A stretch of DNA of 64,000 nucleotides, taken from assembly GCF_000507245.1 (NCBI RefSeq), contig NC_023035.1, forward strand, positions 2,895,570 through 2,959,569, read 5' to 3'. The notes under the pieces are model-generated. The model ran no database searches, was not told where the DNA came from, and saw only the letters and a program-made list of their open reading frames with translations. The position numbers and the translations under genes were made by a program. Source of the stretch: Salinispira pacifica. Lineage in GTDB: Bacteria; Spirochaetota; Spirochaetia; DSM-27196; Salinispiraceae. Positions within the stretch are counted from its first letter, which is position 1. The number at the start of each line of letters is the position of its first letter. This document shows, piece by piece, positions 1 through 64,000 of the stretch.

Positions 1-343
1 GAAGAATCCCGTAGAGGGCCGATAAGATGAACAGGCGGGAGCTACCCGCGGGCCGTTGATTGTTGAACGCCGAGAACGCGGGCCCCCGATACAGTTGGGC
101 CGCAGGCATGCAGGGAGCATTGCCGCCGCCCCAGGACTGCCAGGTTGAATAGATGGCTTCTGCCTTTTGCATTCCCAATTTTGAACCATAGGTAAAATAC
201 TCGGGAGTTTTCCCTTTCATAATGGCGGCAATCTCCCGGGCTTCAGCCATAAATCCGGGAGCAGAACCTTGATCGCCGGTAAGCGGGGGCCCCGGTACAT
301 TCTGCGTCTTGGACGGTGAAAGGCATACTGCGGCAGCGATCAT
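1..343 (-). CDS. yaaA: YaaA/UPF0246 family peroxide-stress protein, 3' end outside window
   Basis: Partial gene; 114 codons are visible and the rest lies beyond base 1. The start ATG at 343 follows AAGGAG with good spacing. The N-terminus reads AAVCLSPSKTQN, and further on come YRGPAFSAF and LFILSALYGIL, which match the LSPAKT opening and the LSGLYGxL block of the YaaA family. Members of this DUF328 family lower free iron and protect DNA and proteins during hydrogen peroxide stress in E. coli; the molecular activity is DNA binding of uncertain role. The gene diverges from the response regulator starting at 428. Identification rests on these motifs only, because the C-terminal half is missing. 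Confidence 0.8.
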   Translation of the reverse strand, partial: MIAAAVCLSPSKTQNVPGPPLTGDQGSAPGFMAEAREIAAIMKGKTPEYFTYGSKLGMQKAEAIYSTWQSWGGGNAPCMPAAQLYRGPAFSAFNNQRPAGSSRLFILSALYGIL

Positions 344-427
344 GAATTCTCCTTTGCGGACCTGATTTTTTTCCCCTGTGTATATTTCAACTGGAAAAAT
401 CCAACCGGGATAGTTACCATGTAATAT

Positions 428-970
428 ATGAATACAATCCGCTTCAGTGAAGAAGCTGAAGAGCAGCAGGAAAGGTACAACAGCAGGGCAGAGAGTGACA
501 ATCCCTGGACGATTATCGTGGCGGATGATGAAGGTGATGTACACATGATCACCAAACTGGTTCTGGAGAACTTCCGTTTCGACAATCGGCCGGTTGAAAT
601 TCTCAGCAGCTACTCCGGTGAAGACGCCCTGAAAACACTGGAAAAACATCCCAACACTGCGGTGGTGCTCCTTGATGTGGTAATGGAGAGCTATACCGCC
701 GGTCTTGATGTGGTGAATCAGATTCGAAATCATTTTCATAATCAGGAAATACGAATCCTCCTGAGAAGCGGACAGGCAGGCTATGCGAATGTCTCCCAGA
801 TTATCCAGGAATTTGAAATCAACGACTTCATCCGGAAAGAAAACCTGCGGTACCAGGATCTGAAGGATGCGGTGACCCTGGCGCTCCGGGCATTTCGCGA
901 TATAAAGCAGGCTCAATATAAGACAGAGGGAGAAAACCGGCACAATGATGAACAGGGCTGCGGTGACTGA
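428..970 (+). CDS. single-domain response regulator (REC)
   Basis: A 180-residue protein holding one receiver domain at about residues 25-150. VADDEGDV gives the acidic pocket, LLDVVME carries the phospho-acceptor Asp near residue 79, and RSGQAG takes the place of the Thr/Ser loop. The sequence around the pocket resembles the REC domains that sit in front of DUF3369 in larger regulators, but here no output domain follows. The last 26 bases overlap the next gene, a sensor histidine kinase, so the two are probably translated together and form one phosphorelay. With no DNA-binding domain it may act by protein contact. No strong ribosome-binding site precedes ATG 428; TACCAT lies 7 nt upstream, so this may be another short-leader gene. 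Confidence 0.85.
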   Translation: MNTIRFSEEAEEQQERYNSRAESDNPWTIIVADDEGDVHMITKLVLENFRFDNRPVEILSSYSGEDALKTLEKHPNTAVVLLDVVMESYTAGLDVVNQIRNHFHNQEIRILLRSGQAGYANVSQIIQEFEINDFIRKENLRYQDLKDAVTLALRAFRDIKQAQYKTEGENRHNDEQGCGD

Positions 971-2741
971 CATGAAAGTCCGGCTTGGCGGCTGTCGCTT
1001 CATTTCCGGCGGCATGGGCCCCTTGGGTTTACTCCCGGTTCTGCTGGGCATCTATTTTTTTATCAGCCCGGTTGAGCCTTTGCGCTCGCAGACTCTTCAG
1101 GCAGCATTCATTCCCGATTTATATCCCCTATCGTATCTTGATCAGGACGGTACACGGACAGGATTTTATATAGACCTCTTACAGGCCCTGGCAGAGGAGC
1201 TTGACTACGAGATTCAGTATCGGGATGGAAGCTGGGGGGAAAGCTTCCAAAGAACGGTGGATGGCGACCTGGATCTTCTTATCAGTGTGACCTATACCCC
1301 TGAAAGGGATGAATTTCTGGACTACGTTCCCCTGCGGGTTTTGACTGGATGGACCCAGGTAATTCTCCCGCAAAATTCTGATGTTGAGAACGTAATCGAT
1401 TTACAGGGTCTTTCTGTGGGGGTTATGCGGGGTGATAACAACGGCGAAGCTTTTGTGGATTTCGTGGGGAGCTTTGAAATTTCTCAACCCCGTCTCATCA
1501 TTTATGACAGCTTCTCAGAAATTCTCACAGCTCTTTCAGCCGGCGATCTGGATGCAGGAGTTGTTCAGAGCTTCACCCCGGTGGAAAATTATCCGCGGCT
1601 AAAACGCAGCGCCATCATGTTCAATCCCTTTCACACCAGTTACGCAACTGCTTCGGGGAATATTCCCCAGGTAATTGAAGATATGGAAACGATTATAGGC
1701 AGATGGAAAGAACAGGAAAGTTCACCATATTACCGGATTTTCAACAGGTACTTCGGCGGAGCTGAACGGGTTGTCATCCCACCCTGGCTTACGGCAATTA
1801 TGATAATATTGATTCTGACTGCCGTATTTTCCTGGCTGATTGTCCGTTACCTCACCCTGGCCCTTCGACGGAGCAATCAGAGTCTGGAAGAACTGAATGC
1901 AACTCTTGAGGAAAAAGTTGAGCAGCGCAGCAGGCTTCTGGAAGATTCACGTAAAGAACTTCTGGAAAAGGAAAAAATGGCTGCGCTTGGAAACATGGTG
2001 GCCGGGATCGCCCATGAAGTCAACACACCCGTGGGAGTGGCCGTTACCGCATCCAGTTATCTCCAGGAAATGGTTGGGAAAATCCACCGGGACTATCAGA
2101 ATGACGCACTCAGTCAAAGGGCATTCCGGGATTTCATCAGTCAGGCAGAAAGTTCCAGCGTCATGATACAGAGCAATCTTCTCCGGGCAGGGGAACTGAT
2201 ACAATCGTTCAAGGAGATATCAGTGGATCATTCCGTTGATGAGCCCCGAACAATCAACCTGCGGGAATACTGCGATTCAGTTTTACTCAGTTTATCACCC
2301 CGCCTGAAAGACTGTCCTGTGGAGTACCGGCTTCAGGCCGAGGATGCCGAATTACACATACGACCGGGAAGCATCGCACAAATCCTCACAAACCTATTCG
2401 AAAACGCCCTGATACACGGTTTTCCCGAAACCGAAATGCCCTCCTCACCTCTCATCAGTATAACTACCGGCATAGAACAGACAAACGGCATCCCCCACTC
2501 CACCCCGCCCCTGCGTACTTTGAAGATTGTGGTGGAAGATAACGGAAAAGGCATAGATCCCCACATACTTCCCAGGATCTATGAACCGTTTATCAGCAGC
2601 AAGCGCTTTGAAGGTTCCTCCGGGCTGGGCCTGAGCATTGTTCATAATCTTGTTGTGCAGCAGCTGAACGGTACCATCAGAGCCGAACCCCGCCCCGGCC
2701 GGGGAACCTGCTTTACAATTCACATCCCCCTCCCGGATTAA
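945..2741 (+). CDS. sensor histidine kinase with extracytoplasmic solute-binding-protein (SBP_bac_3) sensor
   Basis: A 598-residue membrane kinase. An N-terminal hydrophobic segment (about 20-45) is followed by a type-3 periplasmic-binding-protein domain (about 48-270, opening AAFIPDLYPLSYLDQDGTRTG), one transmembrane helix (about 280-302) and a coiled coil. The dimerisation region has MVAGIAHEVNTP with the phospho-acceptor His near residue 356, and an HATPase_c domain has N box ENALIHG, G1 DNGKGID and G2 GLGLSI. It should bind an amino-acid-like or other small solute outside the membrane and signal inward. The start overlaps the preceding receiver gene by 26 bp, and that protein is its likely partner. 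Start choice is uncertain: in-frame ATGs lie at 945, 948 and 972. Confidence 0.88.
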   Translation: MMNRAAVTDMKVRLGGCRFISGGMGPLGLLPVLLGIYFFISPVEPLRSQTLQAAFIPDLYPLSYLDQDGTRTGFYIDLLQALAEELDYEIQYRDGSWGESFQRTVDGDLDLLISVTYTPERDEFLDYVPLRVLTGWTQVILPQNSDVENVIDLQGLSVGVMRGDNNGEAFVDFVGSFEISQPRLIIYDSFSEILTALSAGDLDAGVVQSFTPVENYPRLKRSAIMFNPFHTSYATASGNIPQVIEDMETIIGRWKEQESSPYYRIFNRYFGGAERVVIPPWLTAIMIILILTAVFSWLIVRYLTLALRRSNQSLEELNATLEEKVEQRSRLLEDSRKELLEKEKMAALGNMVAGIAHEVNTPVGVAVTASSYLQEMVGKIHRDYQNDALSQRAFRDFISQAESSSVMIQSNLLRAGELIQSFKEISVDHSVDEPRTINLREYCDSVLLSLSPRLKDCPVEYRLQAEDAELHIRPGSIAQILTNLFENALIHGFPETEMPSSPLISITTGIEQTNGIPHSTPPLRTLKIVVEDNGKGIDPHILPRIYEPFISSKRFEGSSGLGLSIVHNLVVQQLNGTIRAEPRPGRGTCFTIHIPLPD

Positions 2742-2773
2742 CCTGAATCCATCCCCTAGTGACAGACCCTCTA

Positions 2774-2801
2774 TTGTTAAGTATATTACTTATATTATAT
2801 A
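2774..2801 (+). promoter_or_regulatory. putative promoter of the DUF302 gene
   Basis: TTGTTA (2774-2779) and TATATA (2796-2801) are separated by 16 bp in a very AT-rich stretch just upstream of the gene at 2826. This is a sigma70-like match by eye only; the AT-rich context makes other registers possible. Confidence 0.4.
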
Positions 2802-2825
2802 TGATTTTTTTAATAAGGAGAGGGT

Positions 2826-3215
2826 ATGAGCTATTACATGAATACTGAAGTGAAAGGCACATTTGAAGATGTTATCGGCCGGACCGGCGAGGCCCTGGCG
2901 GCAGAAGGATTCGGGGTACTCACGGAAATTGACGTAACCGCCACCATGAAAAAGAAGCTGGACGTGGATTTTCGGAATTACCGTATTCTTGGAGCCTGCA
3001 ACCCTCCATTCGCCCATAAGGCTCTTCAGGCGGAAGATAAAATCGGCACCATGCTGCCCTGCAACGTTATTGTTCAGGAAACCTCTCCGGGAACCGTGGA
3101 AGTTGCCGCAGTGGATCCCATCAAGTCAATGGCGGCGGTTGAAAATTCCAGCCTCGAACCCATTGCCCGGGAAATCCGCGAAAAACTGGAACGGGTGATC
3201 GACGCCCTCCGCTGA
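2826..3215 (+). CDS. DUF302 domain protein
   Basis: A 129-residue soluble protein. It shows the DUF302 pattern throughout: an opening strand with a helix rich in small residues (EDVIGRTGEALAAEGFGVLTEID), a central FRNYRILGACNPPFAHKAL block, and a closing region with LPCNVIVQE and VDPIKSM. DUF302 proteins are small alpha/beta proteins of unknown biochemistry, sometimes next to redox or metal genes. A clear AAGGAG site lies 7 nt before ATG 2826. It stands alone, with its own AT-rich promoter region, after the kinase gene. Function is not assigned beyond the family. Confidence 0.85.
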   Translation: MSYYMNTEVKGTFEDVIGRTGEALAAEGFGVLTEIDVTATMKKKLDVDFRNYRILGACNPPFAHKALQAEDKIGTMLPCNVIVQETSPGTVEVAAVDPIKSMAAVENSSLEPIAREIREKLERVIDALR

Positions 3216-3395
3216 GAACAGTGGGATTTTCTGGCGCCTCCCGGGGCGCCCTCAGGGGCTCCCTCCTGAATCAACTTTCAAATTTTCCAGGCAAAAACTG
3301 TGGACGTCAATTATACTGACAATATATACGGCAGTGTAAATTTTACGTAAACGCCATCCGGGTTTACAGCACAGCCCGCTGCCGGGGAGCATGGA

Positions 3396-5756
3396 ATGAC
3401 AGTAACCGTGAAACTTCGGATTATTGTGGGAGTAGTTGTACTCCCTGTTTTGCTGTTGGGAGCCTTCGGCTTTGCGCTGTACACCAGTACATTCAATCAG
3501 GTATACGATGAAGAGAAACAGGGACTGTTGGCCCTGGCGGATCTGGTGGCAGAGGAATTGTATATTCCCATTGCACAAAAATACCAGATTCTGCAAAGCC
3601 TCCGCACAGACCGCCAGTTCAAGGAAGCAATAGAGCTTCTCCCGCTGAATACGGTGGATTATGAAGCGATGCGCAATGCGGTGCCCGACTATGAAGATCT
3701 GCGAAACAGACTCATCGATATCACCACCGGAACGCCCATTGATCTGCTCTATGTTGCCAGTGAAGACGCACAGATTCTCTTCTCCGACCGGGAACCTGAG
3801 TTGCCCGCATCCTATGTTCCCCGGGAAAGACCCTGGTATACGGGAGCCGTTGAACGTTACCGGGAATTCCAACGCTCCGGAGCCTCCGCCGAGGATATTA
3901 TCGGAGGAGGCAATACGGTCACCGGCTCAAGGGAGTCTTTGTTCTTCTTCACTCCTCCATACCCCACCGCAGAAGAAGGAGCAGAGCAAAGTTATGCGGT
4001 TACCGCTTCAGCCGTCATCCTTCAGGGGAACCAGGTGAGGGGAGTGGCCGCACTGGATTATGACATTGCCGAGCTGTCCCAGGTCGCTGCTAATCTGGCC
4101 CGGGAACATGAAATTCTCATCGCACTGTACGATCCCCAGAGCATGAGCCAGATTTTCAGCCTACAGAGCGGATTTCTGGACCCCAGCGATGATGCAAATG
4201 CCCTGAGAAACGTGGCGCTGAATCTGGGCTATGACCCTGAAAAAGTGGATACTCTGGTTCAGGAAATCCAGAATATCGGTGAGGTGTACTTTGAGGGCAA
4301 CAGCGCTCAGCTGGGCCTTTCCATGCTGCAGACCACCGAGATGAGGGGAGCCCCCATCGGCATAATGGTGGGACAGAGTCTGGATGAAGTCGTCGCCGGC
4401 GTACGAAGCAGAGTATTCCCGCCCATCTTCATTGGAATTCTCATTGCAATAATCGTCCAGATGGCCGGGGTGTTCTACATCGGCAGATCGGTGTTCCGGC
4501 CGCTGAATCAGCTCACCCTGGCCATTCAGGAGCTGTCACAGGGAAGCGGCGATTTAACCAGCAGCATTGACGTGTACAGGAGAGATGAGTTCGGTACAAT
4601 CTCATCAGGATTCAATGAATTTGTATTGAAGCTCCACGATATTGTGGTGAATATCAAAACTGCAGCTGAAGTTGTAACCCGGGAAAAAGAGGATCTTCTC
4701 TCCAACACCGAAGAATCCGCCAGTGCTGCAACCCAGATTACCGCCAACGTGGATTCTGTAAAATCCCAGATTGCCAATCTGGATGAGCAAATTCAATCGG
4801 TCTCCTCCGCCATGGAGGAAATTCAGGCCACTGCGGTATCGCTGAATTCCAACACCGATACCCAAAAATTGGCGGTGGATCAGGCGACCGCCTCCATAGA
4901 ACAGATGGTTGCCTCCCTGAGATCTGTTGCCGGAATCGTCCAGGCAAAACAGAATGCCGCAACAGAACTTCAGTCAGTTATTGAAGATGCGGGATCCAAG
5001 GTGAACGACGCCGCAGAAGCGTACAACGAGGTGGTTCAGCTTGCTGACAGAATTTCTGAGATGTCCGAGGTGATCCAGAACATCGCAAGCCAGACCAATC
5101 TTCTGTCCATGAATGCCGCGATAGAAGCAGCCCATGCAGGCGAATCGGGCCGGGGATTTGCAGTGGTCGCCGAAGAGATTCGGAAGCTTGCCGAGGTCGC
5201 CCAGACGAACTCCACCCAGATCACCGATGTTGTAAACGAAATCACCCGCAAAGTGGATGTCGCCGCTTCGGTGGCAACCAATTCAAGCAAAGCCTTCCAG
5301 CAGGTGAGGGATGAAACCCAATCCACAATTCAGGCTCTGAATGAAATCAACAGTTCAACCCAGGAGCTTTCCGAAGGCGGCGAGCAGATTATTCAGGCCA
5401 ATTCCGCCCTGAACGAAGTATCCACATCGGTGCAGCAATCCGCCAAAGAGATGGAAAGCACGGTGGCCATGGTTACAAAATCCACCAATGAGATAGCGGA
5501 TATCAGCCGTTCAGTTAACTCTGCAATGTCAGAAATTGCCACCGGCGTGAATGAGGTGTCCCTCAGCTCCGACCACATCCGGGAAATCAGTTACCGCCTC
5601 TCTGACTCCTCCAAGGCCCTGAACGCGGAGACAGAGAAATTTATTACCAAGCAATCGGCGAATGTTCCGGAACCAGATGCCGGGGCAGATCCCGAGGTTG
5701 AAGCCGTTCCGGCAGCGGATGTTGAACCGGAACATGACGGCGGCCAGGCATCCTGA
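3396..5756 (+). CDS. methyl-accepting chemotaxis protein with Cache-type sensor
   Basis: A 786-residue chemoreceptor. TM1 is at about 7-29, and a large extracytoplasmic region (about 35-340) has the RPWYTGAV and LDYDIAEL features of dCache_1 sensors. TM2 is at about 342-364, HAMP at about 365-420, and a long cytoplasmic coiled coil contains the signalling tip [16 protein letters not shown] and [12 protein letters not shown] near 566-600. It should bind a small extracellular ligand and control CheA at receptor arrays. The C-terminus is an acidic, Pro/Ala-rich tail and shows no NWETF-type tether for CheR/CheB. GGGGAG precedes ATG 3396 by about 6 nt; the ATG at 3391 hits a stop after two codons. 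No che genes are nearby. Confidence 0.95.
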
Positions 5757-5779
5757 GAGGGCAAAGTTTTCGAATCCCG

Positions 5780-5808
5780 TTGCCCCGGCAGGGATCCGTC
5801 ATTATGTT
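5780..5808 (+). promoter_or_regulatory. putative leaderless promoter of the ABC ATPase gene
   Basis: TTGCCC (5780-5785), a 17-bp spacer and TATGTT (5803-5808), followed after only 7 nt by ATG 5816. There is no Shine-Dalgarno sequence, so transcription should begin at or next to the start codon. Confidence 0.55.
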
Positions 5809-5815
5809 CTAATCC

Positions 5816-6712
5816 ATGAACTATATAATGGAAGTGGAATCTCTGGAGAAGAAATTCGGTAACGTACATGCGGTAAAGGGTATATCCTTCGGAATTCCCC
5901 AAGGAAGCTGTTTTGGTCTTCTCGGCCCCAACGGTGCAGGAAAAACAACAACCATTGAAATCATGGAAGGCATCCAGAAACCAGGCTCCGGGACCATTAC
6001 CTTCAAGGGAAATCCCACCGGCCAGAAATTCAGGGAAAAAGTGGGCATCCAGTTCCAGCACACCGCATTGCCGGAATTCATCACGGTAAAAGAAACACTT
6101 GAGCTTTTTTCCAGCTTCTACCCCGATCCCCGTCCCCGGGATGAGGTTATAAGGCTCTGTTCCCTGGAGGATATTATCGACAGGGACAACCGGAAATTAT
6201 CCGGCGGACAACGGCAGAGGATGCTTCTTGCCCTTGCCATTCTGCCCAAACCGGAAATTGTGTTTCTGGATGAACCCACAACCGGCCTGGACCCCCAATC
6301 ACGCCGGAATTTCTGGGAGCTGATTCAACGGATACGCAGCGAAAACACCACGGTTCTGCTGACAACTCATTATATGGATGAGGCGCAGGTGCTGTGTGAT
6401 CAGATTGCAATAATGGATCACGGCCGGATTCTGGAGCTTGACACACCGGAGGCTCTGCTGAACCGGCATTTCCAGGGCGCCATCATCCAAATTCCCTGGA
6501 AGGAAGGGTTCACTCTCCAGGACGGCAAAGCGGTGGCGGAAAAACTGGGTGCGGAGCTGGATCCCCAGGGAATGAAAATTATCACCTCCCAGATGGACCG
6601 GACAATCAAGAGTCTCCTGGAAGCGAATGTGAACATTGACGGTCTCAGCGTTCACAAACCGAATCTTGAAGACCTGTTTATTAAACTCACGGGGTCATCG
6701 CTGAGAGCCTGA
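5816..6712 (+). CDS. ABC-2 exporter ATP-binding subunit
   Basis: A 298-residue ABC ATPase. Walker A is GPNGAGKTTT (about 37-46), the Q loop is in VGIQFQH, the signature is LSGGQRQRM (about 127-135), Walker B is VFLDEPTTGLDP and the switch His is in TTHYMDEA. The C-terminal 80 residues resemble the DUF4162-type extension of CcmA/DrrA-like exporter ATPases. It is followed 41 bp later by an ABC-2 permease, so the pair should form an efflux or multidrug/lipid-type exporter; the substrate cannot be inferred. No ribosome-binding site precedes ATG 5816, and a promoter ends 7 nt upstream. An in-frame ATG at 5828 is an alternative start. Confidence 0.93.
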   Translation: MNYIMEVESLEKKFGNVHAVKGISFGIPQGSCFGLLGPNGAGKTTTIEIMEGIQKPGSGTITFKGNPTGQKFREKVGIQFQHTALPEFITVKETLELFSSFYPDPRPRDEVIRLCSLEDIIDRDNRKLSGGQRQRMLLALAILPKPEIVFLDEPTTGLDPQSRRNFWELIQRIRSENTTVLLTTHYMDEAQVLCDQIAIMDHGRILELDTPEALLNRHFQGAIIQIPWKEGFTLQDGKAVAEKLGAELDPQGMKIITSQMDRTIKSLLEANVNIDGLSVHKPNLEDLFIKLTGSSLRA

Positions 6713-6753
6713 TGCAGGTGGTCGGGTAATGTAATTATTTAATAGGAGTATAC

Positions 6754-7788
6754 ATGAGGTCCAATATCCCTCTACGATCATTTAGAGCAATGGTAAAAGC
6801 CAGAACCATGGAATTCGTCCGTGACAGGGGAACATTTTTCTGGAATTTGCTCTTTCCTTTTTTACTGGTTTTCGGATTTTCCTTCGCATTCTCCGGTAAC
6901 CCCGAGGGAATATTCACCGTCGGAACTCTGGGACAGCCGCCGGAAAATTACACGTTTCTGGAAACAGAAGGTATTGACCGGATAGATTACGATGAGCGGG
7001 ACGAACGTCTGGATTCGGCAGTTGAACGGCTGCGCCGGCATCAAATAGATATGCTCCTGGACTTCGATAATCAGACCTATTATGTGAACCGGGAAGCACA
7101 GGGCAGCCAGCTTCTGCTGGAGCTGTTCTCCGGATTTCAGAGCAGTTCTCCCCACCCGCCTCTGAATTCCGCCACCGTTTCCGGTGAACCCATCCGCTAC
7201 GTGGACTGGCTGGTTCCCGGAGTGATCGGGATGAACATGATGTTCAGCTGTCTCTTCGGCGTGGGCTTCGTGCTGGTGCGGTACCGGAAAAACGGGGTGT
7301 TGAAACGGATGAAGGCAACTCCGGTTTCGGCCCTGAATTTCGTCTCCGCTCAGGCTGCTTCACGACTGATGATCGTAATCATCACATCTATTGCAGTTTT
7401 CGCCGGAACCAATATCTTTCTCAATTTCATGATGAACGGAAGCTACTTCAACCTTCTGCTTATCACCACCCTGGCCATTCTCTGTATGATTGCTTTAGGG
7501 CTTGTATTTGCATCCCGGATTAAAAGCGAAGAGCTGGCAGGAGGCTTGCTGAACCTGGTAACCTTCCCCATGCTGATTCTTTCCGGGGTGTTTTTCAGTC
7601 TGGAAAATGCTCCGGCATTTGTGGGAACCGTGGCCAAAGTTTTTCCTCTGACCCATTTCATAGACGGAGCCCGGGCCATCATGCTGGACGGAGCCGGCCT
7701 GCTGGAAATACTTCCGAATATACTGTATCTGGGAGGGCTGACCCTGGTTTTTCTCGTCCTGGCCTCATTCCTTTTCAAGTGGGAGTAA
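6754..7788 (+). CDS. ABC-2 type exporter permease
   Basis: A 344-residue membrane protein. One N-terminal transmembrane segment (about 28-48, WNLLFPFLLVFGFSFAF) is followed by an extracytoplasmic domain (about 50-150). Five or so further helices carry the ABC-2 signature region VRYRKNGVLKRMKATPVSALNFVSAQ and a LILSGVFFSLENAP loop near the end. AGGAG lies 8 nt before ATG 6754. It is the partner of the upstream ATPase gene. The 3' end runs 24 bp into the convergent diguanylate cyclase gene. Confidence 0.92.
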   Translation: MRSNIPLRSFRAMVKARTMEFVRDRGTFFWNLLFPFLLVFGFSFAFSGNPEGIFTVGTLGQPPENYTFLETEGIDRIDYDERDERLDSAVERLRRHQIDMLLDFDNQTYYVNREAQGSQLLLELFSGFQSSSPHPPLNSATVSGEPIRYVDWLVPGVIGMNMMFSCLFGVGFVLVRYRKNGVLKRMKATPVSALNFVSAQAASRLMIVIITSIAVFAGTNIFLNFMMNGSYFNLLLITTLAILCMIALGLVFASRIKSEELAGGLLNLVTFPMLILSGVFFSLENAPAFVGTVAKVFPLTHFIDGARAIMLDGAGLLEILPNILYLGGLTLVFLVLASFLFKWE

Positions 7789-9183
7789 TGTAAACCGGCA
7801 TACCCGGTTCTTTCCCATGGCTTTGGAAGCAAGCAGGGCCTGGTCTGCCCTGAAGATCAGGCTGCTGCTGTCAGTTCCATCGCTGTGTTCAAGCTCCGCA
7901 CAACCCAGAGAGACTGTGACCCCTGCTTCCGGGTTCTTCTCCACCGCTTTGCGCATCCGTTCCCCCACGTCCGCGGCCTCCGACTCACTGCTGTGGGGCA
8001 GTATGGCCAGAAACTCTTCTCCTCCGTATCTGCAGAGGCTATCACCCTGCCTGAGTACATCCCGCACCGAGAAAACCACCTGTTTCAGGACCTCATCACC
8101 GAACAGATGGCCATTCTGATCATTAACATTCTTAAAGTCGTCAATATCAAACATCACCACAGAAAGAGGATATCCGTGGCGCCTGGAGAGGGGAAGCTGT
8201 TCTGAAAGAAGCTCCTGCATCCACCTGCGGGTAAACGCATGGGTCAGGGAATCGGTAATGCTTCGTTGTTTCAATTCCTCATACTGCTGTGAATTATTCA
8301 GCGCAATTGAAACCTGGGTTGCATAGAGCTCCGCCAGCCGGCGGTCGTCGGAGGTGAACGGGCCTTCATCACAACGGTCAAATGTGATCATCCCCAGCAC
8401 CTCGTCTGCAAAAATCAGGGGTACACCCAGCCAGTGCCTGGTGTCCCTATTTGCAATTTCTCTGAACCGGGGATAGCTGTCGGCCAGTTTCTCATTGATC
8501 ACCACAGAACTCCGTGTCTGGATGACCCGGGTGTTCGGATTGTTGCCGGGTATGGGAAACCGGATTCCCCGGATAGAATCTTCGCCTCGCTGAAACCCCA
8601 TTCCTCCCAGTATTATCAACTCTTCCTCAACAAGAATCTGCACCGAAGCGCTGTTGAAGTCAAATACCTGTGCCGCCTGCTCCAGAATTGCCTCTATGGT
8701 CCTGTTTAAATCCAGACGGGAACTGATGATCTGCCCCACCGAATGAATGGTGCGCAGCTCCCGGGCCGACTTTTCGGCCTGCATCCGGGCATGAATTTCG
8801 TCGGTGAGGTCATAATCGAAGCCCACATATGAAGCCACGGCCCCTTGATCATCACGCTGAACGATCAGACTTGTGGAATGAATCCACCGCCATTCTCCGG
8901 ATTTGGTACGGATGCGAAACAATACAGATTTGAATGCGCTGTCATCAACATGAAGATGATCAAGCTGAAGCTGCACAACTTTCAGATCTTCGGGGTGGAC
9001 CAGATCAATAAAGCCGAAATCTTTCATATCTTCATCTGTATAGCCCCAGCTCTCCCACATCCGGTTGGGATACACGCGGCCGGCACGCTGATCATGGATA
9101 AACAATCCCACATCCCTCATTTTATCTATGAGGCAATGAATGTCGAAGCTGAAGTCATATTTGTCGGCGCAGTCCACGTTCAC
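7765..9183 (-). CDS. PAS-GAF-GGDEF diguanylate cyclase
   Basis: A 472-residue soluble protein with three domains. A PAS domain (about 15-130) ends in the PAC-like GEWRWIHSTSLIV, a GAF domain covers about 150-305, and a GGDEF domain covers about 310-465 with the active-site motif GGEEF near residue 384. The product-inhibition site RxxD (RQGD) sits exactly five residues before GGEEF, so the enzyme is expected to make cyclic di-GMP and to be feedback-inhibited. No EAL or HD-GYP domain is present. The start at 9183 is a GTG preceded by ACAGGA. The 3' end overlaps the convergent ABC permease gene by 24 bp. Confidence 0.93.
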   Translation of the reverse strand: MNVDCADKYDFSFDIHCLIDKMRDVGLFIHDQRAGRVYPNRMWESWGYTDEDMKDFGFIDLVHPEDLKVVQLQLDHLHVDDSAFKSVLFRIRTKSGEWRWIHSTSLIVQRDDQGAVASYVGFDYDLTDEIHARMQAEKSARELRTIHSVGQIISSRLDLNRTIEAILEQAAQVFDFNSASVQILVEEELIILGGMGFQRGEDSIRGIRFPIPGNNPNTRVIQTRSSVVINEKLADSYPRFREIANRDTRHWLGVPLIFADEVLGMITFDRCDEGPFTSDDRRLAELYATQVSIALNNSQQYEELKQRSITDSLTHAFTRRWMQELLSEQLPLSRRHGYPLSVVMFDIDDFKNVNDQNGHLFGDEVLKQVVFSVRDVLRQGDSLCRYGGEEFLAILPHSSESEAADVGERMRKAVEKNPEAGVTVSLGCAELEHSDGTDSSSLIFRADQALLASKAMGKNRVCRFTLLPLEKE

Positions 9184-9279
9184 GTCCTGTATTGCATTTT
9201 ATTGATATTTTAGTATATTGGGTAATTCATTCCCAGTCTACAGCAATCATGCTATTATTATCCCAGTCCCAATCGTTCT

Positions 9280-9351
9280 GCCAGCATAGCTCAGGGGTAG
9301 AGCAGCACTCTCGTAAAGTGCAGGTCGTCAGTTCGAATCTGACTGCTGGCT
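9280..9351 (+). tRNA. tRNA-Thr (CGT anticodon)
   Basis: A 72-nt cloverleaf. Acceptor GCCAGCA (9280-9286) pairs with TGCTGGC (9344-9350). The anticodon stem GCACT/AGTGC encloses the loop CTCGTAA, giving anticodon CGT at 9312-9314 for threonine ACG codons. The T arm is GTCAG-TTCGAAT-CTGAC. CCA is not encoded. TATTAT at 9253-9258, with a weak TTCCCA 17 bp upstream, could be its promoter. Confidence 0.95.
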
Positions 9352-9394
9352 GATTTAGGTTGATCTTTGATGGGCAAATAAGGAAATTACATAC

Positions 9395-10123
9395 ATGAAC
9401 ATATACAAATTTTCCCCGGTGTTGGCTTTATTCCCGCTGTTAATTTTATTTTCCGGCACCATTATCAGTGCTGAAAGCGGAGCTGAAATGATTCAGGATC
9501 CCGGCTTTGTGGATGGAGAAGAATCCCGGTATGTTATCAGATCAGGTGATGAGATACGCTACAGCAGAACGGTTATCAACCGGATATCCAGAGAAGACCG
9601 CCGATACTACGAGATTACCAGTTTCGATGAAACCGGCGAACGAACGCTTGTTGTCACCCCCCGGAACCTGATGCCTTTGGAGACCCGTGCAGTCAACAGA
9701 ATCGGCGATTCCGAATACAGCACCACCACCCTGGTTTCCAGCCATCCCCGGCTTGCATCCGACCAGGTGTTTGTGATCGGCCTGGAGGATCTTCAGGTCA
9801 TACTCAGAGGGTATCCCTTCACAAATCCCCAAAGCCTGAAGTTGAAAATCCTGGGCCAGAACGGTGAAGATACCGGCTTCAGTCTCACTGTGGAATACCG
9901 TAGAGAGGAACGGCTGGAGCTTCCCGCCGGTACTTTTACCGCCCACAAGCTTGAGGTCGTCACCCGTCTCCCGGGAGCCATGTCAATTTTCCGTGGAGCA
10001 ATTCCCAAAAACTATCTGTGGTTCAACAGCGAAGCTCCCCACCAGCTTTTGAAAGCAGAAGGTGCCGGAGGCTTCGGTTCAGGGGAAACCCAGGTGAGTG
10101 AACTGGTGGACTATCAGAATTGA
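9395..10123 (+). CDS. exported DUF3108-like protein
   Basis: A 242-residue protein with a signal peptide (about 1-27, hydrophobic core LALFPLLILFSGTIISA). The mature part is beta-rich. It opens with YVIRSGDEIRYSRTV and later has LELPAGTFTAHKLEV and IPKNYLWFNSEAPHQLLKAEG, a pattern like the DUF3108 family of periplasmic proteins. No enzymatic motif is seen. Its biochemical role is unknown; family members are thought to work in the cell envelope. It lies between tRNA-Thr and a small lipoprotein gene. The family link is by pattern and moderately sure. Confidence 0.7.
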   Translation: MNIYKFSPVLALFPLLILFSGTIISAESGAEMIQDPGFVDGEESRYVIRSGDEIRYSRTVINRISREDRRYYEITSFDETGERTLVVTPRNLMPLETRAVNRIGDSEYSTTTLVSSHPRLASDQVFVIGLEDLQVILRGYPFTNPQSLKLKILGQNGEDTGFSLTVEYRREERLELPAGTFTAHKLEVVTRLPGAMSIFRGAIPKNYLWFNSEAPHQLLKAEGAGGFGSGETQVSELVDYQN

Positions 10124-10227
10124 TATGCCGGACTGCCGGAAAAAATGGAATAAAAATCGTGCGCATCCTTGTATTCATATTAAAGATTTCTCATAATTTA
10201 AGAGAATCTATTTCTATGGAGGATGCC

Positions 10228-10716
10228 ATGAAAAAGGCAACACGTTTTTTTGTTATACCCCTGCTGCTCATAGTACTGCTGGCAAGCTGTACAAGCACCA
10301 ATCTAACCACCAATAAAACCGGATGGTCGGATTATGCGGAAATTTTGAGCAAGGATTATGAGGTGGTAGGTCATATCAGGGTGGAAGCCACGGAAACCAA
10401 AACCGTTTCTCCCCTGGGTTTCAATACCACCATCGAAGGGAATACCATCACCTACGACCAGCTCATCGCAGCTGCAATGGAAATCGGTGCGGACGATGTA
10501 ATCAACGTGCGGATTGATGTACTTGAAGAGGGTAATACCAGCCCGTTCCAGTGGCTGACCGGCCATACCAAGGTGTATACCTATTATGCCAACGGCCTTG
10601 CGATCCGCTACACCGAGCCGCTCGCCGAAGGAGTTCCAACTTTGGGCCATTCCAAGGAAGATCTTCCCGGAAGCTCTTTCGGATTTGAACTTCCCTTCTC
10701 AGTACCCTTCTTCTAA
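10228..10716 (+). CDS. putative lipoprotein
   Basis: A 162-residue protein. The start at ATG 10228 follows GGAGG at good spacing, and it gives a lipoprotein signal with lipobox LLASC, so Cys at about residue 20 would be lipidated. The mature part has a region around AAAMEIGADDVINVRIDV that resembles the small YbjQ/UPF0145-like or TRL-like fold, followed by VYTYYANGLAIRYTEP. No catalytic motif is visible. An open frame extends 36 codons upstream, but that extension would bury the signal sequence. Probably an envelope lipoprotein of unknown function. Confidence 0.75.
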   Translation: MKKATRFFVIPLLLIVLLASCTSTNLTTNKTGWSDYAEILSKDYEVVGHIRVEATETKTVSPLGFNTTIEGNTITYDQLIAAAMEIGADDVINVRIDVLEEGNTSPFQWLTGHTKVYTYYANGLAIRYTEPLAEGVPTLGHSKEDLPGSSFGFELPFSVPFF

Positions 10717-10758
10717 GGTGAACACACGGGTTCCGGTTGATGCCGGCAACCTACTTTA

Positions 10759-10781
10759 CCTTTGCAATGCATTGGCAAAGG
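10759..10781. repeat. near-perfect palindrome between lipoprotein gene and terminator
   Basis: CCTTTGC (10759-10765) and GCAAAGG (10775-10781) flank a short ATGCAT-centred core, giving an almost complete inverted repeat 42 bp after the lipoprotein stop. It could be a protein-binding palindrome or part of the transcript end. No function is assigned. Confidence 0.5.
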
Positions 10782-10793
10782 TTCATCTAACCA

Positions 10794-10832
10794 AAAAAGG
10801 ATGCCTGAACATCTGTTTCAGGCATCCTTTTT
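10794..10832. terminator. bidirectional intrinsic terminator
   Basis: A 16-bp perfect stem, AAAAAGGATGCCTGAA (10794-10809) with TTCAGGCATCCTTTTT (10817-10832), around a 7-nt loop. It has a T run on either strand and sits between the convergent lipoprotein gene and leuD, so it should end transcription from both sides. Confidence 0.9.
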
Positions 10833-10893
10833 CCATTAATTCATGCTTCTTTTTTCAAAAATTGTCCGGGCTTAAGGAATACGAAGTCCGGGA

Positions 10894-11493
10894 TCAGATA
10901 AACTGCCTTGAAAGGCGTTCATGGGTATGCTTCACCGCATCGGCGTTGGACATGAGCAGAGAAGTACTGTCCCAGGTTCCCTCCAGAAGTGCACTGCGCC
11001 GGCTTTCGGGCATAGAAACTTCCACAGAGGTATTACCGTAGCGGATGGTTCCCTCACGGATATCCAGTACATACTCCTCGCCCGGCTCTTCAGCAGCATG
11101 CCGCTGCAGGCGCTCAATATCTTCGGCTGAGGCTGTGACCACGGGTGTTCCCAGCATTATGCAGTTTCCAGCGAAAATTTCGGCGAAGCTTTCAGCCACA
11201 ATGGCACGGATGCCCCAGCGCACCAGACTCTGGGGGGCATGTTCCCGGGAACTTCCGCAGCCGAAATTGGAATTTGCAAAAAGAATGTTCGCCCCCTGAT
11301 ATTCGTCCCGGTTGAACGGATGATCCTTTGTGGGTTTGCCCGACGAATCGTAGCGTTCATCATAAAACGGATAGTTGCCCATCCGACTGAAGGTGATTTC
11401 CTTAAGAAATCTGGCGGGGATAATCCGGTCGGTATCTATATCATTTCCCGACACCGGTACGGCCCTTCCCTGAATTGTTTCAATGTTCTTCAT
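10894..11493 (-). CDS. leuD: 3-isopropylmalate dehydratase small subunit
   Basis: A 199-residue LeuD subunit. The start at 11493 is preceded by AGGAGGAAAAT and gives the family opening MKNIETIQGRAVPVSGNDIDTDRIIPARFL in outline. GSSREHAP, the swivel-domain substrate-binding motif, is present. With LeuC it isomerises 2-isopropylmalate to 3-isopropylmalate in leucine synthesis. It follows leuC with a 31-bp gap in one transcription unit that ends at the terminator near 10.8 kb. A longer open frame runs back into leuC but has no suitable start. Confidence 0.95.
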   Translation of the reverse strand: MKNIETIQGRAVPVSGNDIDTDRIIPARFLKEITFSRMGNYPFYDERYDSSGKPTKDHPFNRDEYQGANILFANSNFGCGSSREHAPQSLVRWGIRAIVAESFAEIFAGNCIMLGTPVVTASAEDIERLQRHAAEEPGEEYVLDIREGTIRYGNTSVEVSMPESRRSALLEGTWDSTSLLMSNADAVKHTHERLSRQFI

Positions 11494-11524
11494 ATTTTCC
11501 TCCTGTGCGTAACGTCCCGGAACA

Positions 11525-12955
11525 TTATCCGGCCAGGGCCTCACCCATGGGATTGAAGTCACGAATGTCGCTCACCCGGCCATTGCATGCTGCGGCAGCC
11601 ACCATGGCGGGAGACATAAGCAGGGTTCTTCCTGTGGCGCTGCCCTGCCGTCCGATAAAGTTCCGGTTGGAGGAACTCGCAGATATCTGATCCCCTTTCA
11701 ACTGATCGGGATTCATTGCCAGGCACATGGAACAGCCGGCCTCCCTCCATTCAAAACCCGCAGCGGTGAAGATTTTATCCAAACCTTCATCCATTGCCTG
11801 CTTTCTCACCTGCATGGAGCCGGGAACCACAAATGCATGCACAGCAGGATCCACTTTCCTGCCCTTGAGCACTTCGGCGGCTGCCCGGAGATCTTCTATT
11901 CTGCCGTTGGTACAGCTCCCGATAAATGCCACATCTATGGCTATTTCCGAGGGTTTCTGACCGGGACTGAGCTTCATATGGGAATAGGCAAGCTCAGCAG
12001 ACCGCCGTTCACCGTCATTAGTCATTGCCGAAGGTTCCGGCAAATTCTGATGAATGCCGACGCTTTGCCCCGGAGTGACCCCCCATGTAACCATGGGTTC
12101 TATTTCAGATGCATGGAAGCGGACCACTTCATCGTAGACGGCATCCTGATCCGATGCATACTCTTTCCAGTTTTCAACCGCCTTGTCCCAGTCGGCTCCC
12201 CGGGGGGCGTATTCCCTGCCTTTCAGGTATGCGAAGGTGGTTTCATCGGGGTTCACATACCCTGCACGGGCGCCTCCTTCAATGGACATGTTACAAACGG
12301 TCATCCGTCCTTCCATGCTCATGGAATCGAAGACTTCACCGGCATACTCATAGACAAAACCGATTCCTCCTTTGACGCCCAGGCGGTTGATGATAAACAG
12401 CGCAACGTCCTTGGGAGTAACCCCTGTTCCCAGCTTTCCGTGTATTTCGATACGGCGAACTTTCAATTCATCCATTGCCAGACACTGGGAGGCAAGAACA
12501 TCACGAACCTGGCTGGTTCCGATTCCAAACGCCAGGGCACCGAAGGCTCCGTGAGTTGATGTATGGGAATCACCGCAGGCAATGGTCATTCCGGGTCTTG
12601 TTAGGCCCAGTTCCGGACCCACAACATGTACCACCCCCTGTTTTCCGCTCTGGAAGTTAAAAAACTGGATGCTGTAATCCTTGGTGTTATTCTCGATGGC
12701 CTGCATCATGCTTTCTGCCTGCCCGTCGGCGAAGGGACGCTGATGGCTGTGGGTGGGCACTATATGATCCATGGTGGCAAATGTCCGCTGAGGATACGCC
12801 ACCTTCAGTCCCCGCTCCCTGAGCATATCAAAAGCCTGTGGACTGGTCACTTCATGAATCATATGAAGTCCGATAAACAGCTGGGTCTGTCCGGTGGGCA
12901 ATTCGGCCACCCGGTTATTTTCCCAGATTTTATTGTAAAGGGTACGTTCTGCCAT
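11525..12955 (-). CDS. leuC: 3-isopropylmalate dehydratase large subunit
   Basis: A 476-residue aconitase-superfamily protein matching full-length bacterial LeuC. The three 4Fe-4S ligands are Cys348 (in GSCTN), Cys408 and Cys411 (in GCSMC). [21 protein letters not shown] and the C-terminal [12 protein letters not shown] are standard. It forms the LeuCD isomerase of leucine biosynthesis. AGGAGGAGATT precedes ATG 12955. The 88-bp gap to the divergent LysR gene would hold both promoters, so that regulator probably controls leuCD. The other leu genes are not in the window. Confidence 0.97.
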
Positions 12956-13043
12956 AATCTCCTCCTGGATATATTCACGAGTATATGCAAAATATTTTCA
13001 TTTGTATAAGATATTATTACTATACTTAGCATAGGTTTTAACT

Positions 13044-13937
13044 ATGGAAATGCATCAAATCAGATATTTTCTTGGGGTGCAGCGGGAACACTCGTTTACC
13101 CGGGCAGCCGGATTGTGCCATGTGTCCCAGCCCTCTTTATCTGCGCAAATCCGCAAGCTTGAAGAGGAACTCGGGGGCGAGCTTTTTGAGCGAAGCCGGA
13201 AAAGAATCCGGCTCACCGCCAGGGGGGAACTGTTTCTTCAATATGCTCTGGAAGTGGAACAGAGGACGGAGGAACTTTGGGGCGCAATTCAGGATTTCGA
13301 TAATACCGGAACCGGAAAGATCGCACTGGGGTGTCTCCCAACCACCGGAGCTCACGTACTTCCCCCGCTGCTCACGGAGTTTTCCCGCACTCATCCTGAT
13401 GTAAAAATTCAGCTTCAGGAGGGATCCAGCCCTGCTCTGGCCCAGGCTCTCCTGGATTTCGACATTGACCTTGCAATTCTGGATGAAGCGGGCCTCAAAC
13501 CCGGCCTGCAATCCACCCCCCTGTTCCAGGAACCCCTCTACATCGCCCTGCCCGGCAATCATCATCTTTCAACCAAAACAGATCTTCAGCTGGAAGATCT
13601 GAAAAATGAGAGTTTTATCCTTATGCGGAAGACACACGGATTTCACAGCATTGTCATATCAGCTTTACGAGACCGAGGCGTGGAACCCCATGTGGTGTAT
13701 GAAAGCAGCGAAATTGAAACCGTTCAGTCCCTGGTTGAAGCAGGTCTGGGGATCTCTCTGGTTCCGCGGATGGTCTGCAGCAACCGGAATATCTGTTACC
13801 GATCCGGGGGAAAATCGGCCCCTTCCAGAACCCTGCTTCTTGCCTGGCGGAAAAGCTATCGACCTCCCCCTGCCGCCCAGGCTTTTTCGGAACTTTCCGC
13901 CAGCCTGCTGGCCCGTAGATTCGGAGGAGAGGAATAA
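13044..13937 (+). CDS. LysR-family transcriptional regulator
   Basis: A 297-residue LTTR. The winged helix-turn-helix is at about 1-60 (MEMHQIRYFL, HSFTRAAGLCHVSQPSLSAQIRKLEEELG), and the effector domain is at about 92-290 with LVEAGLGISLVPRM. The family normally binds T-N11-A boxes and is often transcribed opposite its target, so leuCD is the first candidate target, with a leucine-pathway intermediate as possible effector. That is inferred from position. TATACT lies at 13020-13025, and no Shine-Dalgarno sequence precedes ATG 13044. The effector region is closer to OxyR/CynR-like LTTRs than to a known leucine regulator, so another target remains possible. Confidence 0.9.
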   Translation: MEMHQIRYFLGVQREHSFTRAAGLCHVSQPSLSAQIRKLEEELGGELFERSRKRIRLTARGELFLQYALEVEQRTEELWGAIQDFDNTGTGKIALGCLPTTGAHVLPPLLTEFSRTHPDVKIQLQEGSSPALAQALLDFDIDLAILDEAGLKPGLQSTPLFQEPLYIALPGNHHLSTKTDLQLEDLKNESFILMRKTHGFHSIVISALRDRGVEPHVVYESSEIETVQSLVEAGLGISLVPRMVCSNRNICYRSGGKSAPSRTLLLAWRKSYRPPPAAQAFSELSASLLARRFGGEE

Positions 13938-13984
13938 TCAGGGTAATGCCATGGATCGATGATATTTGATATTACAAAGCTTAA

Positions 13985-14012
13985 TTACAATTTTCTATTT
14001 CCGTTGTACAAT
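13985..14012 (+). promoter_or_regulatory. promoter of the GH13 gene
   Basis: TTACAA (13985-13990) and TACAAT (14007-14012), 16 bp apart, lie upstream of ATG 14045. This leaves a leader of about 25 nt. Confidence 0.5.
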
Positions 14013-14044
14013 AATACCATCATTTTAAAACACAGGGCTACTTA

Positions 14045-15721
14045 ATGAAAATGAATCCAAACGATTGGTGGAAGCACGGAGTCATCTACCAGATTTATCC
14101 CCGAAGTTTTCAGGACAGCGACGGTGACGGCACCGGAGATCTGCCGGGCATCATCTCACGTCTGGATTATTTACAGTGGTTAGGAATAGACGGCATATGG
14201 CTTTCCCCCATTTTTCCATCTCCCATGCGGGATTTCGGCTATGATATCCGGGATTACCGGAACATAGATCCCGTCTTCGGATCTCTGAACGATTTTGATC
14301 AACTGGTCGAAGAAGCCCATCAGCGGAATATCAGGATAATACTGGATCTGGTACTGAATCACAGCAGCAGCGATCATGCCTGGTTTCGTGAATCCATGAA
14401 GTCACCGGATGGAGAAAAATCGGACTGGTATATCTGGCATCCCGGGAAAAAGTTCCTGGGATTCCGCAGACCTCCCAACAACTGGAGAGCCGCCTTCGGC
14501 GGAAGGGCATGGACCTGGAACCGGCTGCGGAAAAGCTATTATCTGCATCTGTTTCTCAAGGAACAGCCGGATTTCAACTGGAGAAGCCCGGAGCTCAGAG
14601 AGGAATTGATGAACATCGCCAGGTACTGGCTGGAACGGGGGGCAGACGGATTCCGCCTGGACGTTATCAATTATATTGTGAAGGACAAGCAGTTCAGATC
14701 CAACCCCTATCGTATTCGCAAAGCGCCCCCCAGATTTCACGATCAGCAGGATCATGTCTACGACAGAAATCAGCCGGAAAGCCATACATACCTGAAAGAA
14801 TTCCGCAGCATAATGGATGAATACCCCGGCAGCATGCTGGTGGGGGAAGTGTACCCGAATGAAGGGGTCAGTGAGCCCCGGTACCCGGCGGAATACCAGG
14901 GCAGCGGCGGAGATGAGCTTCACATGGCGTTCAACTTCTCGTTTATGTACGCAGAATTCAATGCCTCAGACTTCCGGAAGAAACTCATGGATTGGTATGA
15001 GGTGCTTGGGGAGGAACGCTGGCCGTCCCATGTTTTCAGCAATCATGACCAAAGCCGTGCCATCACACGGCTGTGCGGAAATTCCCGGACCAAAGCTGCG
15101 CTTCTCGGGGGTATTGCTCTCACCCAGAAAGGTACGCCCTTCCTGTACTACGGGGAAGAAATTGGAATGACAAACGGCAGAATCCCCGGATCCTTGATTC
15201 AGGATCCCCTTGGAAAAAAGTACTGGCCATTTCATCCAGGCCGGGACCCGGAACGTACTCCCATGCAATGGGACGGCAGCCCACATGCAGGATTCTCAAC
15301 CGCCGAGCCCTGGCTGCCGGTGAACCCGGACCACGCCGGCCTGAACGTGGAGAGGGAAATGCAGGATCCTTCGTCTCTTCTTCATTGGTACCGGAAACTG
15401 ATACAGCTTCGGCGCAATATTCCTGCTCTTCACCGGGGCAGCATCATATTCCCCTCTTCACCGGTCAGGGACAATATTCTGATCTACTTCCGGCAGGATG
15501 GAGATCAAAGCTACCTGGCAGCAGCGAATTTTTCCGGGGAGGAACGTGCGGTGGACAGGATATCTTTCCCCGGAGAGTTCAGGGATAGGGGCTTGCGGCA
15601 GATACTGGCTTCACACTCATTGGGCTCAGATCCGGTGGGAGACAGCGGGGACTCGGCATTTCCTCATCATGCTCCCATTCTCCGCCCCTATGAGTTTGCC
15701 CTGTATGAGCTCGAAAACTGA
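14045..15721 (+). CDS. GH13 alpha-glucosidase (oligo-1,6-glucosidase type)
   Basis: A 558-residue cytoplasmic enzyme without signal peptide. It opens WWKHGVIYQIYPRSFQDSDGDGTGDLPGI, typical of the GH13 alpha-glucosidase / oligo-1,6-glucosidase group. The barrel carries the catalytic triad: nucleophile Asp206 (DGFRLD), acid/base Glu268 (VGEVYP) and Asp335 (SNHDQSR). DLVLNHSS is the first conserved region, and the calcium-loop region DSDGDGTGD is intact. It should hydrolyse short alpha-glucosides such as maltose or isomaltose after uptake. The next gene is a large extracellular-sensor hybrid kinase, 51 bp downstream, which may respond to a carbohydrate. The exact linkage preference cannot be read from the sequence alone. 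Confidence 0.92.
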   Translation: MKMNPNDWWKHGVIYQIYPRSFQDSDGDGTGDLPGIISRLDYLQWLGIDGIWLSPIFPSPMRDFGYDIRDYRNIDPVFGSLNDFDQLVEEAHQRNIRIILDLVLNHSSSDHAWFRESMKSPDGEKSDWYIWHPGKKFLGFRRPPNNWRAAFGGRAWTWNRLRKSYYLHLFLKEQPDFNWRSPELREELMNIARYWLERGADGFRLDVINYIVKDKQFRSNPYRIRKAPPRFHDQQDHVYDRNQPESHTYLKEFRSIMDEYPGSMLVGEVYPNEGVSEPRYPAEYQGSGGDELHMAFNFSFMYAEFNASDFRKKLMDWYEVLGEERWPSHVFSNHDQSRAITRLCGNSRTKAALLGGIALTQKGTPFLYYGEEIGMTNGRIPGSLIQDPLGKKYWPFHPGRDPERTPMQWDGSPHAGFSTAEPWLPVNPDHAGLNVEREMQDPSSLLHWYRKLIQLRRNIPALHRGSIIFPSSPVRDNILIYFRQDGDQSYLAAANFSGEERAVDRISFPGEFRDRGLRQILASHSLGSDPVGDSGDSAFPHHAPILRPYEFALYELEN

Positions 15722-15772
15722 AAATTTTTCTTCTGAATGCATATAATAGAAAACAAGGATCAATATCATCAT

Positions 15773-18700
15773 ATGAAATTATACAGACTTTTCCTTTTTC
15801 CCAGAGCGTCCCTGTTCCGGGCAGCTGCAGCAGCTCTTGTGGCCATCGCAATCCCGGGCCTGCTTGCAGCCCAATCCCTTTCCCAGCTTCCGGATGATCC
15901 GCGGGTAGAGCAGATCGAAATTCAGGATGGACTCATAAACAGCAATGTGTCTTCAATTATCCAGGATGATCGTGGCTTTATGTGGATAGGAACCACCGAA
16001 GGTCTGAACCGCTTTGACGGCTATGAGTTTCGCAGTTTCACATATATTCCTTTCGATACTAACTCACTCAGTCAGAGTCAGATTCAAACCATGCACCTGG
16101 ATTCCCGGGACAATCTATGGGTGGGCACCTACGGCGGCTTGAACCGGCTGAATACCCTGACGGAAGATGTCGAGAGCTTCGAACATAATGCGGATGATGA
16201 TACAAGCCTCAGCAGCAACCTTATTATCTCCATCCTCAGGGACAGTCAGGAACGGTTATGGGTGGGAACATCCAATGGTCTGAATTTGAGTACCGACGGT
16301 GGGCAGACCTTTCAACGGTTTTATCACCGGGATGAAGATCCCCACAGCCTGGGTGACAACACAATCAGAGCAATACATGAGGATAATGGGGGTCGAATCT
16401 GGATAGGACATTACGGCGGTGTGAGCATCTGGGATGACAGGGAGAAAGGATTTTTGAATATCTCCGGACCATCAGCAGACAGAGAGGATCTGGCCGGAAA
16501 CACAACTCTACCGGGGTCATTCGTCATGGATATAACCCAGGACTCCCGGGGAGATATCTGGCTGGGCCTGTGGGGAGGCAGCATTGTACATTTCAAAGAC
16601 GACGGGCAGGATATACAAACCTATTCCATTCCCGATGACGGTATATATACCTTGTTATTCGATTCCAATGGCATACTATGGATCGGCACCTGGTCCAGCG
16701 GTCTCTATGCAATGAATCCCCGTGACGGAAATTTCCGGCAGTTCAGCCGTTACGGGAAAGAAGAAGATCAATACCATGATCTTATTTATTCTCTTCATGA
16801 GGACAGAGGGGGAATTCTCTGGATCGGAACCCGCGGCGGGGGCATCCAGATGTATGACCCCAAGCGAAGCCGTTTCCAGGTATTTGAACACGAAAGCGGG
16901 ACTGGGGGCATTTCACCCGGCAGCTACACAACCATGGCGGAGGATTCTGAAGGCACCATATGGATAGGAACTTACAACAGCGGAATTAATGCATACAATC
17001 CGGTCAGCGGCACATTCACCGGATACTCCCGTGATGGAGAGAACGGCAGGAAGCTTGAAAACAATTTTGTCCTGAGCACATATACAGAAAAGATGGGCGA
17101 GATTCTTGTAGGCACCCAAGTGGGTCTTCACCGCTATGATTCCTCTTCCGACTCGTTTGTGCCGGTGGAAGGTCCGTTCAGGGATCAGATTATCCAAAGC
17201 GTTACACGTGATTCAGACGGCAATCTGATTGTGGGTACGTATTACAACGGATTATACATATATGATCCCTCCCGGGATGATTACCGGCATTTCGCAAATG
17301 ATCCCGCTAATCCCGCCAGTATCAGCGATAATCTCATCAGCAGCTTGTATGTGGACCGGAATAATACACTTTGGGTCGGCACCAATAACGGACTGAACCG
17401 TTTCACTGAGAAAGGGTTCACACGGTATTTCCATGACCCGGATAATCGTACATCTATTTCCGGCAACAAAATCAGTTCCATTCAGGAGGACAGCTACGGT
17501 CAGTTATGGGTGGGAACCAATGGAGGAGGGATCAACCTGTACAACCCTCAGCAGGGAAATTTCACCCACTATACCACCCGAAACGGGTTGGCGAATAACA
17601 CCGTACACGCCATCACCGTTGATGATGAAGGCAGGTTGTGGATCAGCACCACCCGGGGAATTTCCATTTTGGATCCCAATGAAGAAAACTTTGTGAATCT
17701 TGATGAGGATGACGGTCTTGTTCATTATGAAATGACCTCCGCTGCCGTAAAGAGTCGAAGCGGAGATATGTATTTTGCCTCAGTTGCCGCGGTTCACCGA
17801 ATTCAAAATATTGATTATGTAAACAACCAGCATATTCCACCTGTGCAGATCACCGGCATCGAAATCGCCGGGGAACGGATCATCTCATCCAATTCAGAGG
17901 AGCTTCAGCTTCCATACAAAGAGAACTTTATCACATTTAATTTCTCCGCACTGGACTTCAGTGATCCTGACAAAAACAGATACAGCTACAAACTGGAGGG
18001 AATTGATCAGGACTGGAGTCCGGTGAGCGGGGAAAATTTTGCCGTCTACACCAATTTGGCTCCCGGCCGTTACCGATTTCTTGTAAAGGGGTCCAATAAT
18101 GATGGAGTCTGGAATCCACGTCCAACGGAATTCAGTTTCCGCATTTCTCCGCCATGGTATCTGTCTCCTATTGCATTATCCCTGGCGATTCTGTTCGTGG
18201 CCGTTTTTCTCGGTCTGATGATCACAAATTTCAGGGTGCGCTGGAAGCTGAACAATGAGCGGCTGAAAAAGGAAGCCGAAATGAACCGCAGACTTGAGCA
18301 CAAGGTCACCGAACGCACCAAGGCTCTTCAGCGGGCACGGCAGGATGCCGAAGAAGGGCTTCAAACTAAAAGCAGATTTCTTGCCAACATGAGTCACGAT
18401 ATCCGTACTCCATTAAACAGCATCATCGGCTTTTCCGAGATGATCAGCCGTACAGAAGACCGTGGCAAGCTGGATGAATACGCAGCTACGATTTTCTCCG
18501 AATCCAACAAACTTCTCAGCCTGATCAACCAAATTCTGGATCTTTCCAAAATTGAATCCCGAAAAATGCCGGTGGAACTGAGGCCGGTTAACCTTGATCA
18601 GTTTGTCAGAGAAATTACCGCCTCATACCATGACAAGGCCGCAAGAAAAAACCTGTCGTTCGCAACATCCATTTCAGCCCAGCTTCCTCCCTACCTAGTA

Positions 18701-20059
18701 ACAGATCCGGTGAATCTCAGCAGAATTCTTGAGAATGTACTGAGCAACTCCCTGAAATTCACCAAGGAAGGGGAAATCCGACTTGATATTGAACCGGGAA
18801 GTGCGCCTGAAAGTGAAATGTCCAGGGCCGACGGACGGCAGGACAATGAACCGTCCGCAGAAATTCTTCGTTTTATTGTACGGGACAGCGGGATCGGTAT
18901 ACCCGAAGAAAAGCAGGAAATAATTTTTTCAAGTTTTGAACAGATTGATAAATCAATGGATAGAGAATATCCGGGCTCAGGGCTTGGAATGTCCATAGCC
19001 CGTGAATTGACTGAAACCCTCGGGGGAAAAATTCTTCTGAGATCCCGTCCCGGTCACGGCAGCACCTTCACCATTGAGATTCCTGTACATCATATTGAAA
19101 ATGAACTTCAGCTGGATGAATCAGGAGGTGAATCTACGGAGCATATTAATCTCCAAGGGAAAAGGATTCTGCTTGTTGAGGATTATCTTCCCAACCAGGC
19201 CATCGTACAGGCGCTCCTGGAGTCCACAGGAGCCGAACTCACAACGGCTGAAAACGGTGCGAAAGCCCTGGACCTGTGCGAGGGGCAGAATTTCGATATT
19301 ATCCTCATGGATCTTCACATGCCGGGGATGGATGGTCTCGAAGTTACCCGCCGACTGCGCACTTCAGGTGCAAATTCCACTACGGTGATTCTCGGCCTCA
19401 CCGCCGATGTGATGAAGGAAAGCCGGGAACGCTGCCTTGCTGCGGGAATGAATGATGTCCTCACCAAACCTATCCGTCAGCGCACCCTGATGAGTGCACT
19501 GCAATTCTGGTTGAATCAATCGGAAAGCAATTCTTCTCAAGCTGGCGAATCTATTCAGATGAGTGAAGCCGATGCGGCTGAGAGCGGCCTTCCAGGAGGC
19601 AGCCGGTTTCCGGTTGTATCCGTGCCCAGGTTTTACGGCCAGCATTCCCGAAGCAGGATTTTTGATTATCAAGGTCTGTTGGATGAATACGGAGACGCTG
19701 AACTGATCCGGGAACTCTGCAACGGATTTATTGCTTCAGCACATGAAGGCATGGCCCATATTCAGGAAATTCTGGAGAAACCCGAGTTAGACGGTCGGGA
19801 TCTCAGGGAATTACATCGTGAAGGCCACAGCATGAAGGGCGGTGCCATAAATCTCATGGCTATTGACCTTGCGGAAAAGGCCGAGGAATTGGAACGGCTG
19901 GCCAAGAAACTTGCGGAATCCGAAGAATCTGAAGAGATTCGGAAAATTATCAGCAGCGGCGAAATTGACCGCCTTACCCATGCAGGGGTACGAATAAAAA
20001 TTGCTCTCCAGGATTTTATTCGCGAACAGTCCGATCCGGAAAATATTCAAGGTACATAA
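15773..20059 (+). CDS. hybrid sensor histidine kinase with two-propeller sensor, REC and HPt domains
   Basis: A 1428-residue membrane protein. A signal peptide/anchor (about 1-35) is followed by many two-component-regulator propeller repeats (about 45-680, repeated WIGTxxGLNRF units) and a Y_Y_Y domain (about 720-790). One transmembrane helix (about 800-822) leads to HisKA with phospho-acceptor His875 (SHDIRTP), HATPase_c (GSGLGMSI), a receiver domain with Asp1180 (LMDLHMPGMDG) and an HPt domain with His1352 (HSMKGG). It resembles polysaccharide-sensing hybrid two-component systems but ends in REC-HPt, with no AraC DNA-binding domain, so a separate regulator is needed. A perfect TATAAT at 15742-15747 lies downstream of the earlier ATG at 15737, so ATG 15773 is preferred. 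Its position after a GH13 gene suggests a sugar stimulus. Confidence 0.92.
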   Translation: MKLYRLFLFPRASLFRAAAAALVAIAIPGLLAAQSLSQLPDDPRVEQIEIQDGLINSNVSSIIQDDRGFMWIGTTEGLNRFDGYEFRSFTYIPFDTNSLSQSQIQTMHLDSRDNLWVGTYGGLNRLNTLTEDVESFEHNADDDTSLSSNLIISILRDSQERLWVGTSNGLNLSTDGGQTFQRFYHRDEDPHSLGDNTIRAIHEDNGGRIWIGHYGGVSIWDDREKGFLNISGPSADREDLAGNTTLPGSFVMDITQDSRGDIWLGLWGGSIVHFKDDGQDIQTYSIPDDGIYTLLFDSNGILWIGTWSSGLYAMNPRDGNFRQFSRYGKEEDQYHDLIYSLHEDRGGILWIGTRGGGIQMYDPKRSRFQVFEHESGTGGISPGSYTTMAEDSEGTIWIGTYNSGINAYNPVSGTFTGYSRDGENGRKLENNFVLSTYTEKMGEILVGTQVGLHRYDSSSDSFVPVEGPFRDQIIQSVTRDSDGNLIVGTYYNGLYIYDPSRDDYRHFANDPANPASISDNLISSLYVDRNNTLWVGTNNGLNRFTEKGFTRYFHDPDNRTSISGNKISSIQEDSYGQLWVGTNGGGINLYNPQQGNFTHYTTRNGLANNTVHAITVDDEGRLWISTTRGISILDPNEENFVNLDEDDGLVHYEMTSAAVKSRSGDMYFASVAAVHRIQNIDYVNNQHIPPVQITGIEIAGERIISSNSEELQLPYKENFITFNFSALDFSDPDKNRYSYKLEGIDQDWSPVSGENFAVYTNLAPGRYRFLVKGSNNDGVWNPRPTEFSFRISPPWYLSPIALSLAILFVAVFLGLMITNFRVRWKLNNERLKKEAEMNRRLEHKVTERTKALQRARQDAEEGLQTKSRFLANMSHDIRTPLNSIIGFSEMISRTEDRGKLDEYAATIFSESNKLLSLINQILDLSKIESRKMPVELRPVNLDQFVREITASYHDKAARKNLSFATSISAQLPPYLVTDPVNLSRILENVLSNSLKFTKEGEIRLDIEPGSAPESEMSRADGRQDNEPSAEILRFIVRDSGIGIPEEKQEIIFSSFEQIDKSMDREYPGSGLGMSIARELTETLGGKILLRSRPGHGSTFTIEIPVHHIENELQLDESGGESTEHINLQGKRILLVEDYLPNQAIVQALLESTGAELTTAENGAKALDLCEGQNFDIILMDLHMPGMDGLEVTRRLRTSGANSTTVILGLTADVMKESRERCLAAGMNDVLTKPIRQRTLMSALQFWLNQSESNSSQAGESIQMSEADAAESGLPGGSRFPVVSVPRFYGQHSRSRIFDYQGLLDEYGDAELIRELCNGFIASAHEGMAHIQEILEKPELDGRDLRELHREGHSMKGGAINLMAIDLAEKAEELERLAKKLAESEESEEIRKIISSGEIDRLTHAGVRIKIALQDFIREQSDPENIQGT

Positions 20060-20780
20060 GGCTTGAACCTGAAGCGGCCAGGCCTAACAGAAAAATATTC
20101 AGGAATGGAATAAACATCATCAGGTACACGGCGAATCCGAACCCGAGCATCAGCATAGGATGCTTCCTCAAAACCCTGTAGCGGTCCCGAATTCCCACCA
20201 TTCTCCTGTTTCCCGACAAACCGGTATATTCCAGGGAAAGCATCACCCAGGTGAAGGCATAGCTGAGTATTACCTGCAATATGCTCCCCAGACCGGGAAT
20301 CAAATGAAGCGTCAGGAGCAGTACATTTCCCGCCATGGTAATTCCCAGCAGAAGCAGGGCATCTCCTATTGAAAAAACCGCCACCTTGAGCTGATTCCCC
20401 AATCCCTCGGGTGCCGCAGATTCACCGGAAACCCGCTCTTCGGTTTTTTCACTCACCACATCCAGAAACGGCCCGGCAACCACCGGTCCGAGAATTAAAA
20501 ACAGGATAAGACCAATGCTGATGAGAGCGAAGGTGAACAGACCGCCTAGAGCCGAGCGAAGAACGCTCAGCAAAGCGGATCCTTCAGCGGCAGGTGCTGC
20601 CCAGATGAGATCCCTGAGATCATCACCGAATCGAATAGCAAGCCAAATAGAGAGAATCAACAGTACGATCTGAATAAGGGCGGGAATCAGAAGAATTTTC
20701 CAGAGACTGTGTCGTTGCACAACTCCGATGGCCTTGAAGGGATAGGAAAAACCTTTAAATATATCTCGTAGCGGGTTCAT
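20016..20780 (-). CDS. EI24/CysZ-like membrane protein
   Basis: A 254-residue integral membrane protein with about five hydrophobic segments. The family-like N-terminus is MNPLRDIFKGFSYPFKAI and a central segment is SIGLILFLILGPVVAGPFLDVVSEKTEER, which fits the EI24 (etoposide-induced 2.4) / CysZ domain family. CysZ homologues import sulfate in some bacteria, but many EI24 members are uncharacterised and no cys genes are nearby. Start ATG 20780 lacks a Shine-Dalgarno sequence; TACAAT lies 6 nt upstream. The 3' end overlaps the convergent hybrid kinase by 44 bp. Confidence 0.8.
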   Translation of the reverse strand: MNPLRDIFKGFSYPFKAIGVVQRHSLWKILLIPALIQIVLLILSIWLAIRFGDDLRDLIWAAPAAEGSALLSVLRSALGGLFTFALISIGLILFLILGPVVAGPFLDVVSEKTEERVSGESAAPEGLGNQLKVAVFSIGDALLLLGITMAGNVLLLTLHLIPGLGSILQVILSYAFTWVMLSLEYTGLSGNRRMVGIRDRYRVLRKHPMLMLGFGFAVYLMMFIPFLNIFLLGLAASGSSLMYLEYFPDRTVRE

Positions 20781-20786
20781 GGGGTC

Positions 20787-20792
20787 ATTGTA
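20787..20792 (-). promoter_or_regulatory. -10 element 6 nt before the EI24-family gene
   Basis: TACAAT (minus strand) ends 6 nt before ATG 20780, just after the T run of the rpsG terminator. The -35 match is poor. It fits the short-leader pattern seen at other genes here. Confidence 0.4.
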
Positions 20793-20796
20793 CCAT

Positions 20797-20820
20797 AAAA
20801 AAAACCGGCAGGCATGCCGG
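20797..20820 (-). terminator. intrinsic terminator of the rpoBC-rpsLG operon
   Basis: On the minus strand, CCGGCA-TGCC-TGCCGG is followed by eight T, 96 bp after the rpsG stop. It is a strong Rho-independent terminator closing the long ribosomal/RNA-polymerase operon. Confidence 0.92.
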
Positions 20821-20915
20821 ACGTTGAGCCCGGCCGGCAGCTTACCGGTTTCGTGTTTGTTTGCATGGACTGAGGGCGGCAGGCCGTCAGTCCCGGCTGT
20901 GGAACTGAGCTTCGA

Positions 20916-21775
<860 letters not shown>

Positions 21776-21995
21776 TGAGCTTACTCCTTAAAATCTCCCG
21801 ATGGACCATCGGCAACGCCTGATGTTTGCGTCCATTTCCGGGTCGACAGACTCAACCCCTTCACCTCGGGTTCCCGGCAGGTCATGCGGTATCCGCCGAC
21901 CAAGCCTTTCGCCGCCAGGAGCGGCTTGCGCCGTACTCCGGAAGGGCTGTCGAAATATAATTATATATCCCTCCGCCGCAGATGCGGCGGAAGGG
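21776..21995 (-). promoter_or_regulatory. long structured 5' leader of rpsL-rpsG
   Basis: About 215 nt between the predicted start (near 21993) and rpsL can form a multibranched RNA (minus strand, forward coordinates given). A 5' hairpin lies at 21969-21995. A closing helix pairs 21947-21953 with 21843-21849 (TCGACAG/CTGTCGA), continued by 21941-21946 with 21857-21862 (CCCTTC/GAAGGG). Inside are a hairpin at 21918-21939 with a GCAA tetraloop and a hairpin at 21880-21901. A last hairpin, CCGATG-GAC-CATCGG (21798-21812 as written on the plus strand), sits before the ribosome-binding site. I do not recognise a known riboswitch or ribosomal-protein leader; autoregulation by S7 or S12 is possible. 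It holds no credible reading frame. Confidence 0.6.
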
Positions 21996-21999
21996 TCTT

Positions 22000-22029
22000 A
22001 CAATAACAGGTTTTTCTTTGCAGGGTCAA
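22000..22029 (-). promoter_or_regulatory. promoter of rpsL-rpsG
   Basis: On the minus strand, TTGACC (22029-22024) and TATTGT (22005-22000) are 18 bp apart, or TTATTG with 17 bp. This near-consensus sigma70 promoter lies 58 bp after rpoC ends and drives the structured leader. Confidence 0.75.
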
Positions 22030-22086
22030 TACTTAGCTGAGCCTGCAGTGCCTGCATGGCCTGCGGGTACCACAGCAGCGGACGAA

Positions 22087-25000
22087 CTACTCGTCGCCCC
22101 CTGAAGCTGTGTCTCCGGCGCCTTCTGTCGCCGCAACCGCCGCCTTTTCCTTCTCTCTCATTTCAACAATCTGCTGAACATGAGCATCAAGATCCGAACG
22201 GTTTTCATCGTAGAGCTTCAGATTATTATACTGGCGCATACCTGTACCCGCAGGAATGAGATGACCGATAATCACATTTTCCTTCAGGCCCCTGAGTCCG
22301 TCCACGGAGCCGGCAATTGCCGCATTGGTGAGCACCCGGGTGGTTTCCTGGAAGGAAGCAGCGGAAATGAAGCTGTCGATGTTCAGTGACGCTCTGGTAA
22401 TACCCAGAAGCAGGGGCCGTGCCACAGCAGGCTGTCCGCCTTCCTTCTCAACCTTGCGGTTTTCTTCACCGAACTTGTACTTGTCCACCTGCTGGCCGAA
22501 AATAAAGTTGGTGTCGCCCACCTTGATGATTTCAACCTTGCGCATCATCTGACGGATAATTACCCCGATGTGCTTATCGTTAATATCTACACCCTGAAGA
22601 CGGTACACTTCCTGAACTTCATTCACCAGGAACCGCTGCAGCGCATTTTCTCCGAGAATCTGGAGAATATCGTGGGGATCAACCGCACCGTCACAAATGG
22701 GCTCACCGGCCTCCACCAGGTCGCCTTCCCGGACCAGAAGATGCCGACCCATGGGAACCAGATGTTTCTGACGCTGACCGAAGTTGTCTTCTACCATGAT
22801 CACCCGTTTGGACTTCACTATCCCTTCAAACTGTACCGTACCGCTCACTTTGGCCAGTACTGCGGGTATCTTGGGCTTACGAGCTTCAAACAGTTCACCG
22901 ACCCTGGGCAGACCCCCGGTAATATCCCGGGTTTTGGCGGATTCCTGCAGGATTTTCGCCAAGGCGCGGCCTGCTTCAACCTTCTCTCCGTCGGCAACGT
23001 TCACATAGGAACCGCCGGGAAGGTAATAGGTGGCAAGCTCTTCTTCCTGGTCATTTTTAATAATGATTCGGGGCTGAAGACTCTCGGTGGTGAGTTCGGC
23101 AATTTTCTTCTCGATGTTACCGGTATCTTCATTCACCTCTTCTTTCAGCGTGGTCTTGTCGATATCCTCATAAAATACGGTACCGTCGTGCTCTGCAAGA
23201 ATGGGCTCGGAGAACGGGTCGAAGGTGGCGATCGACTCATCGGCGGGAACAATATCCCCCACCTTCACCAGAAGATCCGCACCGTTCCGGATTTCGATCT
23301 TCTGCTCCTGGGCTATCAGATACAGCTTATCTTCACGGATAACCGCATAGGCGTTTTCCTGGGCCTGAATAACTTCCTTGCCCTTCTGTATTACATCCTG
23401 GCCCTTCACAATCTTGTCCCCGTCTTCCACAAGGATCTTCACCTTGCCGGAGGTGTCCAGAACTTCCAGCACCTTGCTGGCCATGAGGAACCCTTTCCGG
23501 GTAAACAGCCGGTCTCCGTTTTTCAGAGTTACGGTATTACCGTGAATGCTGTTGATCATCACCGGATAATGAAGAAAGGTCCGGTTTTCCTCACTGGTCT
23601 TGGTTGCGGCCCCCCCGATATGGAAGGTACGCATGGTGAGCTGGGTACCGGGCTGTCCGATACTTTGCGCGGCAATAATTCCCACCGCTTCACCGATTTC
23701 AACCGTACGGTTGGTTGCGAGGTTCCGTCCGTAGCATTTCCGGCAGACGCCGTGCTTTGATTCACAGGTAAGCACAGTACGGATCCGTACCGATTCTATA
23801 CCTGCTTCTTCTATGGCTTCTGCAGTTTCTTCTGATATTTCTTCGTTTACATCAACCAGGATCTCCCCGCTGATGGGATGCTTCACCCGTTCGATGGTAA
23901 AACGGCCTACGATACGTTCCTGAAGGGTTTCCACAATTTCCTCACCGTCTTTCAGGGCGGTATAATCGATACCGTTGATGGTTCCGCAGTCCTCTTCGTT
24001 TACCACCACATCCTGTGCGATATCCACAAGACGCCGGGTAAGATATCCGGCATCGGCGGTCTTCAGAGCGGTGTCGGCAAGACCCTTACGGGCACCATTG
24101 GTGGAGATAAAGAACTCGATGATTGAAAGGCCCTCTTTAAAGTTGGACCGGATGGGCAGCTCGATGATTTCACCGTTGGGCTTGGCCATCAGACCACGCA
24201 TACCCGCAAGCTGACGGATCTGGGAGCGGCTACCACGGGCACCGGAGTTGGCCATCATGTATACCGGGTTGAAACCTTCCCGGTCGTTCTGCAGCTTCTG
24301 CATCATCTCATTGGTGAGCTCTTCATTGGTCTTGGACCATACCTCAACTACACGGTTATACCGCTCTTCGTTGGTGATATGTCCCTGGAGATACTGGTTC
24401 TGGATGGCGATGACATCGCTGTTCGCCTGTTCGATCATCTCGGGTTTCCTGCTGGGAATGATAATGTCGTTCACACCGATGGTTGCACCGAAGATGGTTG
24501 CATAGCGGAATCCCAGATTCTTCACCTGATCAAGCATAAGCACGGTAAGATACGGCCCGTGTTTGGAGTACACCTTGGCAATAAGGGACCGAAGCTCCTT
24601 GTCTCCCATGGCATAGTTGGCAAACTCAATCTCATTGGGCAGGGCATCGTTGAGAATCATCCGGCCGGGAGTGGTTTCCACAAGCTCGCCGTTATGGGGA
24701 GCTTTGTCCACCGGCACTTTGATCAACGCCTGATAGTCAACGTCACGGTTTTCAATTGCATAAATCACTTCGTCGAAGGAAGAGTAGCGTTTTCCGTGTC
24801 CCCTCCCCGCTTCTTTATGCCGTGTAAGATAGTTGATTCCCAGAACCATGTCCTGTGAGGGGAATACAATGGGCTTACCGTTTGCCGGGTCCAGAAGATT
24901 CCTGGCGGAGAGCATGAGCGTCCAGCACTCAATCTGGGCCGCCTGGGTCAGGGGCACATGGACCGCCATCTGGTCACCGTCAAAGTCGGCGTTGTAGGCA

Positions 25001-26331
25001 TGACACACCAGAGGGTGCAGCTTGATTGCCTTTGAATCCACAAGAACCGGCTCGAAGGCCTGGATACCCAGACGATGGAGGGTGGGTGCACGGTTCAGAA
25101 GAACCGGATGTTCCTTAACAACCTCATCCAGAACCGCCCATACCTCGGGGGTTTCCTGTTCAACCAGAGTTTTCGCCCGTTTAATGTTGTATACCACATC
25201 TTTTTCAACAAGCTTCTTCATAATGAAGGGCTTGTAGAGCTCAAGTGCCATTTTGGTGGGGAGTCCGCACTGGTGGAGCTGCAGGTCGGGACCTACAACA
25301 ATTACCGATCGTCCGGAGTAGTCCACACGCTTACCCAGAAGGTTCTGGCGGAAACGTCCCTGCTTACCCTTGAGCATATCAGAAAGCGACTTCAGGGGCC
25401 GGTTTGACGCGCCCTTCACCACCCGTTTTTTCTTGCTGTTATCGAAGAGGGCATCCACCGCTTCCTGGAGCATCCGCTTCTCGTTCCGGATAATGATATC
25501 CGGGGCGTTCAGGTTCATCAGCCGTTTCAGCCGGTTGTTTCTGTTGATAACCCGGCGGTAGAGGTCGTTCAGGTCGGATGTGGCAAAACGGCCGCCGTCC
25601 AGCTGAACCATGGGGCGCAGTTCCGGGGGAATTACGGGAATCACATCCAGAATCATCCAGCTTGCCTGATTCTTGGAATCACGGAAATTTTCTACAATTT
25701 CAATCCGCTTCAGCAGACGCTTATCCGCTTTTTCACCCTTTTCAATCATCTTGGCACGAAGCTCTGCGCTGAGTCCGTCCAGGTCGATGGTTTCAAGGAG
25801 ACTCCGGATGGCTTCCGCACCGATACCGGCGGAGAAACTCATACCGTAGCGTTCTTTGGCTTCGGCGTATTCTTCCTCGGTGAGCAGATCCATCTGCTTC
25901 AGGTCTGTATCACCGGGATCAATTACTATGTACTTCTCGTAATAGAGAATGGAACGCAGAGCGGCAACCGTCAGGTCCAGAAGCAGACCCATGCGGCTGG
26001 GTACGGACCGGTAATACCAGATATGGCTCACCGGGCTTGCCAGCTCGATATGCCCCATCCGCTCACGGCGGACCTTGGGATGGGTTACTTCAACTCCGCA
26101 GCGGTCACAGATAACACCCTTGTACCGGATGCTCTTGAACTTTCCGCAGTAGCATTCCCATTCCTTGGTGGTTCCGAAAATCCGCTCACAGAAGAGACCG
26201 TCCTTTTCAGGCCGGAGGGTCCGGTAGTTGATGGTTTCTGGTTTCTTTACTTCACCATAGCTCCAGGCCCGGACCTGATCCGGGCTGGCGAGCTTAATCA
26301 TAATATTGTCGAAATCTTGTATTTCTCGCAC
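22087..26331 (-). CDS. rpoC: RNA polymerase beta' subunit
   Basis: 1414 residues, full length. The N-terminal zinc ribbon has CYCGK...CDRCG (about 70-90), the catalytic magnesium motif [15 protein letters not shown] is intact, and the second zinc site has [13 protein letters not shown]. The trigger-loop region ([10 protein letters not shown]) and a C-terminal [31 protein letters not shown]-type block are present in outline. It forms the core enzyme with RpoB, which ends 11 bp upstream. The C-terminus adds a short Ala/Glu-rich tail. A promoter for rpsL follows the stop. Confidence 0.99.
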
Positions 26332-26342
26332 CTTGACCTTCC

Positions 26343-29300
26343 TTAGAAATTGCTTCCCTGACGGTTAATCAGCTCTTCATCACGTTCAGTGAGGGGGATC
26401 TGCTTACCTTTTGAATCGTAAATCGAAACATCCAGGGCAAGACCCCGCAGCTCCTGAACAAGTACGTTGAAGGATTCGGGAACGCCGGCGGTTGTGCCGG
26501 GTTCGCCCTTCACTATGCTTTCGTAAATCTTTGCCCTTCCGTTCATATCGTCGGATTTGATGGTAAGAAGCTCCTGCAGCGTATTGGCTGCACCGTAGGC
26601 TTCCAGGGCCCACACTTCCATTTCACCCAGACGCTGTCCGCCGAACTGAGCCTTACCGCCCAGGGGCTGCTGGGTAACCAGACTGTAGGGTCCGGTGGAA
26701 CGTGCATGCATTTTGTCCGTAACCATATGATGGAGTTTAATCACATACATGTAACCCACCATGACATCGTTTTCGAACTGAACACCGGTTCGTCCGTCAT
26801 AGAGGGTAATCTGGGATGATCCCGGGCGTCCGCCCTTCTCCAGGAGACCGGAAATCTCCTCACCGGTTGCGGACTGGAATACCGGGGTGGTGTACCACTC
26901 ATCATTTTCAACGGCTGCCCAGCCAAGCATGGTTTCAAGCAGCTGCCCGATGTTCATACGGGATGGTACCCCCAGAGGGTTGAGACACAATTCCAGCGGC
27001 GTACCGTCGGCCATGAACGGCATATCTTCCTCGGGAAGAACCCGGGCGATAATACCCTTGTTACCGTGACGGCCGGCCATCTTGTCCCCTTCCTGAAGTT
27101 TTTTCTTGGTGGCGATAAGAACCTTCACCACTTCTTCAACACCCGGGGAGAGGTCATCACCTTCACTGCGCCGCATCCGCTGCACATCGATAACGGTACC
27201 TTCGGTTCCGTGGGGAACCCGAAGGGAGGTATCCCGGACTTCTTTGGCTTTCTCGCCGAAGATGGAGTTCAGCAGTTTGAATTCGGGGGTTGTCTCGGTT
27301 TCGCTCTTGGGGGTTACTTTTCCCACAAGGATGTAACCGGAGCCCACCTTGGCGCCGATGCGGACAATCCCTTCCTCGTCCAGCTGATCCAGGGCTTTTT
27401 CGGATGTGTTGGGAATATCCCGGGTGATCTTTTCAGGCCCCAGCTTGGTTTCCCGCACCTCTATGGTGAATTCTTTAATATGAACCGAGGTGAATACATC
27501 GTTCTTCACCACTTTTTCGGAGATAAGGATGGCGTCCTCGTAGTTGTATCCGTTCCAGGGTACAAACCCCACCAGAATATTCCGTCCCAGTGCCATTTCA
27601 CCCTTGAATGTGGAGGGACCGTCGGCGATGGCCTGGCCTTTCACAATCTTGTCTTTGTAGGCAACCATGGGTTTCTGCACATAGCAGGTGTCCTGGTTGG
27701 TCCGCTGATATTTGATCAGCTCGTAAACGTCCTTGTCGCCGTCAAATGCGGGCTTCTCCGGGGTAATCTCAACCCGGGCATTGCTCACATAGCTTACAAC
27801 TCCGCCGCGCTTCGCTTTCACCAAAACACCCGAGTCATAGGCTGTCTTGAACTCCATTCCCGTTCCAACCCGGGGAGGTTCGGGACTCACCAGCGGAACC
27901 GCCTGGCGCTGCATGTTTGAACCCATCAATGCACGGTTGGCGTCGTCATGCTCCAGAAAGGGAATCAGGGCCGATGATACGGAGATTACCTGCTTGGGAG
28001 AAACGTCCATGTACTGAACATCCGCGGGGGGACGGGTGGTATAATCACCCTGTTTCCGCACGGAAACCTGTTCATCAACAAAGGCGCCTTTGTCATTGAT
28101 GTTGGCGTTGGCCTGGGCAATGAAGTATTTCTCTTCATCCATGGCGGAAAGATATTCGATATCCTGGGTTACCTTGCCGTCTTTGACTTTCCGGTACGGG
28201 GTTTCAAGGAACCCGTAGTCGTTCACCCGGGTGTACCCTGCAAGGCTGACAATCAGACCGATATTCGGACCTTCAGGGGTCTCAATGGGACACATTCGGC
28301 CGTAGTGGGTGTAATGTACGTCACGGACTTCAAACCCCGCCCGGTCACGGCTGAGACCACCGGGGCCGAGAGCGTTGAGACGCCGCTTATGGGTGAGTTC
28401 CGAAAGGGGATTCACCTGGTCCATAAACTGTGACAGCTGGGATGAACCGAAAAACTCTTTCACCGCAGCAACAACGGGTTTGATTGAGATCAGATCCTGG
28501 GGCTTGATGGTCTCAATTTCTTTGAGACTCATCCGCTCCTTGGCGATCCGCTCCATCCGGCTGAAGGCGGTCTTCATCTGGTTGGCAAGGAGTTCGCCCA
28601 CCGATCTGACACGCCGGTTACCAAGATGGTCGATATCGTCCACGTTGGCTTCGCCGATGTACACCCGGATCAGATATCCCATGGTGTTTACGATGTCTTC
28701 CTTGGTGAGAATATGCTCTTCCGGAGCATCCTGGTAGTCGAATTTCTTGTTCAGCTTGTAGCGTCCCACCCTTCCCAGGTCGTAACGCCGGGAGGTGAAA
28801 AACATGGAATTGAAATCTTTCTCGGCGCTCTCTATGGTGATGGGTTCGCCGGGCATGATCACTGCATATACCGCAGAAAGGGCTGCTTCATGGGACGGTT
28901 CATCCTGGCCCTCTTCCTTGGTGTGTTTGCTCTCTTCCCGCTCGAAGCAGTTGAGAATAATATCAGAATGAAGACTTTCGGAATTCTCATCGTCGATGAT
29001 TTCTATGCTGCTCACCTGGGAGTGGATCAATTCATCAACATCATGGGGGTGGATTTTTTCACCGGCCTTGTAAAGCTTCTTGCTTTCCTCGCCGTCTTCA
29101 ATATATACGGCGCGTCCCAGAACCTTGCCCCGGAGATAATCCCGTGACTCGGCGGTATCTTCAACCGTTACGGTTTTAAGCCGGTAAAACAGGTCGATTA
29201 TCTTTTCCCGTGTGTCGTAGCCCAGAGCCCGGAGAAACAGGGTACCGAGAATGCGCTTTTTCCGGTCAATCTTGGCGAAAATCAGTTCTTTTTTCTGATC

Positions 29301-29840
29301 GATTTCGAATTCAAGCCATGAACCCCGGTACGGGATGATCCGTGAACTATACACACCCTTCTCGTGGGAGAAAATCACCCCGGGGCTCCTGTGGATCTGG
29401 CTGACAACCACCCGCTCTGCACCGTTGTAGATGAAGGTTCCCCGGTCAGTCATGATGGGGATGTCGCCCATATAGATATCTTTCTGCCGGATTTCCCCGG
29501 TTTCAGTAAACAGCAGATTTATTTTCGCCTTGATGGGAACTGCGTATGTGTGACCTTTGGCCTTGCACTGTGCCTCATTAAACTTGATATTCTCCTCATC
29601 CAGGGTATAATGGTCATACTCAAGGACCATGTCGCCGGCCTGGCTTTCGATGGGAAAAATCGTCTGGAATACCTCTTCCAGACCCTGTAGATTCGGCTTG
29701 TTCCCCTGGACCATCCAGTCTCGCTGTAAGAATTTCTCATAAGATGAGAGCTGGATATCCACGAGATTCGGCAATTCCATGACAGTTCCCTTGGAAGTAC
29801 CAACCTCGGTTCGTTTGATTTCGGTATTTCGATTAAACAT
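26343..29840 (-). CDS. rpoB: RNA polymerase beta subunit
   Basis: 1165 residues, full length, with all conserved beta regions, including [31 protein letters not shown] and the C-terminal [24 protein letters not shown] pattern. In the rifampicin cluster the sequence is [13 protein letters not shown]: Asn489 stands where E. coli has Ser531, a natural substitution in rifampicin-resistant spirochaetes. The first codons ([14 protein letters not shown]) are weakly conserved, and Met21 is an alternative start. A 369-bp region with two strong hairpins separates it from rplL. Confidence 0.99.
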
Positions 29841-30024
29841 CAGTTCCCCCGCACCAGGTAGTTGTTCGCTGTATAATTCTGTATTTCATCGGCTGAGACA
29901 ATTTCATACCATGAAAATGCCAAAGCTGTAGAAATCAGCAGCTATCAGTAGTACACACAGTTTTTAATTTCCGGTTCGCTTTGAGACTCCTTTCATTCAC
30001 TTCCCTGAAAGAATCCCTTTTACA

Positions 30025-30079
30025 AAGCAATTTGAAAAACCCCCGAAACCACAGGTCTCCGGGACTTATTAAATTGCTT
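30025..30079 (-). terminator. terminator/attenuator in the rplL-rpoB intergenic region
   Basis: On the minus strand, CCCGGAGACC-TGT-GGTTTCGGGG is followed by TTTTT (within 30034-30064). It is enclosed by the complementary AAGCAATTT and AAATTGCTT (30079-30071 and 30033-30025). As in the beta operon of other bacteria, partial termination here would lower RNA polymerase synthesis relative to ribosomal proteins. Confidence 0.75.
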
Positions 30080-30115
30080 GGTTTACACCGCTGACATCCT
30101 CTGCAGACACAGAAT

Positions 30116-30160
30116 CACCGCAGGCTCGGGGCAGGCATTGCCCGCCGGGAGCTTACGGTG
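30116..30160 (-). promoter_or_regulatory. GC-rich stem-loop after rplL
   Basis: A long hairpin with helices CACCG/CGGTG, GCTC/GAGC and GGGCA/TGCCC around a 5-nt loop, 50 bp after the rplL stop. It lacks a T run, so it is more likely an RNA-processing or stability element than a terminator. The rest of the 369-bp gap (29841-30209) shows no reading frame and no clear promoter. Confidence 0.6.
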
Positions 30161-30209
30161 AGTATCTTGTATTTCTAGTCGCTTGTCGATTTCGTTGGAC
30201 ACAGTCCCC

Positions 30210-30590
30210 TTACTTAACTTCGACAGTAGCACCAGCCTCTTCAAGAGTTTTCTTGATTTCAGCAGCTTCATCCTTGGAAACATTTTCCTTGATGACACCG
30301 TTGGATTCAACCAGCTCTTTTGCTTCCTTAAGACCCAGGCCTGAAACGATGGTCCGAACAGCCTTAATAACGTTGATCTTCTTGTCTCCGGCTCCGGCAA
30401 GCTTAACAGTGAATTCAGTCTGCTCTTCAGCAGCTTCTTCAGCTGCGCCTGCAGCAGGACCTGCAGCCACGGCAACGGGAGCAGCGGCAGTAACGCCGAA
30501 CTTGTCTTCCATAGCCTTCACCAGTTCGGAAACCTCCAGAACGGTCATGTTTGCGATTGCTTCGAGAATTTCGTCAGTAGAAAGTGCCAT
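30210..30590 (-). CDS. rplL: 50S ribosomal protein L7/L12
   Basis: A 126-residue L7/L12. The N-terminal dimerisation helices ([32 protein letters not shown]) run into an Ala/Pro-rich hinge and the factor-binding C-terminal domain ([28 protein letters not shown]). It forms the ribosomal stalk with L10 and recruits translation GTPases. AAGGAG lies 8 nt before the start. A 140-bp gap with a CCGCC/GGCGG hairpin separates it from rplJ. Confidence 0.98.
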
Positions 30591-30730
30591 ATTATCTTCT
30601 CCTTTTTAGTATAATTTTTTTAACGGCGATAGCATAGCACCTCTTGCAATAAGAAGACTAACGCCGCTTTTTTCACATCATCGCACCCGCCTCCGCCGAC
30701 AACCCGGCGGAATTACGGGCGAAGAGGAGA

Positions 30731-31267
30731 TTACTCCCCGGCCTTCTGATCAGCCACAGCCTGGAGCGTACGCACCAGCTTGGTAGCAATACCGTTAAGG
30801 CCGTACACAAAGTTCTGCACAGGCGCGTTCATTGTACCCATCAGCATTGCGATAAGCTCGATCCGTGTAGGCAGCTTGCTGTACTCAATAACCTGGGTGG
30901 CATCGAATACATTGCCGTTCACTATACCGCCTTTCACTTCCAAAGGCCAGTCCTTGGCAAGCTTCAGAAGCTCTTTGGCGACGGGACCGGATTCATCATG
31001 GGTAAGGGCCACCGCAGTGGGTCCCACAAGATAATCATCTACAACCGGCATCTCCATATCTTTCAGAGCCAGCTTTGCGAAATTATTCTTGATTACATGA
31101 TATTCAGCATCCAGCTCCCGGAGCTTGGTGCGCAGTTCGGTGATCTGCTCAACGCTGAGCCCGCGGTAATCGGTGAAGATATAATCATTCACTCCGCTGA
31201 AGCTGTCTTTGAGAGCCTGAACCGCCTCTTTTTTTGCATTATTTACACGTGTTACATATTCAGCCAT
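30731..31267 (-). CDS. rplJ: 50S ribosomal protein L10
   Basis: A 178-residue L10 with the family pattern: an N-terminal rRNA-binding domain with FTDYRGLSVEQITELRTKLREL and KNNFAKLAL, and a C-terminal helix for L7/L12 dimers. Only 15 bp separate it from rplA, so the usual L10(L12)4-binding leader found before rplJ in many bacteria is absent at this place. The 140 bp to rplL may carry regulation instead. It uses the normal GGAGGG-type site before ATG 31267. Confidence 0.97.
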   Translation of the reverse strand: MAEYVTRVNNAKKEAVQALKDSFSGVNDYIFTDYRGLSVEQITELRTKLRELDAEYHVIKNNFAKLALKDMEMPVVDDYLVGPTAVALTHDESGPVAKELLKLAKDWPLEVKGGIVNGNVFDATQVIEYSKLPTRIELIAMLMGTMNAPVQNFVYGLNGIATKLVRTLQAVADQKAGE

Positions 31268-31282
31268 TTAATCAGCCCTCCC

Positions 31283-31960
31283 TTACTCTGCACTCTGGAC
31301 AAGCTTTACGCCGGGACCCATTGTGGATGAAATTGCCAGGCTCTTCACGAAATCACCCTTGGTGTCGGCGGGGCGCTTACGCTCAACTTCGCCGATCACA
31401 ACGTTGATGTTTTCCGCAAGGGCTGCCGGATCCATGGACACCTTACCCACCGCAAGATGAATTACGCCGGTTTTATCCGAACGGAATTCCACACGGCCCT
31501 TTTTCAGCTCATTGATAGCCGCGGTAACGTCGAAGGTTACTGTCTGGGTTTTCGGGTTGGGCATGAGACCCCGGCGACCGAGAATGGGACCGAGACGGCC
31601 CACATCTTTCATCATATCGGGGGTTGCAACTGCAACATCAAAATCCAGCCAGCCGTCTTTGATTTTCGCAATCAGATCATCATCACCCACAAAAGCGGCA
31701 CCTGCATCCTTTGCTTCCTGGGCTTTATCACCCTTGGCAAAGACCAGTATTTTCTTTTCGCTTTTGAACTGGTTGGGAAGAACCAGAGTGTCACGAATTG
31801 TGGTGCTCTTCTTCACATTCAGCTTCATGGACAGTTCGACGGTTTCATCAAACTTGGCGAATGCATGTTCTTTAATAATCTTCACCGCATCTTCCGTAGT
31901 GTACTGCTGAGTCTTGTCGTAGGCGGCTACGGCGTTTCTATAATTCTTTCCTCGCTTCAT
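31283..31960 (-). CDS. rplA: 50S ribosomal protein L1
   Basis: A 225-residue L1, full length, with the conserved [10 protein letters not shown] and [11 protein letters not shown] block near 130-145 and the C-terminal [11 protein letters not shown]1 forms the mobile stalk at the ribosomal E site and in many bacteria represses its own operon by binding the rplK leader; such a leader is visible at 32407-32446. It starts 3 bp after rplK ends. Confidence 0.98.
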
Positions 31961-31963
31961 ATA

Positions 31964-32395
31964 TTACCCCTCAACCTCTACGCCCATGGAACGGGCTGTT
32001 CCGGCTACAATCTTGATCGCCGCATCGATGTCGTTGGCATTCAGGTCCGCCATCTTCATTTCGGCAATCTTCTTCAACTGATCCCGGGTAATTTTGCCCA
32101 CCTTCACCTTGTGGGGCTCGGCGGAACCTGAGGACAGACCGATCTCTTTCTTAATGAGAACGGCAGCCGGAGGACTCTTCATTTCAAAAGTGAAACTTCG
32201 GTCCTGGTATACGGTGATAACAACAGGAACAAGCAGTCCTGCTTCAACATCTTTTGAAGCATCATTGAACTGCTGAACAAACTGGGGCGCACTTACCCCG
32301 TGAGGTCCAAGTGCAGGACCTACAGGAGGGGCCGGTGTGGCCTTCTGTGCAGGCACCTGAAGCTTGATCATGCCAGTGACTTTTTTCTTAGCCAT
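31964..32395 (-). CDS. rplK: 50S ribosomal protein L11
   Basis: A 143-residue L11 starting at ATG 32395 after GAGGAG (spacing about 6). The opening [30 protein letters not shown] is standard, and the C-terminus has the [12 protein letters not shown] rRNA-binding end. L11 organises the GTPase-associated centre of 23S rRNA. A frame open for another 17 codons upstream overlaps the leader RNA and is not the start. Confidence 0.97.
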
Positions 32396-32406
32396 GTACA
32401 CTCCTC

Positions 32407-32446
32407 GTGGTATTAGCGGGCATATCTCCGAGAAACACCCTCCCAC
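32407..32446 (-). promoter_or_regulatory. L1-type autoregulatory leader before rplK
   Basis: On the minus strand GTGG-GA-GGG ... CCC-GCTAATA-CCAC forms two short helices with an asymmetric internal loop directly before the GAGGAG of rplK. This arrangement resembles the L1-binding site on 23S rRNA that L11-L1 operon mRNAs copy. Binding by L1 would block rplK translation and so that of rplA. The match is by eye. Confidence 0.6.
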
Positions 32447-32532
32447 CAGATTATTTACTGCCTACGGCAGTGTATTTTTCATACGAGCAGGCCGGATTCC
32501 CGGTCGCTCGGTATTTGATTCCATATACAAAG

Positions 32533-32553
32533 AAAAACCCCCACGGGGTTTTT
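32533..32553 (-). terminator. terminator-like hairpin between nusG and rplK
   Basis: Minus strand AAAAACCCC-GTG-GGGGTTTTT lies 9 bp after the nusG stop. It is a symmetrical A/T-flanked hairpin that would terminate secE-nusG transcripts in part, with rplK reached by read-through or by a separate promoter that I could not place. Confidence 0.8.
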
Positions 32554-32561
32554 CCTCTTTT

Positions 32562-33116
32562 TTACAGTTTTTCCACCTGAAGATATTCAACTTCCACAGG
32601 GGTGTTCCGTCCGAAAATTCCGACCATTACTTTCAGCCGGTTTTTTTCGTCCTGAACTTCTTCAACGGTTCCGGTGAATGACTCGAAGGGACCGTCGATA
32701 ATCCGTACCGTTTCCCCCACAACATAGGTCTGCTTGGGCCGGTAGCTGGAATCTCCCTTGATTTCGCCCATCCGGGCCAGGAGGTTTCGGGCTTCCTCGG
32801 TGCTGATGGGCTGGGGTTTGGCGCTGGGGCTTGTACCCACAAAACCGGTCACCCCCTGTATCCTGCGGATCTTGGAGCACACGGGCTTCCAGCCCAGGTC
32901 GGGGAGATCCATTTCAAGAAGGATGTATCCCGGGAGCACTTTCTGCATGCGCTCCTTGCGCTTGCCGTCTTTTACATCAACGACCTTCTCGGAGGGAACT
33001 TTGATGTCGCTCACCGCTTCACCAAACTCACCATCGTCGATCATCCGGCGGATGGTCTTCTCAATTTTGTTTTCATGTCCGGAAAACGTATGCAGAACAT
33101 ACCAACTCTTGGCCAT
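32562..33116 (-). CDS. nusG: transcription termination/antitermination factor NusG
   Basis: A 184-residue NusG. The NGN domain is at about 1-115 (WYVLHTFSGHENKIEKTI, VLPGYILLEMD, VTGFVG), and the C-terminal KOW domain is at about 130-184 with GETVRIIDGPFESFTGTVEEV. It binds RNA polymerase to raise processivity and links it to Rho or S10. It lies between secE and rplK, as in most bacteria. The 69-bp gap to secE holds a weak C/G hairpin followed by seven T on the minus strand (about 33144-33166), possibly a leaky terminator. GGAGG precedes ATG 33116. Confidence 0.98.
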   Translation of the reverse strand: MAKSWYVLHTFSGHENKIEKTIRRMIDDGEFGEAVSDIKVPSEKVVDVKDGKRKERMQKVLPGYILLEMDLPDLGWKPVCSKIRRIQGVTGFVGTSPSAKPQPISTEEARNLLARMGEIKGDSSYRPKQTYVVGETVRIIDGPFESFTGTVEEVQDEKNRLKVMVGIFGRNTPVEVEYLQVEKL

Positions 33117-33185
33117 ATAACCTCCTGATCCTCAAAAACCCGGCCGAAAAAAAGCACCCCCGAAAGGGCGGAAACACCACAGGTT

Positions 33186-33365
33186 CTAGAAAATCAGATC
33201 TACGAGATTGGCCAGAACAAAATCCACCACGCCAAGGGCGATGGCGAAAAGTGCTATGGACACAAGAACAACACGGGTGTTGGATGCAACTTCGTCACGT
33301 GTAGGCCATACAACTTTTTTCAACTCTGCGATACTGTCCTTAAAAAACTGAATAATGCGTTTCAT
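33186..33365 (-). CDS. secE: preprotein translocase subunit SecE
   Basis: A 59-residue single-spanning protein. ATG 33365 follows GAGGGAAA, and the product opens MKRIIQFFKDSIAELKKVVW, continues PTRDEVASNT and ends in one membrane helix (VVLVSIALFAIALGVVDFVLANL) before TAG at 33186. The amphipathic WPTRDE region and the single helix are diagnostic of the short bacterial SecE, which clamps SecY in the translocon. It sits in its usual place before nusG. Confidence 0.96.
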   Translation of the reverse strand: MKRIIQFFKDSIAELKKVVWPTRDEVASNTRVVLVSIALFAIALGVVDFVLANLVDLIF

Positions 33366-33380
33366 TTACTTTCCCTCTAC

Positions 33381-33430
33381 AAAAAATCCCCGGAATCACT
33401 GCTGTACTCAGCCGATCTCGGGGTATTTTT
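33381..33430 (-). terminator. terminator/attenuator between tRNA-Trp and secE
   Basis: On the minus strand CCCCG ... CGGGG closes an extended hairpin with inner helices GATC/GATT and GCTG/CAGC and a 4-nt loop, followed by ATTTTTT. It lies 16 bp before secE. It should end tRNA transcripts and let only part of transcription reach secE-nusG. Confidence 0.75.
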
Positions 33431-33489
33431 GCTCAATTCTTACAGTTTATCACCCGTCGGCGCCGTCGTTCCCCGGCGCAGATAACGAT

Positions 33490-33562
33490 CAGGCCCAGTA
33501 GGAATCGAACCTACAACCTTCGGTTTTGGAGACCGACGCTCTGCCAATTGAGCTATAGGCCT
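33490..33562 (-). tRNA. tRNA-Trp (CCA anticodon)
   Basis: A 73-nt cloverleaf. Acceptor AGGCCTA pairs with TGGGCCT (one G-T wobble), and the anticodon loop CTCCAAA gives CCA. The T arm is GTAGG-TTCGATT-CCTAC. CCA is not encoded. Position just upstream of secE-nusG is common for tRNA-Trp in bacteria. Confidence 0.96.
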
Positions 33563-33625
33563 GTGTACCGGACAATGCTGCGAAGGACCGGATTGGCACC
33601 GGCCCTTCGAAAAAATCATCCAGAG

Positions 33626-33698
33626 AGCCTCCGATCGGACTTGAACCGATGACCCCCACCTTACCATGGTGGTGCTCTACCGACTGAGCTACAGAGGC
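33626..33698 (-). tRNA. tRNA-Thr (GGT anticodon)
   Basis: A 73-nt cloverleaf. Acceptor GCCTCTG pairs with CGGAGGC, and the anticodon stem CCACC/GGTGG has the loop ATGGTAA with anticodon GGT for ACC/ACU codons. CCA is not encoded. It is the first gene of the tRNA-secE-nusG transcription unit. Confidence 0.96.
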
Positions 33699-33719
33699 AT
33701 GACTTGAAAATGCTCGCAG

Positions 33720-33748
33720 AATGTAGCAAATTGGAATCTCTTTGTCAA
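33720..33748 (-). promoter_or_regulatory. promoter of the tRNA-Thr/Trp-secE-nusG unit
   Basis: Minus strand TTGACA (33748-33743), 17 bp, TACATT (33725-33720): a consensus -35 with optimal spacing. Transcription would start near 33713, 15 bp before tRNA-Thr. Confidence 0.85.
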
Positions 33749-33824
33749 CTAAGGTGCTTACAAAACTGCATTTTGTATCCGCTGACCGAAGATACGGAAA
33801 TACCCCCTGTCCCGGGAGGACGAT

Positions 33825-35159
33825 ATGATTCGACTTCTCCTTTCCGCTCTCATGTTCCTGCAGTTTTTCGTGGTGGGATCATTCAACCCCCTCATCAGCC
33901 TCTATCTTACCCGGTTTTTGGGACTTGGAGGCGGTCAGGCAGGGTTGATTATATCCCTGTCCCAGGTATCAATGCTCATCTCACCCCTTCTGGTGGGGCG
34001 GATTGCCGGTAAAAAAATCAGCGAACGGCGGCTGCTGATTATCATTTATATTGCAGGAGCGGCTTTGCTGCTGCTTACCTCGGTTCAGAAAGGCTTTGCC
34101 GGCATGCTCCTTTCGTTTTTCGCACTGAATCTCATGCTGGGGCCTGCAGTGGGGCTGATGAATGCGGTTACCTTCAAGAGATTACCCGACCCCTCTGCGT
34201 TCGGCAGCATTCGGGTATGGGGAACCATCGGCTGGATGGCTGCAGGATGGACCAACGGAGCCCTGGTGCAGCTGTTGCCGGGAATCAGCAGCTCCCTTTC
34301 CCTGATCTTCACCCTCCCTGCTCTCGCCTCTCTTCTGTTTACCTTCCTGGCTGTTCTTCTGCCCGGCGGCGGCAGTACCCCAGCCCCGGCCGGAGGATCC
34401 GGAAGAAGAAAACGCCCCGGCACCCGGTCTGAAGCAGGGGCCGATACTGCACCCCGTACTCCGCCCCGTACTCCGCCAAATGCCGGCGCCGGCGGCGAAA
34501 TGAATGACGACACAGCCCTGAAAGACACGGCCGGTCCTGAGAAAGGTGCCCTTGGAACCCTTCTCTCACCGGTGGTCCGGGTGCTGATACTCTGTCATTT
34601 TCTGGGAGGCATGCTGGACAGATACTATATTTTCGGCTCTGGTCCCCATCTGGATTTCATGGGAATACCGGAGTCTCTGCTCATGCCCATTCTCAGTCTC
34701 GGGCAGGCAACGGAAATCTTCATGCTGCTGATGCTCAAACCCATGCTCAGACGACTGGGCTTTCGAAAAGGTATTTTTGCCGGTTCTCTCTTTCTTGTAC
34801 TCAGGTATGTTCTGCTGCTCACTGCCACCGGATCTCATGCCGGAGCCCTTCCGGCGGTTGTGCTGGCCATAGCGATGAACGGGCCGGTATTCGCCATGTT
34901 TTACACAGCCCTGACAATCTATGTGGATGAACGAACCAGCCCCGGAGACCGGCCTGCGGTACATCAGTACATCGCAATGGTTTTTACCGGCTTTGCGGGA
35001 TTTTCCGGGAACAGCCTTGCGGGAATCACCTTCAGTAATGTGGAGCAGAACCTTCAGGGCATGCAATCGTTCTGGAGTATTCCGCTGAGCCTGTCCCTTG
35101 TTGTGGCGGGGATCATATTTCTGTTTTTCAGGCCCGGGAAACTGAAATCAGCCGGCTGA
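33825..35159 (+). CDS. MFS transporter
   Basis: A 444-residue membrane protein with about 12 helices in two halves. The first half has FNPLISLYL and the FGSIRVWGTIGWMAAGW loop typical of the LacY/nucleoside-proton-symporter-like MFS_1_like group. The central loop (about 185-245) is long and rich in Gly, Pro, Ala and charged residues, and hydrophilic. The second half starts near VLILCHFLGGMLDRYYIFG. The substrate is unknown; a sugar or nucleoside is plausible from the group. GGGAGG lies before ATG 33825. The 3' end overlaps the convergent SufE-like gene by 12 bp. Confidence 0.88.
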   Translation: MIRLLLSALMFLQFFVVGSFNPLISLYLTRFLGLGGGQAGLIISLSQVSMLISPLLVGRIAGKKISERRLLIIIYIAGAALLLLTSVQKGFAGMLLSFFALNLMLGPAVGLMNAVTFKRLPDPSAFGSIRVWGTIGWMAAGWTNGALVQLLPGISSSLSLIFTLPALASLLFTFLAVLLPGGGSTPAPAGGSGRRKRPGTRSEAGADTAPRTPPRTPPNAGAGGEMNDDTALKDTAGPEKGALGTLLSPVVRVLILCHFLGGMLDRYYIFGSGPHLDFMGIPESLLMPILSLGQATEIFMLLMLKPMLRRLGFRKGIFAGSLFLVLRYVLLLTATGSHAGALPAVVLAIAMNGPVFAMFYTALTIYVDERTSPGDRPAVHQYIAMVFTGFAGFSGNSLAGITFSNVEQNLQGMQSFWSIPLSLSLVVAGIIFLFFRPGKLKSAG

Positions 35160-35594
35160 TTTCGCTTTTTCCCGCATGAGGGCGTAGATGTTTCCGAAAG
35201 CGTTTGCTCTGCTGGGGGTAAGGTTGGCCCGGATATTAGTATCCTCTCCGAATTTTGAAACCAGGGATTCCGATTCCTCAAGCAGTTCCCGGATGCTCAA
35301 TCCGTTCAGGGCCTGGATAAGTATGGATAAATACCCCCGCACAACCATGGCATCGCTGGATCCCCGAAACTCTATATGGCCGTCCTCAACGGATTCGGCA
35401 ACATAGACGTTGGAAACACAGCCCTGCACAAAATTTTCATCGGTTTTTTCTTCCTGAGGGATGGTGGGGATCTCATTTCCCACATCGGTGAGCATGCGGT
35501 ACATCTCCATCTGGTCCATATCAGCCAGGGCATTCAGCTCCTCGGCCATCTCTTCAAGATATTCACGGGTATCCCCGATTGTTTTCTGCTTCAT
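35148..35594 (-). CDS. SufE-family Fe-S assembly protein
   Basis: A 148-residue protein of SufE length. VQGCVSNVYV corresponds to the SufE V-x-G-C-x-S-x-V motif with the sulfur-accepting Cys near residue 59. RGSSDAMVVRGYLSILIQALNGLS matches the following family helix. SufE takes persulfide from a SufS-type cysteine desulfurase for iron-sulfur cluster building; no suf genes are adjacent. No Shine-Dalgarno sequence is present before ATG 35594. A TTGCAA-N17-TATCTA promoter ends 6 nt upstream. Confidence 0.9.
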   Translation of the reverse strand: MKQKTIGDTREYLEEMAEELNALADMDQMEMYRMLTDVGNEIPTIPQEEKTDENFVQGCVSNVYVAESVEDGHIEFRGSSDAMVVRGYLSILIQALNGLSIRELLEESESLVSKFGEDTNIRANLTPSRANAFGNIYALMREKAKSAG

Positions 35595-35600
35595 GGGAAA

Positions 35601-35629
35601 TAGATACTAAAAAAGCGGCGGAATTGCAA
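35601..35629 (-). promoter_or_regulatory. putative leaderless promoter of the sufE-like gene
   Basis: Minus strand TTGCAA (35629-35624), 17-bp spacer, TATCTA (35606-35601), then 6 nt and ATG 35594. It has the same layout as the other no-leader genes of the window. Confidence 0.55.
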
Positions 35630-35703
35630 TCGGATGACATTCTTACATCGTGGCAGCGTGGCGTTCTCACGGCGGGGTTGTGTGATGGGGGGAGATATTG
35701 ATA

Positions 35704-35731
35704 GAGCCGGACGCCGGAGGCCGTCCGGCTC
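35704..35731. repeat. 10-bp-stem inverted repeat after the glycine-rich exported protein gene
   Basis: GAGCCGGACG (35704-35713) pairs with CGTCCGGCTC (35722-35731), 9 bp after the stop of the minus-strand gene at 35741. It has no T run, so it may stabilise the mRNA end or act in Rho-dependent termination. Confidence 0.5.
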
Positions 35732-35740
35732 ATATCAGGT

Positions 35741-36307
35741 TCAGCGAAAGCTTCCCCAGGTGAAGCGCAGCCCCATCATCGGATAATTAATGCTTCCTTT
35801 ATATGCGGCGGTTACCGGCAGGAGAAACTGCACACCTGCGAACCCGCTGATCTGAAACCAGTCTGTGAGGGGAAACCCCAATTCCAGATCCAGCTGCCCC
35901 AGAAAAGAGAGCGCTCCTCCGCCGTCCAGCAGTTCAGGGAGATGCAATCCTCCGATACCCAGCATTCCGTTTCCTGCAAAGCTGAAGGGACCGATGGTGC
36001 TGTAGGATCCCAGCAGCATGCCGCCGAAGCCTCCGGCGGCCTGGTTGCTGCTTACATCAAGAAAGCTGAGACCGAATCCTCCGATCTTGGTCCCGTCACC
36101 GTCTATGCCGTAGCCGAAACCACCGCTCTGCTGAAGCGTCCGGGGCTGAAATTCCGAATTGTCCAGACTGCCTGCAAAGGGGCTGTTCACTGCGTAAAAT
36201 ACTCCCCCTCCCCCGTCGGCTGAAACGGGAGCTGCGAAAGCGGCGCACAGCACAAGAACCGCGACGATGAGGCGGCTGTTTCCGGTCAGTATTTGTATAT
36301 TTCTCAT
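35741..36307 (-). CDS. exported glycine-rich protein, probable outer-membrane/surface protein
   Basis: A 188-residue protein with a signal peptide (about 1-30, cleaving after VSADG). The mature protein is rich in Gly, Phe and Leu in alternating beta-strand patterns (GGFGYGID, GGFGLSFLD, GPFSFAGNGMLGIGG) and ends in LRFTWGSFR. This suggests a small beta-barrel or surface protein. I do not recognise a family. GGGAGG precedes ATG 36307. It is transcribed away from the UbiB-family gene. Confidence 0.7.
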   Translation of the reverse strand: MRNIQILTGNSRLIVAVLVLCAAFAAPVSADGGGGVFYAVNSPFAGSLDNSEFQPRTLQQSGGFGYGIDGDGTKIGGFGLSFLDVSSNQAAGGFGGMLLGSYSTIGPFSFAGNGMLGIGGLHLPELLDGGGALSFLGQLDLELGFPLTDWFQISGFAGVQFLLPVTAAYKGSINYPMMGLRFTWGSFR

Positions 36308-36469
36308 TACATTCCTCCCTGTAACGGATCTGTTTCCGTTGGATCATTATCTCATACCACAGACGTAAAAATCTGTTTTTTCGAACATGCCTGTCATTTT
36401 CCTGTATCTGAAACACAGATCGGCAGGAAATGTGTCACATATGAGGGCGAAACATTGTATATTGGAATT

Positions 36470-38125
36470 ATGAGACGACCTGCACGCCGCATCACTGATA
36501 TTGTAAGCATTCTTGTACGCTACGGATTCAGGGACTGGCTTTCTTCAATCCATATCCGGCCCCGGGGACTGAAGAAGCTGAAACCCGGACGAAGTCCCCG
36601 GCAAAGCCGCCCGGAGAGAATCCGTCTGGCAATTGAGGAGATGGGCCCCACCTTTATCAAGTTCGGCCAGCTGCTCTCCATCCGGAAAGATATCATTCCC
36701 CAGCCCTATATCCGGGAGCTGAGCCGCCTGCAGGATGATGTTGCCCCCATAGATTCTCAGGAGGCAAAAAACATCCTCGTTGAGGAACTGGGTTCCCAAT
36801 ACAGCATTCTGGAGTTTGAGGAAAAACCCCAGGCCAGCGCATCCATCGCACAGGTACACCGGGTGACCATCAGCGGATACGGTGAAATGGCAGTAAAAAT
36901 CCAGAGACCGGGAATCGAGCAGATTATTGAGGAAGATATTTCCATTCTCAACTGGATTGCCACCCAGGTGGAACACTACATTCCGGCCCTCAGACCGCTG
37001 CAGCCGGTGAACCTGGTGAAGGAATTCGCGAAAACCCTGCGCAAGGAGCTGAACTTCCGGGTTGAAGCCCAGAATATTATCCGCTTTTCACGAAACTTCC
37101 GGAACTCAAAGAGCATCAAGGTTCCCAGAGTCTATCCTGATATCAGTACCGAGAAGGTTCTGCTCATGGAGTTCGTGCACGGTCAAAAGCTTTCCCGGCT
37201 CCTGCGGGATCCGGAAAGGATGACAGGCGAAGAACGTCACCGGATAGCCAGAGATGGAAGCAGGGCCATCATCGATCAGGTGTTCATTCATGCGTTTTTC
37301 CACGCCGACCCCCACCCGGGAAATATTCTGGTACTTCCGGATAACCGGCTCTGTTTTCTGGACTTTGGAATTATGGGTCAGATCAGCCCCAGCGAACAGG
37401 AACGGCTGCATCAGGCCATAATCTCTGTTACCAGCAACGACTATGAACGTCTGGCTGAAATTGTGCTGAGCCTGGTGGGGCGAAGCGGCGACGTGGACAC
37501 CGATGCCTTCCGCACAGAGCTCTTCGAAATCATCGACCAGTACATCAATCTTCCCCTGGAAAACATTCAGGTGAGCACTGCAGTGCAGGAGATCTTCCGC
37601 ATCATCACCAATCACCATCTGATAATCCCCAGCAAATATCTGCTGATGAACAAAGCAATAATTACCATTGACGGTGTGGCCAAAGAACTTGAGCCGGGCT
37701 TCACCCTGGCAGGCCTGATCAGCACGGTGGTCAGGAAGGTTCTCCGTCAGCAGTTCAACCCGAAACGGGCCAGACGGACCATGGTGGAGATTACCAGTGA
37801 TTATGCCTCCCTGGCGAAGGCTTTTCCCCGGGAAAGCAGGGATATTCTCAGCCAGCTGAGACAGGGGCGGCTGGGCATCCTCTTCAAAATCGAAGGCATT
37901 GAACCGCTGAGGAAAACCCTGGATGAACTGGGTTCCCGGCTCATCTACGGAATTATTCTCACCGCCGTGCTGGTAAGTTCCTCGCTGATTTTTTCCTCGG
38001 GGCTGCCGCCGCTGTGGAAAGGAGTTCCGGTCATCGGATTGGCGGGATTTGCCATAGCGGGTATTATGGCATTAAACTATGTATTAAACCTTATCCGACA
38101 TTATTTCAGGGAGCGCTGGAAATAG
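36470..38125 (+). CDS. UbiB/ABC1/AarF-family atypical kinase
   Basis: 551 residues. The family motif KxGQ appears as FIKFGQLLSIRKDIIP, followed by the Ala-rich loop ASASIAQVHR, the VAIK-like MAVKIQRPG, HADPHPGNILV and the metal-binding CFLDFGIMG. Two transmembrane helices close the C-terminus (about 495-545). UbiB proteins have ATPase activity and support isoprenoid-lipid (ubiquinone or related) pathways; the lipid served here is unknown. ATG 36470 is chosen because the upstream 59 codons are unlike the family. TATATT ends 6 nt before it and there is no clear Shine-Dalgarno sequence. The SPFH gene follows directly. Confidence 0.92.
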   Translation: MRRPARRITDIVSILVRYGFRDWLSSIHIRPRGLKKLKPGRSPRQSRPERIRLAIEEMGPTFIKFGQLLSIRKDIIPQPYIRELSRLQDDVAPIDSQEAKNILVEELGSQYSILEFEEKPQASASIAQVHRVTISGYGEMAVKIQRPGIEQIIEEDISILNWIATQVEHYIPALRPLQPVNLVKEFAKTLRKELNFRVEAQNIIRFSRNFRNSKSIKVPRVYPDISTEKVLLMEFVHGQKLSRLLRDPERMTGEERHRIARDGSRAIIDQVFIHAFFHADPHPGNILVLPDNRLCFLDFGIMGQISPSEQERLHQAIISVTSNDYERLAEIVLSLVGRSGDVDTDAFRTELFEIIDQYINLPLENIQVSTAVQEIFRIITNHHLIIPSKYLLMNKAIITIDGVAKELEPGFTLAGLISTVVRKVLRQQFNPKRARRTMVEITSDYASLAKAFPRESRDILSQLRQGRLGILFKIEGIEPLRKTLDELGSRLIYGIILTAVLVSSSLIFSSGLPPLWKGVPVIGLAGFAIAGIMALNYVLNLIRHYFRERWK

Positions 38126-38127
38126 AG

Positions 38128-39078
38128 ATGGGATGCGGTTTCGGAGGAAGGATGTACAGGAGCTCTGCTGTCAGAAAAAGATACAGTTCCACCGTTGAAT
38201 GGACCCGTCCCGGGGATGATGTACTCTTTTTCAGATGGAGCAGTTCACCCCGGGATATGTATCATGCCGAACAGATACGCATCCTGCCGGGACAGAGTCT
38301 TTTGTGCATCCACAACTCGGTATGTACGGCCATCCTCAAGGAACCCGGCCTGTATGATCTGCAGGGAAACGGCAGGGAGTTCTGGTCAAAAGTGGAAGCG
38401 GCCCTGGAAGATACGCCATCCCGGGACGGAGGCCCAGGATCCTCCCCCGCCTTCTTTTTTGCACGCACAGGTGAACTTCCCTCCCAGAGCTGGAACAGCG
38501 GAACATATCTCAGGTACGAAGAACCCCGGGAAGGCGTCCGTATGCTGCTCAGACTATTCGGCAGCTACCGGGTGAAACTGGTGAACCCCGACAGCTATTT
38601 CGTGAACCTGGGTGAAAATATCGGAATATACTCCCTCTCCCGCTTCAGGAATGCAATGACCAGACGGATGCCCGATATTATTGCCGAGTTCCTGAAAACC
38701 GCGGAGCTGAGTCACACAGACTTTGAAGAATCCAGGGAAGATTTATCGGTGAAACTTGAAGAGGTAATGAAACGGGCCTGTACACCCCTGGGGCTGGAAA
38801 TCTTTGATACCCGTATTGAAGGGATGGTGTATGAAGAAGAGGACAGTTCCCCGGACAGAACTCCCTCAGACAGCGGCAACTCCAGGGTTCGGGAGAAAGA
38901 GCCTGCCGAAAGCCCGGTTCCGGAACAGCTGAGTGAACAGCCCCTGGAACATAGTGAGAAAGATGATTCCGACCCGCTGGTTCACAGACTTGAGAGTCTG
39001 AAAAAGATGCTTGACCGTAAGCTGATCACCCCGGAAGAATATCAGACGAAAAAGGAAGAGATCCTGGCGAAGCTGTAA
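38128..39078 (+). CDS. SPFH-domain protein with C-terminal SHOCT domain
   Basis: About 316 residues. The N-terminal SPFH (virion-core/YdjI-like) domain opens STVEWTRPGDDVLFFRW, includes FGSYRVKLVNPDSYFVNLG and runs to about residue 240. A hydrophilic linker full of Glu, Ser and Pro leads to a SHOCT tail (LESLKKMLDRKLITPEEYQTKKEEIL). Relatives form cytoplasmic or membrane-associated scaffolds; the role is unknown. It begins 2 bp after the UbiB gene. ATG 38152 is an alternative start with a better GGAGG just upstream, and it would remove a Gly-rich tip. The pairing with a membrane-lipid kinase hints at envelope organisation. Confidence 0.85.
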   Translation: MGCGFGGRMYRSSAVRKRYSSTVEWTRPGDDVLFFRWSSSPRDMYHAEQIRILPGQSLLCIHNSVCTAILKEPGLYDLQGNGREFWSKVEAALEDTPSRDGGPGSSPAFFFARTGELPSQSWNSGTYLRYEEPREGVRMLLRLFGSYRVKLVNPDSYFVNLGENIGIYSLSRFRNAMTRRMPDIIAEFLKTAELSHTDFEESREDLSVKLEEVMKRACTPLGLEIFDTRIEGMVYEEEDSSPDRTPSDSGNSRVREKEPAESPVPEQLSEQPLEHSEKDDSDPLVHRLESLKKMLDRKLITPEEYQTKKEEILAKL

Positions 39079-39153
39079 TGCGCCGGTTCCCGGCTGCCGA
39101 CCCCAAGCTGCGAAGCTTCCACGGCTGCCCCCACCCGGACAGCGGCGGGCCCG

Positions 39154-39233
39154 GGCCGGCCGGATTCCCTTGGGTACCCCGCTAAACGGCAACGGCCCCC
39201 TGGCCGGCCGGATTCAGGAAGCACCCCGCTAAA
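39154..39233. repeat. imperfect 32-bp direct repeat at the 3' end of the fructosamine-kinase-like gene
   Basis: Two copies (39154-39186 and 39202-39233) share GGCCGGCCGGATTC and ACCCCGCTAAA, separated by 7-8 unlike bases. The second copy contains the TAG of the minus-strand gene, so the 3' end of that gene appears duplicated downstream of itself. Confidence 0.8.
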
Positions 39234-40200
39234 ACCCCAGACTGGAAAGGATTCCCAGTACAGACGACCGGTATCCCCCTCCGAACAGATTCAGATGGTT
39301 CAGCATATGATACAGATTATAGAGATCTCTGCGGGTATGGTACTCCCTATCTACGGGCAGCACCTCCCGGTATCCCCGGTAGAAGGAGGAGGGGAAGCCG
39401 CCGAACAGTTCGGTCATGGCAAGATCCGCTTCATTATGCCCGGCGTAGACCGCAGGATCAATGAGCACCCCTTCGCCCCGGCTGCTGAACAGATAGTTTC
39501 CGGACCATAAATCGCCGTGGAGCATGGAGGCTTTCGGGCGCCGGGGCAGAAAGTCTCCCAGCCTGTTCATGAGCTGCTTCATCCGTTTCTCCAGGGCGGC
39601 ATCGGCATACCCGGCTCTCCCGGCAAGTTCCAGCTGGGAGCCCAGCCGCCGGGTACGGAAAAAATCCACCCAGTCCGCCTCAGCCCCGTTGCTCTGGGGG
39701 CTCAACCCGATGTAATTGTCCCGGAAAAACCCGTAACCGCCCTCCTGTGAATGACTCCCGGAGAACAGAGAATACAGATCCAGGCTGTGAAGAGTTGCCA
39801 GCTCTGCGCCGAACTCAAGGGTCTGTTCCGGGGAGGGACGGCCGGGCTCGATGTAGGCAATGAGAATGCCCGTATCCATTACCCCGTACACTTCGGGAAT
39901 CCTGAGGCTGCTGCAGCCGGCTTCCCGGGCAGCGGCTTTCAAAGCAAGAAGCCCCAGTGCTTCGGAGCGGAACAGGGACGGTTCCGCCCGGGACTGGTAT
40001 TTGTACACCAAAGGCGGAAGTGAGGAATGACTGAGGATCAAAGCGCGGTTAATGCAGCCGCCGTGAAGATCCCGGCTGCTGCATTCCCCGGAATCCGAAA
40101 CGGCTGAATTGGAAATTGTTTTCAAGGCCTCATTCAGGGAGGAGAAACGCAGGCCTTCATCAAGCCCCTGTGACAGTTCATTCAGACCGGAAATGCTCAT
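39229..40200 (-). CDS. fructosamine kinase family protein
   Basis: A 323-residue protein with an aminoglycoside-phosphotransferase-like fold. Visible are the kinase N-lobe KYQSRA, the catalytic HGDLWSGNYL near 230 and the metal-binding IDPAVYAGHNEADLAM. This block is characteristic of fructosamine-3-kinase/ribulosamine kinase (COG3001), which phosphorylates glycated protein amines so that the sugar falls off. It overlaps the phosphatase gene by 4 bp (ATGA). Some family members act with a low-molecular-weight phosphatase; that pairing occurs here. Confidence 0.9.
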   Translation of the reverse strand: MSISGLNELSQGLDEGLRFSSLNEALKTISNSAVSDSGECSSRDLHGGCINRALILSHSSLPPLVYKYQSRAEPSLFRSEALGLLALKAAAREAGCSSLRIPEVYGVMDTGILIAYIEPGRPSPEQTLEFGAELATLHSLDLYSLFSGSHSQEGGYGFFRDNYIGLSPQSNGAEADWVDFFRTRRLGSQLELAGRAGYADAALEKRMKQLMNRLGDFLPRRPKASMLHGDLWSGNYLFSSRGEGVLIDPAVYAGHNEADLAMTELFGGFPSSFYRGYREVLPVDREYHTRRDLYNLYHMLNHLNLFGGGYRSSVLGILSSLGF

Positions 40201-40694
40201 GTTCGCCCCGCAGTCTCTCCGGATTTCAGGGCATTCAGAATCTGTTCGCTGCTTCGCTCAACAATATCAAACACATCGTCGAACCCGTTCTGACCGCCGT
40301 AATAGGGGTCGGGAACATCCATTGAAGCATTTCCCCGGGGATCAAACTCCCGGAACATGTATATGGCCGCAGGATTTTCCGCTCCGGCGGCCATATCCTT
40401 GAGCTTGGAATAGTGGCCCCGGTCCATGGCGAAAATCACATCGTAGTATTCCAGATCAGACTGGATAAGTTTCCGTGCGGGATGGGAAAAGGGTACACCC
40501 CGCCGTGCTGCGGTACTTCGCATTCTGGGGTCCGCATCCTCTCCCACATGATACCCGTGGGTGCCTGCAGACTCCACTTCGAACTCATGGTTCAGCCCCC
40601 GGGTCCGGATAATGTGTTCAAAAACCGCATGGGCCAGAGGGCTTCGGCAGATATTTCCGGTACACACAAAGAGTACCCGTGTAGGATGTGTCAT
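40197..40694 (-). CDS. low-molecular-weight protein tyrosine phosphatase
   Basis: 165 residues. The active-site loop CTGNICRS (Cys at about residue 11, Arg at 16) lies at the N-terminus and the general-acid Asp in DPYYGG near 130. Both match the family. It dephosphorylates protein tyrosine or, in sugar pathways, small phospho-compounds; next to a fructosamine kinase a role with ribulosamine-type phosphates is also possible. GAGG lies before ATG 40694. A 4-bp ATGA overlap couples it to the kinase gene. Confidence 0.95.
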   Translation of the reverse strand: MTHPTRVLFVCTGNICRSPLAHAVFEHIIRTRGLNHEFEVESAGTHGYHVGEDADPRMRSTAARRGVPFSHPARKLIQSDLEYYDVIFAMDRGHYSKLKDMAAGAENPAAIYMFREFDPRGNASMDVPDPYYGGQNGFDDVFDIVERSSEQILNALKSGETAGRT

Positions 40695-40742
40695 GATAAC
40701 CTCGCTTATTACATACCGGTGCCAAACCGGTGCAGTATCTTA

Positions 40743-40776
40743 TGTATTATTACCGGGGGTGTATTATTACCGGGGG
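40743..40776. repeat. perfect 17-bp tandem duplication
   Basis: TGTATTATTACCGGGGG occurs twice in direct succession (40743-40759, 40760-40776). The second copy holds the last codons and stop of the minus-strand gene at 40767; the first lies in the gap before the phosphatase gene. Confidence 0.95.
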
Positions 40777-41564
40777 AAATTAAGGATCACCACCACCCCC
40801 ATGGACGGGTTGGAGACACTGATCCGCCCCCCATCCCGACGGATAATCCACAGGGGCTCGGCTCCGTTGGGCTCATTCCCCCCTTCCCCGCCCTCAGCAG
40901 CGGAACTGTCGTTTCCCATGGTCTCTACGTCGGATCGGGCAAAGGTCTCTTCCATAGCCCCGCGCTCCGTTTCATCAGGGGATCCGTTTGCAGATCCGCC
41001 TGCGGTTTCATTTGTGCTGATATTTCCCTGCTGATTCATATTCTGCCCCGGTGTCGCCCCGGGAGCTGAGTCAGCTGCTTCGGTGCTTTCCGGCGAAACC
41101 GTTTCCTCACCCAGCTCAGCGGGAACGGAATACCCCCGGGGAATGGAAAAAGCGCTGCGTTGCGAAGAAAGAGATCTTCCGGCCAGTGCCGGAGTCAAAT
41201 CGAAGAGCAGAGGGGCCAGGGAACCGTGGGCAAAAGGACCCGCGCCTTGTGAGGAAGTTCGGCTGGCATCGGCAGGTGCATTTTTTTCGGTGTTCCAGGA
41301 GGACGCCGGGAGATTCATGGAGGGAAATACCATGTATACCTGACGGAACATGGATGAAGATTCATACCTTCCCAGCATGCCCTCCTCGTTTCGGATTACT
41401 CCCCGGACAGCAGAACCGTTGACGGTTCCAGAATACACTGCGGCGGAATTCACATAAATATCCAGCTCAAAACTTTCCCCCCGGGAAAATGCCGAGCTTA
41501 ATCCTGCATCCTGGGCACTCAATTGCAACAGCATAAGTATTCCGAACCACACAGCCTGAATCAT
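40767..41564 (-). CDS. exported protein of unknown function
   Basis: A 265-residue protein with an N-terminal signal (MIQAVWFGILMLLQLSAQDAG). The first 120 residues look folded (FELDIYVNSAAVYSGTVNGSAVRGVI), the middle (about 155-235) is a low-complexity Glu/Gly/Asn/Ser/Ala stretch, and the end returns to IIRRDGGRISVSNPSMGVVVILNFPR. I do not recognise a family. The start overlaps the cytidylate-kinase-like gene by 4 bp (ATGA), so the two are translationally coupled. Its last codons lie in a tandem duplication. Confidence 0.7.
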   Translation of the reverse strand: MIQAVWFGILMLLQLSAQDAGLSSAFSRGESFELDIYVNSAAVYSGTVNGSAVRGVIRNEEGMLGRYESSSMFRQVYMVFPSMNLPASSWNTEKNAPADASRTSSQGAGPFAHGSLAPLLFDLTPALAGRSLSSQRSAFSIPRGYSVPAELGEETVSPESTEAADSAPGATPGQNMNQQGNISTNETAGGSANGSPDETERGAMEETFARSDVETMGNDSSAAEGGEGGNEPNGAEPLWIIRRDGGRISVSNPSMGVVVILNFPR

Positions 41565-42145
41565 GGACTCTCCTCTCCCGGTCCGAATCTCCTGAGAAGT
41601 TCATCAACCACCAGATCCAGCAGCTGATTGGGGTTGTTGGAACCTGCATCCAGGATCAGATCCGCAAAATCATAGGAATCATTATCTATATTATACAGTT
41701 TCAAATAGCGTTCGTGGTCCTGTCGGTCCCGCTCCCGGGTAAATTCCAGAATTTCATTAATGTCACCACCCTCACGCTGATGAATGCGCTGTACCCGTAC
41801 TTCATCCGGAGCATGAAGATATACGGTGAGATCCGCAGAGGCACGGGTAAGCCAGATAGCCAGCCGGGAGGCGAGAACACAGTTGCCCTCTTGGGCAAGC
41901 TCGACCTGTCTCCGGTCCACGATGCGGTCGACCTCATCGCTTGCGGCTGCCTGTCGCATAATCTCCTTCAGAGAAACACCCCGCTCTTCGGCCAGGCTGC
42001 GAAAGGTATAATTTATCAGATTCAGCCCCAGGGTACGGGCAATGAGACTGCTGGTGGTGGTATTTCCGCAGCCGCTCTTTCCGGAGACGGCAATGCAAAT
42101 GCGTCTTCCCTCTATGGATTTCTTCAATGTTTCTATTTTCGTCAT
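41561..42145 (-). CDS. cytidylate kinase-like nucleotide kinase
   Basis: 194 residues. The P-loop appears as SGKSGCGNTTTSSLIARTLG: the usual GKST is GNTT, so the Lys and Ser of a canonical Walker A are replaced at that place. It otherwise follows the cytidylate_kin2/AAA_33 pattern, with a lid region (ERDRQDHERYLKLYNID) and ADLILDAG. Archaeal-type CMP kinases and unknown regulators share this fold. Activity on CMP is likely but not certain. AGGTG precedes ATG 42145. A 12-bp tandem repeat array lies upstream. Confidence 0.8.
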   Translation of the reverse strand: MTKIETLKKSIEGRRICIAVSGKSGCGNTTTSSLIARTLGLNLINYTFRSLAEERGVSLKEIMRQAAASDEVDRIVDRRQVELAQEGNCVLASRLAIWLTRASADLTVYLHAPDEVRVQRIHQREGGDINEILEFTRERDRQDHERYLKLYNIDNDSYDFADLILDAGSNNPNQLLDLVVDELLRRFGPGEESP

Positions 42146-42234
42146 ATATCACCTGTGCCGGGGTTCGTCCCCACGGGTATGCCGCTGCCGGTTTCTGTGC
42201 CCGGGGTATACGCGGTATCTCTATTACTTTTTTT

Positions 42235-42318
42235 CCGTTCTGTCTGCCGTTCTGTCTGGCGTTCTGTCTGCCGTTCTGTCTGCCGTTCCGTCTGCCGTTC
42301 TTTATTCCGTTCTTTATT
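42235..42318. repeat. 12-bp tandem repeat array (7 units)
   Basis: Seven units of 12 bp: five CCGTTCTGTCTG-type (the third with G first, the fifth with one C for T) and then two CCGTTCTTTATT. It lies in the 211-bp gap between yicC and the cytidylate-kinase-like gene. The unit length is a multiple of three, but no credible reading frame uses it. Copy number is likely to vary between strains. Confidence 0.95.
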
Positions 42319-42356
42319 CCGGGGAGGCCTGATCGGTGCCTAATCCTTCCGGGACC

Positions 42357-43226
42357 CTATTCGATATTTCTCAGCTGTTCTCTGATATTTTCCAGGGCAT
42401 CCTTCATATCAATAACCGCAGCGGATATTTCCTTCAACAGATTTTTTGAGCCGATGGTATTGGTCTCCCGGTTCATCTCCTGGCAGAGGAAATCCAGCCG
42501 CTTCCCCACCGCACCTCCCCGGTTGAATTCATCGGTGAACTGCTGAATATGAGCCTGAAGACGGCTGATCTCCTCGTTAATGGAGTGCTTAACCAGAAGA
42601 GAGGCCAGTTCGGTGAGAATCCGGTCCTCTTCAATTCTGTCTCCAAGCACTTCCTGAAAGCGGCTTCGCAGCTGAGTGTTAATATGACTCTCGATCCGGC
42701 TTTCTTCATTCCGGATCACCTGGAAGGAATTTCCGAAACGCTGGAGCTGCTCCATAATGTCCCTGGCTGTGGACTCACCTTCACGCTGTCTGCTTTCATT
42801 AAACTCGGTCAGGGCCTGGCTGAAGGTGCTGCGGATAATCGGCAGCACATCTTCCTGATCCCGCTGCTTTTCCAGTTTGATAATCCCGTCAAACGCCATA
42901 AGATCCGAAAGGGAGGGCCTGTTTTTCAGGCGGTAGCGGCGTTTCAGCTGATTCATCGCATCCACCAGGGCTTCGGCCTGGGAGTCATCGATTCGCACCC
43001 GGGTCTGTTCGGCCCCGGACTGGAGGCGCAGATACACTTCCACCCGCCCCCGGCTGATATGGGTTTTCAGTTCATCCCGAAGCTCCTGCTCAAGTCTTCC
43101 AAGGGTGGAGGGCAGGGAGATCTGGGGATCCAGATATCGGTTGTTGTATCCCTTTATTTCAATGCTGAGGGTGAGGTTCTCGCTGCTGTACTCCCGGCTG
43201 GCATAGCCGGTCATGCTGTGTATCAT
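42357..43226 (-). CDS. YicC/YloC family endoribonuclease-like protein
   Basis: 289 residues, family length. The opening is MIHSMTGYASREY, RGRVEVYLRLQ lies in the N-terminal domain, and the C-terminus is GKRLDFLCQEMNRETNTIGSK followed by MKDALENIREQLRNIE, as in YicC/YloC. E. coli and B. subtilis members act as RNases or RNase adaptors on small RNAs and mRNA. AGGAGA lies before ATG 43226. It follows murC by 77 bp. Confidence 0.95.
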   Translation of the reverse strand: MIHSMTGYASREYSSENLTLSIEIKGYNNRYLDPQISLPSTLGRLEQELRDELKTHISRGRVEVYLRLQSGAEQTRVRIDDSQAEALVDAMNQLKRRYRLKNRPSLSDLMAFDGIIKLEKQRDQEDVLPIIRSTFSQALTEFNESRQREGESTARDIMEQLQRFGNSFQVIRNEESRIESHINTQLRSRFQEVLGDRIEEDRILTELASLLVKHSINEEISRLQAHIQQFTDEFNRGGAVGKRLDFLCQEMNRETNTIGSKNLLKEISAAVIDMKDALENIREQLRNIE

Positions 43227-43303
43227 CGGTTCTCCTGGTGAGGCTGCTGATCCGCCGGGATGCAGAACGCCATTTGCTCTCCGGCGGAACGGGAAGCTGT
43301 GTG

Positions 43304-44830
43304 TCAGCTGCTGCGGGCTTCAAGGGCATTCAGCACCATTCGGCCCACACGCCAGTTGTCCCCCGCTCCCATGGTAACAAAAATATCACCGGACTGCAGA
43401 TGTTTTTGGGCAAACTCTGCGGCTCCGGAAAAGTCCGGTATGTAGTGAACATGGGAATGATTCCGGGAAACCGCTTCTGCGAGATCCTCCCCCCGAATGC
43501 CCCAGCGGTTTTCTTCCCGTGCTGAAGCATAAATATCATTCAGAACAAGAACGTCCGCAGCCTGAAAGCATTGGGCGAACTCATCCTTCAGGGCAAAGGT
43601 CCGGCTGTAGGTGTGGGACATGAAATCCACAACAATCCGCCTGCCGGGATAAAAGTCCCGGAACCCCTGGAGTGTACCGGCGATTGCCCGGGGATGGTGG
43701 GCGTAGTCGTCAATTATGGTGATTCCTTTCGCCTGCCCCACCACCTCGCTGCGCCGTGTGGTTCCGGTGAACTGGCCCAGAGCGTCGGAAAGATCGTCAA
43801 ACCCGATGCTTCCCGCAGACTCACCGCCAAGGGAGACTATGGACTCAAGAAGAGCCAGGGCGCCGGCAGCATTCAGCACCGAGTGAACCCCGGGATACTG
43901 GAGGCGGATATCCCTTCTGGCGGGTTCGCCGCTCACCGGCCTGCCTACGGAGTCAGGATTCCTCGGCTGAACTGCACCGGGTACACGCTCAAGAGTGAAA
44001 CTCTGGCTTCCGGACTCCACCCGGTGATTACTGATGCGGTAACTTCTCAATGGTTCAAGTTCGGTTTCACCTGAACTGAACCCGTAGGGAATGTAGTTCA
44101 GCCCGGGATTGCCCGATGCATAGGACTCCACGGTCTGTTTTGCCCCTGGATCGTCGGCACAGTACACCACAGTACCTCCCGGGGGAAGCTTTTCCATGAG
44201 CTGGGTGAAGGCAAAACGCACATCAGCTTCATTTTCGAAATAATCCAGATGATCCGCTTCGATACTGGTAATCAGACACACCTGGGGATTGAAGTTCAAA
44301 AAGTGCCGGCGGTACTCGCAGGTTTCTGCCACAAAAAAATCGTTCCCCCCGCTGTAGGTGGGACTTCCCTGAAAATTGCTCACACCGCTTCCCACCAGAA
44401 CCTTGGCGGGAAGTTCCAGCCGGCGGATCATGGTTCCGATCATGGCGGTGGTTGTGGTTTTTCCGTGCACCCCCGCAACTGCCGCAAACGGAATACTCCG
44501 GGAATACGCCGCAAGAGCCGCAGAATATTCCATCATGGGGAGTTCCAGGGTGAGAACCCGCTGGAGTTCAGGATGGGTTTGGGGATCGTATGCGGAAGAA
44601 TAGATGATCAGCTCCGCATCGTACGGAACCTGATTGGCATCGAATCCCTGAAACACCGGAATACTGTTTTTTTTCAGAATTGCATCAGTATAGAACTGAT
44701 CCGCCACATCGGAACCGGAAACTTCAGCCCCTTCGTGTACCAGAAGCTCGGCAAGGGCGGCCATCCCCGTACCCTTGATGCCGATCATATATATTTTTAC
44801 CTGTGATAGTCTGCCCGACTGGAGTGTCAT
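43304..44830 (-). CDS. murC: UDP-N-acetylmuramate--L-alanine ligase
   Basis: A 508-residue Mur ligase. The N-terminal nucleotide-binding motif is GIKGTGMAALAELL, the ATP site GVHGKTTTTAMIG, EADHLDY follows the central domain, and the C-terminal domain has DDYAHHPRAI, HTYSRT and MGAGDNW. These favour MurC over Mpl. It adds L-Ala to UDP-MurNAc in peptidoglycan synthesis. An insert of about 30 residues follows the ERVPG stretch. It is not in a dcw cluster. Its promoter lies in the end of the upstream transporter gene, with -10 TAAGAT only 6 nt before ATG 44830 and no Shine-Dalgarno sequence. Confidence 0.93.
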   Translation of the reverse strand: MTLQSGRLSQVKIYMIGIKGTGMAALAELLVHEGAEVSGSDVADQFYTDAILKKNSIPVFQGFDANQVPYDAELIIYSSAYDPQTHPELQRVLTLELPMMEYSAALAAYSRSIPFAAVAGVHGKTTTTAMIGTMIRRLELPAKVLVGSGVSNFQGSPTYSGGNDFFVAETCEYRRHFLNFNPQVCLITSIEADHLDYFENEADVRFAFTQLMEKLPPGGTVVYCADDPGAKQTVESYASGNPGLNYIPYGFSSGETELEPLRSYRISNHRVESGSQSFTLERVPGAVQPRNPDSVGRPVSGEPARRDIRLQYPGVHSVLNAAGALALLESIVSLGGESAGSIGFDDLSDALGQFTGTTRRSEVVGQAKGITIIDDYAHHPRAIAGTLQGFRDFYPGRRIVVDFMSHTYSRTFALKDEFAQCFQAADVLVLNDIYASAREENRWGIRGEDLAEAVSRNHSHVHYIPDFSGAAEFAQKHLQSGDIFVTMGAGDNWRVGRMVLNALEARSS

Positions 44831-44836
44831 GCATGT

Positions 44837-44865
44837 ATCTTACGAAAATCAGGTTGCTTTGGCAA
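44837..44865 (-). promoter_or_regulatory. putative leaderless promoter of murC
   Basis: Minus strand TTGCCA (44865-44860), 17 bp, TAAGAT (44842-44837), 6 nt, ATG 44830. The -35 lies within the last codons of the thiamine-precursor ABC ATPase gene. Confidence 0.55.
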
Positions 44866-45640
44866 TAATTGTCCTGAGAATCTCCTGCATGGGCTCACGG
44901 GCGATCAGTTCACGGCTCCGGGGCCGGGGGGCGTCCACGCTGAAGCGCTGAATAATCCGGGCGGGACGGCTGCTGAGAAGAATTATCTCATCCGCCAGAA
45001 GCAGGGCTTCCTCGGGATCATGGGTCACAAGGATATATCCGGGCTGATGCTCTTCCACGTAATTCTGGAACCATTCATGCATTCTGCTTCGGGTTAGATA
45101 ATCAAGCCGGGAAAACGGCTCATCCAACAGGAAAAAATCCTGGCGGAACATGCAGCTCCGCATAAACGAGGCTCTTTGCCTCATGCCTCCTGAAAGCTGT
45201 TCGGGAAAATGGCTGCCGAAGCCTTCCAGGCCGAATTGGTCCAGCTGGTTCAGAACGCTCCGCCGGGCGTCCCGGGCCTTTTGCCCTTTGAGAATCAGGG
45301 GGAGGGCAATATTATCCGCCACGGTTTTCCATGGGAGGAGCAGGTCATCCTGCTGCATGTAGCTGATCCAGCCCTGGCGGTTGAGTACGCTCCGGCCCTG
45401 GAACCGCACCTCTCCCTGCTCGGGGCTGAGCAGTCCTGCAAGAATGTGGAGAAGCGTGCTTTTCCCGCAGCCGCTGGGTCCCAGCACCGCAGCCGAGCTG
45501 CCCCGGGGTACCGACAGGTGAATATTTTCCAGCACCTTCAGTCCGCCGTAGTAGTAATCCAGATCCCGGACATCAATGCCCGGGACCGGATTATCTGAAT
45601 TATTTCGGGAGATATTCATTCGTGAAGCTCGCTTCAACAT
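44849..45640 (-). CDS. ABC transporter ATP-binding protein (thiamine-precursor type)
   Basis: 263 residues. Walker A is GPSGCGKST, the signature LSGGMRQRASFMRS and Walker B DFFLLDEPFSRLD, and the arrangement is that of nitrate/sulfonate/HMP-type importers (SsuB/ThiZ). It ends a TPP-riboswitch operon, which points to uptake of a thiamine pyrimidine precursor. The start overlaps the binding-protein gene: ATG 45640 (41-bp overlap) or ATG 45619 (20-bp overlap); neither has a clear ribosome-binding site. Confidence 0.9.
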   Translation of the reverse strand: MLKRASRMNISRNNSDNPVPGIDVRDLDYYYGGLKVLENIHLSVPRGSSAAVLGPSGCGKSTLLHILAGLLSPEQGEVRFQGRSVLNRQGWISYMQQDDLLLPWKTVADNIALPLILKGQKARDARRSVLNQLDQFGLEGFGSHFPEQLSGGMRQRASFMRSCMFRQDFFLLDEPFSRLDYLTRSRMHEWFQNYVEEHQPGYILVTHDPEEALLLADEIILLSSRPARIIQRFSVDAPRPRSRELIAREPMQEILRTIIAKAT

Positions 45641-46625
45641 CCAACTCCCTGTTGATCAGCTGATTTTCATAGAGCCAGTCTGCATACCTGCTCCATACAA
45701 TGCTCCGCATTTCTCCCCAGCGGGGTGCTTCCGCAATAAATTCATCTTTCAGAAACTCAAGGCTCTGAACCGCCAGTTCGGCGGGAATTTCCGGGACCGC
45801 ATCCACCAGAAGTTCGCCGGCTTCCAGGGGGTTTTCCACGGCATACTCATAGCCCCGGGAAAGAGCAGTCAGAAATGCACGTGCGGTGTCGCCCCGCTCC
45901 TCCAGGAGAGTTTCAGAAGCGATAATTACCGGAGTGTAGTAGTCGAACACCTGGTTGAGCTCGGCCAGATCAAGATAGTTCAGGGGAACGTCCCGAATCT
46001 CCGCTTCCACAAGAGTCCAGCCTTCAAACACCCAGGAAAAATCGACTTCCCGGTCGGTGGCTGCGAAGAAATCTGCCGATCCGCTGTTCAGCAGGGTGAT
46101 ATCATCCAGGGACAATCCCTCAGCCTCCAGAAGAGTCTCCAGCATGGCGGTTTCCACCGGGGATCCCCAGCCTCCGTAGGTCATCCCTTCAAGATCGGCT
46201 ATGGTCTCTATTCCACGGTCTGCGGGGGAGGCAAAACCTGATGTGTTATGCTGAATCACCGCCGCCAGGGCCACCACGGGAAGTTCATCCTCACCGGTAC
46301 GGGCAAATGTCACCGATTCCTGGTAGGAATATCCGAAGTCGGCCTTGCCGATTGCCACCAGACTTTCCGCACTGGCCTCCGAGGGCTGAATAATTTCAAC
46401 ATCCAGGCCGGCTTCTTCAAAAAATCCAAGGTCACGGGCAACATATGCACCGATGTGATTGGTGTTTGGTACCCAATCCAGGGTCAGAACAATTTTTTCC
46501 GGTTCCGAAATATCTCCGGAATTCCGGTCCCCTGCTCCTTCGCTGCCGCCGGAAGCCCAGAGGGACGCCGCGGCGATACCCGCTATCAAGAAAACAATGA
46601 TGTGTCGATATGTACCTTTTCGCAT
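45600..46625 (-). CDS. NMT1/THI5-like substrate-binding protein (thiamine-precursor uptake)
   Basis: A 341-residue binding protein. The signal peptide ends around SLWASGGSEG, an export signal without a lipobox Cys. The mature part matches the NMT1/THI5-like family: LTLDWVPNTNHIGAYVARDLGFFEEAGLDVEI, then TYGGWGSPVE and YYTPVIIAS. Relatives bind formylaminopyrimidine or HMP. Its place behind a TPP riboswitch supports thiamine-precursor uptake. AAGGAG lies before ATG 46625. Alternative: an alkanesulfonate-type ligand, less likely given the riboswitch. Confidence 0.92.
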   Translation of the reverse strand: MRKGTYRHIIVFLIAGIAAASLWASGGSEGAGDRNSGDISEPEKIVLTLDWVPNTNHIGAYVARDLGFFEEAGLDVEIIQPSEASAESLVAIGKADFGYSYQESVTFARTGEDELPVVALAAVIQHNTSGFASPADRGIETIADLEGMTYGGWGSPVETAMLETLLEAEGLSLDDITLLNSGSADFFAATDREVDFSWVFEGWTLVEAEIRDVPLNYLDLAELNQVFDYYTPVIIASETLLEERGDTARAFLTALSRGYEYAVENPLEAGELLVDAVPEIPAELAVQSLEFLKDEFIAEAPRWGEMRSIVWSRYADWLYENQLINRELDVEASFTNEYLPK

Positions 46626-46717
46626 ATCTTTACTCCTTTAAAATTTTGCAGATTCATGCTGCATGGTTGTGCTGCGTTGAGTTATTTCGTTTGTCATACT
46701 TCTCACTTTCGTGCGTC

Positions 46718-47512
46718 TCACACCGCCGGCTCGGCCGTTCTGTTCTCACGGCGGTAGGGCAGAAACAGGTATTCCATCAGCTTTACCAGAAGAAAAAATC
46801 CTGCACTGAGAAGCATGATCATCAGAATTGCTGCGAACACCCTGCTGGCGGCAAATGATTTCTGACTCCTGATCAGATACACTCCCAGCCCGGAACTGCC
46901 TCCCAGCCATTCGCCGATCACCGCCCCCATAATGGAATAGGTTGCAGCGATCCGCATTCCCGCGAAGAACGCCGGCAAGGTACCGGGAAGCTTCACATGC
47001 CGGTAGATCTGCAGCCTTCCGGCCCCCATGCTCTTCATCAGCTCGATGTAATCCCTGTCCAGGGCGCTGAAACTTTTCAGCAGATTCACCAGGATGGGAA
47101 AAAAACATACCAGCACCACCGCAAGAATTTTGGGCACGATCCCGAAACCGAACCACAGAATGAACAGAGGTGCCACCGCAATAAGCGGAATGGTCTGACT
47201 GGCAACCGCCATGGGGTAAAACAGATGGTAGAGAAGGTTCAGACTATCCATGAGAAGGGCAAACAGCAGTGCTGCCGCCACCGCAATGAACAGCCCCAGC
47301 CCCGCAGCGTGAAGCGTGCTCACGGAATGCTCCATGAGCACAGGAAACACCTCCACAAACGAGCGCACAATTGCGTAGGGTCCCGGAAGAACATAGGGGG
47401 GCAGCAGAGGCGAAAGCAACTGCCATCCTGCAATCAGAAGCAGCAGAATTCCTGTGGGCAGCAGAAAGCGCAGAAGCCGGGAATCAGGAATACTTGGCCA
47501 TTTTTTCTTCAT
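46718..47512 (-). CDS. ABC transporter permease (thiamine-precursor type)
   Basis: A 264-residue permease of the SsuC/ThiX type with about six helices. The EAA-like loop FKSFSALDRDYIELMKSMGAGRLQIYRHVKLPGTLP and AVIGEWLGGSSGLGVYL are typical. It should pair with the NMT1-like binding protein and the ATPase downstream. The 29-bp overlap with the thiamine-binding-protein gene indicates translational coupling. ATG 47512 starts within that gene's last codons. Confidence 0.92.
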   Translation of the reverse strand: MKKKWPSIPDSRLLRFLLPTGILLLLIAGWQLLSPLLPPYVLPGPYAIVRSFVEVFPVLMEHSVSTLHAAGLGLFIAVAAALLFALLMDSLNLLYHLFYPMAVASQTIPLIAVAPLFILWFGFGIVPKILAVVLVCFFPILVNLLKSFSALDRDYIELMKSMGAGRLQIYRHVKLPGTLPAFFAGMRIAATYSIMGAVIGEWLGGSSGLGVYLIRSQKSFAASRVFAAILMIMLLSAGFFLLVKLMEYLFLPYRRENRTAEPAV

Positions 47513-47810
47513 AGGCCACCCCCCGGGTTTTGTAATCGATTTTCACGTAGGAAACGATGCGCTCAGCTCCCTCTTTCACGCATATCTGCTGTGCTTCCTT
47601 CACCAGTTCAAGGAGAGAAGTGAGGGGTCCCTGAATGGTGGTTTCCATGGGACCAACCCAGTATTTGAATCCTGAGGCGGCGATGTGGGCGATCACCTTA
47701 TCTATAACCGGGTACAGCCGCTCATCATCGACCCTGGGAAGGACCTGCAGGCTGAGATGAATATCCGGCTCATTGGATGGGGCCGCGGCATGAGAGTCAT
47801 GAGGTTCCAT
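47484..47810 (-). CDS. MTH1187-type thiamine-binding protein
   Basis: A 108-residue protein of the MTH1187/YkoF-like (DUF77) family, with HLSLQVLPRVDDERLYPVIDKVIAHI, KYWVGPMETTIQG and ERIVSYVKIDYKT. Structures of this family show a ferredoxin-like fold that binds thiamine or its pyrimidine. As first gene after the TPP riboswitch it is likely a cytoplasmic thiamine-binding helper of the importer. The first 15 residues are Ala/Ser/Pro-rich and unlike the family. It ends inside the permease gene. Confidence 0.9.
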   Translation of the reverse strand: MEPHDSHAAAPSNEPDIHLSLQVLPRVDDERLYPVIDKVIAHIAASGFKYWVGPMETTIQGPLTSLLELVKEAQQICVKEGAERIVSYVKIDYKTRGVAYEEKMAKYS

Positions 47811-47853
47811 ATTTCATTTCCTTCGGGGATGAAGGAAGAATTCCGGCAGGCAC

Positions 47854-47876
47854 AAAAAAACCCAACAGCTGTTGGG
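47854..47876 (-). terminator. intrinsic terminator behind the TPP riboswitch
   Basis: Minus strand CCCAACAGCTGTTGGG followed by seven T, 44 bp before the first thiamine gene. With ligand bound, the aptamer should favour this hairpin and stop transcription. Confidence 0.88.
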
Positions 47877-47924
47877 GGATTCGTGTGAGCAGATACAGCG
47901 GTTTTTCGCTGCATCAGACCTTTG

Positions 47925-48010
47925 CGGGCCCTACGCTGGCATTATCCAGATCAGGTCACGGGTCGAAGCATTGCTTCCTCTCAGCCGGTACTATCCAGCT
48001 CCCCTTGCTA
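47925..48010 (-). promoter_or_regulatory. TPP riboswitch (THI element)
   Basis: Minus strand shows the conserved parts in order: GGGGAGC, GGCTGAGAGG, GACCC, ACCTGATCTGGATAATGCC and AGCGTAGGG. These are the pyrimidine- and pyrophosphate-sensing bulges of the TPP aptamer. It controls the thiamine-precursor ABC operon by the terminator downstream. Confidence 0.96.
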
Positions 48011-48020
48011 TGTTATGCAT

Positions 48021-48049
48021 ACCCTACTGCCGAGGCCGAAATATGTCAA
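48021..48049 (-). promoter_or_regulatory. promoter of the thiamine operon
   Basis: Minus strand TTGACA (48049-48044), 17 bp, TAGGGT (48026-48021). Transcription would start about 48014, just before the riboswitch. Confidence 0.7.
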
Positions 48050-48065
48050 GCTTCGGCAGGAACGC

Positions 48066-50549
48066 TTACTGCAATTTGAAGGTAATACTCTTAGTCTTGA
48101 AAAGTTTCAGCACATTTCCGCTGAATCTCCGGGTTGTGTCCTTCACCTCAAGCCGTTTTCCGTGAAGCTTTCCGCTTGAGGAGTGAAGTTCCACCCCGTC
48201 GAACTCATCGTACAGAAAAAACGATATGCGGACCGGGCCGAAGCCCTGAAGCAGATGCTCCAGATACAGCTGCAGGGTGGTCTCTTTTTTACCTTTTCCC
48301 CCGCCCTGCCTTCGCACATGCGCCTTGATGCTGATCTCCGTCTGGTTGGCCCGGGTGTATCCGCCGGTCAGACCGTCATCGCTCACATAACGGTACTCCA
48401 GGGTTGCCCTGGAACCGGCGCGCATGATTACATGAAATTCCACGTTGCTGATGTCGCTCTGGTTCGTTTTGGGTTCCTTGTGAAGCATGGGAATAATGCT
48501 GTCCTCCCGGAAGAACAGCGGCGTGGACTCATCATCCAGGGAACACTGAATCCATCGCCCCCCCTTTTTCCAGCTGCCGTCTCCGGCATCGAACCACCCC
48601 GGAAACGTATGTTCACCCTCAACCTGAGCCGGAAGATACACTTTCCGTTTCTGCTGGTTCTCCATGGTTGACGGCGCCTGAAGAATAGAAGGCCCCACCA
48701 TGAACGCATCGCCGATATTCCAGCTTTCCTCCATGCTATCCGGAAAATGGTACCAGAGAGGGGCAAGAATCGCTCCCCCGTGAAGTTCCTGTTCAATGTG
48801 CAGGTTATACAGATACGGCAGCAGCCGGTATCTGAGTCGGATAAAACGGGATACGATGTTTCTCACCCTGGATCCGAATTTCCAGGGCTCCTGGTGAGCG
48901 GTGCCCTTGCAGGAATGATTGCGCAAAAACGGCTGAAGGAATGCGGACTTGTACCAGTCTATCATCAGCTTCGCATCTGCATCTTCAATAAAGCCCGGAA
49001 CATCCGCCCCCCAGAAGGGAATCCCGGAGAGGCCCAGGTTCATTCCGGTTTTAATGGTCTGTGCAAGATGATGGTAGTTGCTTGCATTGTCTCCCAGCCA
49101 TACCGCCGCATAACGGGAAGTACCGGGGCTGCCGCTGCGGCTGAGAATAAATGGACGCAGATCAGGCGCATGCCGTTGGAACCCCTCCCGGCTGGCCTTC
49201 TGCATTCCCAGGGCATAGGAATTATGAAAGTAGCCGTGGGGCAGACGGCCGTTCTGAAAACGCATATCTTCCGGGGAGGCGTCCCCGGTTGCCGGATCAT
49301 TCATATCCAGCCATATCCCCTCTATTCCCAGATCCGCAAGGACAGACACCTTCTTCGCCCACCAGTCCCGAGTTTCAGCCAGGGAAAAATCCGGGAACAC
49401 CGTTTCACCGGGCCATACATAGCCCACATACTCACCCCCTGCGCTGTTTTTACAGAACAATTCCTGTGTGCTGCCCTCCTGATACGGCGGGTAGCCGGGA
49501 TCGAGCTTCACCCCCGGGTCAATAATCGGCACCACCCGATGACCGTGGGATTGAAGACGGTCAATCTCCGCACCGGGATCCGGGAAAAGATCAGGGTCGA
49601 AACTGAATACCCGGTACCCGTCCATATAGTCAATATCCAGCCACAGACCGTCATTGGGAATGCCGTACTTCCGGAATTGCTCCCTTACCTGATTCAGATC
49701 ATCAGGACCAGCATAGCCCCAACGGCTCTGGTGATGCCCCAGACTCCACAGCGGAGGCCGGGGGTGGGTGCCCAAAAGGCGGTGAAACTGACGGGTCACC
49801 TGCTCAGGGGTATCGCCGGCAATAAAAAAGAGCACTGGAGCCCCGTCTTCGGCTGCGATAAACAGCTGTTGGTCCGTATCTGCACTGTCCATGATTTCGA
49901 TATGGGGGTTGCTCCCCAGCGCCATCCAGCTTCTGTACAGATTGTGGGAGAACACTCCAAGCCAGCCCCCAGGGCTGTGGATCAGCACATAGGGAATGGA
50001 AATATACATGGGATCAGGTTCGCCGCTGATCACCTGCTGCCAGGGAAAATCTCCCAGCACATCGGTATTTCGAAACCCCACCCTTCTGCCGCTGAACTCC
50101 GGGCCGCCGTTCTTTTCCCCCAGGCCGTAAAACCGGTATTCCGGATGAGAACGGAAATTCACAATCCATGAGCGCAGATCTTCTCCCCCCACCCCAATGG
50201 GACCGGCATCCAGAATGGCAGCACCCCGCCAAAGCAGGGAAAAGCCGCCGCTGCATGGTACCGCCGACGCCTGATCCGGGTCTTCACCGCTATGCTGAAC
50301 CAGCTCAAGCTCCGGGTGAGCATCCCCGCCGGCGGCCCCTGAAGGAGCATTCGTCTCCGTGAGATCCAGAGTTTGAAACTCCGGCAGTGCGGAAGGGGAA
50401 AAATCGATGATCGCCGGCTCACTCTGCCAGCGTTCATCGCTGACCTCCAGGGCCAGAAGGGAAGCGCCAGCCCGATACCAGGACTGTTTCAGTTCAGAAT
50501 GCTGATCGTAGCGGAAATTCCGGGGTGAAGGCGTCTTGGATACATACAT
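48066..50549 (-). CDS. GH31 alpha-glucosidase-family glycosidase
   Basis: An 827-residue enzyme without signal peptide. The GH31 catalytic barrel has WSLGHHQSRWGY, LWLDIDYMDGYRVFSFDP and the nucleophile Asp415 in IWLDMND; the usual WxDMNE Glu is Asp here. ILSRSGSPGTSRYAAVWLGDN and SGIPFWGADVPGF follow, and the C-terminal beta domain includes FMVGPSILQAP. It should release glucose or xylose from alpha-linked oligosaccharides in the cytoplasm. The start has near-consensus TTGACC-N17-TATGCT 9 nt upstream and no Shine-Dalgarno sequence. It diverges from the sirtuin gene. Confidence 0.93.
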   Translation of the reverse strand: MYVSKTPSPRNFRYDQHSELKQSWYRAGASLLALEVSDERWQSEPAIIDFSPSALPEFQTLDLTETNAPSGAAGGDAHPELELVQHSGEDPDQASAVPCSGGFSLLWRGAAILDAGPIGVGGEDLRSWIVNFRSHPEYRFYGLGEKNGGPEFSGRRVGFRNTDVLGDFPWQQVISGEPDPMYISIPYVLIHSPGGWLGVFSHNLYRSWMALGSNPHIEIMDSADTDQQLFIAAEDGAPVLFFIAGDTPEQVTRQFHRLLGTHPRPPLWSLGHHQSRWGYAGPDDLNQVREQFRKYGIPNDGLWLDIDYMDGYRVFSFDPDLFPDPGAEIDRLQSHGHRVVPIIDPGVKLDPGYPPYQEGSTQELFCKNSAGGEYVGYVWPGETVFPDFSLAETRDWWAKKVSVLADLGIEGIWLDMNDPATGDASPEDMRFQNGRLPHGYFHNSYALGMQKASREGFQRHAPDLRPFILSRSGSPGTSRYAAVWLGDNASNYHHLAQTIKTGMNLGLSGIPFWGADVPGFIEDADAKLMIDWYKSAFLQPFLRNHSCKGTAHQEPWKFGSRVRNIVSRFIRLRYRLLPYLYNLHIEQELHGGAILAPLWYHFPDSMEESWNIGDAFMVGPSILQAPSTMENQQKRKVYLPAQVEGEHTFPGWFDAGDGSWKKGGRWIQCSLDDESTPLFFREDSIIPMLHKEPKTNQSDISNVEFHVIMRAGSRATLEYRYVSDDGLTGGYTRANQTEISIKAHVRRQGGGKGKKETTLQLYLEHLLQGFGPVRISFFLYDEFDGVELHSSSGKLHGKRLEVKDTTRRFSGNVLKLFKTKSITFKLQ

Positions 50550-50558
50550 GATACCCGG

Positions 50559-50587
50559 AGCATACGGCAGCAGGGGGTGGGGGTCAA
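50559..50587 (-). promoter_or_regulatory. promoter of the GH31 gene with a very short leader
   Basis: Minus strand TTGACC (50587-50582), 17 bp, TATGCT (50564-50559), then 9 nt to ATG 50549. The predicted leader is about 2-3 nt. Confidence 0.6.
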
Positions 50588-50635
50588 CACAGAATTGCCC
50601 GAAGCAAACAAAATGCTGAAAACCTGCCGAAGCCT

Positions 50636-50664
50636 TTGCCCCTGTTCCTGCCGGGAACTATATT
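50636..50664 (+). promoter_or_regulatory. putative leaderless promoter of the sirtuin gene
   Basis: TTGCCC (50636-50641), 17 bp, TATATT (50659-50664), then 7 nt to ATG 50672. An upstream in-frame ATG at 50636 would fall in the -35, so 50672 is preferred. Confidence 0.6.
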
Positions 50665-50671
50665 TTATGGT

Positions 50672-51511
50672 ATGAAGGATCTGTACGGACGTTTAGCTGA
50701 GGGGCTCATTACCGTTCTCAGCGGTGCCGGCATCAGCACCGATTCGGGTATTCCCGATTACCGCGGGGAAGACCGTACCCGGGCCAGGAAACACGACGGT
50801 GATTCGGGCCCGGTTACATATAAACAATTCATGGGCAGTGCGGACAAACGGCGCCACTACTGGGCCCGCAGCGCCCTTGGCTGGCCGTGGATCCGCTCAC
50901 GAGAGCCCAACCGGGCCCATCGCATTCTCAGCCGCCTGGAAGAAGCGGAACACATTAACGGCATCATAACCCAGAACGTGGATGACCTGCATTTCAAGGC
51001 TGGAAGCCGCAACGTTATAGAACTCCACGGAAATCTGAAACAGGTGAAATGCATGGGGTGCGGCGGAATGAGCAGCCGGGATGAACTGCAGGAGAGAATG
51101 CTTCTTGATAATCCCCCATGGAAACGCCTCAGCAGCGACTATTCCCCCGACGGCGATGCCCTTCTTTCCGAAGATGTGACCCGGGAGTTTCGCACCCCCG
51201 GCTGCCCCGCATGCGGGGGTATCCTCAAGCCGGATGTGGTATTTTTCGGCGAAAACGTACCTCGGACACGGGTTCAAAGCTGCTATGCCCTGGTGGATGA
51301 GTGCGACCTGCTTCTGGTGCTGGGCAGCTCCCTTGCTGTTCGCTCGGGCCTTCGCTTCGTGGAACACGCAAAAAACACCGGAAAACCGGTAATCATCGTA
51401 AACCGGGGAACCACCCGGGGTGACGCTTCGGCTGATCTCAAGGTGGATACATCCATCACACAATGGCTGGAGACCCACCTGGCTGAACCGGAAATTTCAC
51501 CCCGGGCCTGA
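50672..51511 (+). CDS. Sir2-family NAD-dependent protein deacylase
   Basis: 279 residues. The NAD-binding GAGISTDSGIPDYRG, TQNVDDLH, catalytic His119 (ELHGN) and zinc-site pairs CMGCG and CPACG are all present, and the C-terminus has VNRGTTRGD. The Zn module and the FRDR-like IPDYRG favour a bacterial class II-like or class III sirtuin; substrates are acyl-lysines of unknown proteins. No partner acetyltransferase is close. It lacks a ribosome-binding site and has a promoter ending 7 nt upstream of the start. Confidence 0.94.
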   Translation: MKDLYGRLAEGLITVLSGAGISTDSGIPDYRGEDRTRARKHDGDSGPVTYKQFMGSADKRRHYWARSALGWPWIRSREPNRAHRILSRLEEAEHINGIITQNVDDLHFKAGSRNVIELHGNLKQVKCMGCGGMSSRDELQERMLLDNPPWKRLSSDYSPDGDALLSEDVTREFRTPGCPACGGILKPDVVFFGENVPRTRVQSCYALVDECDLLLVLGSSLAVRSGLRFVEHAKNTGKPVIIVNRGTTRGDASADLKVDTSITQWLETHLAEPEISPRA

Positions 51512-51567
51512 TATATTTATCTGAAGAATGCAGCCGGGGAGACTCCGGCGGCACACGGGAGGTTCGG

Positions 51568-52149
51568 ATGAATATTCGTAGAATTATGCTGATGATTCTG
51601 ATGTTTTCCATAATTCCGGCTCTTGCACTGAGTGCTCAAAGCGGAGAGGATTCCTCAGATCAGGATGAAGAAAAGCAGGATGTCATTACACTCAGAAACC
51701 AGGCGGGTATTGCAGTATCTGCGGGTTCGGTTCTTCTCAGCCCGGATATCGCAATCCTCTACCGGCCGGGATTCTGGGGTGTCGGAGCGGGGGTGAAAGG
51801 GTACGCGGGACTCGCTCTGGGTGACGCCTACATTGTGCCCTACGCCACCACCGAGCTGGGCTGGTTTTCCGCTGACCTGGGCATAAGCCTGAGAGTCAGG
51901 GAGAGCAACATCAACAGCGTATCCTATGAAGGAGAGGATCTGCCGCTGTACATATCCGCAGGGCTTCACCCTTCATTCAAGCTGGGACCGGGAAAGCTCA
52001 TGCTGGGAGCAAGCTTCGATCTGGCAATGACGGATGTGCCGGTTGTTGAAAGCGAAGATGCCCTGGAAAGCTTTTTCGCCACCCTCATCGTAGCTATATT
52101 CAGTATTTTCAAGGTTGAAGGGGATATCGGCTACCGCATCTCATTTTAA
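51568..52149 (+). CDS. exported protein, probable outer-membrane beta-barrel
   Basis: 193 residues with a signal peptide (about 1-23, ends LALSAQ). An acidic linker (EDSSDQDEEKQ) is followed by alternating amphipathic strands (AGIAVSAGSVLLSPDIAILYRPG, GVGAGVKGYAGLALGDAYIVPYATTELGWFS) and a terminal Phe (YRISF), as in small outer-membrane barrels. No family is recognised. GGGAGG lies before ATG 51568. It follows the sirtuin gene by 56 bp in the same direction. Confidence 0.65.
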   Translation: MNIRRIMLMILMFSIIPALALSAQSGEDSSDQDEEKQDVITLRNQAGIAVSAGSVLLSPDIAILYRPGFWGVGAGVKGYAGLALGDAYIVPYATTELGWFSADLGISLRVRESNINSVSYEGEDLPLYISAGLHPSFKLGPGKLMLGASFDLAMTDVPVVESEDALESFFATLIVAIFSIFKVEGDIGYRISF

Positions 52150-52234
52150 AACACCGCTTTCATGATCGTCTCTGCCCACTCTCCCGCCGGTCCGCGGTAC
52201 AGATCCATCCGGCTGAATTGTGTGCCGGCGGCTC

Positions 52235-52263
52235 TTGATTCACTCACGGGGGATAGATATATT
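52235..52263 (+). promoter_or_regulatory. putative leaderless promoter of the parvulin gene
   Basis: TTGATT (52235-52240), 17 bp, TATATT (52258-52263), 7 nt, ATG 52271. No Shine-Dalgarno sequence. Confidence 0.6.
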
Positions 52264-52270
52264 TGCCGTC

Positions 52271-52546
52271 ATGGAATACAGAGCAAGTCATATACTGGTA
52301 AAAGATAAAACACTGGCCGAACGTCTCCTGAAGCAGCTGAAAGGTGGCGCGCGATTTGAAGCCCTGGCCAAGGATTTTTCCACCTGTCCCTCCAAAAGCA
52401 AGGGCGGCGACCTGGGCTGGTTCGGCCCCGGCAAAATGGTGAAGGAATTTGAACAGGCCTGCAGCAAACTCAGCCCCGGCCGCTTGAGCACAGTGGTCCG
52501 CACCCAGTTCGGCTTTCATATTATCAAACTGACCGGGCGGAAATAG
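52271..52546 (+). CDS. parvulin-type peptidyl-prolyl isomerase
   Basis: A 91-residue single-domain parvulin (PpiC-like). YRASHILVKDKTLAERLLKQL, FSTCPSKSKGGDLGWFGPGKMVKEFE and VRTQFGFHIIKLTGR are the family blocks. It lacks a signal peptide, so it is cytoplasmic, like E. coli PpiC. It catalyses cis-trans isomerisation of X-Pro bonds. ATG 52271 is chosen because the preceding 17 codons span the promoter. It is convergent with the flavin reductase gene. Confidence 0.95.
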   Translation: MEYRASHILVKDKTLAERLLKQLKGGARFEALAKDFSTCPSKSKGGDLGWFGPGKMVKEFEQACSKLSPGRLSTVVRTQFGFHIIKLTGRK

Positions 52547-52566
52547 GACTGTTGGGTGCCAGCAGG

Positions 52567-53946
52567 TTACACTCCCGAAACTGAGGCCTGAAATATAAGA
52601 CGATGTTCAAGTTCTTCCATAAACCGTTCGGCTTCCCCGGGAGAGCTGACAAGTCCCTGGTCCAGGAATATCTCCTGAAACAGCTCCCTCACCTGGCGTC
52701 CCATTGAGAGGCGGCCGCAGAGATAAATGTGAGCTCCGTTTCCCAACTGCCTGACAATTTCCTCCCGCTGTTCCCAGATAATTGCCTGTACGTATTCGGA
52801 CTTGCGGGCCGAATCACTTGGACGGGATTCGGCAATGTCCAGCCGGGAGATGAGACCCCGTCGTTCATATTCCAGAAGTTCGCTGCCGTACAGGGAATTT
52901 GCCTCCCAGCTGCGGACCCCATAAATGAGCCACAGCGGGGAGCCGTATTCACCGCTGCGCAGCAGAGACAGGGGTCCGGAGATCCCGCTTCCTGTTGCCA
53001 CTGCGATTAATCCCGGAGATTTTCGTTCAAGACGGTGCGGAAACTGATGGAGTTCCGGCAGCAGCCAGGCATTGACCGTATCACCGGGCTTTCGATTAGT
53101 GAGAAACGCACTTGATCTGGCCGGCAGAGTTATCCGACGGTGCTGTACATTTTTCAACTGTTTGAAAACCCGGCTCACCGTAATTTCGACTTCCAGTCTC
53201 CCGTCCCGGGTGAGGCTGCTGCCGCTTACGGTATAGGGCCTTCCTTCAACCCCGGGTTGCCAGCGCACCAGATCCCTGATGTCCGGAAGCTCCTTCATCT
53301 CTTCCAGAATATGGATGAGCGAATACCCCATGCCCTGAAGTTCCGGATGGGGAAGATCCCAGTTCCGGGATCTCAGTATCCGCCGGTGGTAGGCCCGATG
53401 AGCCTTATGAAAACGCTTCAACTGCAGAGCCCGTTCATTCAGCCCCGCCCATGCAAGCAGTTCCCCGCCTGCCTCATCAATATCAATTTCCCGTTCCAGA
53501 ATATCCCGGAGATTTCCGCTGACCATTTTTCCCGGATGAAACACCGATGAGCTGTCGCCCCGGCTTACCCTTCTGCTTCCGTCCTCGCCGAAGATATCCA
53601 GAATTTTCTGCACTTTTTCGGGAGAATTCCGCCATTTCACAAAGAACATGTCCCCGGGGGCGGGAGCATTCCCAACAGGCCCGAGGGAAATGAGCCTGAT
53701 ATTCCAGGTGGGATGGGATCCTTCACCCGAATCAAGGCGGGAAACCCGTCTCACTTCCCAGGAAACGGGGGGGGAGGAAAGAAGGCGCAGCACCCGGGAA
53801 ATTCTCCATTGGACGGCTTCGCTGAAATCCCCGGGAGGATTGGAGCGGAGAGGATACATTTTCTGAAGGCTCCGGTTGGAGATCCTGTGGAACGCATGCC
53901 GGAGTCGTTCCCGCATGGGATAGATATATTTTGATGTACGCTTCAT
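52567..53946 (-). CDS. NADPH-flavin oxidoreductase related to CysJ/cytochrome P450 reductase, without flavodoxin domain
   Basis: A 459-residue soluble protein. An FAD-binding region contains GRPYTVSGS, the counterpart of RxYS, and the NADP-binding half has VATGSGISGPLSLL, YGVRSWEANSLYGSELLEYERRG and the near-C-terminal AIIWEQREEIVRQLGNGAHIYLCG. That order matches the FNR module of sulfite reductase alpha and P450 reductase. The N-terminal flavodoxin domain is absent and replaced by about 60 residues without known features. Electron acceptor unknown. AAGGATGAGAG precedes ATG 53946. Confidence 0.82.
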   Translation of the reverse strand: MKRTSKYIYPMRERLRHAFHRISNRSLQKMYPLRSNPPGDFSEAVQWRISRVLRLLSSPPVSWEVRRVSRLDSGEGSHPTWNIRLISLGPVGNAPAPGDMFFVKWRNSPEKVQKILDIFGEDGSRRVSRGDSSSVFHPGKMVSGNLRDILEREIDIDEAGGELLAWAGLNERALQLKRFHKAHRAYHRRILRSRNWDLPHPELQGMGYSLIHILEEMKELPDIRDLVRWQPGVEGRPYTVSGSSLTRDGRLEVEITVSRVFKQLKNVQHRRITLPARSSAFLTNRKPGDTVNAWLLPELHQFPHRLERKSPGLIAVATGSGISGPLSLLRSGEYGSPLWLIYGVRSWEANSLYGSELLEYERRGLISRLDIAESRPSDSARKSEYVQAIIWEQREEIVRQLGNGAHIYLCGRLSMGRQVRELFQEIFLDQGLVSSPGEAERFMEELEHRLIFQASVSGV

Positions 53947-54060
53947 CTCTCATCCTTATTGTAGGCGGACCGCCATGATGAGGCAGCTTGTACCCGCGGT
54001 TTGGGGCCATGCCGCCATTTTAGGCGTGCCGCCATGCTTTGCTGCACAGCGCTTTTGAAA

Positions 54061-55716
54061 TCACCAGAGTCTGGGAACCGGAAGCAGCTGATCGTGCCCT
54101 GCATCTTCAATCCGTCTTGATTCAACGCCGAATATCTCTCTGATTCGGAGGGGAGTGAGAACGGTTCCGGGGGCGCCCTGGGCAATTACCCTGCCCTGAT
54201 CCATCAGAATGAGTTCGTCACAGTAGCGCGCAGCCTGGGTGATATCGTGGAGAACCATCAACACCGTAACCTGACTGCTGCGGTTCAGCTCCCGGAGATG
54301 CTGAAGGGTATCTTCCTGATGCCTGATATCCAAAAAGGTGGTGGGTTCATCCAAGATAACGATTGGCGATCCATGGGCAATGCTCATTGCGATACGGGCC
54401 CGCTGCAGCTGACCTCCGGAGAGCTGCTGAACAGGAATGTTTTCCAGCCCCTGAAGCCCCATACGGGATACGGCTTTCTCCATGACCTGGCGTTCTTCAA
54501 AACTCCAGCGCTTTCCAGGTGCAACATGAGGGTATCTGCCCATGGAAACAAGTTCCAGAAGAGTGATCTCCCCCATATCCTCCGACTGCTGTGCAAGATG
54601 GGAGATTGTCCGGGCTCTCTCTCTAACTGGAGTTTTTGTGAGAGGTTTTTCCAATACATGCACCTCGCCGCTGTGGGGAGTCAGGAGCCCGGTAAAATGC
54701 CTGAGAAGCGTGGATTTGCCTGATCCGTTGGGACCGATAATTCCGGTCACCTTTCCGCCGGAAATTCCACAGGAGATGTGCTTCAAGGCATGTAATTTCC
54801 CCGCCCTTTGCCGGGACGTTTCATAAGTGAAGTTGAGGTTCTCCGCCCTCAGAGGAACACCTGATGTCCCCGCCCGGGGAGAAGCTGGAGAGCTGCGGGG
54901 CAGCAGATAGGAAAGCCCGGATCCCTTCTTCTGCCCATGGGTGCTTTCAGCATCAATCCGTACAAACTCCGTGTCAAAGAGCCTTTCCGGAATGGAGGAG
55001 CTGATTATCTCAGCAGGAGTTCCCCGCCCCAGGATGTGCCCATCTTTCATTGCAAGAATAAAATCCGACAGCTCAAGGGCATCGTTCAACTCATGGAGAA
55101 CGAGAATCACCGTTTTCTCCGGCACCATGCTGCGTATGAGGGAGAGCAGTCTTCGGCGGTGTCTTAGGTCCAGATAGCTTGTAGGCTCATCAAGGAGCAG
55201 GGTATCGCTCTCCTGGGCCAAGGCCATGGCAATCCAGACCAGCTGACGCTGTCCGCCGGAAAGCTGATCCAGGGCCCTGGAACGGAATTCAAACATACCG
55301 GTGTTTTTCAATGCGGTTTCCGCCGCCCTGATATCCTCAGGCCCCGGTGAGCTGAAGGCGCCGAGATGGGGGTATCTTCCTCTGAGCACCATGTCATACA
55401 CGGTAATCCCCATGGGAATCCTGAAGCTTTGAGGAAGGAAGCCCAGTTTCCTGGCCCGGACCTTCGGAGAATGTTCCAGAATTTGTGTATGATCCAGACT
55501 GACCTCTCCTGAAGCAGGTTTGATCAGACCGGCCATCCCCCTGAGCAGGGTGCTTTTGCCGCAGCCGTTCGGTCCGATCAGGGCGGTGATAGCTCCCCGG
55601 GGAATTGAAAGGTTCACATTTTTTACCACCGGTACACCCGGGGTGTACTCCAGGTTCAGATCCGAGACCCTGATCACCTCATCCGGCGGATGGCCGGCGT
55701 CATACGTATCTGCCAT
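54061..55716 (-). CDS. fused double ABC ATPase of an iron-siderophore/haem-type importer
   Basis: 551 residues with two complete FecE/FhuC-like ATPase halves. Half 1 (about 10-265) has GPNGCGKST, LSGGQRQLVWIAMALAQ and TLLLDEPTSYLD. Half 2 (about 300-540) has GPNGSGKST, LSGGQLQRARIAMS and IVILDEPTTFLD. Both signatures and Walker motifs look functional. The linker (about 268-298) is Pro/Ser/Gly-rich. The two halves probably serve the two separate FecCD permeases encoded just upstream. Its ATG shares one base with the stop of the upstream permease. Such fusions are uncommon for this family. Confidence 0.92.
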   Translation of the reverse strand: MADTYDAGHPPDEVIRVSDLNLEYTPGVPVVKNVNLSIPRGAITALIGPNGCGKSTLLRGMAGLIKPASGEVSLDHTQILEHSPKVRARKLGFLPQSFRIPMGITVYDMVLRGRYPHLGAFSSPGPEDIRAAETALKNTGMFEFRSRALDQLSGGQRQLVWIAMALAQESDTLLLDEPTSYLDLRHRRRLLSLIRSMVPEKTVILVLHELNDALELSDFILAMKDGHILGRGTPAEIISSSIPERLFDTEFVRIDAESTHGQKKGSGLSYLLPRSSPASPRAGTSGVPLRAENLNFTYETSRQRAGKLHALKHISCGISGGKVTGIIGPNGSGKSTLLRHFTGLLTPHSGEVHVLEKPLTKTPVRERARTISHLAQQSEDMGEITLLELVSMGRYPHVAPGKRWSFEERQVMEKAVSRMGLQGLENIPVQQLSGGQLQRARIAMSIAHGSPIVILDEPTTFLDIRHQEDTLQHLRELNRSSQVTVLMVLHDITQAARYCDELILMDQGRVIAQGAPGTVLTPLRIREIFGVESRRIEDAGHDQLLPVPRLW

Positions 55717-56777
55717 CAGGATCTCCTCCTGAGAAGCATGAGGAAATAGGGAGCCCCCACCGCCGCGGTGATCAGCCCCACCGGAATGCTTACCGGAAAA
55801 AGATGCTGGGCAGCGATATCCGAACCCAGCAGCATGACGCCCCCCAAAAGCATTGCAACGGGCAGAATAACCGCCGAACTGCTGCTTGTGCCCCCCATGA
55901 TTCCCCTGGCCAGCTGGGGCACCATCAACGCAAGAAAGCCGATGGGACCGGTGAGAGAAACCGCCATGGCGCTGAGCAGACTGCCCAGAATAAGCAGGGC
56001 ATACCGGAGGAATTCAAGGCGAACCCCCAGCGTTTCGGCGGCATCGCTTCCAAGCACCAGGGGTCTGATCCGGATGAGAAAGTACAGGGCCGGGGGAATG
56101 AGAACCAGGCCGGAAATCAGGAGAAACCGGGCGTCCTGCCATGAACTTGCATACAGCGAACCGGCCAGCCACTGATAGGCGCGGCTCACATTGTGAATGC
56201 TTCCAGATACGATGAATAGCTGCACCAGCGCTGTCAGCGCCGCATTCACTCCCACACCAACCAGAACCAGACGGTTTTCGCTGAAGGCCCCTGTCCGGCT
56301 GAAAACATACACCAGGGCAGAGGCGGACAAAGCGCCCGCTGAAGCTGGCACGGCCGCAAGATCCGTACTGCCCCCGTTCACCAGCCAAGCGACTGCCGCC
56401 GCGGAAGCACCGGCGGTAATGCCGATAATATCCGGCGAAGCCAGGGGATTTCGAATGAGTACCTGGAAGATGTGTCCGGCTGCAGCCAGGTGAACCCCCG
56501 CCAGTACGGCCACAGTAATTCTGCTTAGTCTCAATTCGCGAACCAGATGTATGCTCAGCCTGGAACCTTTTCCTGCCAGGGCCTGGAACAATTCACCCAG
56601 ACCGATCCGAAGATCACCCAGGCTCAGGGCAACCAGTCCGAGAACTCCCAGAAGCAGCATCAACCCGAATATCCACAGAAGCTGCAGGGGGAATACCCGT
56701 AACGTTCCGGAGCCGAATTTAAGAAAACGGGCCCGGCGCAGGCTGCTGCCGATTTCCGCCGGAGGGGAGAGTTTCAC
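55716..56777 (-). CDS. FecCD-family ABC transporter permease (second)
   Basis: 353 residues, about 9-10 helices, with the FecCD blocks LAGVHLAAAGHIFQVLIRNPLASPDIIG, GSDAAETLGV and PIGFLALMVPQLARGI. GTG 56777 is chosen as start: it overlaps the TGA of the upstream permease and follows GGAGG by 7 nt. The open frame extends 153 codons further, but in the other permease gene's coding region. It should pair with the first permease as a heterodimeric channel for Fe-siderophore or haem. Confidence 0.92.
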   Translation of the reverse strand: MKLSPPAEIGSSLRRARFLKFGSGTLRVFPLQLLWIFGLMLLLGVLGLVALSLGDLRIGLGELFQALAGKGSRLSIHLVRELRLSRITVAVLAGVHLAAAGHIFQVLIRNPLASPDIIGITAGASAAAVAWLVNGGSTDLAAVPASAGALSASALVYVFSRTGAFSENRLVLVGVGVNAALTALVQLFIVSGSIHNVSRAYQWLAGSLYASSWQDARFLLISGLVLIPPALYFLIRIRPLVLGSDAAETLGVRLEFLRYALLILGSLLSAMAVSLTGPIGFLALMVPQLARGIMGGTSSSSAVILPVAMLLGGVMLLGSDIAAQHLFPVSIPVGLITAAVGAPYFLMLLRRRS

Positions 56778-57799
56778 AGGGCCACCTCCCCGTGTCTCCG
56801 CACCAGCAGTATGAGAAAGGGTGCGCCGAAAAGGGCCGTGATAATTCCCACCTGGAGCTCTGCGGGCCTGATGATCAGTCTTCCGATAATATCCCCCGAC
56901 AGAGTGAGAACGGGGCCGGCCAATAGTGAGTAGAGGAGAATTCTGCGGTAATCGCCCCGGGCAAAGGGCCTGACCATATGAGGCACCGCAAGTCCCACAA
57001 ATGAGATGGGACCGGCAATGGCCACCGTGGAACCCGCCGCCATAACCACTAACCCCAGAATGAACAGACGGACTGTTCCCGTGGACATTCCCAGGGAGCG
57101 AGCCCGTTCCTCTCCAATGCTGATGATATTCAGATGATGTCCGCTGAGCACCAGCAGCAGGACGGACAGCAGCTGAAATGGAAGGACCTGCATCTGTATG
57201 TTCATATCCCGCCCGCTGATGCTTCCGGTGAGCCAAAACCTCACCACATCCAGAGCCGCCTGGTCAAAAAGCAGGATGCCGCTGGTCAGGGAAGATAGAA
57301 GTGCAGCCACAATCACTCCCGCCAGGGCGAGCTTCACAGAAGGGCTTCCTCCCCTGCCCCCTGATGCAACCCCGTACACCAGAACTGCAGAGAATGCGCC
57401 TCCCAGGAATGAAAATGCAACGAGCACCGGTACGGCGGAAATGTTGAGAAGGGAAACCGAAACCACAATGCTGAATGCGGCTCCGGCATTTACCCCTAAA
57501 AGTCCGGGTGAAGCAAGAGGGTTGCGGGTAACCGCCTGCATGGCGGTTCCGCTTACTGCAAGGGCTGCGCCTGCAAGAATGCCCATCAGCGTACGGGGAA
57601 TTCTCAGAGTGCGAACCACCGCATGCTCATAGATCCGGGAGTCATATCTGAAGATCCCCTGAAACACCATCCCGGGACGGAAATCCATGGCTCCCAGGGA
57701 GAGACTCAGGAGAGCCACTGCCCCCAGAGATAGAATCAGCCCGGGGAGGATAACCCCCGGGCCGATTTTGCTGCCGAACTTCACTTTGATTCCCTTCAA
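56774..57799 (-). CDS. FecCD-family ABC transporter permease (first)
   Basis: 341 residues with FecCD pattern: TLRIPRTLMGILAGAALAVSGTAMQAVTRNPLASPGLLG, ARSLGMSTG and GPISFVGLAVPHMVRPF. The start at 57799 overlaps the binding-protein stop by 4 bp, and the stop overlaps the next permease start. It forms the membrane part of an iron-complex importer with the second permease. Confidence 0.93.
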   Translation of the reverse strand: MKGIKVKFGSKIGPGVILPGLILSLGAVALLSLSLGAMDFRPGMVFQGIFRYDSRIYEHAVVRTLRIPRTLMGILAGAALAVSGTAMQAVTRNPLASPGLLGVNAGAAFSIVVSVSLLNISAVPVLVAFSFLGGAFSAVLVYGVASGGRGGSPSVKLALAGVIVAALLSSLTSGILLFDQAALDVVRFWLTGSISGRDMNIQMQVLPFQLLSVLLLVLSGHHLNIISIGEERARSLGMSTGTVRLFILGLVVMAAGSTVAIAGPISFVGLAVPHMVRPFARGDYRRILLYSLLAGPVLTLSGDIIGRLIIRPAELQVGIITALFGAPFLILLVRRHGEVAL

Positions 57800-58878
57800 C
57801 GGGCAACCGCGGTCTGGGGATTTCCGTCTGATGCAGCCTGCAGCAGTTCTTCGAACTCTTCAGCCGCATAGGAAAGGCTCAGGACGGTACTGAAACTGAG
57901 TGCACCGTAGAGCGGATCATCGGAGCCGAAAAAGGGAATAATTCTCCCTTCGGAGGCAACCTCAAGCCCGGAAAACAGGTCATTTTCCAGAAGCTCCCGG
58001 TACGCCTCCCAGGAGGGCATCTGAAGCACCAGAACATCGGTATTTAACAGACGGACCTGCTCGCCGGAGATCTGGGCTGCATCTTTATCCCCCACAAGCT
58101 CTCTCAGTTCTTCAGGAAAGCTGAATCCCATGGAAGTAAGAAACCGGAGAGGAGGAGTATCGGGACTGAACACCCAGAACTGGCCCTGCCCCTGTGCAGG
58201 GGAGGCGAACACTATCTCCTGATCCTGAAAATCGGGGTTGCGGCGGGCTACATCCCTGATCTGTTCTTCCACCCGGGAAATTACCGTCTCTCCCCGTTCG
58301 TTTTCTCCAAGAGCCCGGGCAATCACCCTGGTTTGTTCCTGCCATGGCACAGAAAATGCCGCGAAGCCTTCAGGTTCGGGAATGGTGGGAGCAATCACTG
58401 AAAGTGTGTCATACTCCTCAGCGCTGATCCCTGCATGAGTTGCAATGATCACATCCGGCTCCAGTGAGGCGATACGCTCAAAATCCAGTTCGCCGTATGC
58501 CATTTGCAGAACTTCAGGTTCGCCGCTGCCCAGTTCATCCTGAGCCCAGGGCCATACGCTGTTGGGATAGTCGCCGAACCAGTAACGGAGGGCTACAGGG
58601 GTATAGCCCAATGCAAGAATCGGATCCTGCTCGCTGTAGCCGATGCTGACCACACGTCGGGGCTTGGTTTCCACCACCGTGGCACCGTAGCTGTGAGATA
58701 TCTCCACAGGAAAATTCCCGCTGGAGGATTCATCCCCCTGTGTTTCCGCTGCTTCTGAGGTTTGGGACTGAGCGCCCTCTCCTGCAGAAGTCCCGGATTC
58801 TCCCGATCCCGAAGCGAAGAGGGGAAAGGCCGTAAAGATGAAAATTATAGACACAACAAAAAAGCTGCGAAATTGCAT
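57796..58878 (-). CDS. iron-complex ABC transporter substrate-binding protein
   Basis: 360 residues, class III (FecB/FhuD/BtuF-like) binding protein. The export signal ends FPLFASGSGESG without a lipobox Cys. An acidic linker (about 25-55) is followed by PRRVVSIGYSEQDPILALGYTPVAL and LEPDVIIATHAGISAEEYDTLSVIAPT. These favour ferric-siderophore or haem binding. It is the first gene of the binding protein-permease-permease-ATPase operon. AAGGAG lies before ATG 58878. The promoter -10 region contains ATGATAAT, also present at the divergent arsR gene. Confidence 0.9.
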   Translation of the reverse strand: MQFRSFFVVSIIFIFTAFPLFASGSGESGTSAGEGAQSQTSEAAETQGDESSSGNFPVEISHSYGATVVETKPRRVVSIGYSEQDPILALGYTPVALRYWFGDYPNSVWPWAQDELGSGEPEVLQMAYGELDFERIASLEPDVIIATHAGISAEEYDTLSVIAPTIPEPEGFAAFSVPWQEQTRVIARALGENERGETVISRVEEQIRDVARRNPDFQDQEIVFASPAQGQGQFWVFSPDTPPLRFLTSMGFSFPEELRELVGDKDAAQISGEQVRLLNTDVLVLQMPSWEAYRELLENDLFSGLEVASEGRIIPFFGSDDPLYGALSFSTVLSLSYAAEEFEELLQAASDGNPQTAVAR

Positions 58879-58907
58879 AGTATTAACTCCTTGATTTGGA
58901 TGTGTTT

Positions 58908-58937
58908 ACATTATCATTTTTCTCATATTTATTGCAA
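58908..58937 (-). promoter_or_regulatory. promoter of the iron-complex ABC operon
   Basis: Minus strand TTGCAA (58937-58932), 18 bp, TAATGT (58913-58908). The -10 overlaps ATGATAATGT, a motif shared with the arsR promoter, so one regulator may bind both. Confidence 0.6.
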
Positions 58938-58971
58938 GAGATTACCCCTATTAATCCCCGGTTCAGGCAAA

Positions 58972-59024
58972 TTGCTATGTCCCGATCTTCGTGATATGAT
59001 AATTGTCTATGCGCATGATAATTG
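58972..59024 (+). promoter_or_regulatory. arsR-type gene promoter with ATGATAATTG repeats
   Basis: TTGCTA (58972-58977), 17 bp, TATGAT (58995-59000), then 8 nt to ATG 59009. ATGATAATTG occurs twice, over the -10 (58996-59005) and over the first codons (59015-59024), 19 bp apart. Confidence 0.6.
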
Positions 59025-59341
59025 ACCAGCTCAAAGCTCTGGGGGAAGACAATCGGTTTCGGATCGCCATGATGCTTTTGAGCAGACCGCTGTGCGTGTG
59101 TGAGATTCATCACCTTCTGAACATTTCCGGAGCCACCCTCTCCAATCACCTGAAAATTCTGAAATATTCCGGGATCGTGAAAAGCCGGCGTGAGGGAAAG
59201 TGGATCGAGTATGATGTGAAAGATGATGCAATACGGGAACTGCTCACAGATATCCGAAAACGGGTGGATGATGACAGTATTATCAGCAACGACGCTCAGG
59301 AACTGAAAACCATTTCCCGGGACCTCTGTAAAACCGGATGA
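59009..59341 (+). CDS. ArsR-family transcriptional regulator
   Basis: 110 residues. The winged helix-turn-helix is at about 10-85: LKALGEDNRFRIAMMLLSRPLCVCEIHHLLNISGATLSNHLKILKYSGIVKSRREGKWIEYDV. The N-terminal CVC and the Cys near the C-terminus could bind metal or redox signals, though a classic ELCVCDL box is only partly matched (PLCVCEIH). It is divergent from the iron-transport operon, its likely target. ATG 59009 has no Shine-Dalgarno sequence; a TTG at 59003 is an alternative. Confidence 0.9.
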   Translation: MRMIIDQLKALGEDNRFRIAMMLLSRPLCVCEIHHLLNISGATLSNHLKILKYSGIVKSRREGKWIEYDVKDDAIRELLTDIRKRVDDDSIISNDAQELKTISRDLCKTG

Positions 59342-59389
59342 GCCGGATGCGCTGAACACTCTGCAGTCAAAATACCCCGGAATCTAAAT

Positions 59390-59427
59390 ACAAGAAGGCC
59401 CCGGATGCTCGTACCAGCAGCCGGGGC
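59390..59427. repeat. GC-rich inverted repeat downstream of the arsR-type gene
   Basis: CCCCGG and CCGGGG close a hairpin (about 59391-59426) with an inner GCT/AGC helix. It may mark the 3' end of the regulator transcript, but no T run follows. Confidence 0.45.
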
Positions 59428-59437
59428 AAATTCACAG

Positions 59438-59460
59438 GAAAAACACGGCCCAAGCCGTGT
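59438..59460 (-). terminator. intrinsic terminator of the sensor-kinase operon
   Basis: Minus strand ACACGGC-TTGG-GCCGTGT followed by TTTT, 100 bp after the sensor kinase stop. The remaining gap to 59558 holds nothing recognisable. Confidence 0.65.
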
Positions 59461-59558
59461 CAGAGTCGTCATTTTCAGTCCCGGGATACTGGGTCCGAAA
59501 ACGTTGAATCGATAAAATAATACCGATTACTGCTCACCCGGTCAAGTCTTTTCTGCGT

Positions 59559-61562
59559 CTATCCGTTCTTTTTTTCATCTCCGGCTCTGCCTCCTTTCAA
59601 TTCCTCAGGCAATACAATTTGAAAGCAGACTCCCGTCTCGTTACGGTCGACAAATCTGATTGACCCTTCCAGCATGTCACGAATAATGGCGTCAATAATT
59701 GAAAGTCCCAGTCCGGTTCCACCCCGGGATTTGGCGGTTGTGAAAAACCGGGTGAATATCTGATTCTGAAATTCCCGGGGGATTCCTTCCCCGTCATCAC
59801 AGTACAGAATCTCAACTTCACCGGAGCCGGAATGTTCTGCAGCTATTCTGATATTCCCGCCGTTCCGGTTCCGAAATCCGTGGAGAATTGAGTTCTGTAT
59901 GAGATTACTGAATACTTGAATAAGAAGCCCGGGATAGCTGGCAATCTCCAGATCTTCGGATATTTCCAGCCTGAGTTCCACATCCATGGATTTTCGGCTG
60001 TACCGGCTGTTTTCATACGTGGTTTCAATAATCTCTTTGAGGAAGAACTTCTCCAGCTGCATGTTGAGCTGGGCATTGGCACTGGTTCGGATGCTCTGGA
60101 CAACCCTGCGGACCTGATTGATATTCCACACCAGACTTCCAAGCATTTCGTTGCTTTTACCGATGAATTCACTGAACTGGGTTTTTGTAAGATCCTGATT
60201 CTGAAAATCCCGATCCAGGCTGATCATCCCCTGCCGGAGGGAAGAAACGGCCAGATTGATATTACCAATGGGCGTCTGAATCTCATGGGCGAAACCAGCC
60301 AGCTGTTCCCCCATGGAAGCCAGCCGCTCCTGGGCAATGTTTTCCTCAATGAGCCGGTTCAAACTTTCAGCAGTGATCCGCTGCAGGCCGGAAAATGTGC
60401 GGTACAGTTCTCCGATTTCGTCCTTCCGGTGGTACAGGGGTATGCGGGGCACGATGTAGCGATGATCATTTCTCACCTTCCGCATTTCCCGACTCAGAAC
60501 CTGCAGGGGGGTGTTGATATAGCGGACAATAAAGAGGGAAAAAATGATGGAAAAGAATATCGCCATCCCGTTGATGGAAAGTACCGTGAACCAGGTCAGA
60601 CCGATATCCGCATATACCTCGGTTTCCGAGGCAATAACCCCCAGCACCCAGGAATTCTGCAGCCGGGAATACCCTACCAGATGATTCTCCCCGTCCGCAG
60701 CAAATTCCAGAAAATGGGCGGAACGCTGGTTTTCAGGGTCAAAGATTACTCTTCGCAGCTGCTTCCAGGAAGCTTCGCTCAGTCTGCCGGGCGGGGACTC
60801 CTCCTCAGGATAAATACTGATATTCTCGGTCATGAGAAAGGCGTGTCCGCTGGTGTGAACACGGTACTCCCGGATTGTTTCCAGAATATCACCCGCAGCA
60901 ATATCAATCCCCACCACCCCTATGGGAGCCTCATTACCGTTGGACTCAAAGGCTCCGGGATATACCGGCACTGTGTAGGAAAACATCTCCACATTAATAT
61001 CCAGATCCCGATACAAATCGCTCCAGTAGGCTTTTCCCTCCCGAAGGGGATGGTAATAATACTTCATGTCAGGATTCTCGGGATCCATGTGCTGCGGTAG
61101 AGGATACTCCGGGCCCCGAACCCACTGGCCGTTTTTCCGGTAATACCAGATCTGGCCCGGCGGGTCTCCGAAAGCCGGCGCAGACATGAAATAGACGCCG
61201 TGAATGCTGGAATTGCTTCGGGCTGTAGTAAGCAGCGCCCTGGCATGTGAGTTTCTGAATTCCCGGAGATATTCCTCCTGCCCGGCCATATCCGGTCGGA
61301 ACGAAGCACCCACACTTCCGGCAAGAATATCAGCACCGTCCTCCATGCTTTCCAGCAGGAGCATCATGTCCATGCCGATATCCCTGCTGAGATCCACCAT
61401 GGTTTCGGCCATACTTTCCTTGAGAGAACGTTCCATTCTGCCTGTGGAAACCACGCTGCTGGCAAAGGAAATAAGCAGCAGGGGAAATACCAGCATCAGC
61501 AGGATATTCGAACCCAGCGCGGTGATATCACTTCGTTCCCCTGGCGTATTTCCCCCGTTCAT
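59559..61562 (-). CDS. Cache-domain sensor histidine kinase
   Basis: 667 residues. TM1 is at about 18-38; an extracytoplasmic Cache-type sensor (about 40-330) includes GVYFMSAP, WSDLYRDLDINVEMFSYTVPVY and IGVVGIDIAAGDIL. TM2 is at about 340-362 and HAMP about 363-415. The dimerisation helix has LAGFAHEIQTPIGNIN (His near 460), and HATPase_c has DGEGIPREFQN and GGTGLGLSI. The start ATG 61562 overlaps the TGA of the S-component gene by 4 bp. Earlier frame-open codons lie within that gene and were excluded. No cognate regulator is encoded next to it. Confidence 0.92.
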   Translation of the reverse strand: MNGGNTPGERSDITALGSNILLMLVFPLLLISFASSVVSTGRMERSLKESMAETMVDLSRDIGMDMMLLLESMEDGADILAGSVGASFRPDMAGQEEYLREFRNSHARALLTTARSNSSIHGVYFMSAPAFGDPPGQIWYYRKNGQWVRGPEYPLPQHMDPENPDMKYYYHPLREGKAYWSDLYRDLDINVEMFSYTVPVYPGAFESNGNEAPIGVVGIDIAAGDILETIREYRVHTSGHAFLMTENISIYPEEESPPGRLSEASWKQLRRVIFDPENQRSAHFLEFAADGENHLVGYSRLQNSWVLGVIASETEVYADIGLTWFTVLSINGMAIFFSIIFSLFIVRYINTPLQVLSREMRKVRNDHRYIVPRIPLYHRKDEIGELYRTFSGLQRITAESLNRLIEENIAQERLASMGEQLAGFAHEIQTPIGNINLAVSSLRQGMISLDRDFQNQDLTKTQFSEFIGKSNEMLGSLVWNINQVRRVVQSIRTSANAQLNMQLEKFFLKEIIETTYENSRYSRKSMDVELRLEISEDLEIASYPGLLIQVFSNLIQNSILHGFRNRNGGNIRIAAEHSGSGEVEILYCDDGEGIPREFQNQIFTRFFTTAKSRGGTGLGLSIIDAIIRDMLEGSIRFVDRNETGVCFQIVLPEELKGGRAGDEKKNG

Positions 61563-62140
61563 TGCTCTTCGCCCCCAGGCTTCAAGTATTGCCGGAGTTT
61601 CGGAAAAAGAGCCATAAGAACCAGCACCGCAATTCCCTTGTCCACAATGTTGATTACCACCCTGGTGACAAATGCCGAGGAGAAGATGCTCTGACCTGAC
61701 TGTATGAGAGCATGCACAATAAAATCGAATCGTTTGAGGGTGAATCCTCCGAACGCAAAAACCGCTATCACCGTACCTGCCAGGGCATTGAGCACGGCCA
61801 GAATACATATGAACAGGGTGACGCCAAGCACCGTCTTCAGGGCATTGCGTCTGATCATGATATGGGTGACCAGAACGGTAACAATCTGGGCCGCTGCAAA
61901 GGGCCACAGTATGCCGGAGAAGCCTTGAAGCGCATCCATAAGCAGATTTGTGGACACGCCGATTACCATCCCCCACCACGGTCCCAGCAGGGCAGTACCC
62001 AGAACGGTGAACATACTGTCCATGAATATGGGAAGGTCTGCGAGCTGGGTAAGATAATTCAGGAGGGAATTCATGAACACTGAGACGATCACCAGAACCG
62101 AGACAAGTGCACTGCGCCGTGAGAACAATTTCGTGTTCAT
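61559..62140 (-). CDS. ECF transporter S-component-like membrane protein
   Basis: 193 residues, about six hydrophobic segments. FMDSMFTVLGTALLGPWWGMVIGVSTNLLMDALQG resembles the S-component fold of energy-coupling-factor vitamin/metal importers. No ECF ATPase or T-component is in the window, so it would have to use a shared module elsewhere. It is coupled by a 4-bp overlap to a Cache histidine kinase, which suggests that it transports or senses the kinase's ligand. No Shine-Dalgarno sequence precedes ATG 62140; TATTAT ends 7 nt upstream. Confidence 0.7.
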   Translation of the reverse strand: MNTKLFSRRSALVSVLVIVSVFMNSLLNYLTQLADLPIFMDSMFTVLGTALLGPWWGMVIGVSTNLLMDALQGFSGILWPFAAAQIVTVLVTHIMIRRNALKTVLGVTLFICILAVLNALAGTVIAVFAFGGFTLKRFDFIVHALIQSGQSIFSSAFVTRVVINIVDKGIAVLVLMALFPKLRQYLKPGGEEQ

Positions 62141-62147
62141 AACAAAT

Positions 62148-62176
62148 ATAATAATCTATTTCAGGAGATTTGCCCA
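62148..62176 (-). promoter_or_regulatory. putative leaderless promoter of the S-component gene
   Basis: Minus strand TGGGCA (62176-62171), 17 bp, TATTAT (62153-62148), 7 nt, ATG 62140. The -35 lies in the last codons of the radical SAM gene. Confidence 0.45.
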
Positions 62177-63665
62177 GAAAAAGCCCGGCCGGCGGGGCTG
62201 TCCCCCTCCCGGGAAAACTCATTGAGAAGTCCGGCCATATGCCCGGCGTCGATGCCCCAGGTACGCCCCAGATGGCTGTAGAGGTAATCTCCCAGGGCCA
62301 TGAGAGAAGCGAAGCTGTCTCCCCCCGGAGGAAAGAGCCGTGAGACTTCCCGGGGGTAGCGTCCCCGGTTCACCACCAGCTCCCAGTATTTGGCAGCTCT
62401 GCTGATTCTCTGCATATCTTCAGCAGAAATGCTTGCACTTGAATGCAGTTCATAGGGAGCTTCAGGGGAAAATTCCATGTTCCATTCATCAATATGCCGT
62501 CCCAGGGTGGTTCCCGGAAGATATTTCAGTATCCCCAACTGAAGCTCTGCGGAGCTTCCGGTACCTGGCTGCTTAAGAAGATCCCACAGGCGGTTGAAGC
62601 CCGAACCGAAGCTGTTCATATCTTCTCCCGGCAGCCCTGCAATAAGATCGGCATGAATTACCGCATGGGTCCGGGTTACCAGAAAGCTGAGGTTTTCCAT
62701 ACTCCTGTCATAGTCCTGTTTCCGGTTTATCCGGGCGGCAGCTTCCCGGTTAAAGGTCTGAATGCCCACTTCCAGGCGAAGCATTCCCGGAGGAAATTGT
62801 TTCAGCCTCCCCCTCAGCTCATCAGGCAACCGGTCCGGCACCACCTCAAACTGGACGTAAGCGTCATTCCGCCGTTCATCACGGAATAGCTCCAGAAACA
62901 GGTCCAGCACCGCCGCCGCCCGGGAAATATCCAGGTTGAATGTACGGTCAATAAACTTGAAAAAGCGTCCCCCCGCCGCCCAATAGCGCCGGATGGCGGA
63001 AAAATCCCTTCCAGGGGAATATTCCGCACCGCTCCCTGCACACTGGAGAGACAAAACTCACAACGGAAAGGACAGCCTCTGCTGGTTTCGATGTACAGCC
63101 GGCGGTGCACAATATCGTGATCGCTGAGCAGATGGTATGGAAGCCGTATTTTCTCCAGCTGCCGGGGGCTCAACTGCTGAAACCGCCGGGTTTCGGGAAT
63201 CAGCTCTTTTGCACGCCGTCTCAGGCTGGTTTGGCCGGGCCTTCCAGCCTTATCAATTTCGGACAAAATCTTCCTGCAGAGCTCCGGGAAAAGAATTTCC
63301 CCCTCTCCCCGTACGACAAGATCGGCATGTTCAAACAGGGGGTGGGAGGCATAGCCCGGGCCGTCCCCTGCCAGATAGCCCGCCTCCGGTCCGCCCATCA
63401 CAATCACCGAATCCGGAAGCAGATCCCTGAGGGCGGCGGCCAGTTCCCGGGAGTCCTGATGGTTCCACACCGCCACCGAAATACCGATGATCGCCGGGGC
63501 ATGGCTCACAATTTCCCGGATCATGGGCTCACGTCCGCCCCGGCGGGTGCCCTCCACAATTCGGGTGGAAGATTCCAGCTCGCCCATATTGGCCAGAATG
63601 TATCTGAGGCCGAAATTGGGGTGGCTGTACCCTGCATTGACACTGGTGAGTACGATATTGGACAT
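62161..63665 (-). pseudogene. B12-binding radical SAM protein (DUF4080-type), broken by one frameshift
   Basis: Two overlapping frames together encode one protein of about 500 residues. The first part (from ATG 63665 after GGGAGGAAGG) has a B12-binding domain (about 1-140, VVRGEGEILFPEL) and the radical SAM cluster CPFRCEFC with ETSRG before it. After RNIPLEG the frame must change, and FSAIRRYWAAGG with FFKFIDRTFNL follows in the other frame, then LRLEVGIQTFN, ADLIAGLPGED and a DUF4080-like end. The break is at the A5/T5 run 63000-63004; one added T would restore the frame. It may be a real mutation, a sequencing error or a site of ribosomal slippage. Confidence 0.85.
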
Positions 63666-63695
63666 GGGAACCTTCCTCCCGGAATCGTTTTTCGT

Positions 63696-63701
63696 TATAC
63701 T
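63696..63701 (+). promoter_or_regulatory. -10 element 8 nt before ettA
   Basis: TATACT (63696-63701) lies 8 nt before ATG 63710 with a weak TTCCTC -35 at 63673-63678. No Shine-Dalgarno sequence. Confidence 0.4.
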
Positions 63702-63709
63702 GCCGGGTA

Positions 63710-64000
63710 ATGAGCAATGGTGAAGACAAAAAAGTAATTTATTCGATGCACAAGGTGAGCCGGCACCACGGAACCCGGCAGGTAATTAAAGATATCAGCC
63801 TCTCATATTTTTACGGCGCAAAGATCGGAGTAATCGGTCTCAACGGTTCGGGAAAGTCCACCCTGCTGAAAATCATGGCTGGTGTGGATACCGAATACAA
63901 CGGTGACATTTCCGTCAGCCCGGGATTCAGTATCGGCTACCTGGAGCAGGAGCCCCAGCTGGAAGCGGGCAAAACCGTCAAGGAGATCGTCTCCGAAGGC
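63710..64000 (+). CDS. ettA: energy-dependent translational throttle protein EttA, 5' part
   Basis: 97 codons visible; the gene runs off the window end. The sequence opens VIYSMHKVSRHHGTRQVIKDI and contains the first Walker A GLNGSGKST, KIMAGVDTEY and GYLEQEPQL, as in EttA of the ABC-F family, which binds the ribosomal E site and adjusts elongation to the ADP/ATP ratio. It diverges from the radical SAM gene with a 44-bp gap. Confidence is high for the family and a little lower for EttA against other ABC-F members. Confidence 0.9.
   Translation, partial: MSNGEDKKVIYSMHKVSRHHGTRQVIKDISLSYFYGAKIGVIGLNGSGKSTLLKIMAGVDTEYNGDISVSPGFSIGYLEQEPQLEAGKTVKEIVSEG

Follow-up and report, generated by a model that had tools for sequence, protein, structure and literature searches.

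Why does the gene of a membrane protein with the fold of an ECF substrate-binding (S) component overlap that of a sensor histidine kinase (HK), and what could the two proteins do together? The pair lies in a window of 64,000 nucleotides from Salinispira pacifica (NC_023035.1, positions 2,895,570 to 2,959,569), by which we mean the whole stretch that was analyzed; coordinates below are those of the window. Because spirochaete S-type proteins are found repeatedly beside kinases, and in some cases fused to them, rather than with motors, the pair is probably a two-part receptor: with a probability of roughly 0.6, on comparative evidence, S would bind the ligand as one subunit of a split receptor and would control the kinase.

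Gene arrangement in the window

The S gene (61559..62140, minus strand) encodes a membrane protein of 193 amino acids, the proposed ligand-binding subunit, and its partner HK gene (59559..61562, minus strand) a protein of 667 amino acids. The stop codon of S and the start codon of HK share the bases ATGA (61559..61562, minus strand). The initial annotation held that this 4-bp overlap forces coupled synthesis; the overlap is real, but "forces" is too strong, as ATGA and a GGGGG stretch about 10 bases upstream of it are compatible with translational coupling without imposing it. The HK frame is open further upstream, giving 887 amino acids from an ATG at 62222 and crossing the S gene in another frame; the start at 61562 is the likelier of the two. 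A B12-binding radical SAM gene (62161-63665, minus strand) lies 20 bases upstream of S and is divided by a frameshift, natural or an assembly error, into a B12-binding and a radical SAM open reading frame. On the other side, an ArsR-type regulator gene on the opposite strand stands between the kinase and a Fec/siderophore-type ABC set (54061-59341), in which one 551-amino-acid protein comprises two fused ATPase domains. With these as its adjoining genes, the pair has no response regulator (RR) beside the kinase, as the initial annotation had stated.

The same annotation noted that no ECF A or T component is near S, and EcfT genes indeed occur at only two, distant, places in the 3.78-Mb, single-contig genome, one in a BioY-ABC set and the other next to EcfA and a Fec-type set. 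Since S-components may make use of a shared module encoded far away, the missing adjacent EcfA/EcfT does not by itself exclude transport by S. S might then be an ordinary or solitary importer subunit, working alone or with EcfA-EcfT in trans, and the kinase might merely control how S or its pathway is expressed. The EcfA-EcfT pair (L048, G000:C1:659200-659859) has no recognized S gene beside it and could serve an S protein in trans, which counts against a split receptor, and solitary transport is known for BioY and BtuM (PMC11109136). We think a plain importer unlikely, given the gene orders, fusions, and residues described below. The genes accompanying this EcfA-EcfT pair are a flavodoxin-like gene, FecCD, a binding protein, and a radical SAM gene.

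The S protein and its partner kinase

S scores above the gathering cutoff of PF12822 (33.9 against 30.7 bits) and under the curated cutoff of the CD3073-family model NF045596 (102.8 against 180 bits). Its AlphaFold2 model (pLDDT 90.9, pTM 0.86) is predicted to have the six-membrane-helix S-component fold. Searches with this model (Foldseek and VIA-align) placed ECF S-components on top, with TmRibU at Z 15.0 and S-components in all of the best 21 rows, and when the S profile was searched against PDB sequences, the matches were weak (E 0.2-0.5) and all to S-components. The assignment made in the initial annotation, which named a fold unlike S-components as grounds for abandoning it, is thereby upheld. 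The 5TMR family PF07694 matched neither S, nor the other set-A1 members, nor the scanned fusion proteins. The NXR motif that 5TMR-LYT kinases carry between helices 1 and 2 is absent from S, which has LLNYLTQLADLPIFMDS there.

The kinase (all features on the minus strand) begins with a transmembrane helix assigned by hydropathy (residues 11-41; 61440..61532), followed by an extracytoplasmic dCache-like domain (residues 95-309; 60636..61280), a second such helix (residues 322-353; 60504..60599), and a HAMP domain above the PF00672 cutoff (residues 344-390; 60393..60533). The HisKA phospho-acceptor region (60144..60314) scores 19.6 bits against a PF00512 cutoff of 26.9 and has its motif around H426 (AHEIQTP), and a HATPase_c domain (59601..59927) matches PF02518 at 3e-20, above the cutoff. 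AHEIQTP, NLIQN, DDGEGI, and GTGLGLS supply all of the H, N, G1, and G2 boxes. Of the label "Cache histidine kinase," the kinase half is borne out by motifs and HATPase_c; the Cache half falls below the gathering cutoff of dCache_1 (PF02743; 31.2 bits, 2e-7, against 45), although the PDB Cache protein 9hvj matches at E 1e-12. That the kinase possesses a sensor domain of its own counts against a split receptor.

Linkage of S to kinases in the genome and the family

A second S paralogue of the genome (33% identity) adjoins a HisKA_3-type HK and a NarL-type RR in a convergent arrangement, with S and RR overlapping by 13 bases. HATPase domains gave 65 matches in the genome, in about 60 genes or one per 63 kb, so that a random gene would adjoin an HK a few percent of the time; both S paralogues do so. 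Homologues of S are present in 16 of 61 near genomes, and a profile search found them in 101 of the 392 genomes of Spirochaetota. Neighboring genes were scanned for about 170 S domains, which came from Spirochaetota and from 80 loci in named genomes; as these were the best-scoring loci, the proportions are no census. Among the loci scanned, most family members outside Spirochaetota sit in ECF operons of the order S-T-A-A or A-A-S-T, and most S genes of Spirochaetota adjoin an HK, usually together with a NarL-type RR. ECF operons are kept in a few Spirochaetota (L106, L113, L120/L121, and Treponema loci), and in two Desulfobacterales loci (L179, L197) S precedes the gene of a hybrid HK and overlaps it by 4 bases. 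In one Spirochaetota family (f44), S genes stand in tandem, as many as four together (L131, also L119 and L130), with neither a kinase nor an ECF module close by.

A quick tree without bootstraps, built from 133 non-redundant S domains with helix-1 columns 17-29 left out, splits into sides of 63 and 70 rows with an SH-aLRT of 100. Window S falls on the 63-row side, which holds 51 HK-linked, 12 unlinked, and no ECF-linked rows and is from Spirochaetota wherever the origin is known; the place of window S inside this clade is unsure because of its long branch (1.39). Rows were counted as HK-linked when an HK lay within 1.5 kb, with the exception of L032 (HK 2.1 kb off in an S-RR-HK set), and two of the 51 (L134, L190) have an RR alone on their contig. 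The 70-row side comprises 43 ECF-linked, 8 HK-linked, 7 HD-GYP-fused, and 12 unlinked rows. A single clade of all HK-linked rows was rejected (AU p 2e-60), so linkage arose or was retained on more than one occasion. The initial annotation had looked to co-occurrence of the pair in other spirochaetes: S-HK/RR linkage recurs in Spirochaetota, but none of the relatives showed the exact pairing of S with a Cache kinase. S genes that often accompany an ECF module and lack a kinase, which it had counted against its reading, do exist; they belong to the opposite side of the tree and mostly to other phyla.

The lack of conservation of the exact pair would suit a chance meeting, in which S and HK are neighbors without a functional link and their overlap is incidental to this genome. 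Two further findings count against a split receptor: an HK is missing from the 5 kb around the closest S (G002, 41%), and the Cache half of the kinase had no relative at E 1e-8 among 60 genomes. Clade-wide linkage and the position of both S paralogues beside an HK, against the few percent expected by chance, argue the other way and make an accidental juxtaposition very improbable.

Gene orders and fusions

The 59 HK-linked rows differ in gene order: divergent in 25, S then HK on the same strand in 11, HK(-RR) then S in 9, convergent in 9, fused in 3, and with an RR only in 2. Short S-HK overlaps like that of the window are also present in L099, L122, L179, and L197. The partner kinases vary as well, from HisKA_3 proteins with two transmembrane helices to hybrid SBP-HisKA-REC-AraC proteins and the Cache-HisKA protein of the window. 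Linkage of S to HK has thus outlived rearrangement, and its survival through changed orders and kinase types is hard to explain by frozen synteny. The divergent order, as the commonest, favors an importer under kinase control, and divergent or same-operon genes would also fit S as a target of the two-component system, a point against the split receptor; the convergent and HK-RR-S orders weigh against such an importer.

The strongest argument for a sensory role comes from fusions. Three Treponema loci (L090, L091, L092) encode S and HK as a single protein (S domain, transmembrane helix, short loop, transmembrane helix, HisKA_3, HATPase), followed by an RR gene. In Treponema HK-RR-S operons the HK is separate, and such HKs are matched by the kinase portions of L090 and L092 (E 1e-25 to 1e-41). 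L094 and L097 join S to the sensor half of an HK of this Treponema-operon type, and the kinase is missing. Fusions of S to HK and to HD-GYP also count against a role for S as a mere importer subunit. The AlphaFold2 model of L092 has a pLDDT of 84 and a pTM of 0.62, and we draw no claim of S-kinase contacts from it. L098, like L094 and L097, joins a two-helix, kinase-like sensor half to S and has no kinase domain. An S domain of the same family forms the N terminus of long proteins of the Treponema group (L084-L089, L093, L095); those scanned (L085, L089, L093) end in HD-GYP, with a two-component propeller in between in L085.

Residues kept and lost

Nine residues (N24, P37, D41, T45, G53, N65, N164, D167, K168) are common to ECF-linked and HK-linked members, and window S has them all. 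It also has N118 and R160, which are common to the HK clade and the uridine-phosphorylase-linked ECF subset and are missing from most other ECF members. At helix-1 positions 18, 22, 27, and 28, at least three small residues are present in 37 of 43 ECF-linked but only 8 of 59 HK-linked rows and none in window S, which has I18 and F22 where its ECF-linked relatives mostly have P or A, and A, respectively. At least four of G44, P54, G93, P124, and G135 are found in all 43 ECF-linked rows against 6 of the 59 HK-linked ones; window S has one. In S-components, an AXXXA motif in helix 1 serves docking to EcfT (PMC11109136), and with the register set by motif it is absent from helix 1 of window S. From this published motif and the motif-based register we infer that the ECF-typical residues may serve EcfT docking. 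A plain AXXXA in any register failed to separate the groups (21 of 59 HK-linked, 5 of 43 ECF-linked) and is rare even among the ECF-linked rows; the docking claim is consequently limited to the family columns. The positions were chosen post hoc; three independent contrasts gave none contrary, and the independent-pair tests are underpowered. The HK-linked L179 and L197 keep the ECF-type docking positions, which counts against a receptor reading.

The loss of ECF-type residues from window S speaks against an ordinary importer subunit. It also bears on a dual role, in which S would both import its ligand and report occupancy to the kinase, in the manner of DctA-DcuS and BceAB-BceS. The residues held in common with ECF-linked S-components fit such a role, and transporter-kinase pairs of this kind are known (PMC11109136). 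As no motor is encoded nearby and the ECF-type residues are lost, we find a combined importer and sensor quite doubtful. The co-sensor of the initial annotation, feeding the kinase rather than forming part of a classical importer, is favored by HK/RR linkage, S-HK fusions, the lack of an ECF module in the clade, and the lost residues.

Candidate ligand and proposed mechanism

A-A-S-T operons, which hold the nearest ECF-linked relatives, are preceded, at a distance of about 1.7 kb, by a gene for a uridine phosphorylase-like protein, and several also have DeoC; in another ECF-linked group TudS-related desulfidases lie alongside. These neighbors suggest, as a lead, that the ligand of S is a nucleoside or nucleobase. 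The vitamin-type ligand of the initial annotation was a guess, and the genes beside ECF-linked relatives suggest nucleosides instead. An Rfam scan of 50000-64000 gave no match and hence no riboswitch clue to the ligand, and no paper was found on CD3073 or nucleoside ECF S-components. In 15 ECF-linked loci of several phyla (within L195-L222), a conserved gene of about 140 to 150 codons directly precedes S; by eye its product is PPC/DUF296-like, without an NCBIfam match.

The fold, the overlap of the genes, the recurring linkage, the fusions of relatives, and the pattern of residues are observed; for the contact between S and HK, the ligand, the direction of signaling, the output, and the regulator, we infer the following split receptor. 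S, a relative of the substrate-binding subunits of ECF transporters that lacks the features of docking to a motor, would bind a small molecule at its outer face, and this ligand may be a nucleoside or nucleobase. By touching the transmembrane helices of the membrane-bound kinase, S could then alter that kinase's activity, and a second signal may be sensed by the Cache domain of HK itself. Phosphate would pass to a response regulator encoded elsewhere.

Relation to known systems

For the family as a whole, we give about an even chance to the proposal that the large spirochaete clade comprises stand-alone receptor subunits for exchangeable kinases, probably nucleoside-sensing, with independent recruitments elsewhere in the family into kinase operons and HD-GYP fusions. 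If true, the clade would connect vitamin transporters with receptors at the level of sequence. Here sequences of transporters can be aligned with those of putative receptors, and both are mixed in one tree, in unfused, fused, and ECF-linked forms. The switch from transporter to receptor thereby becomes testable, and candidates are at hand for the docking residues, the ligand residues, and the class of ligand. The link at the level of fold is already published: the S-component fold is the membrane domain of 5TMR kinases, where modulation of the kinase through the transmembrane helices has been proposed (PMC11109136). Only structural comparison had revealed that shared fold, and the authors of the work were unable to reconstruct its evolutionary route (PMC11109136). 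Separate S subunits for two-component systems appear unreported, as we found no report, in mostly non-subscription literature, of separate PF12822 S-components in this role or of their recurrence in Spirochaetota.

Window S resembles ECF S-components (PF12822, CD3073-like) in fold, Pfam match, and the polar residues common with ECF-linked relatives. It differs from them in having no adjacent ECF module, in the lost ECF-type helix-1 and loop residues, in its kinase operon partner, and in falling under the NF045596 cutoff. With the 5TMR-LYT kinases (BtsS, YpdA; PF07694) it has in common an S-component fold serving as the putative membrane sensor of a histidine kinase. Unlike in those kinases, S is a separate polypeptide with a recognizable PF12822 sequence and no PF07694 match, and its partner kinase has transmembrane helices and a Cache-like domain of its own. 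In DctA-DcuS and BceAB-BceS, too, a separate membrane protein is proposed to inform a kinase; those are other transporter types, and the interaction that is reported for them, as cited in PMC11109136, is predicted for the window pair.
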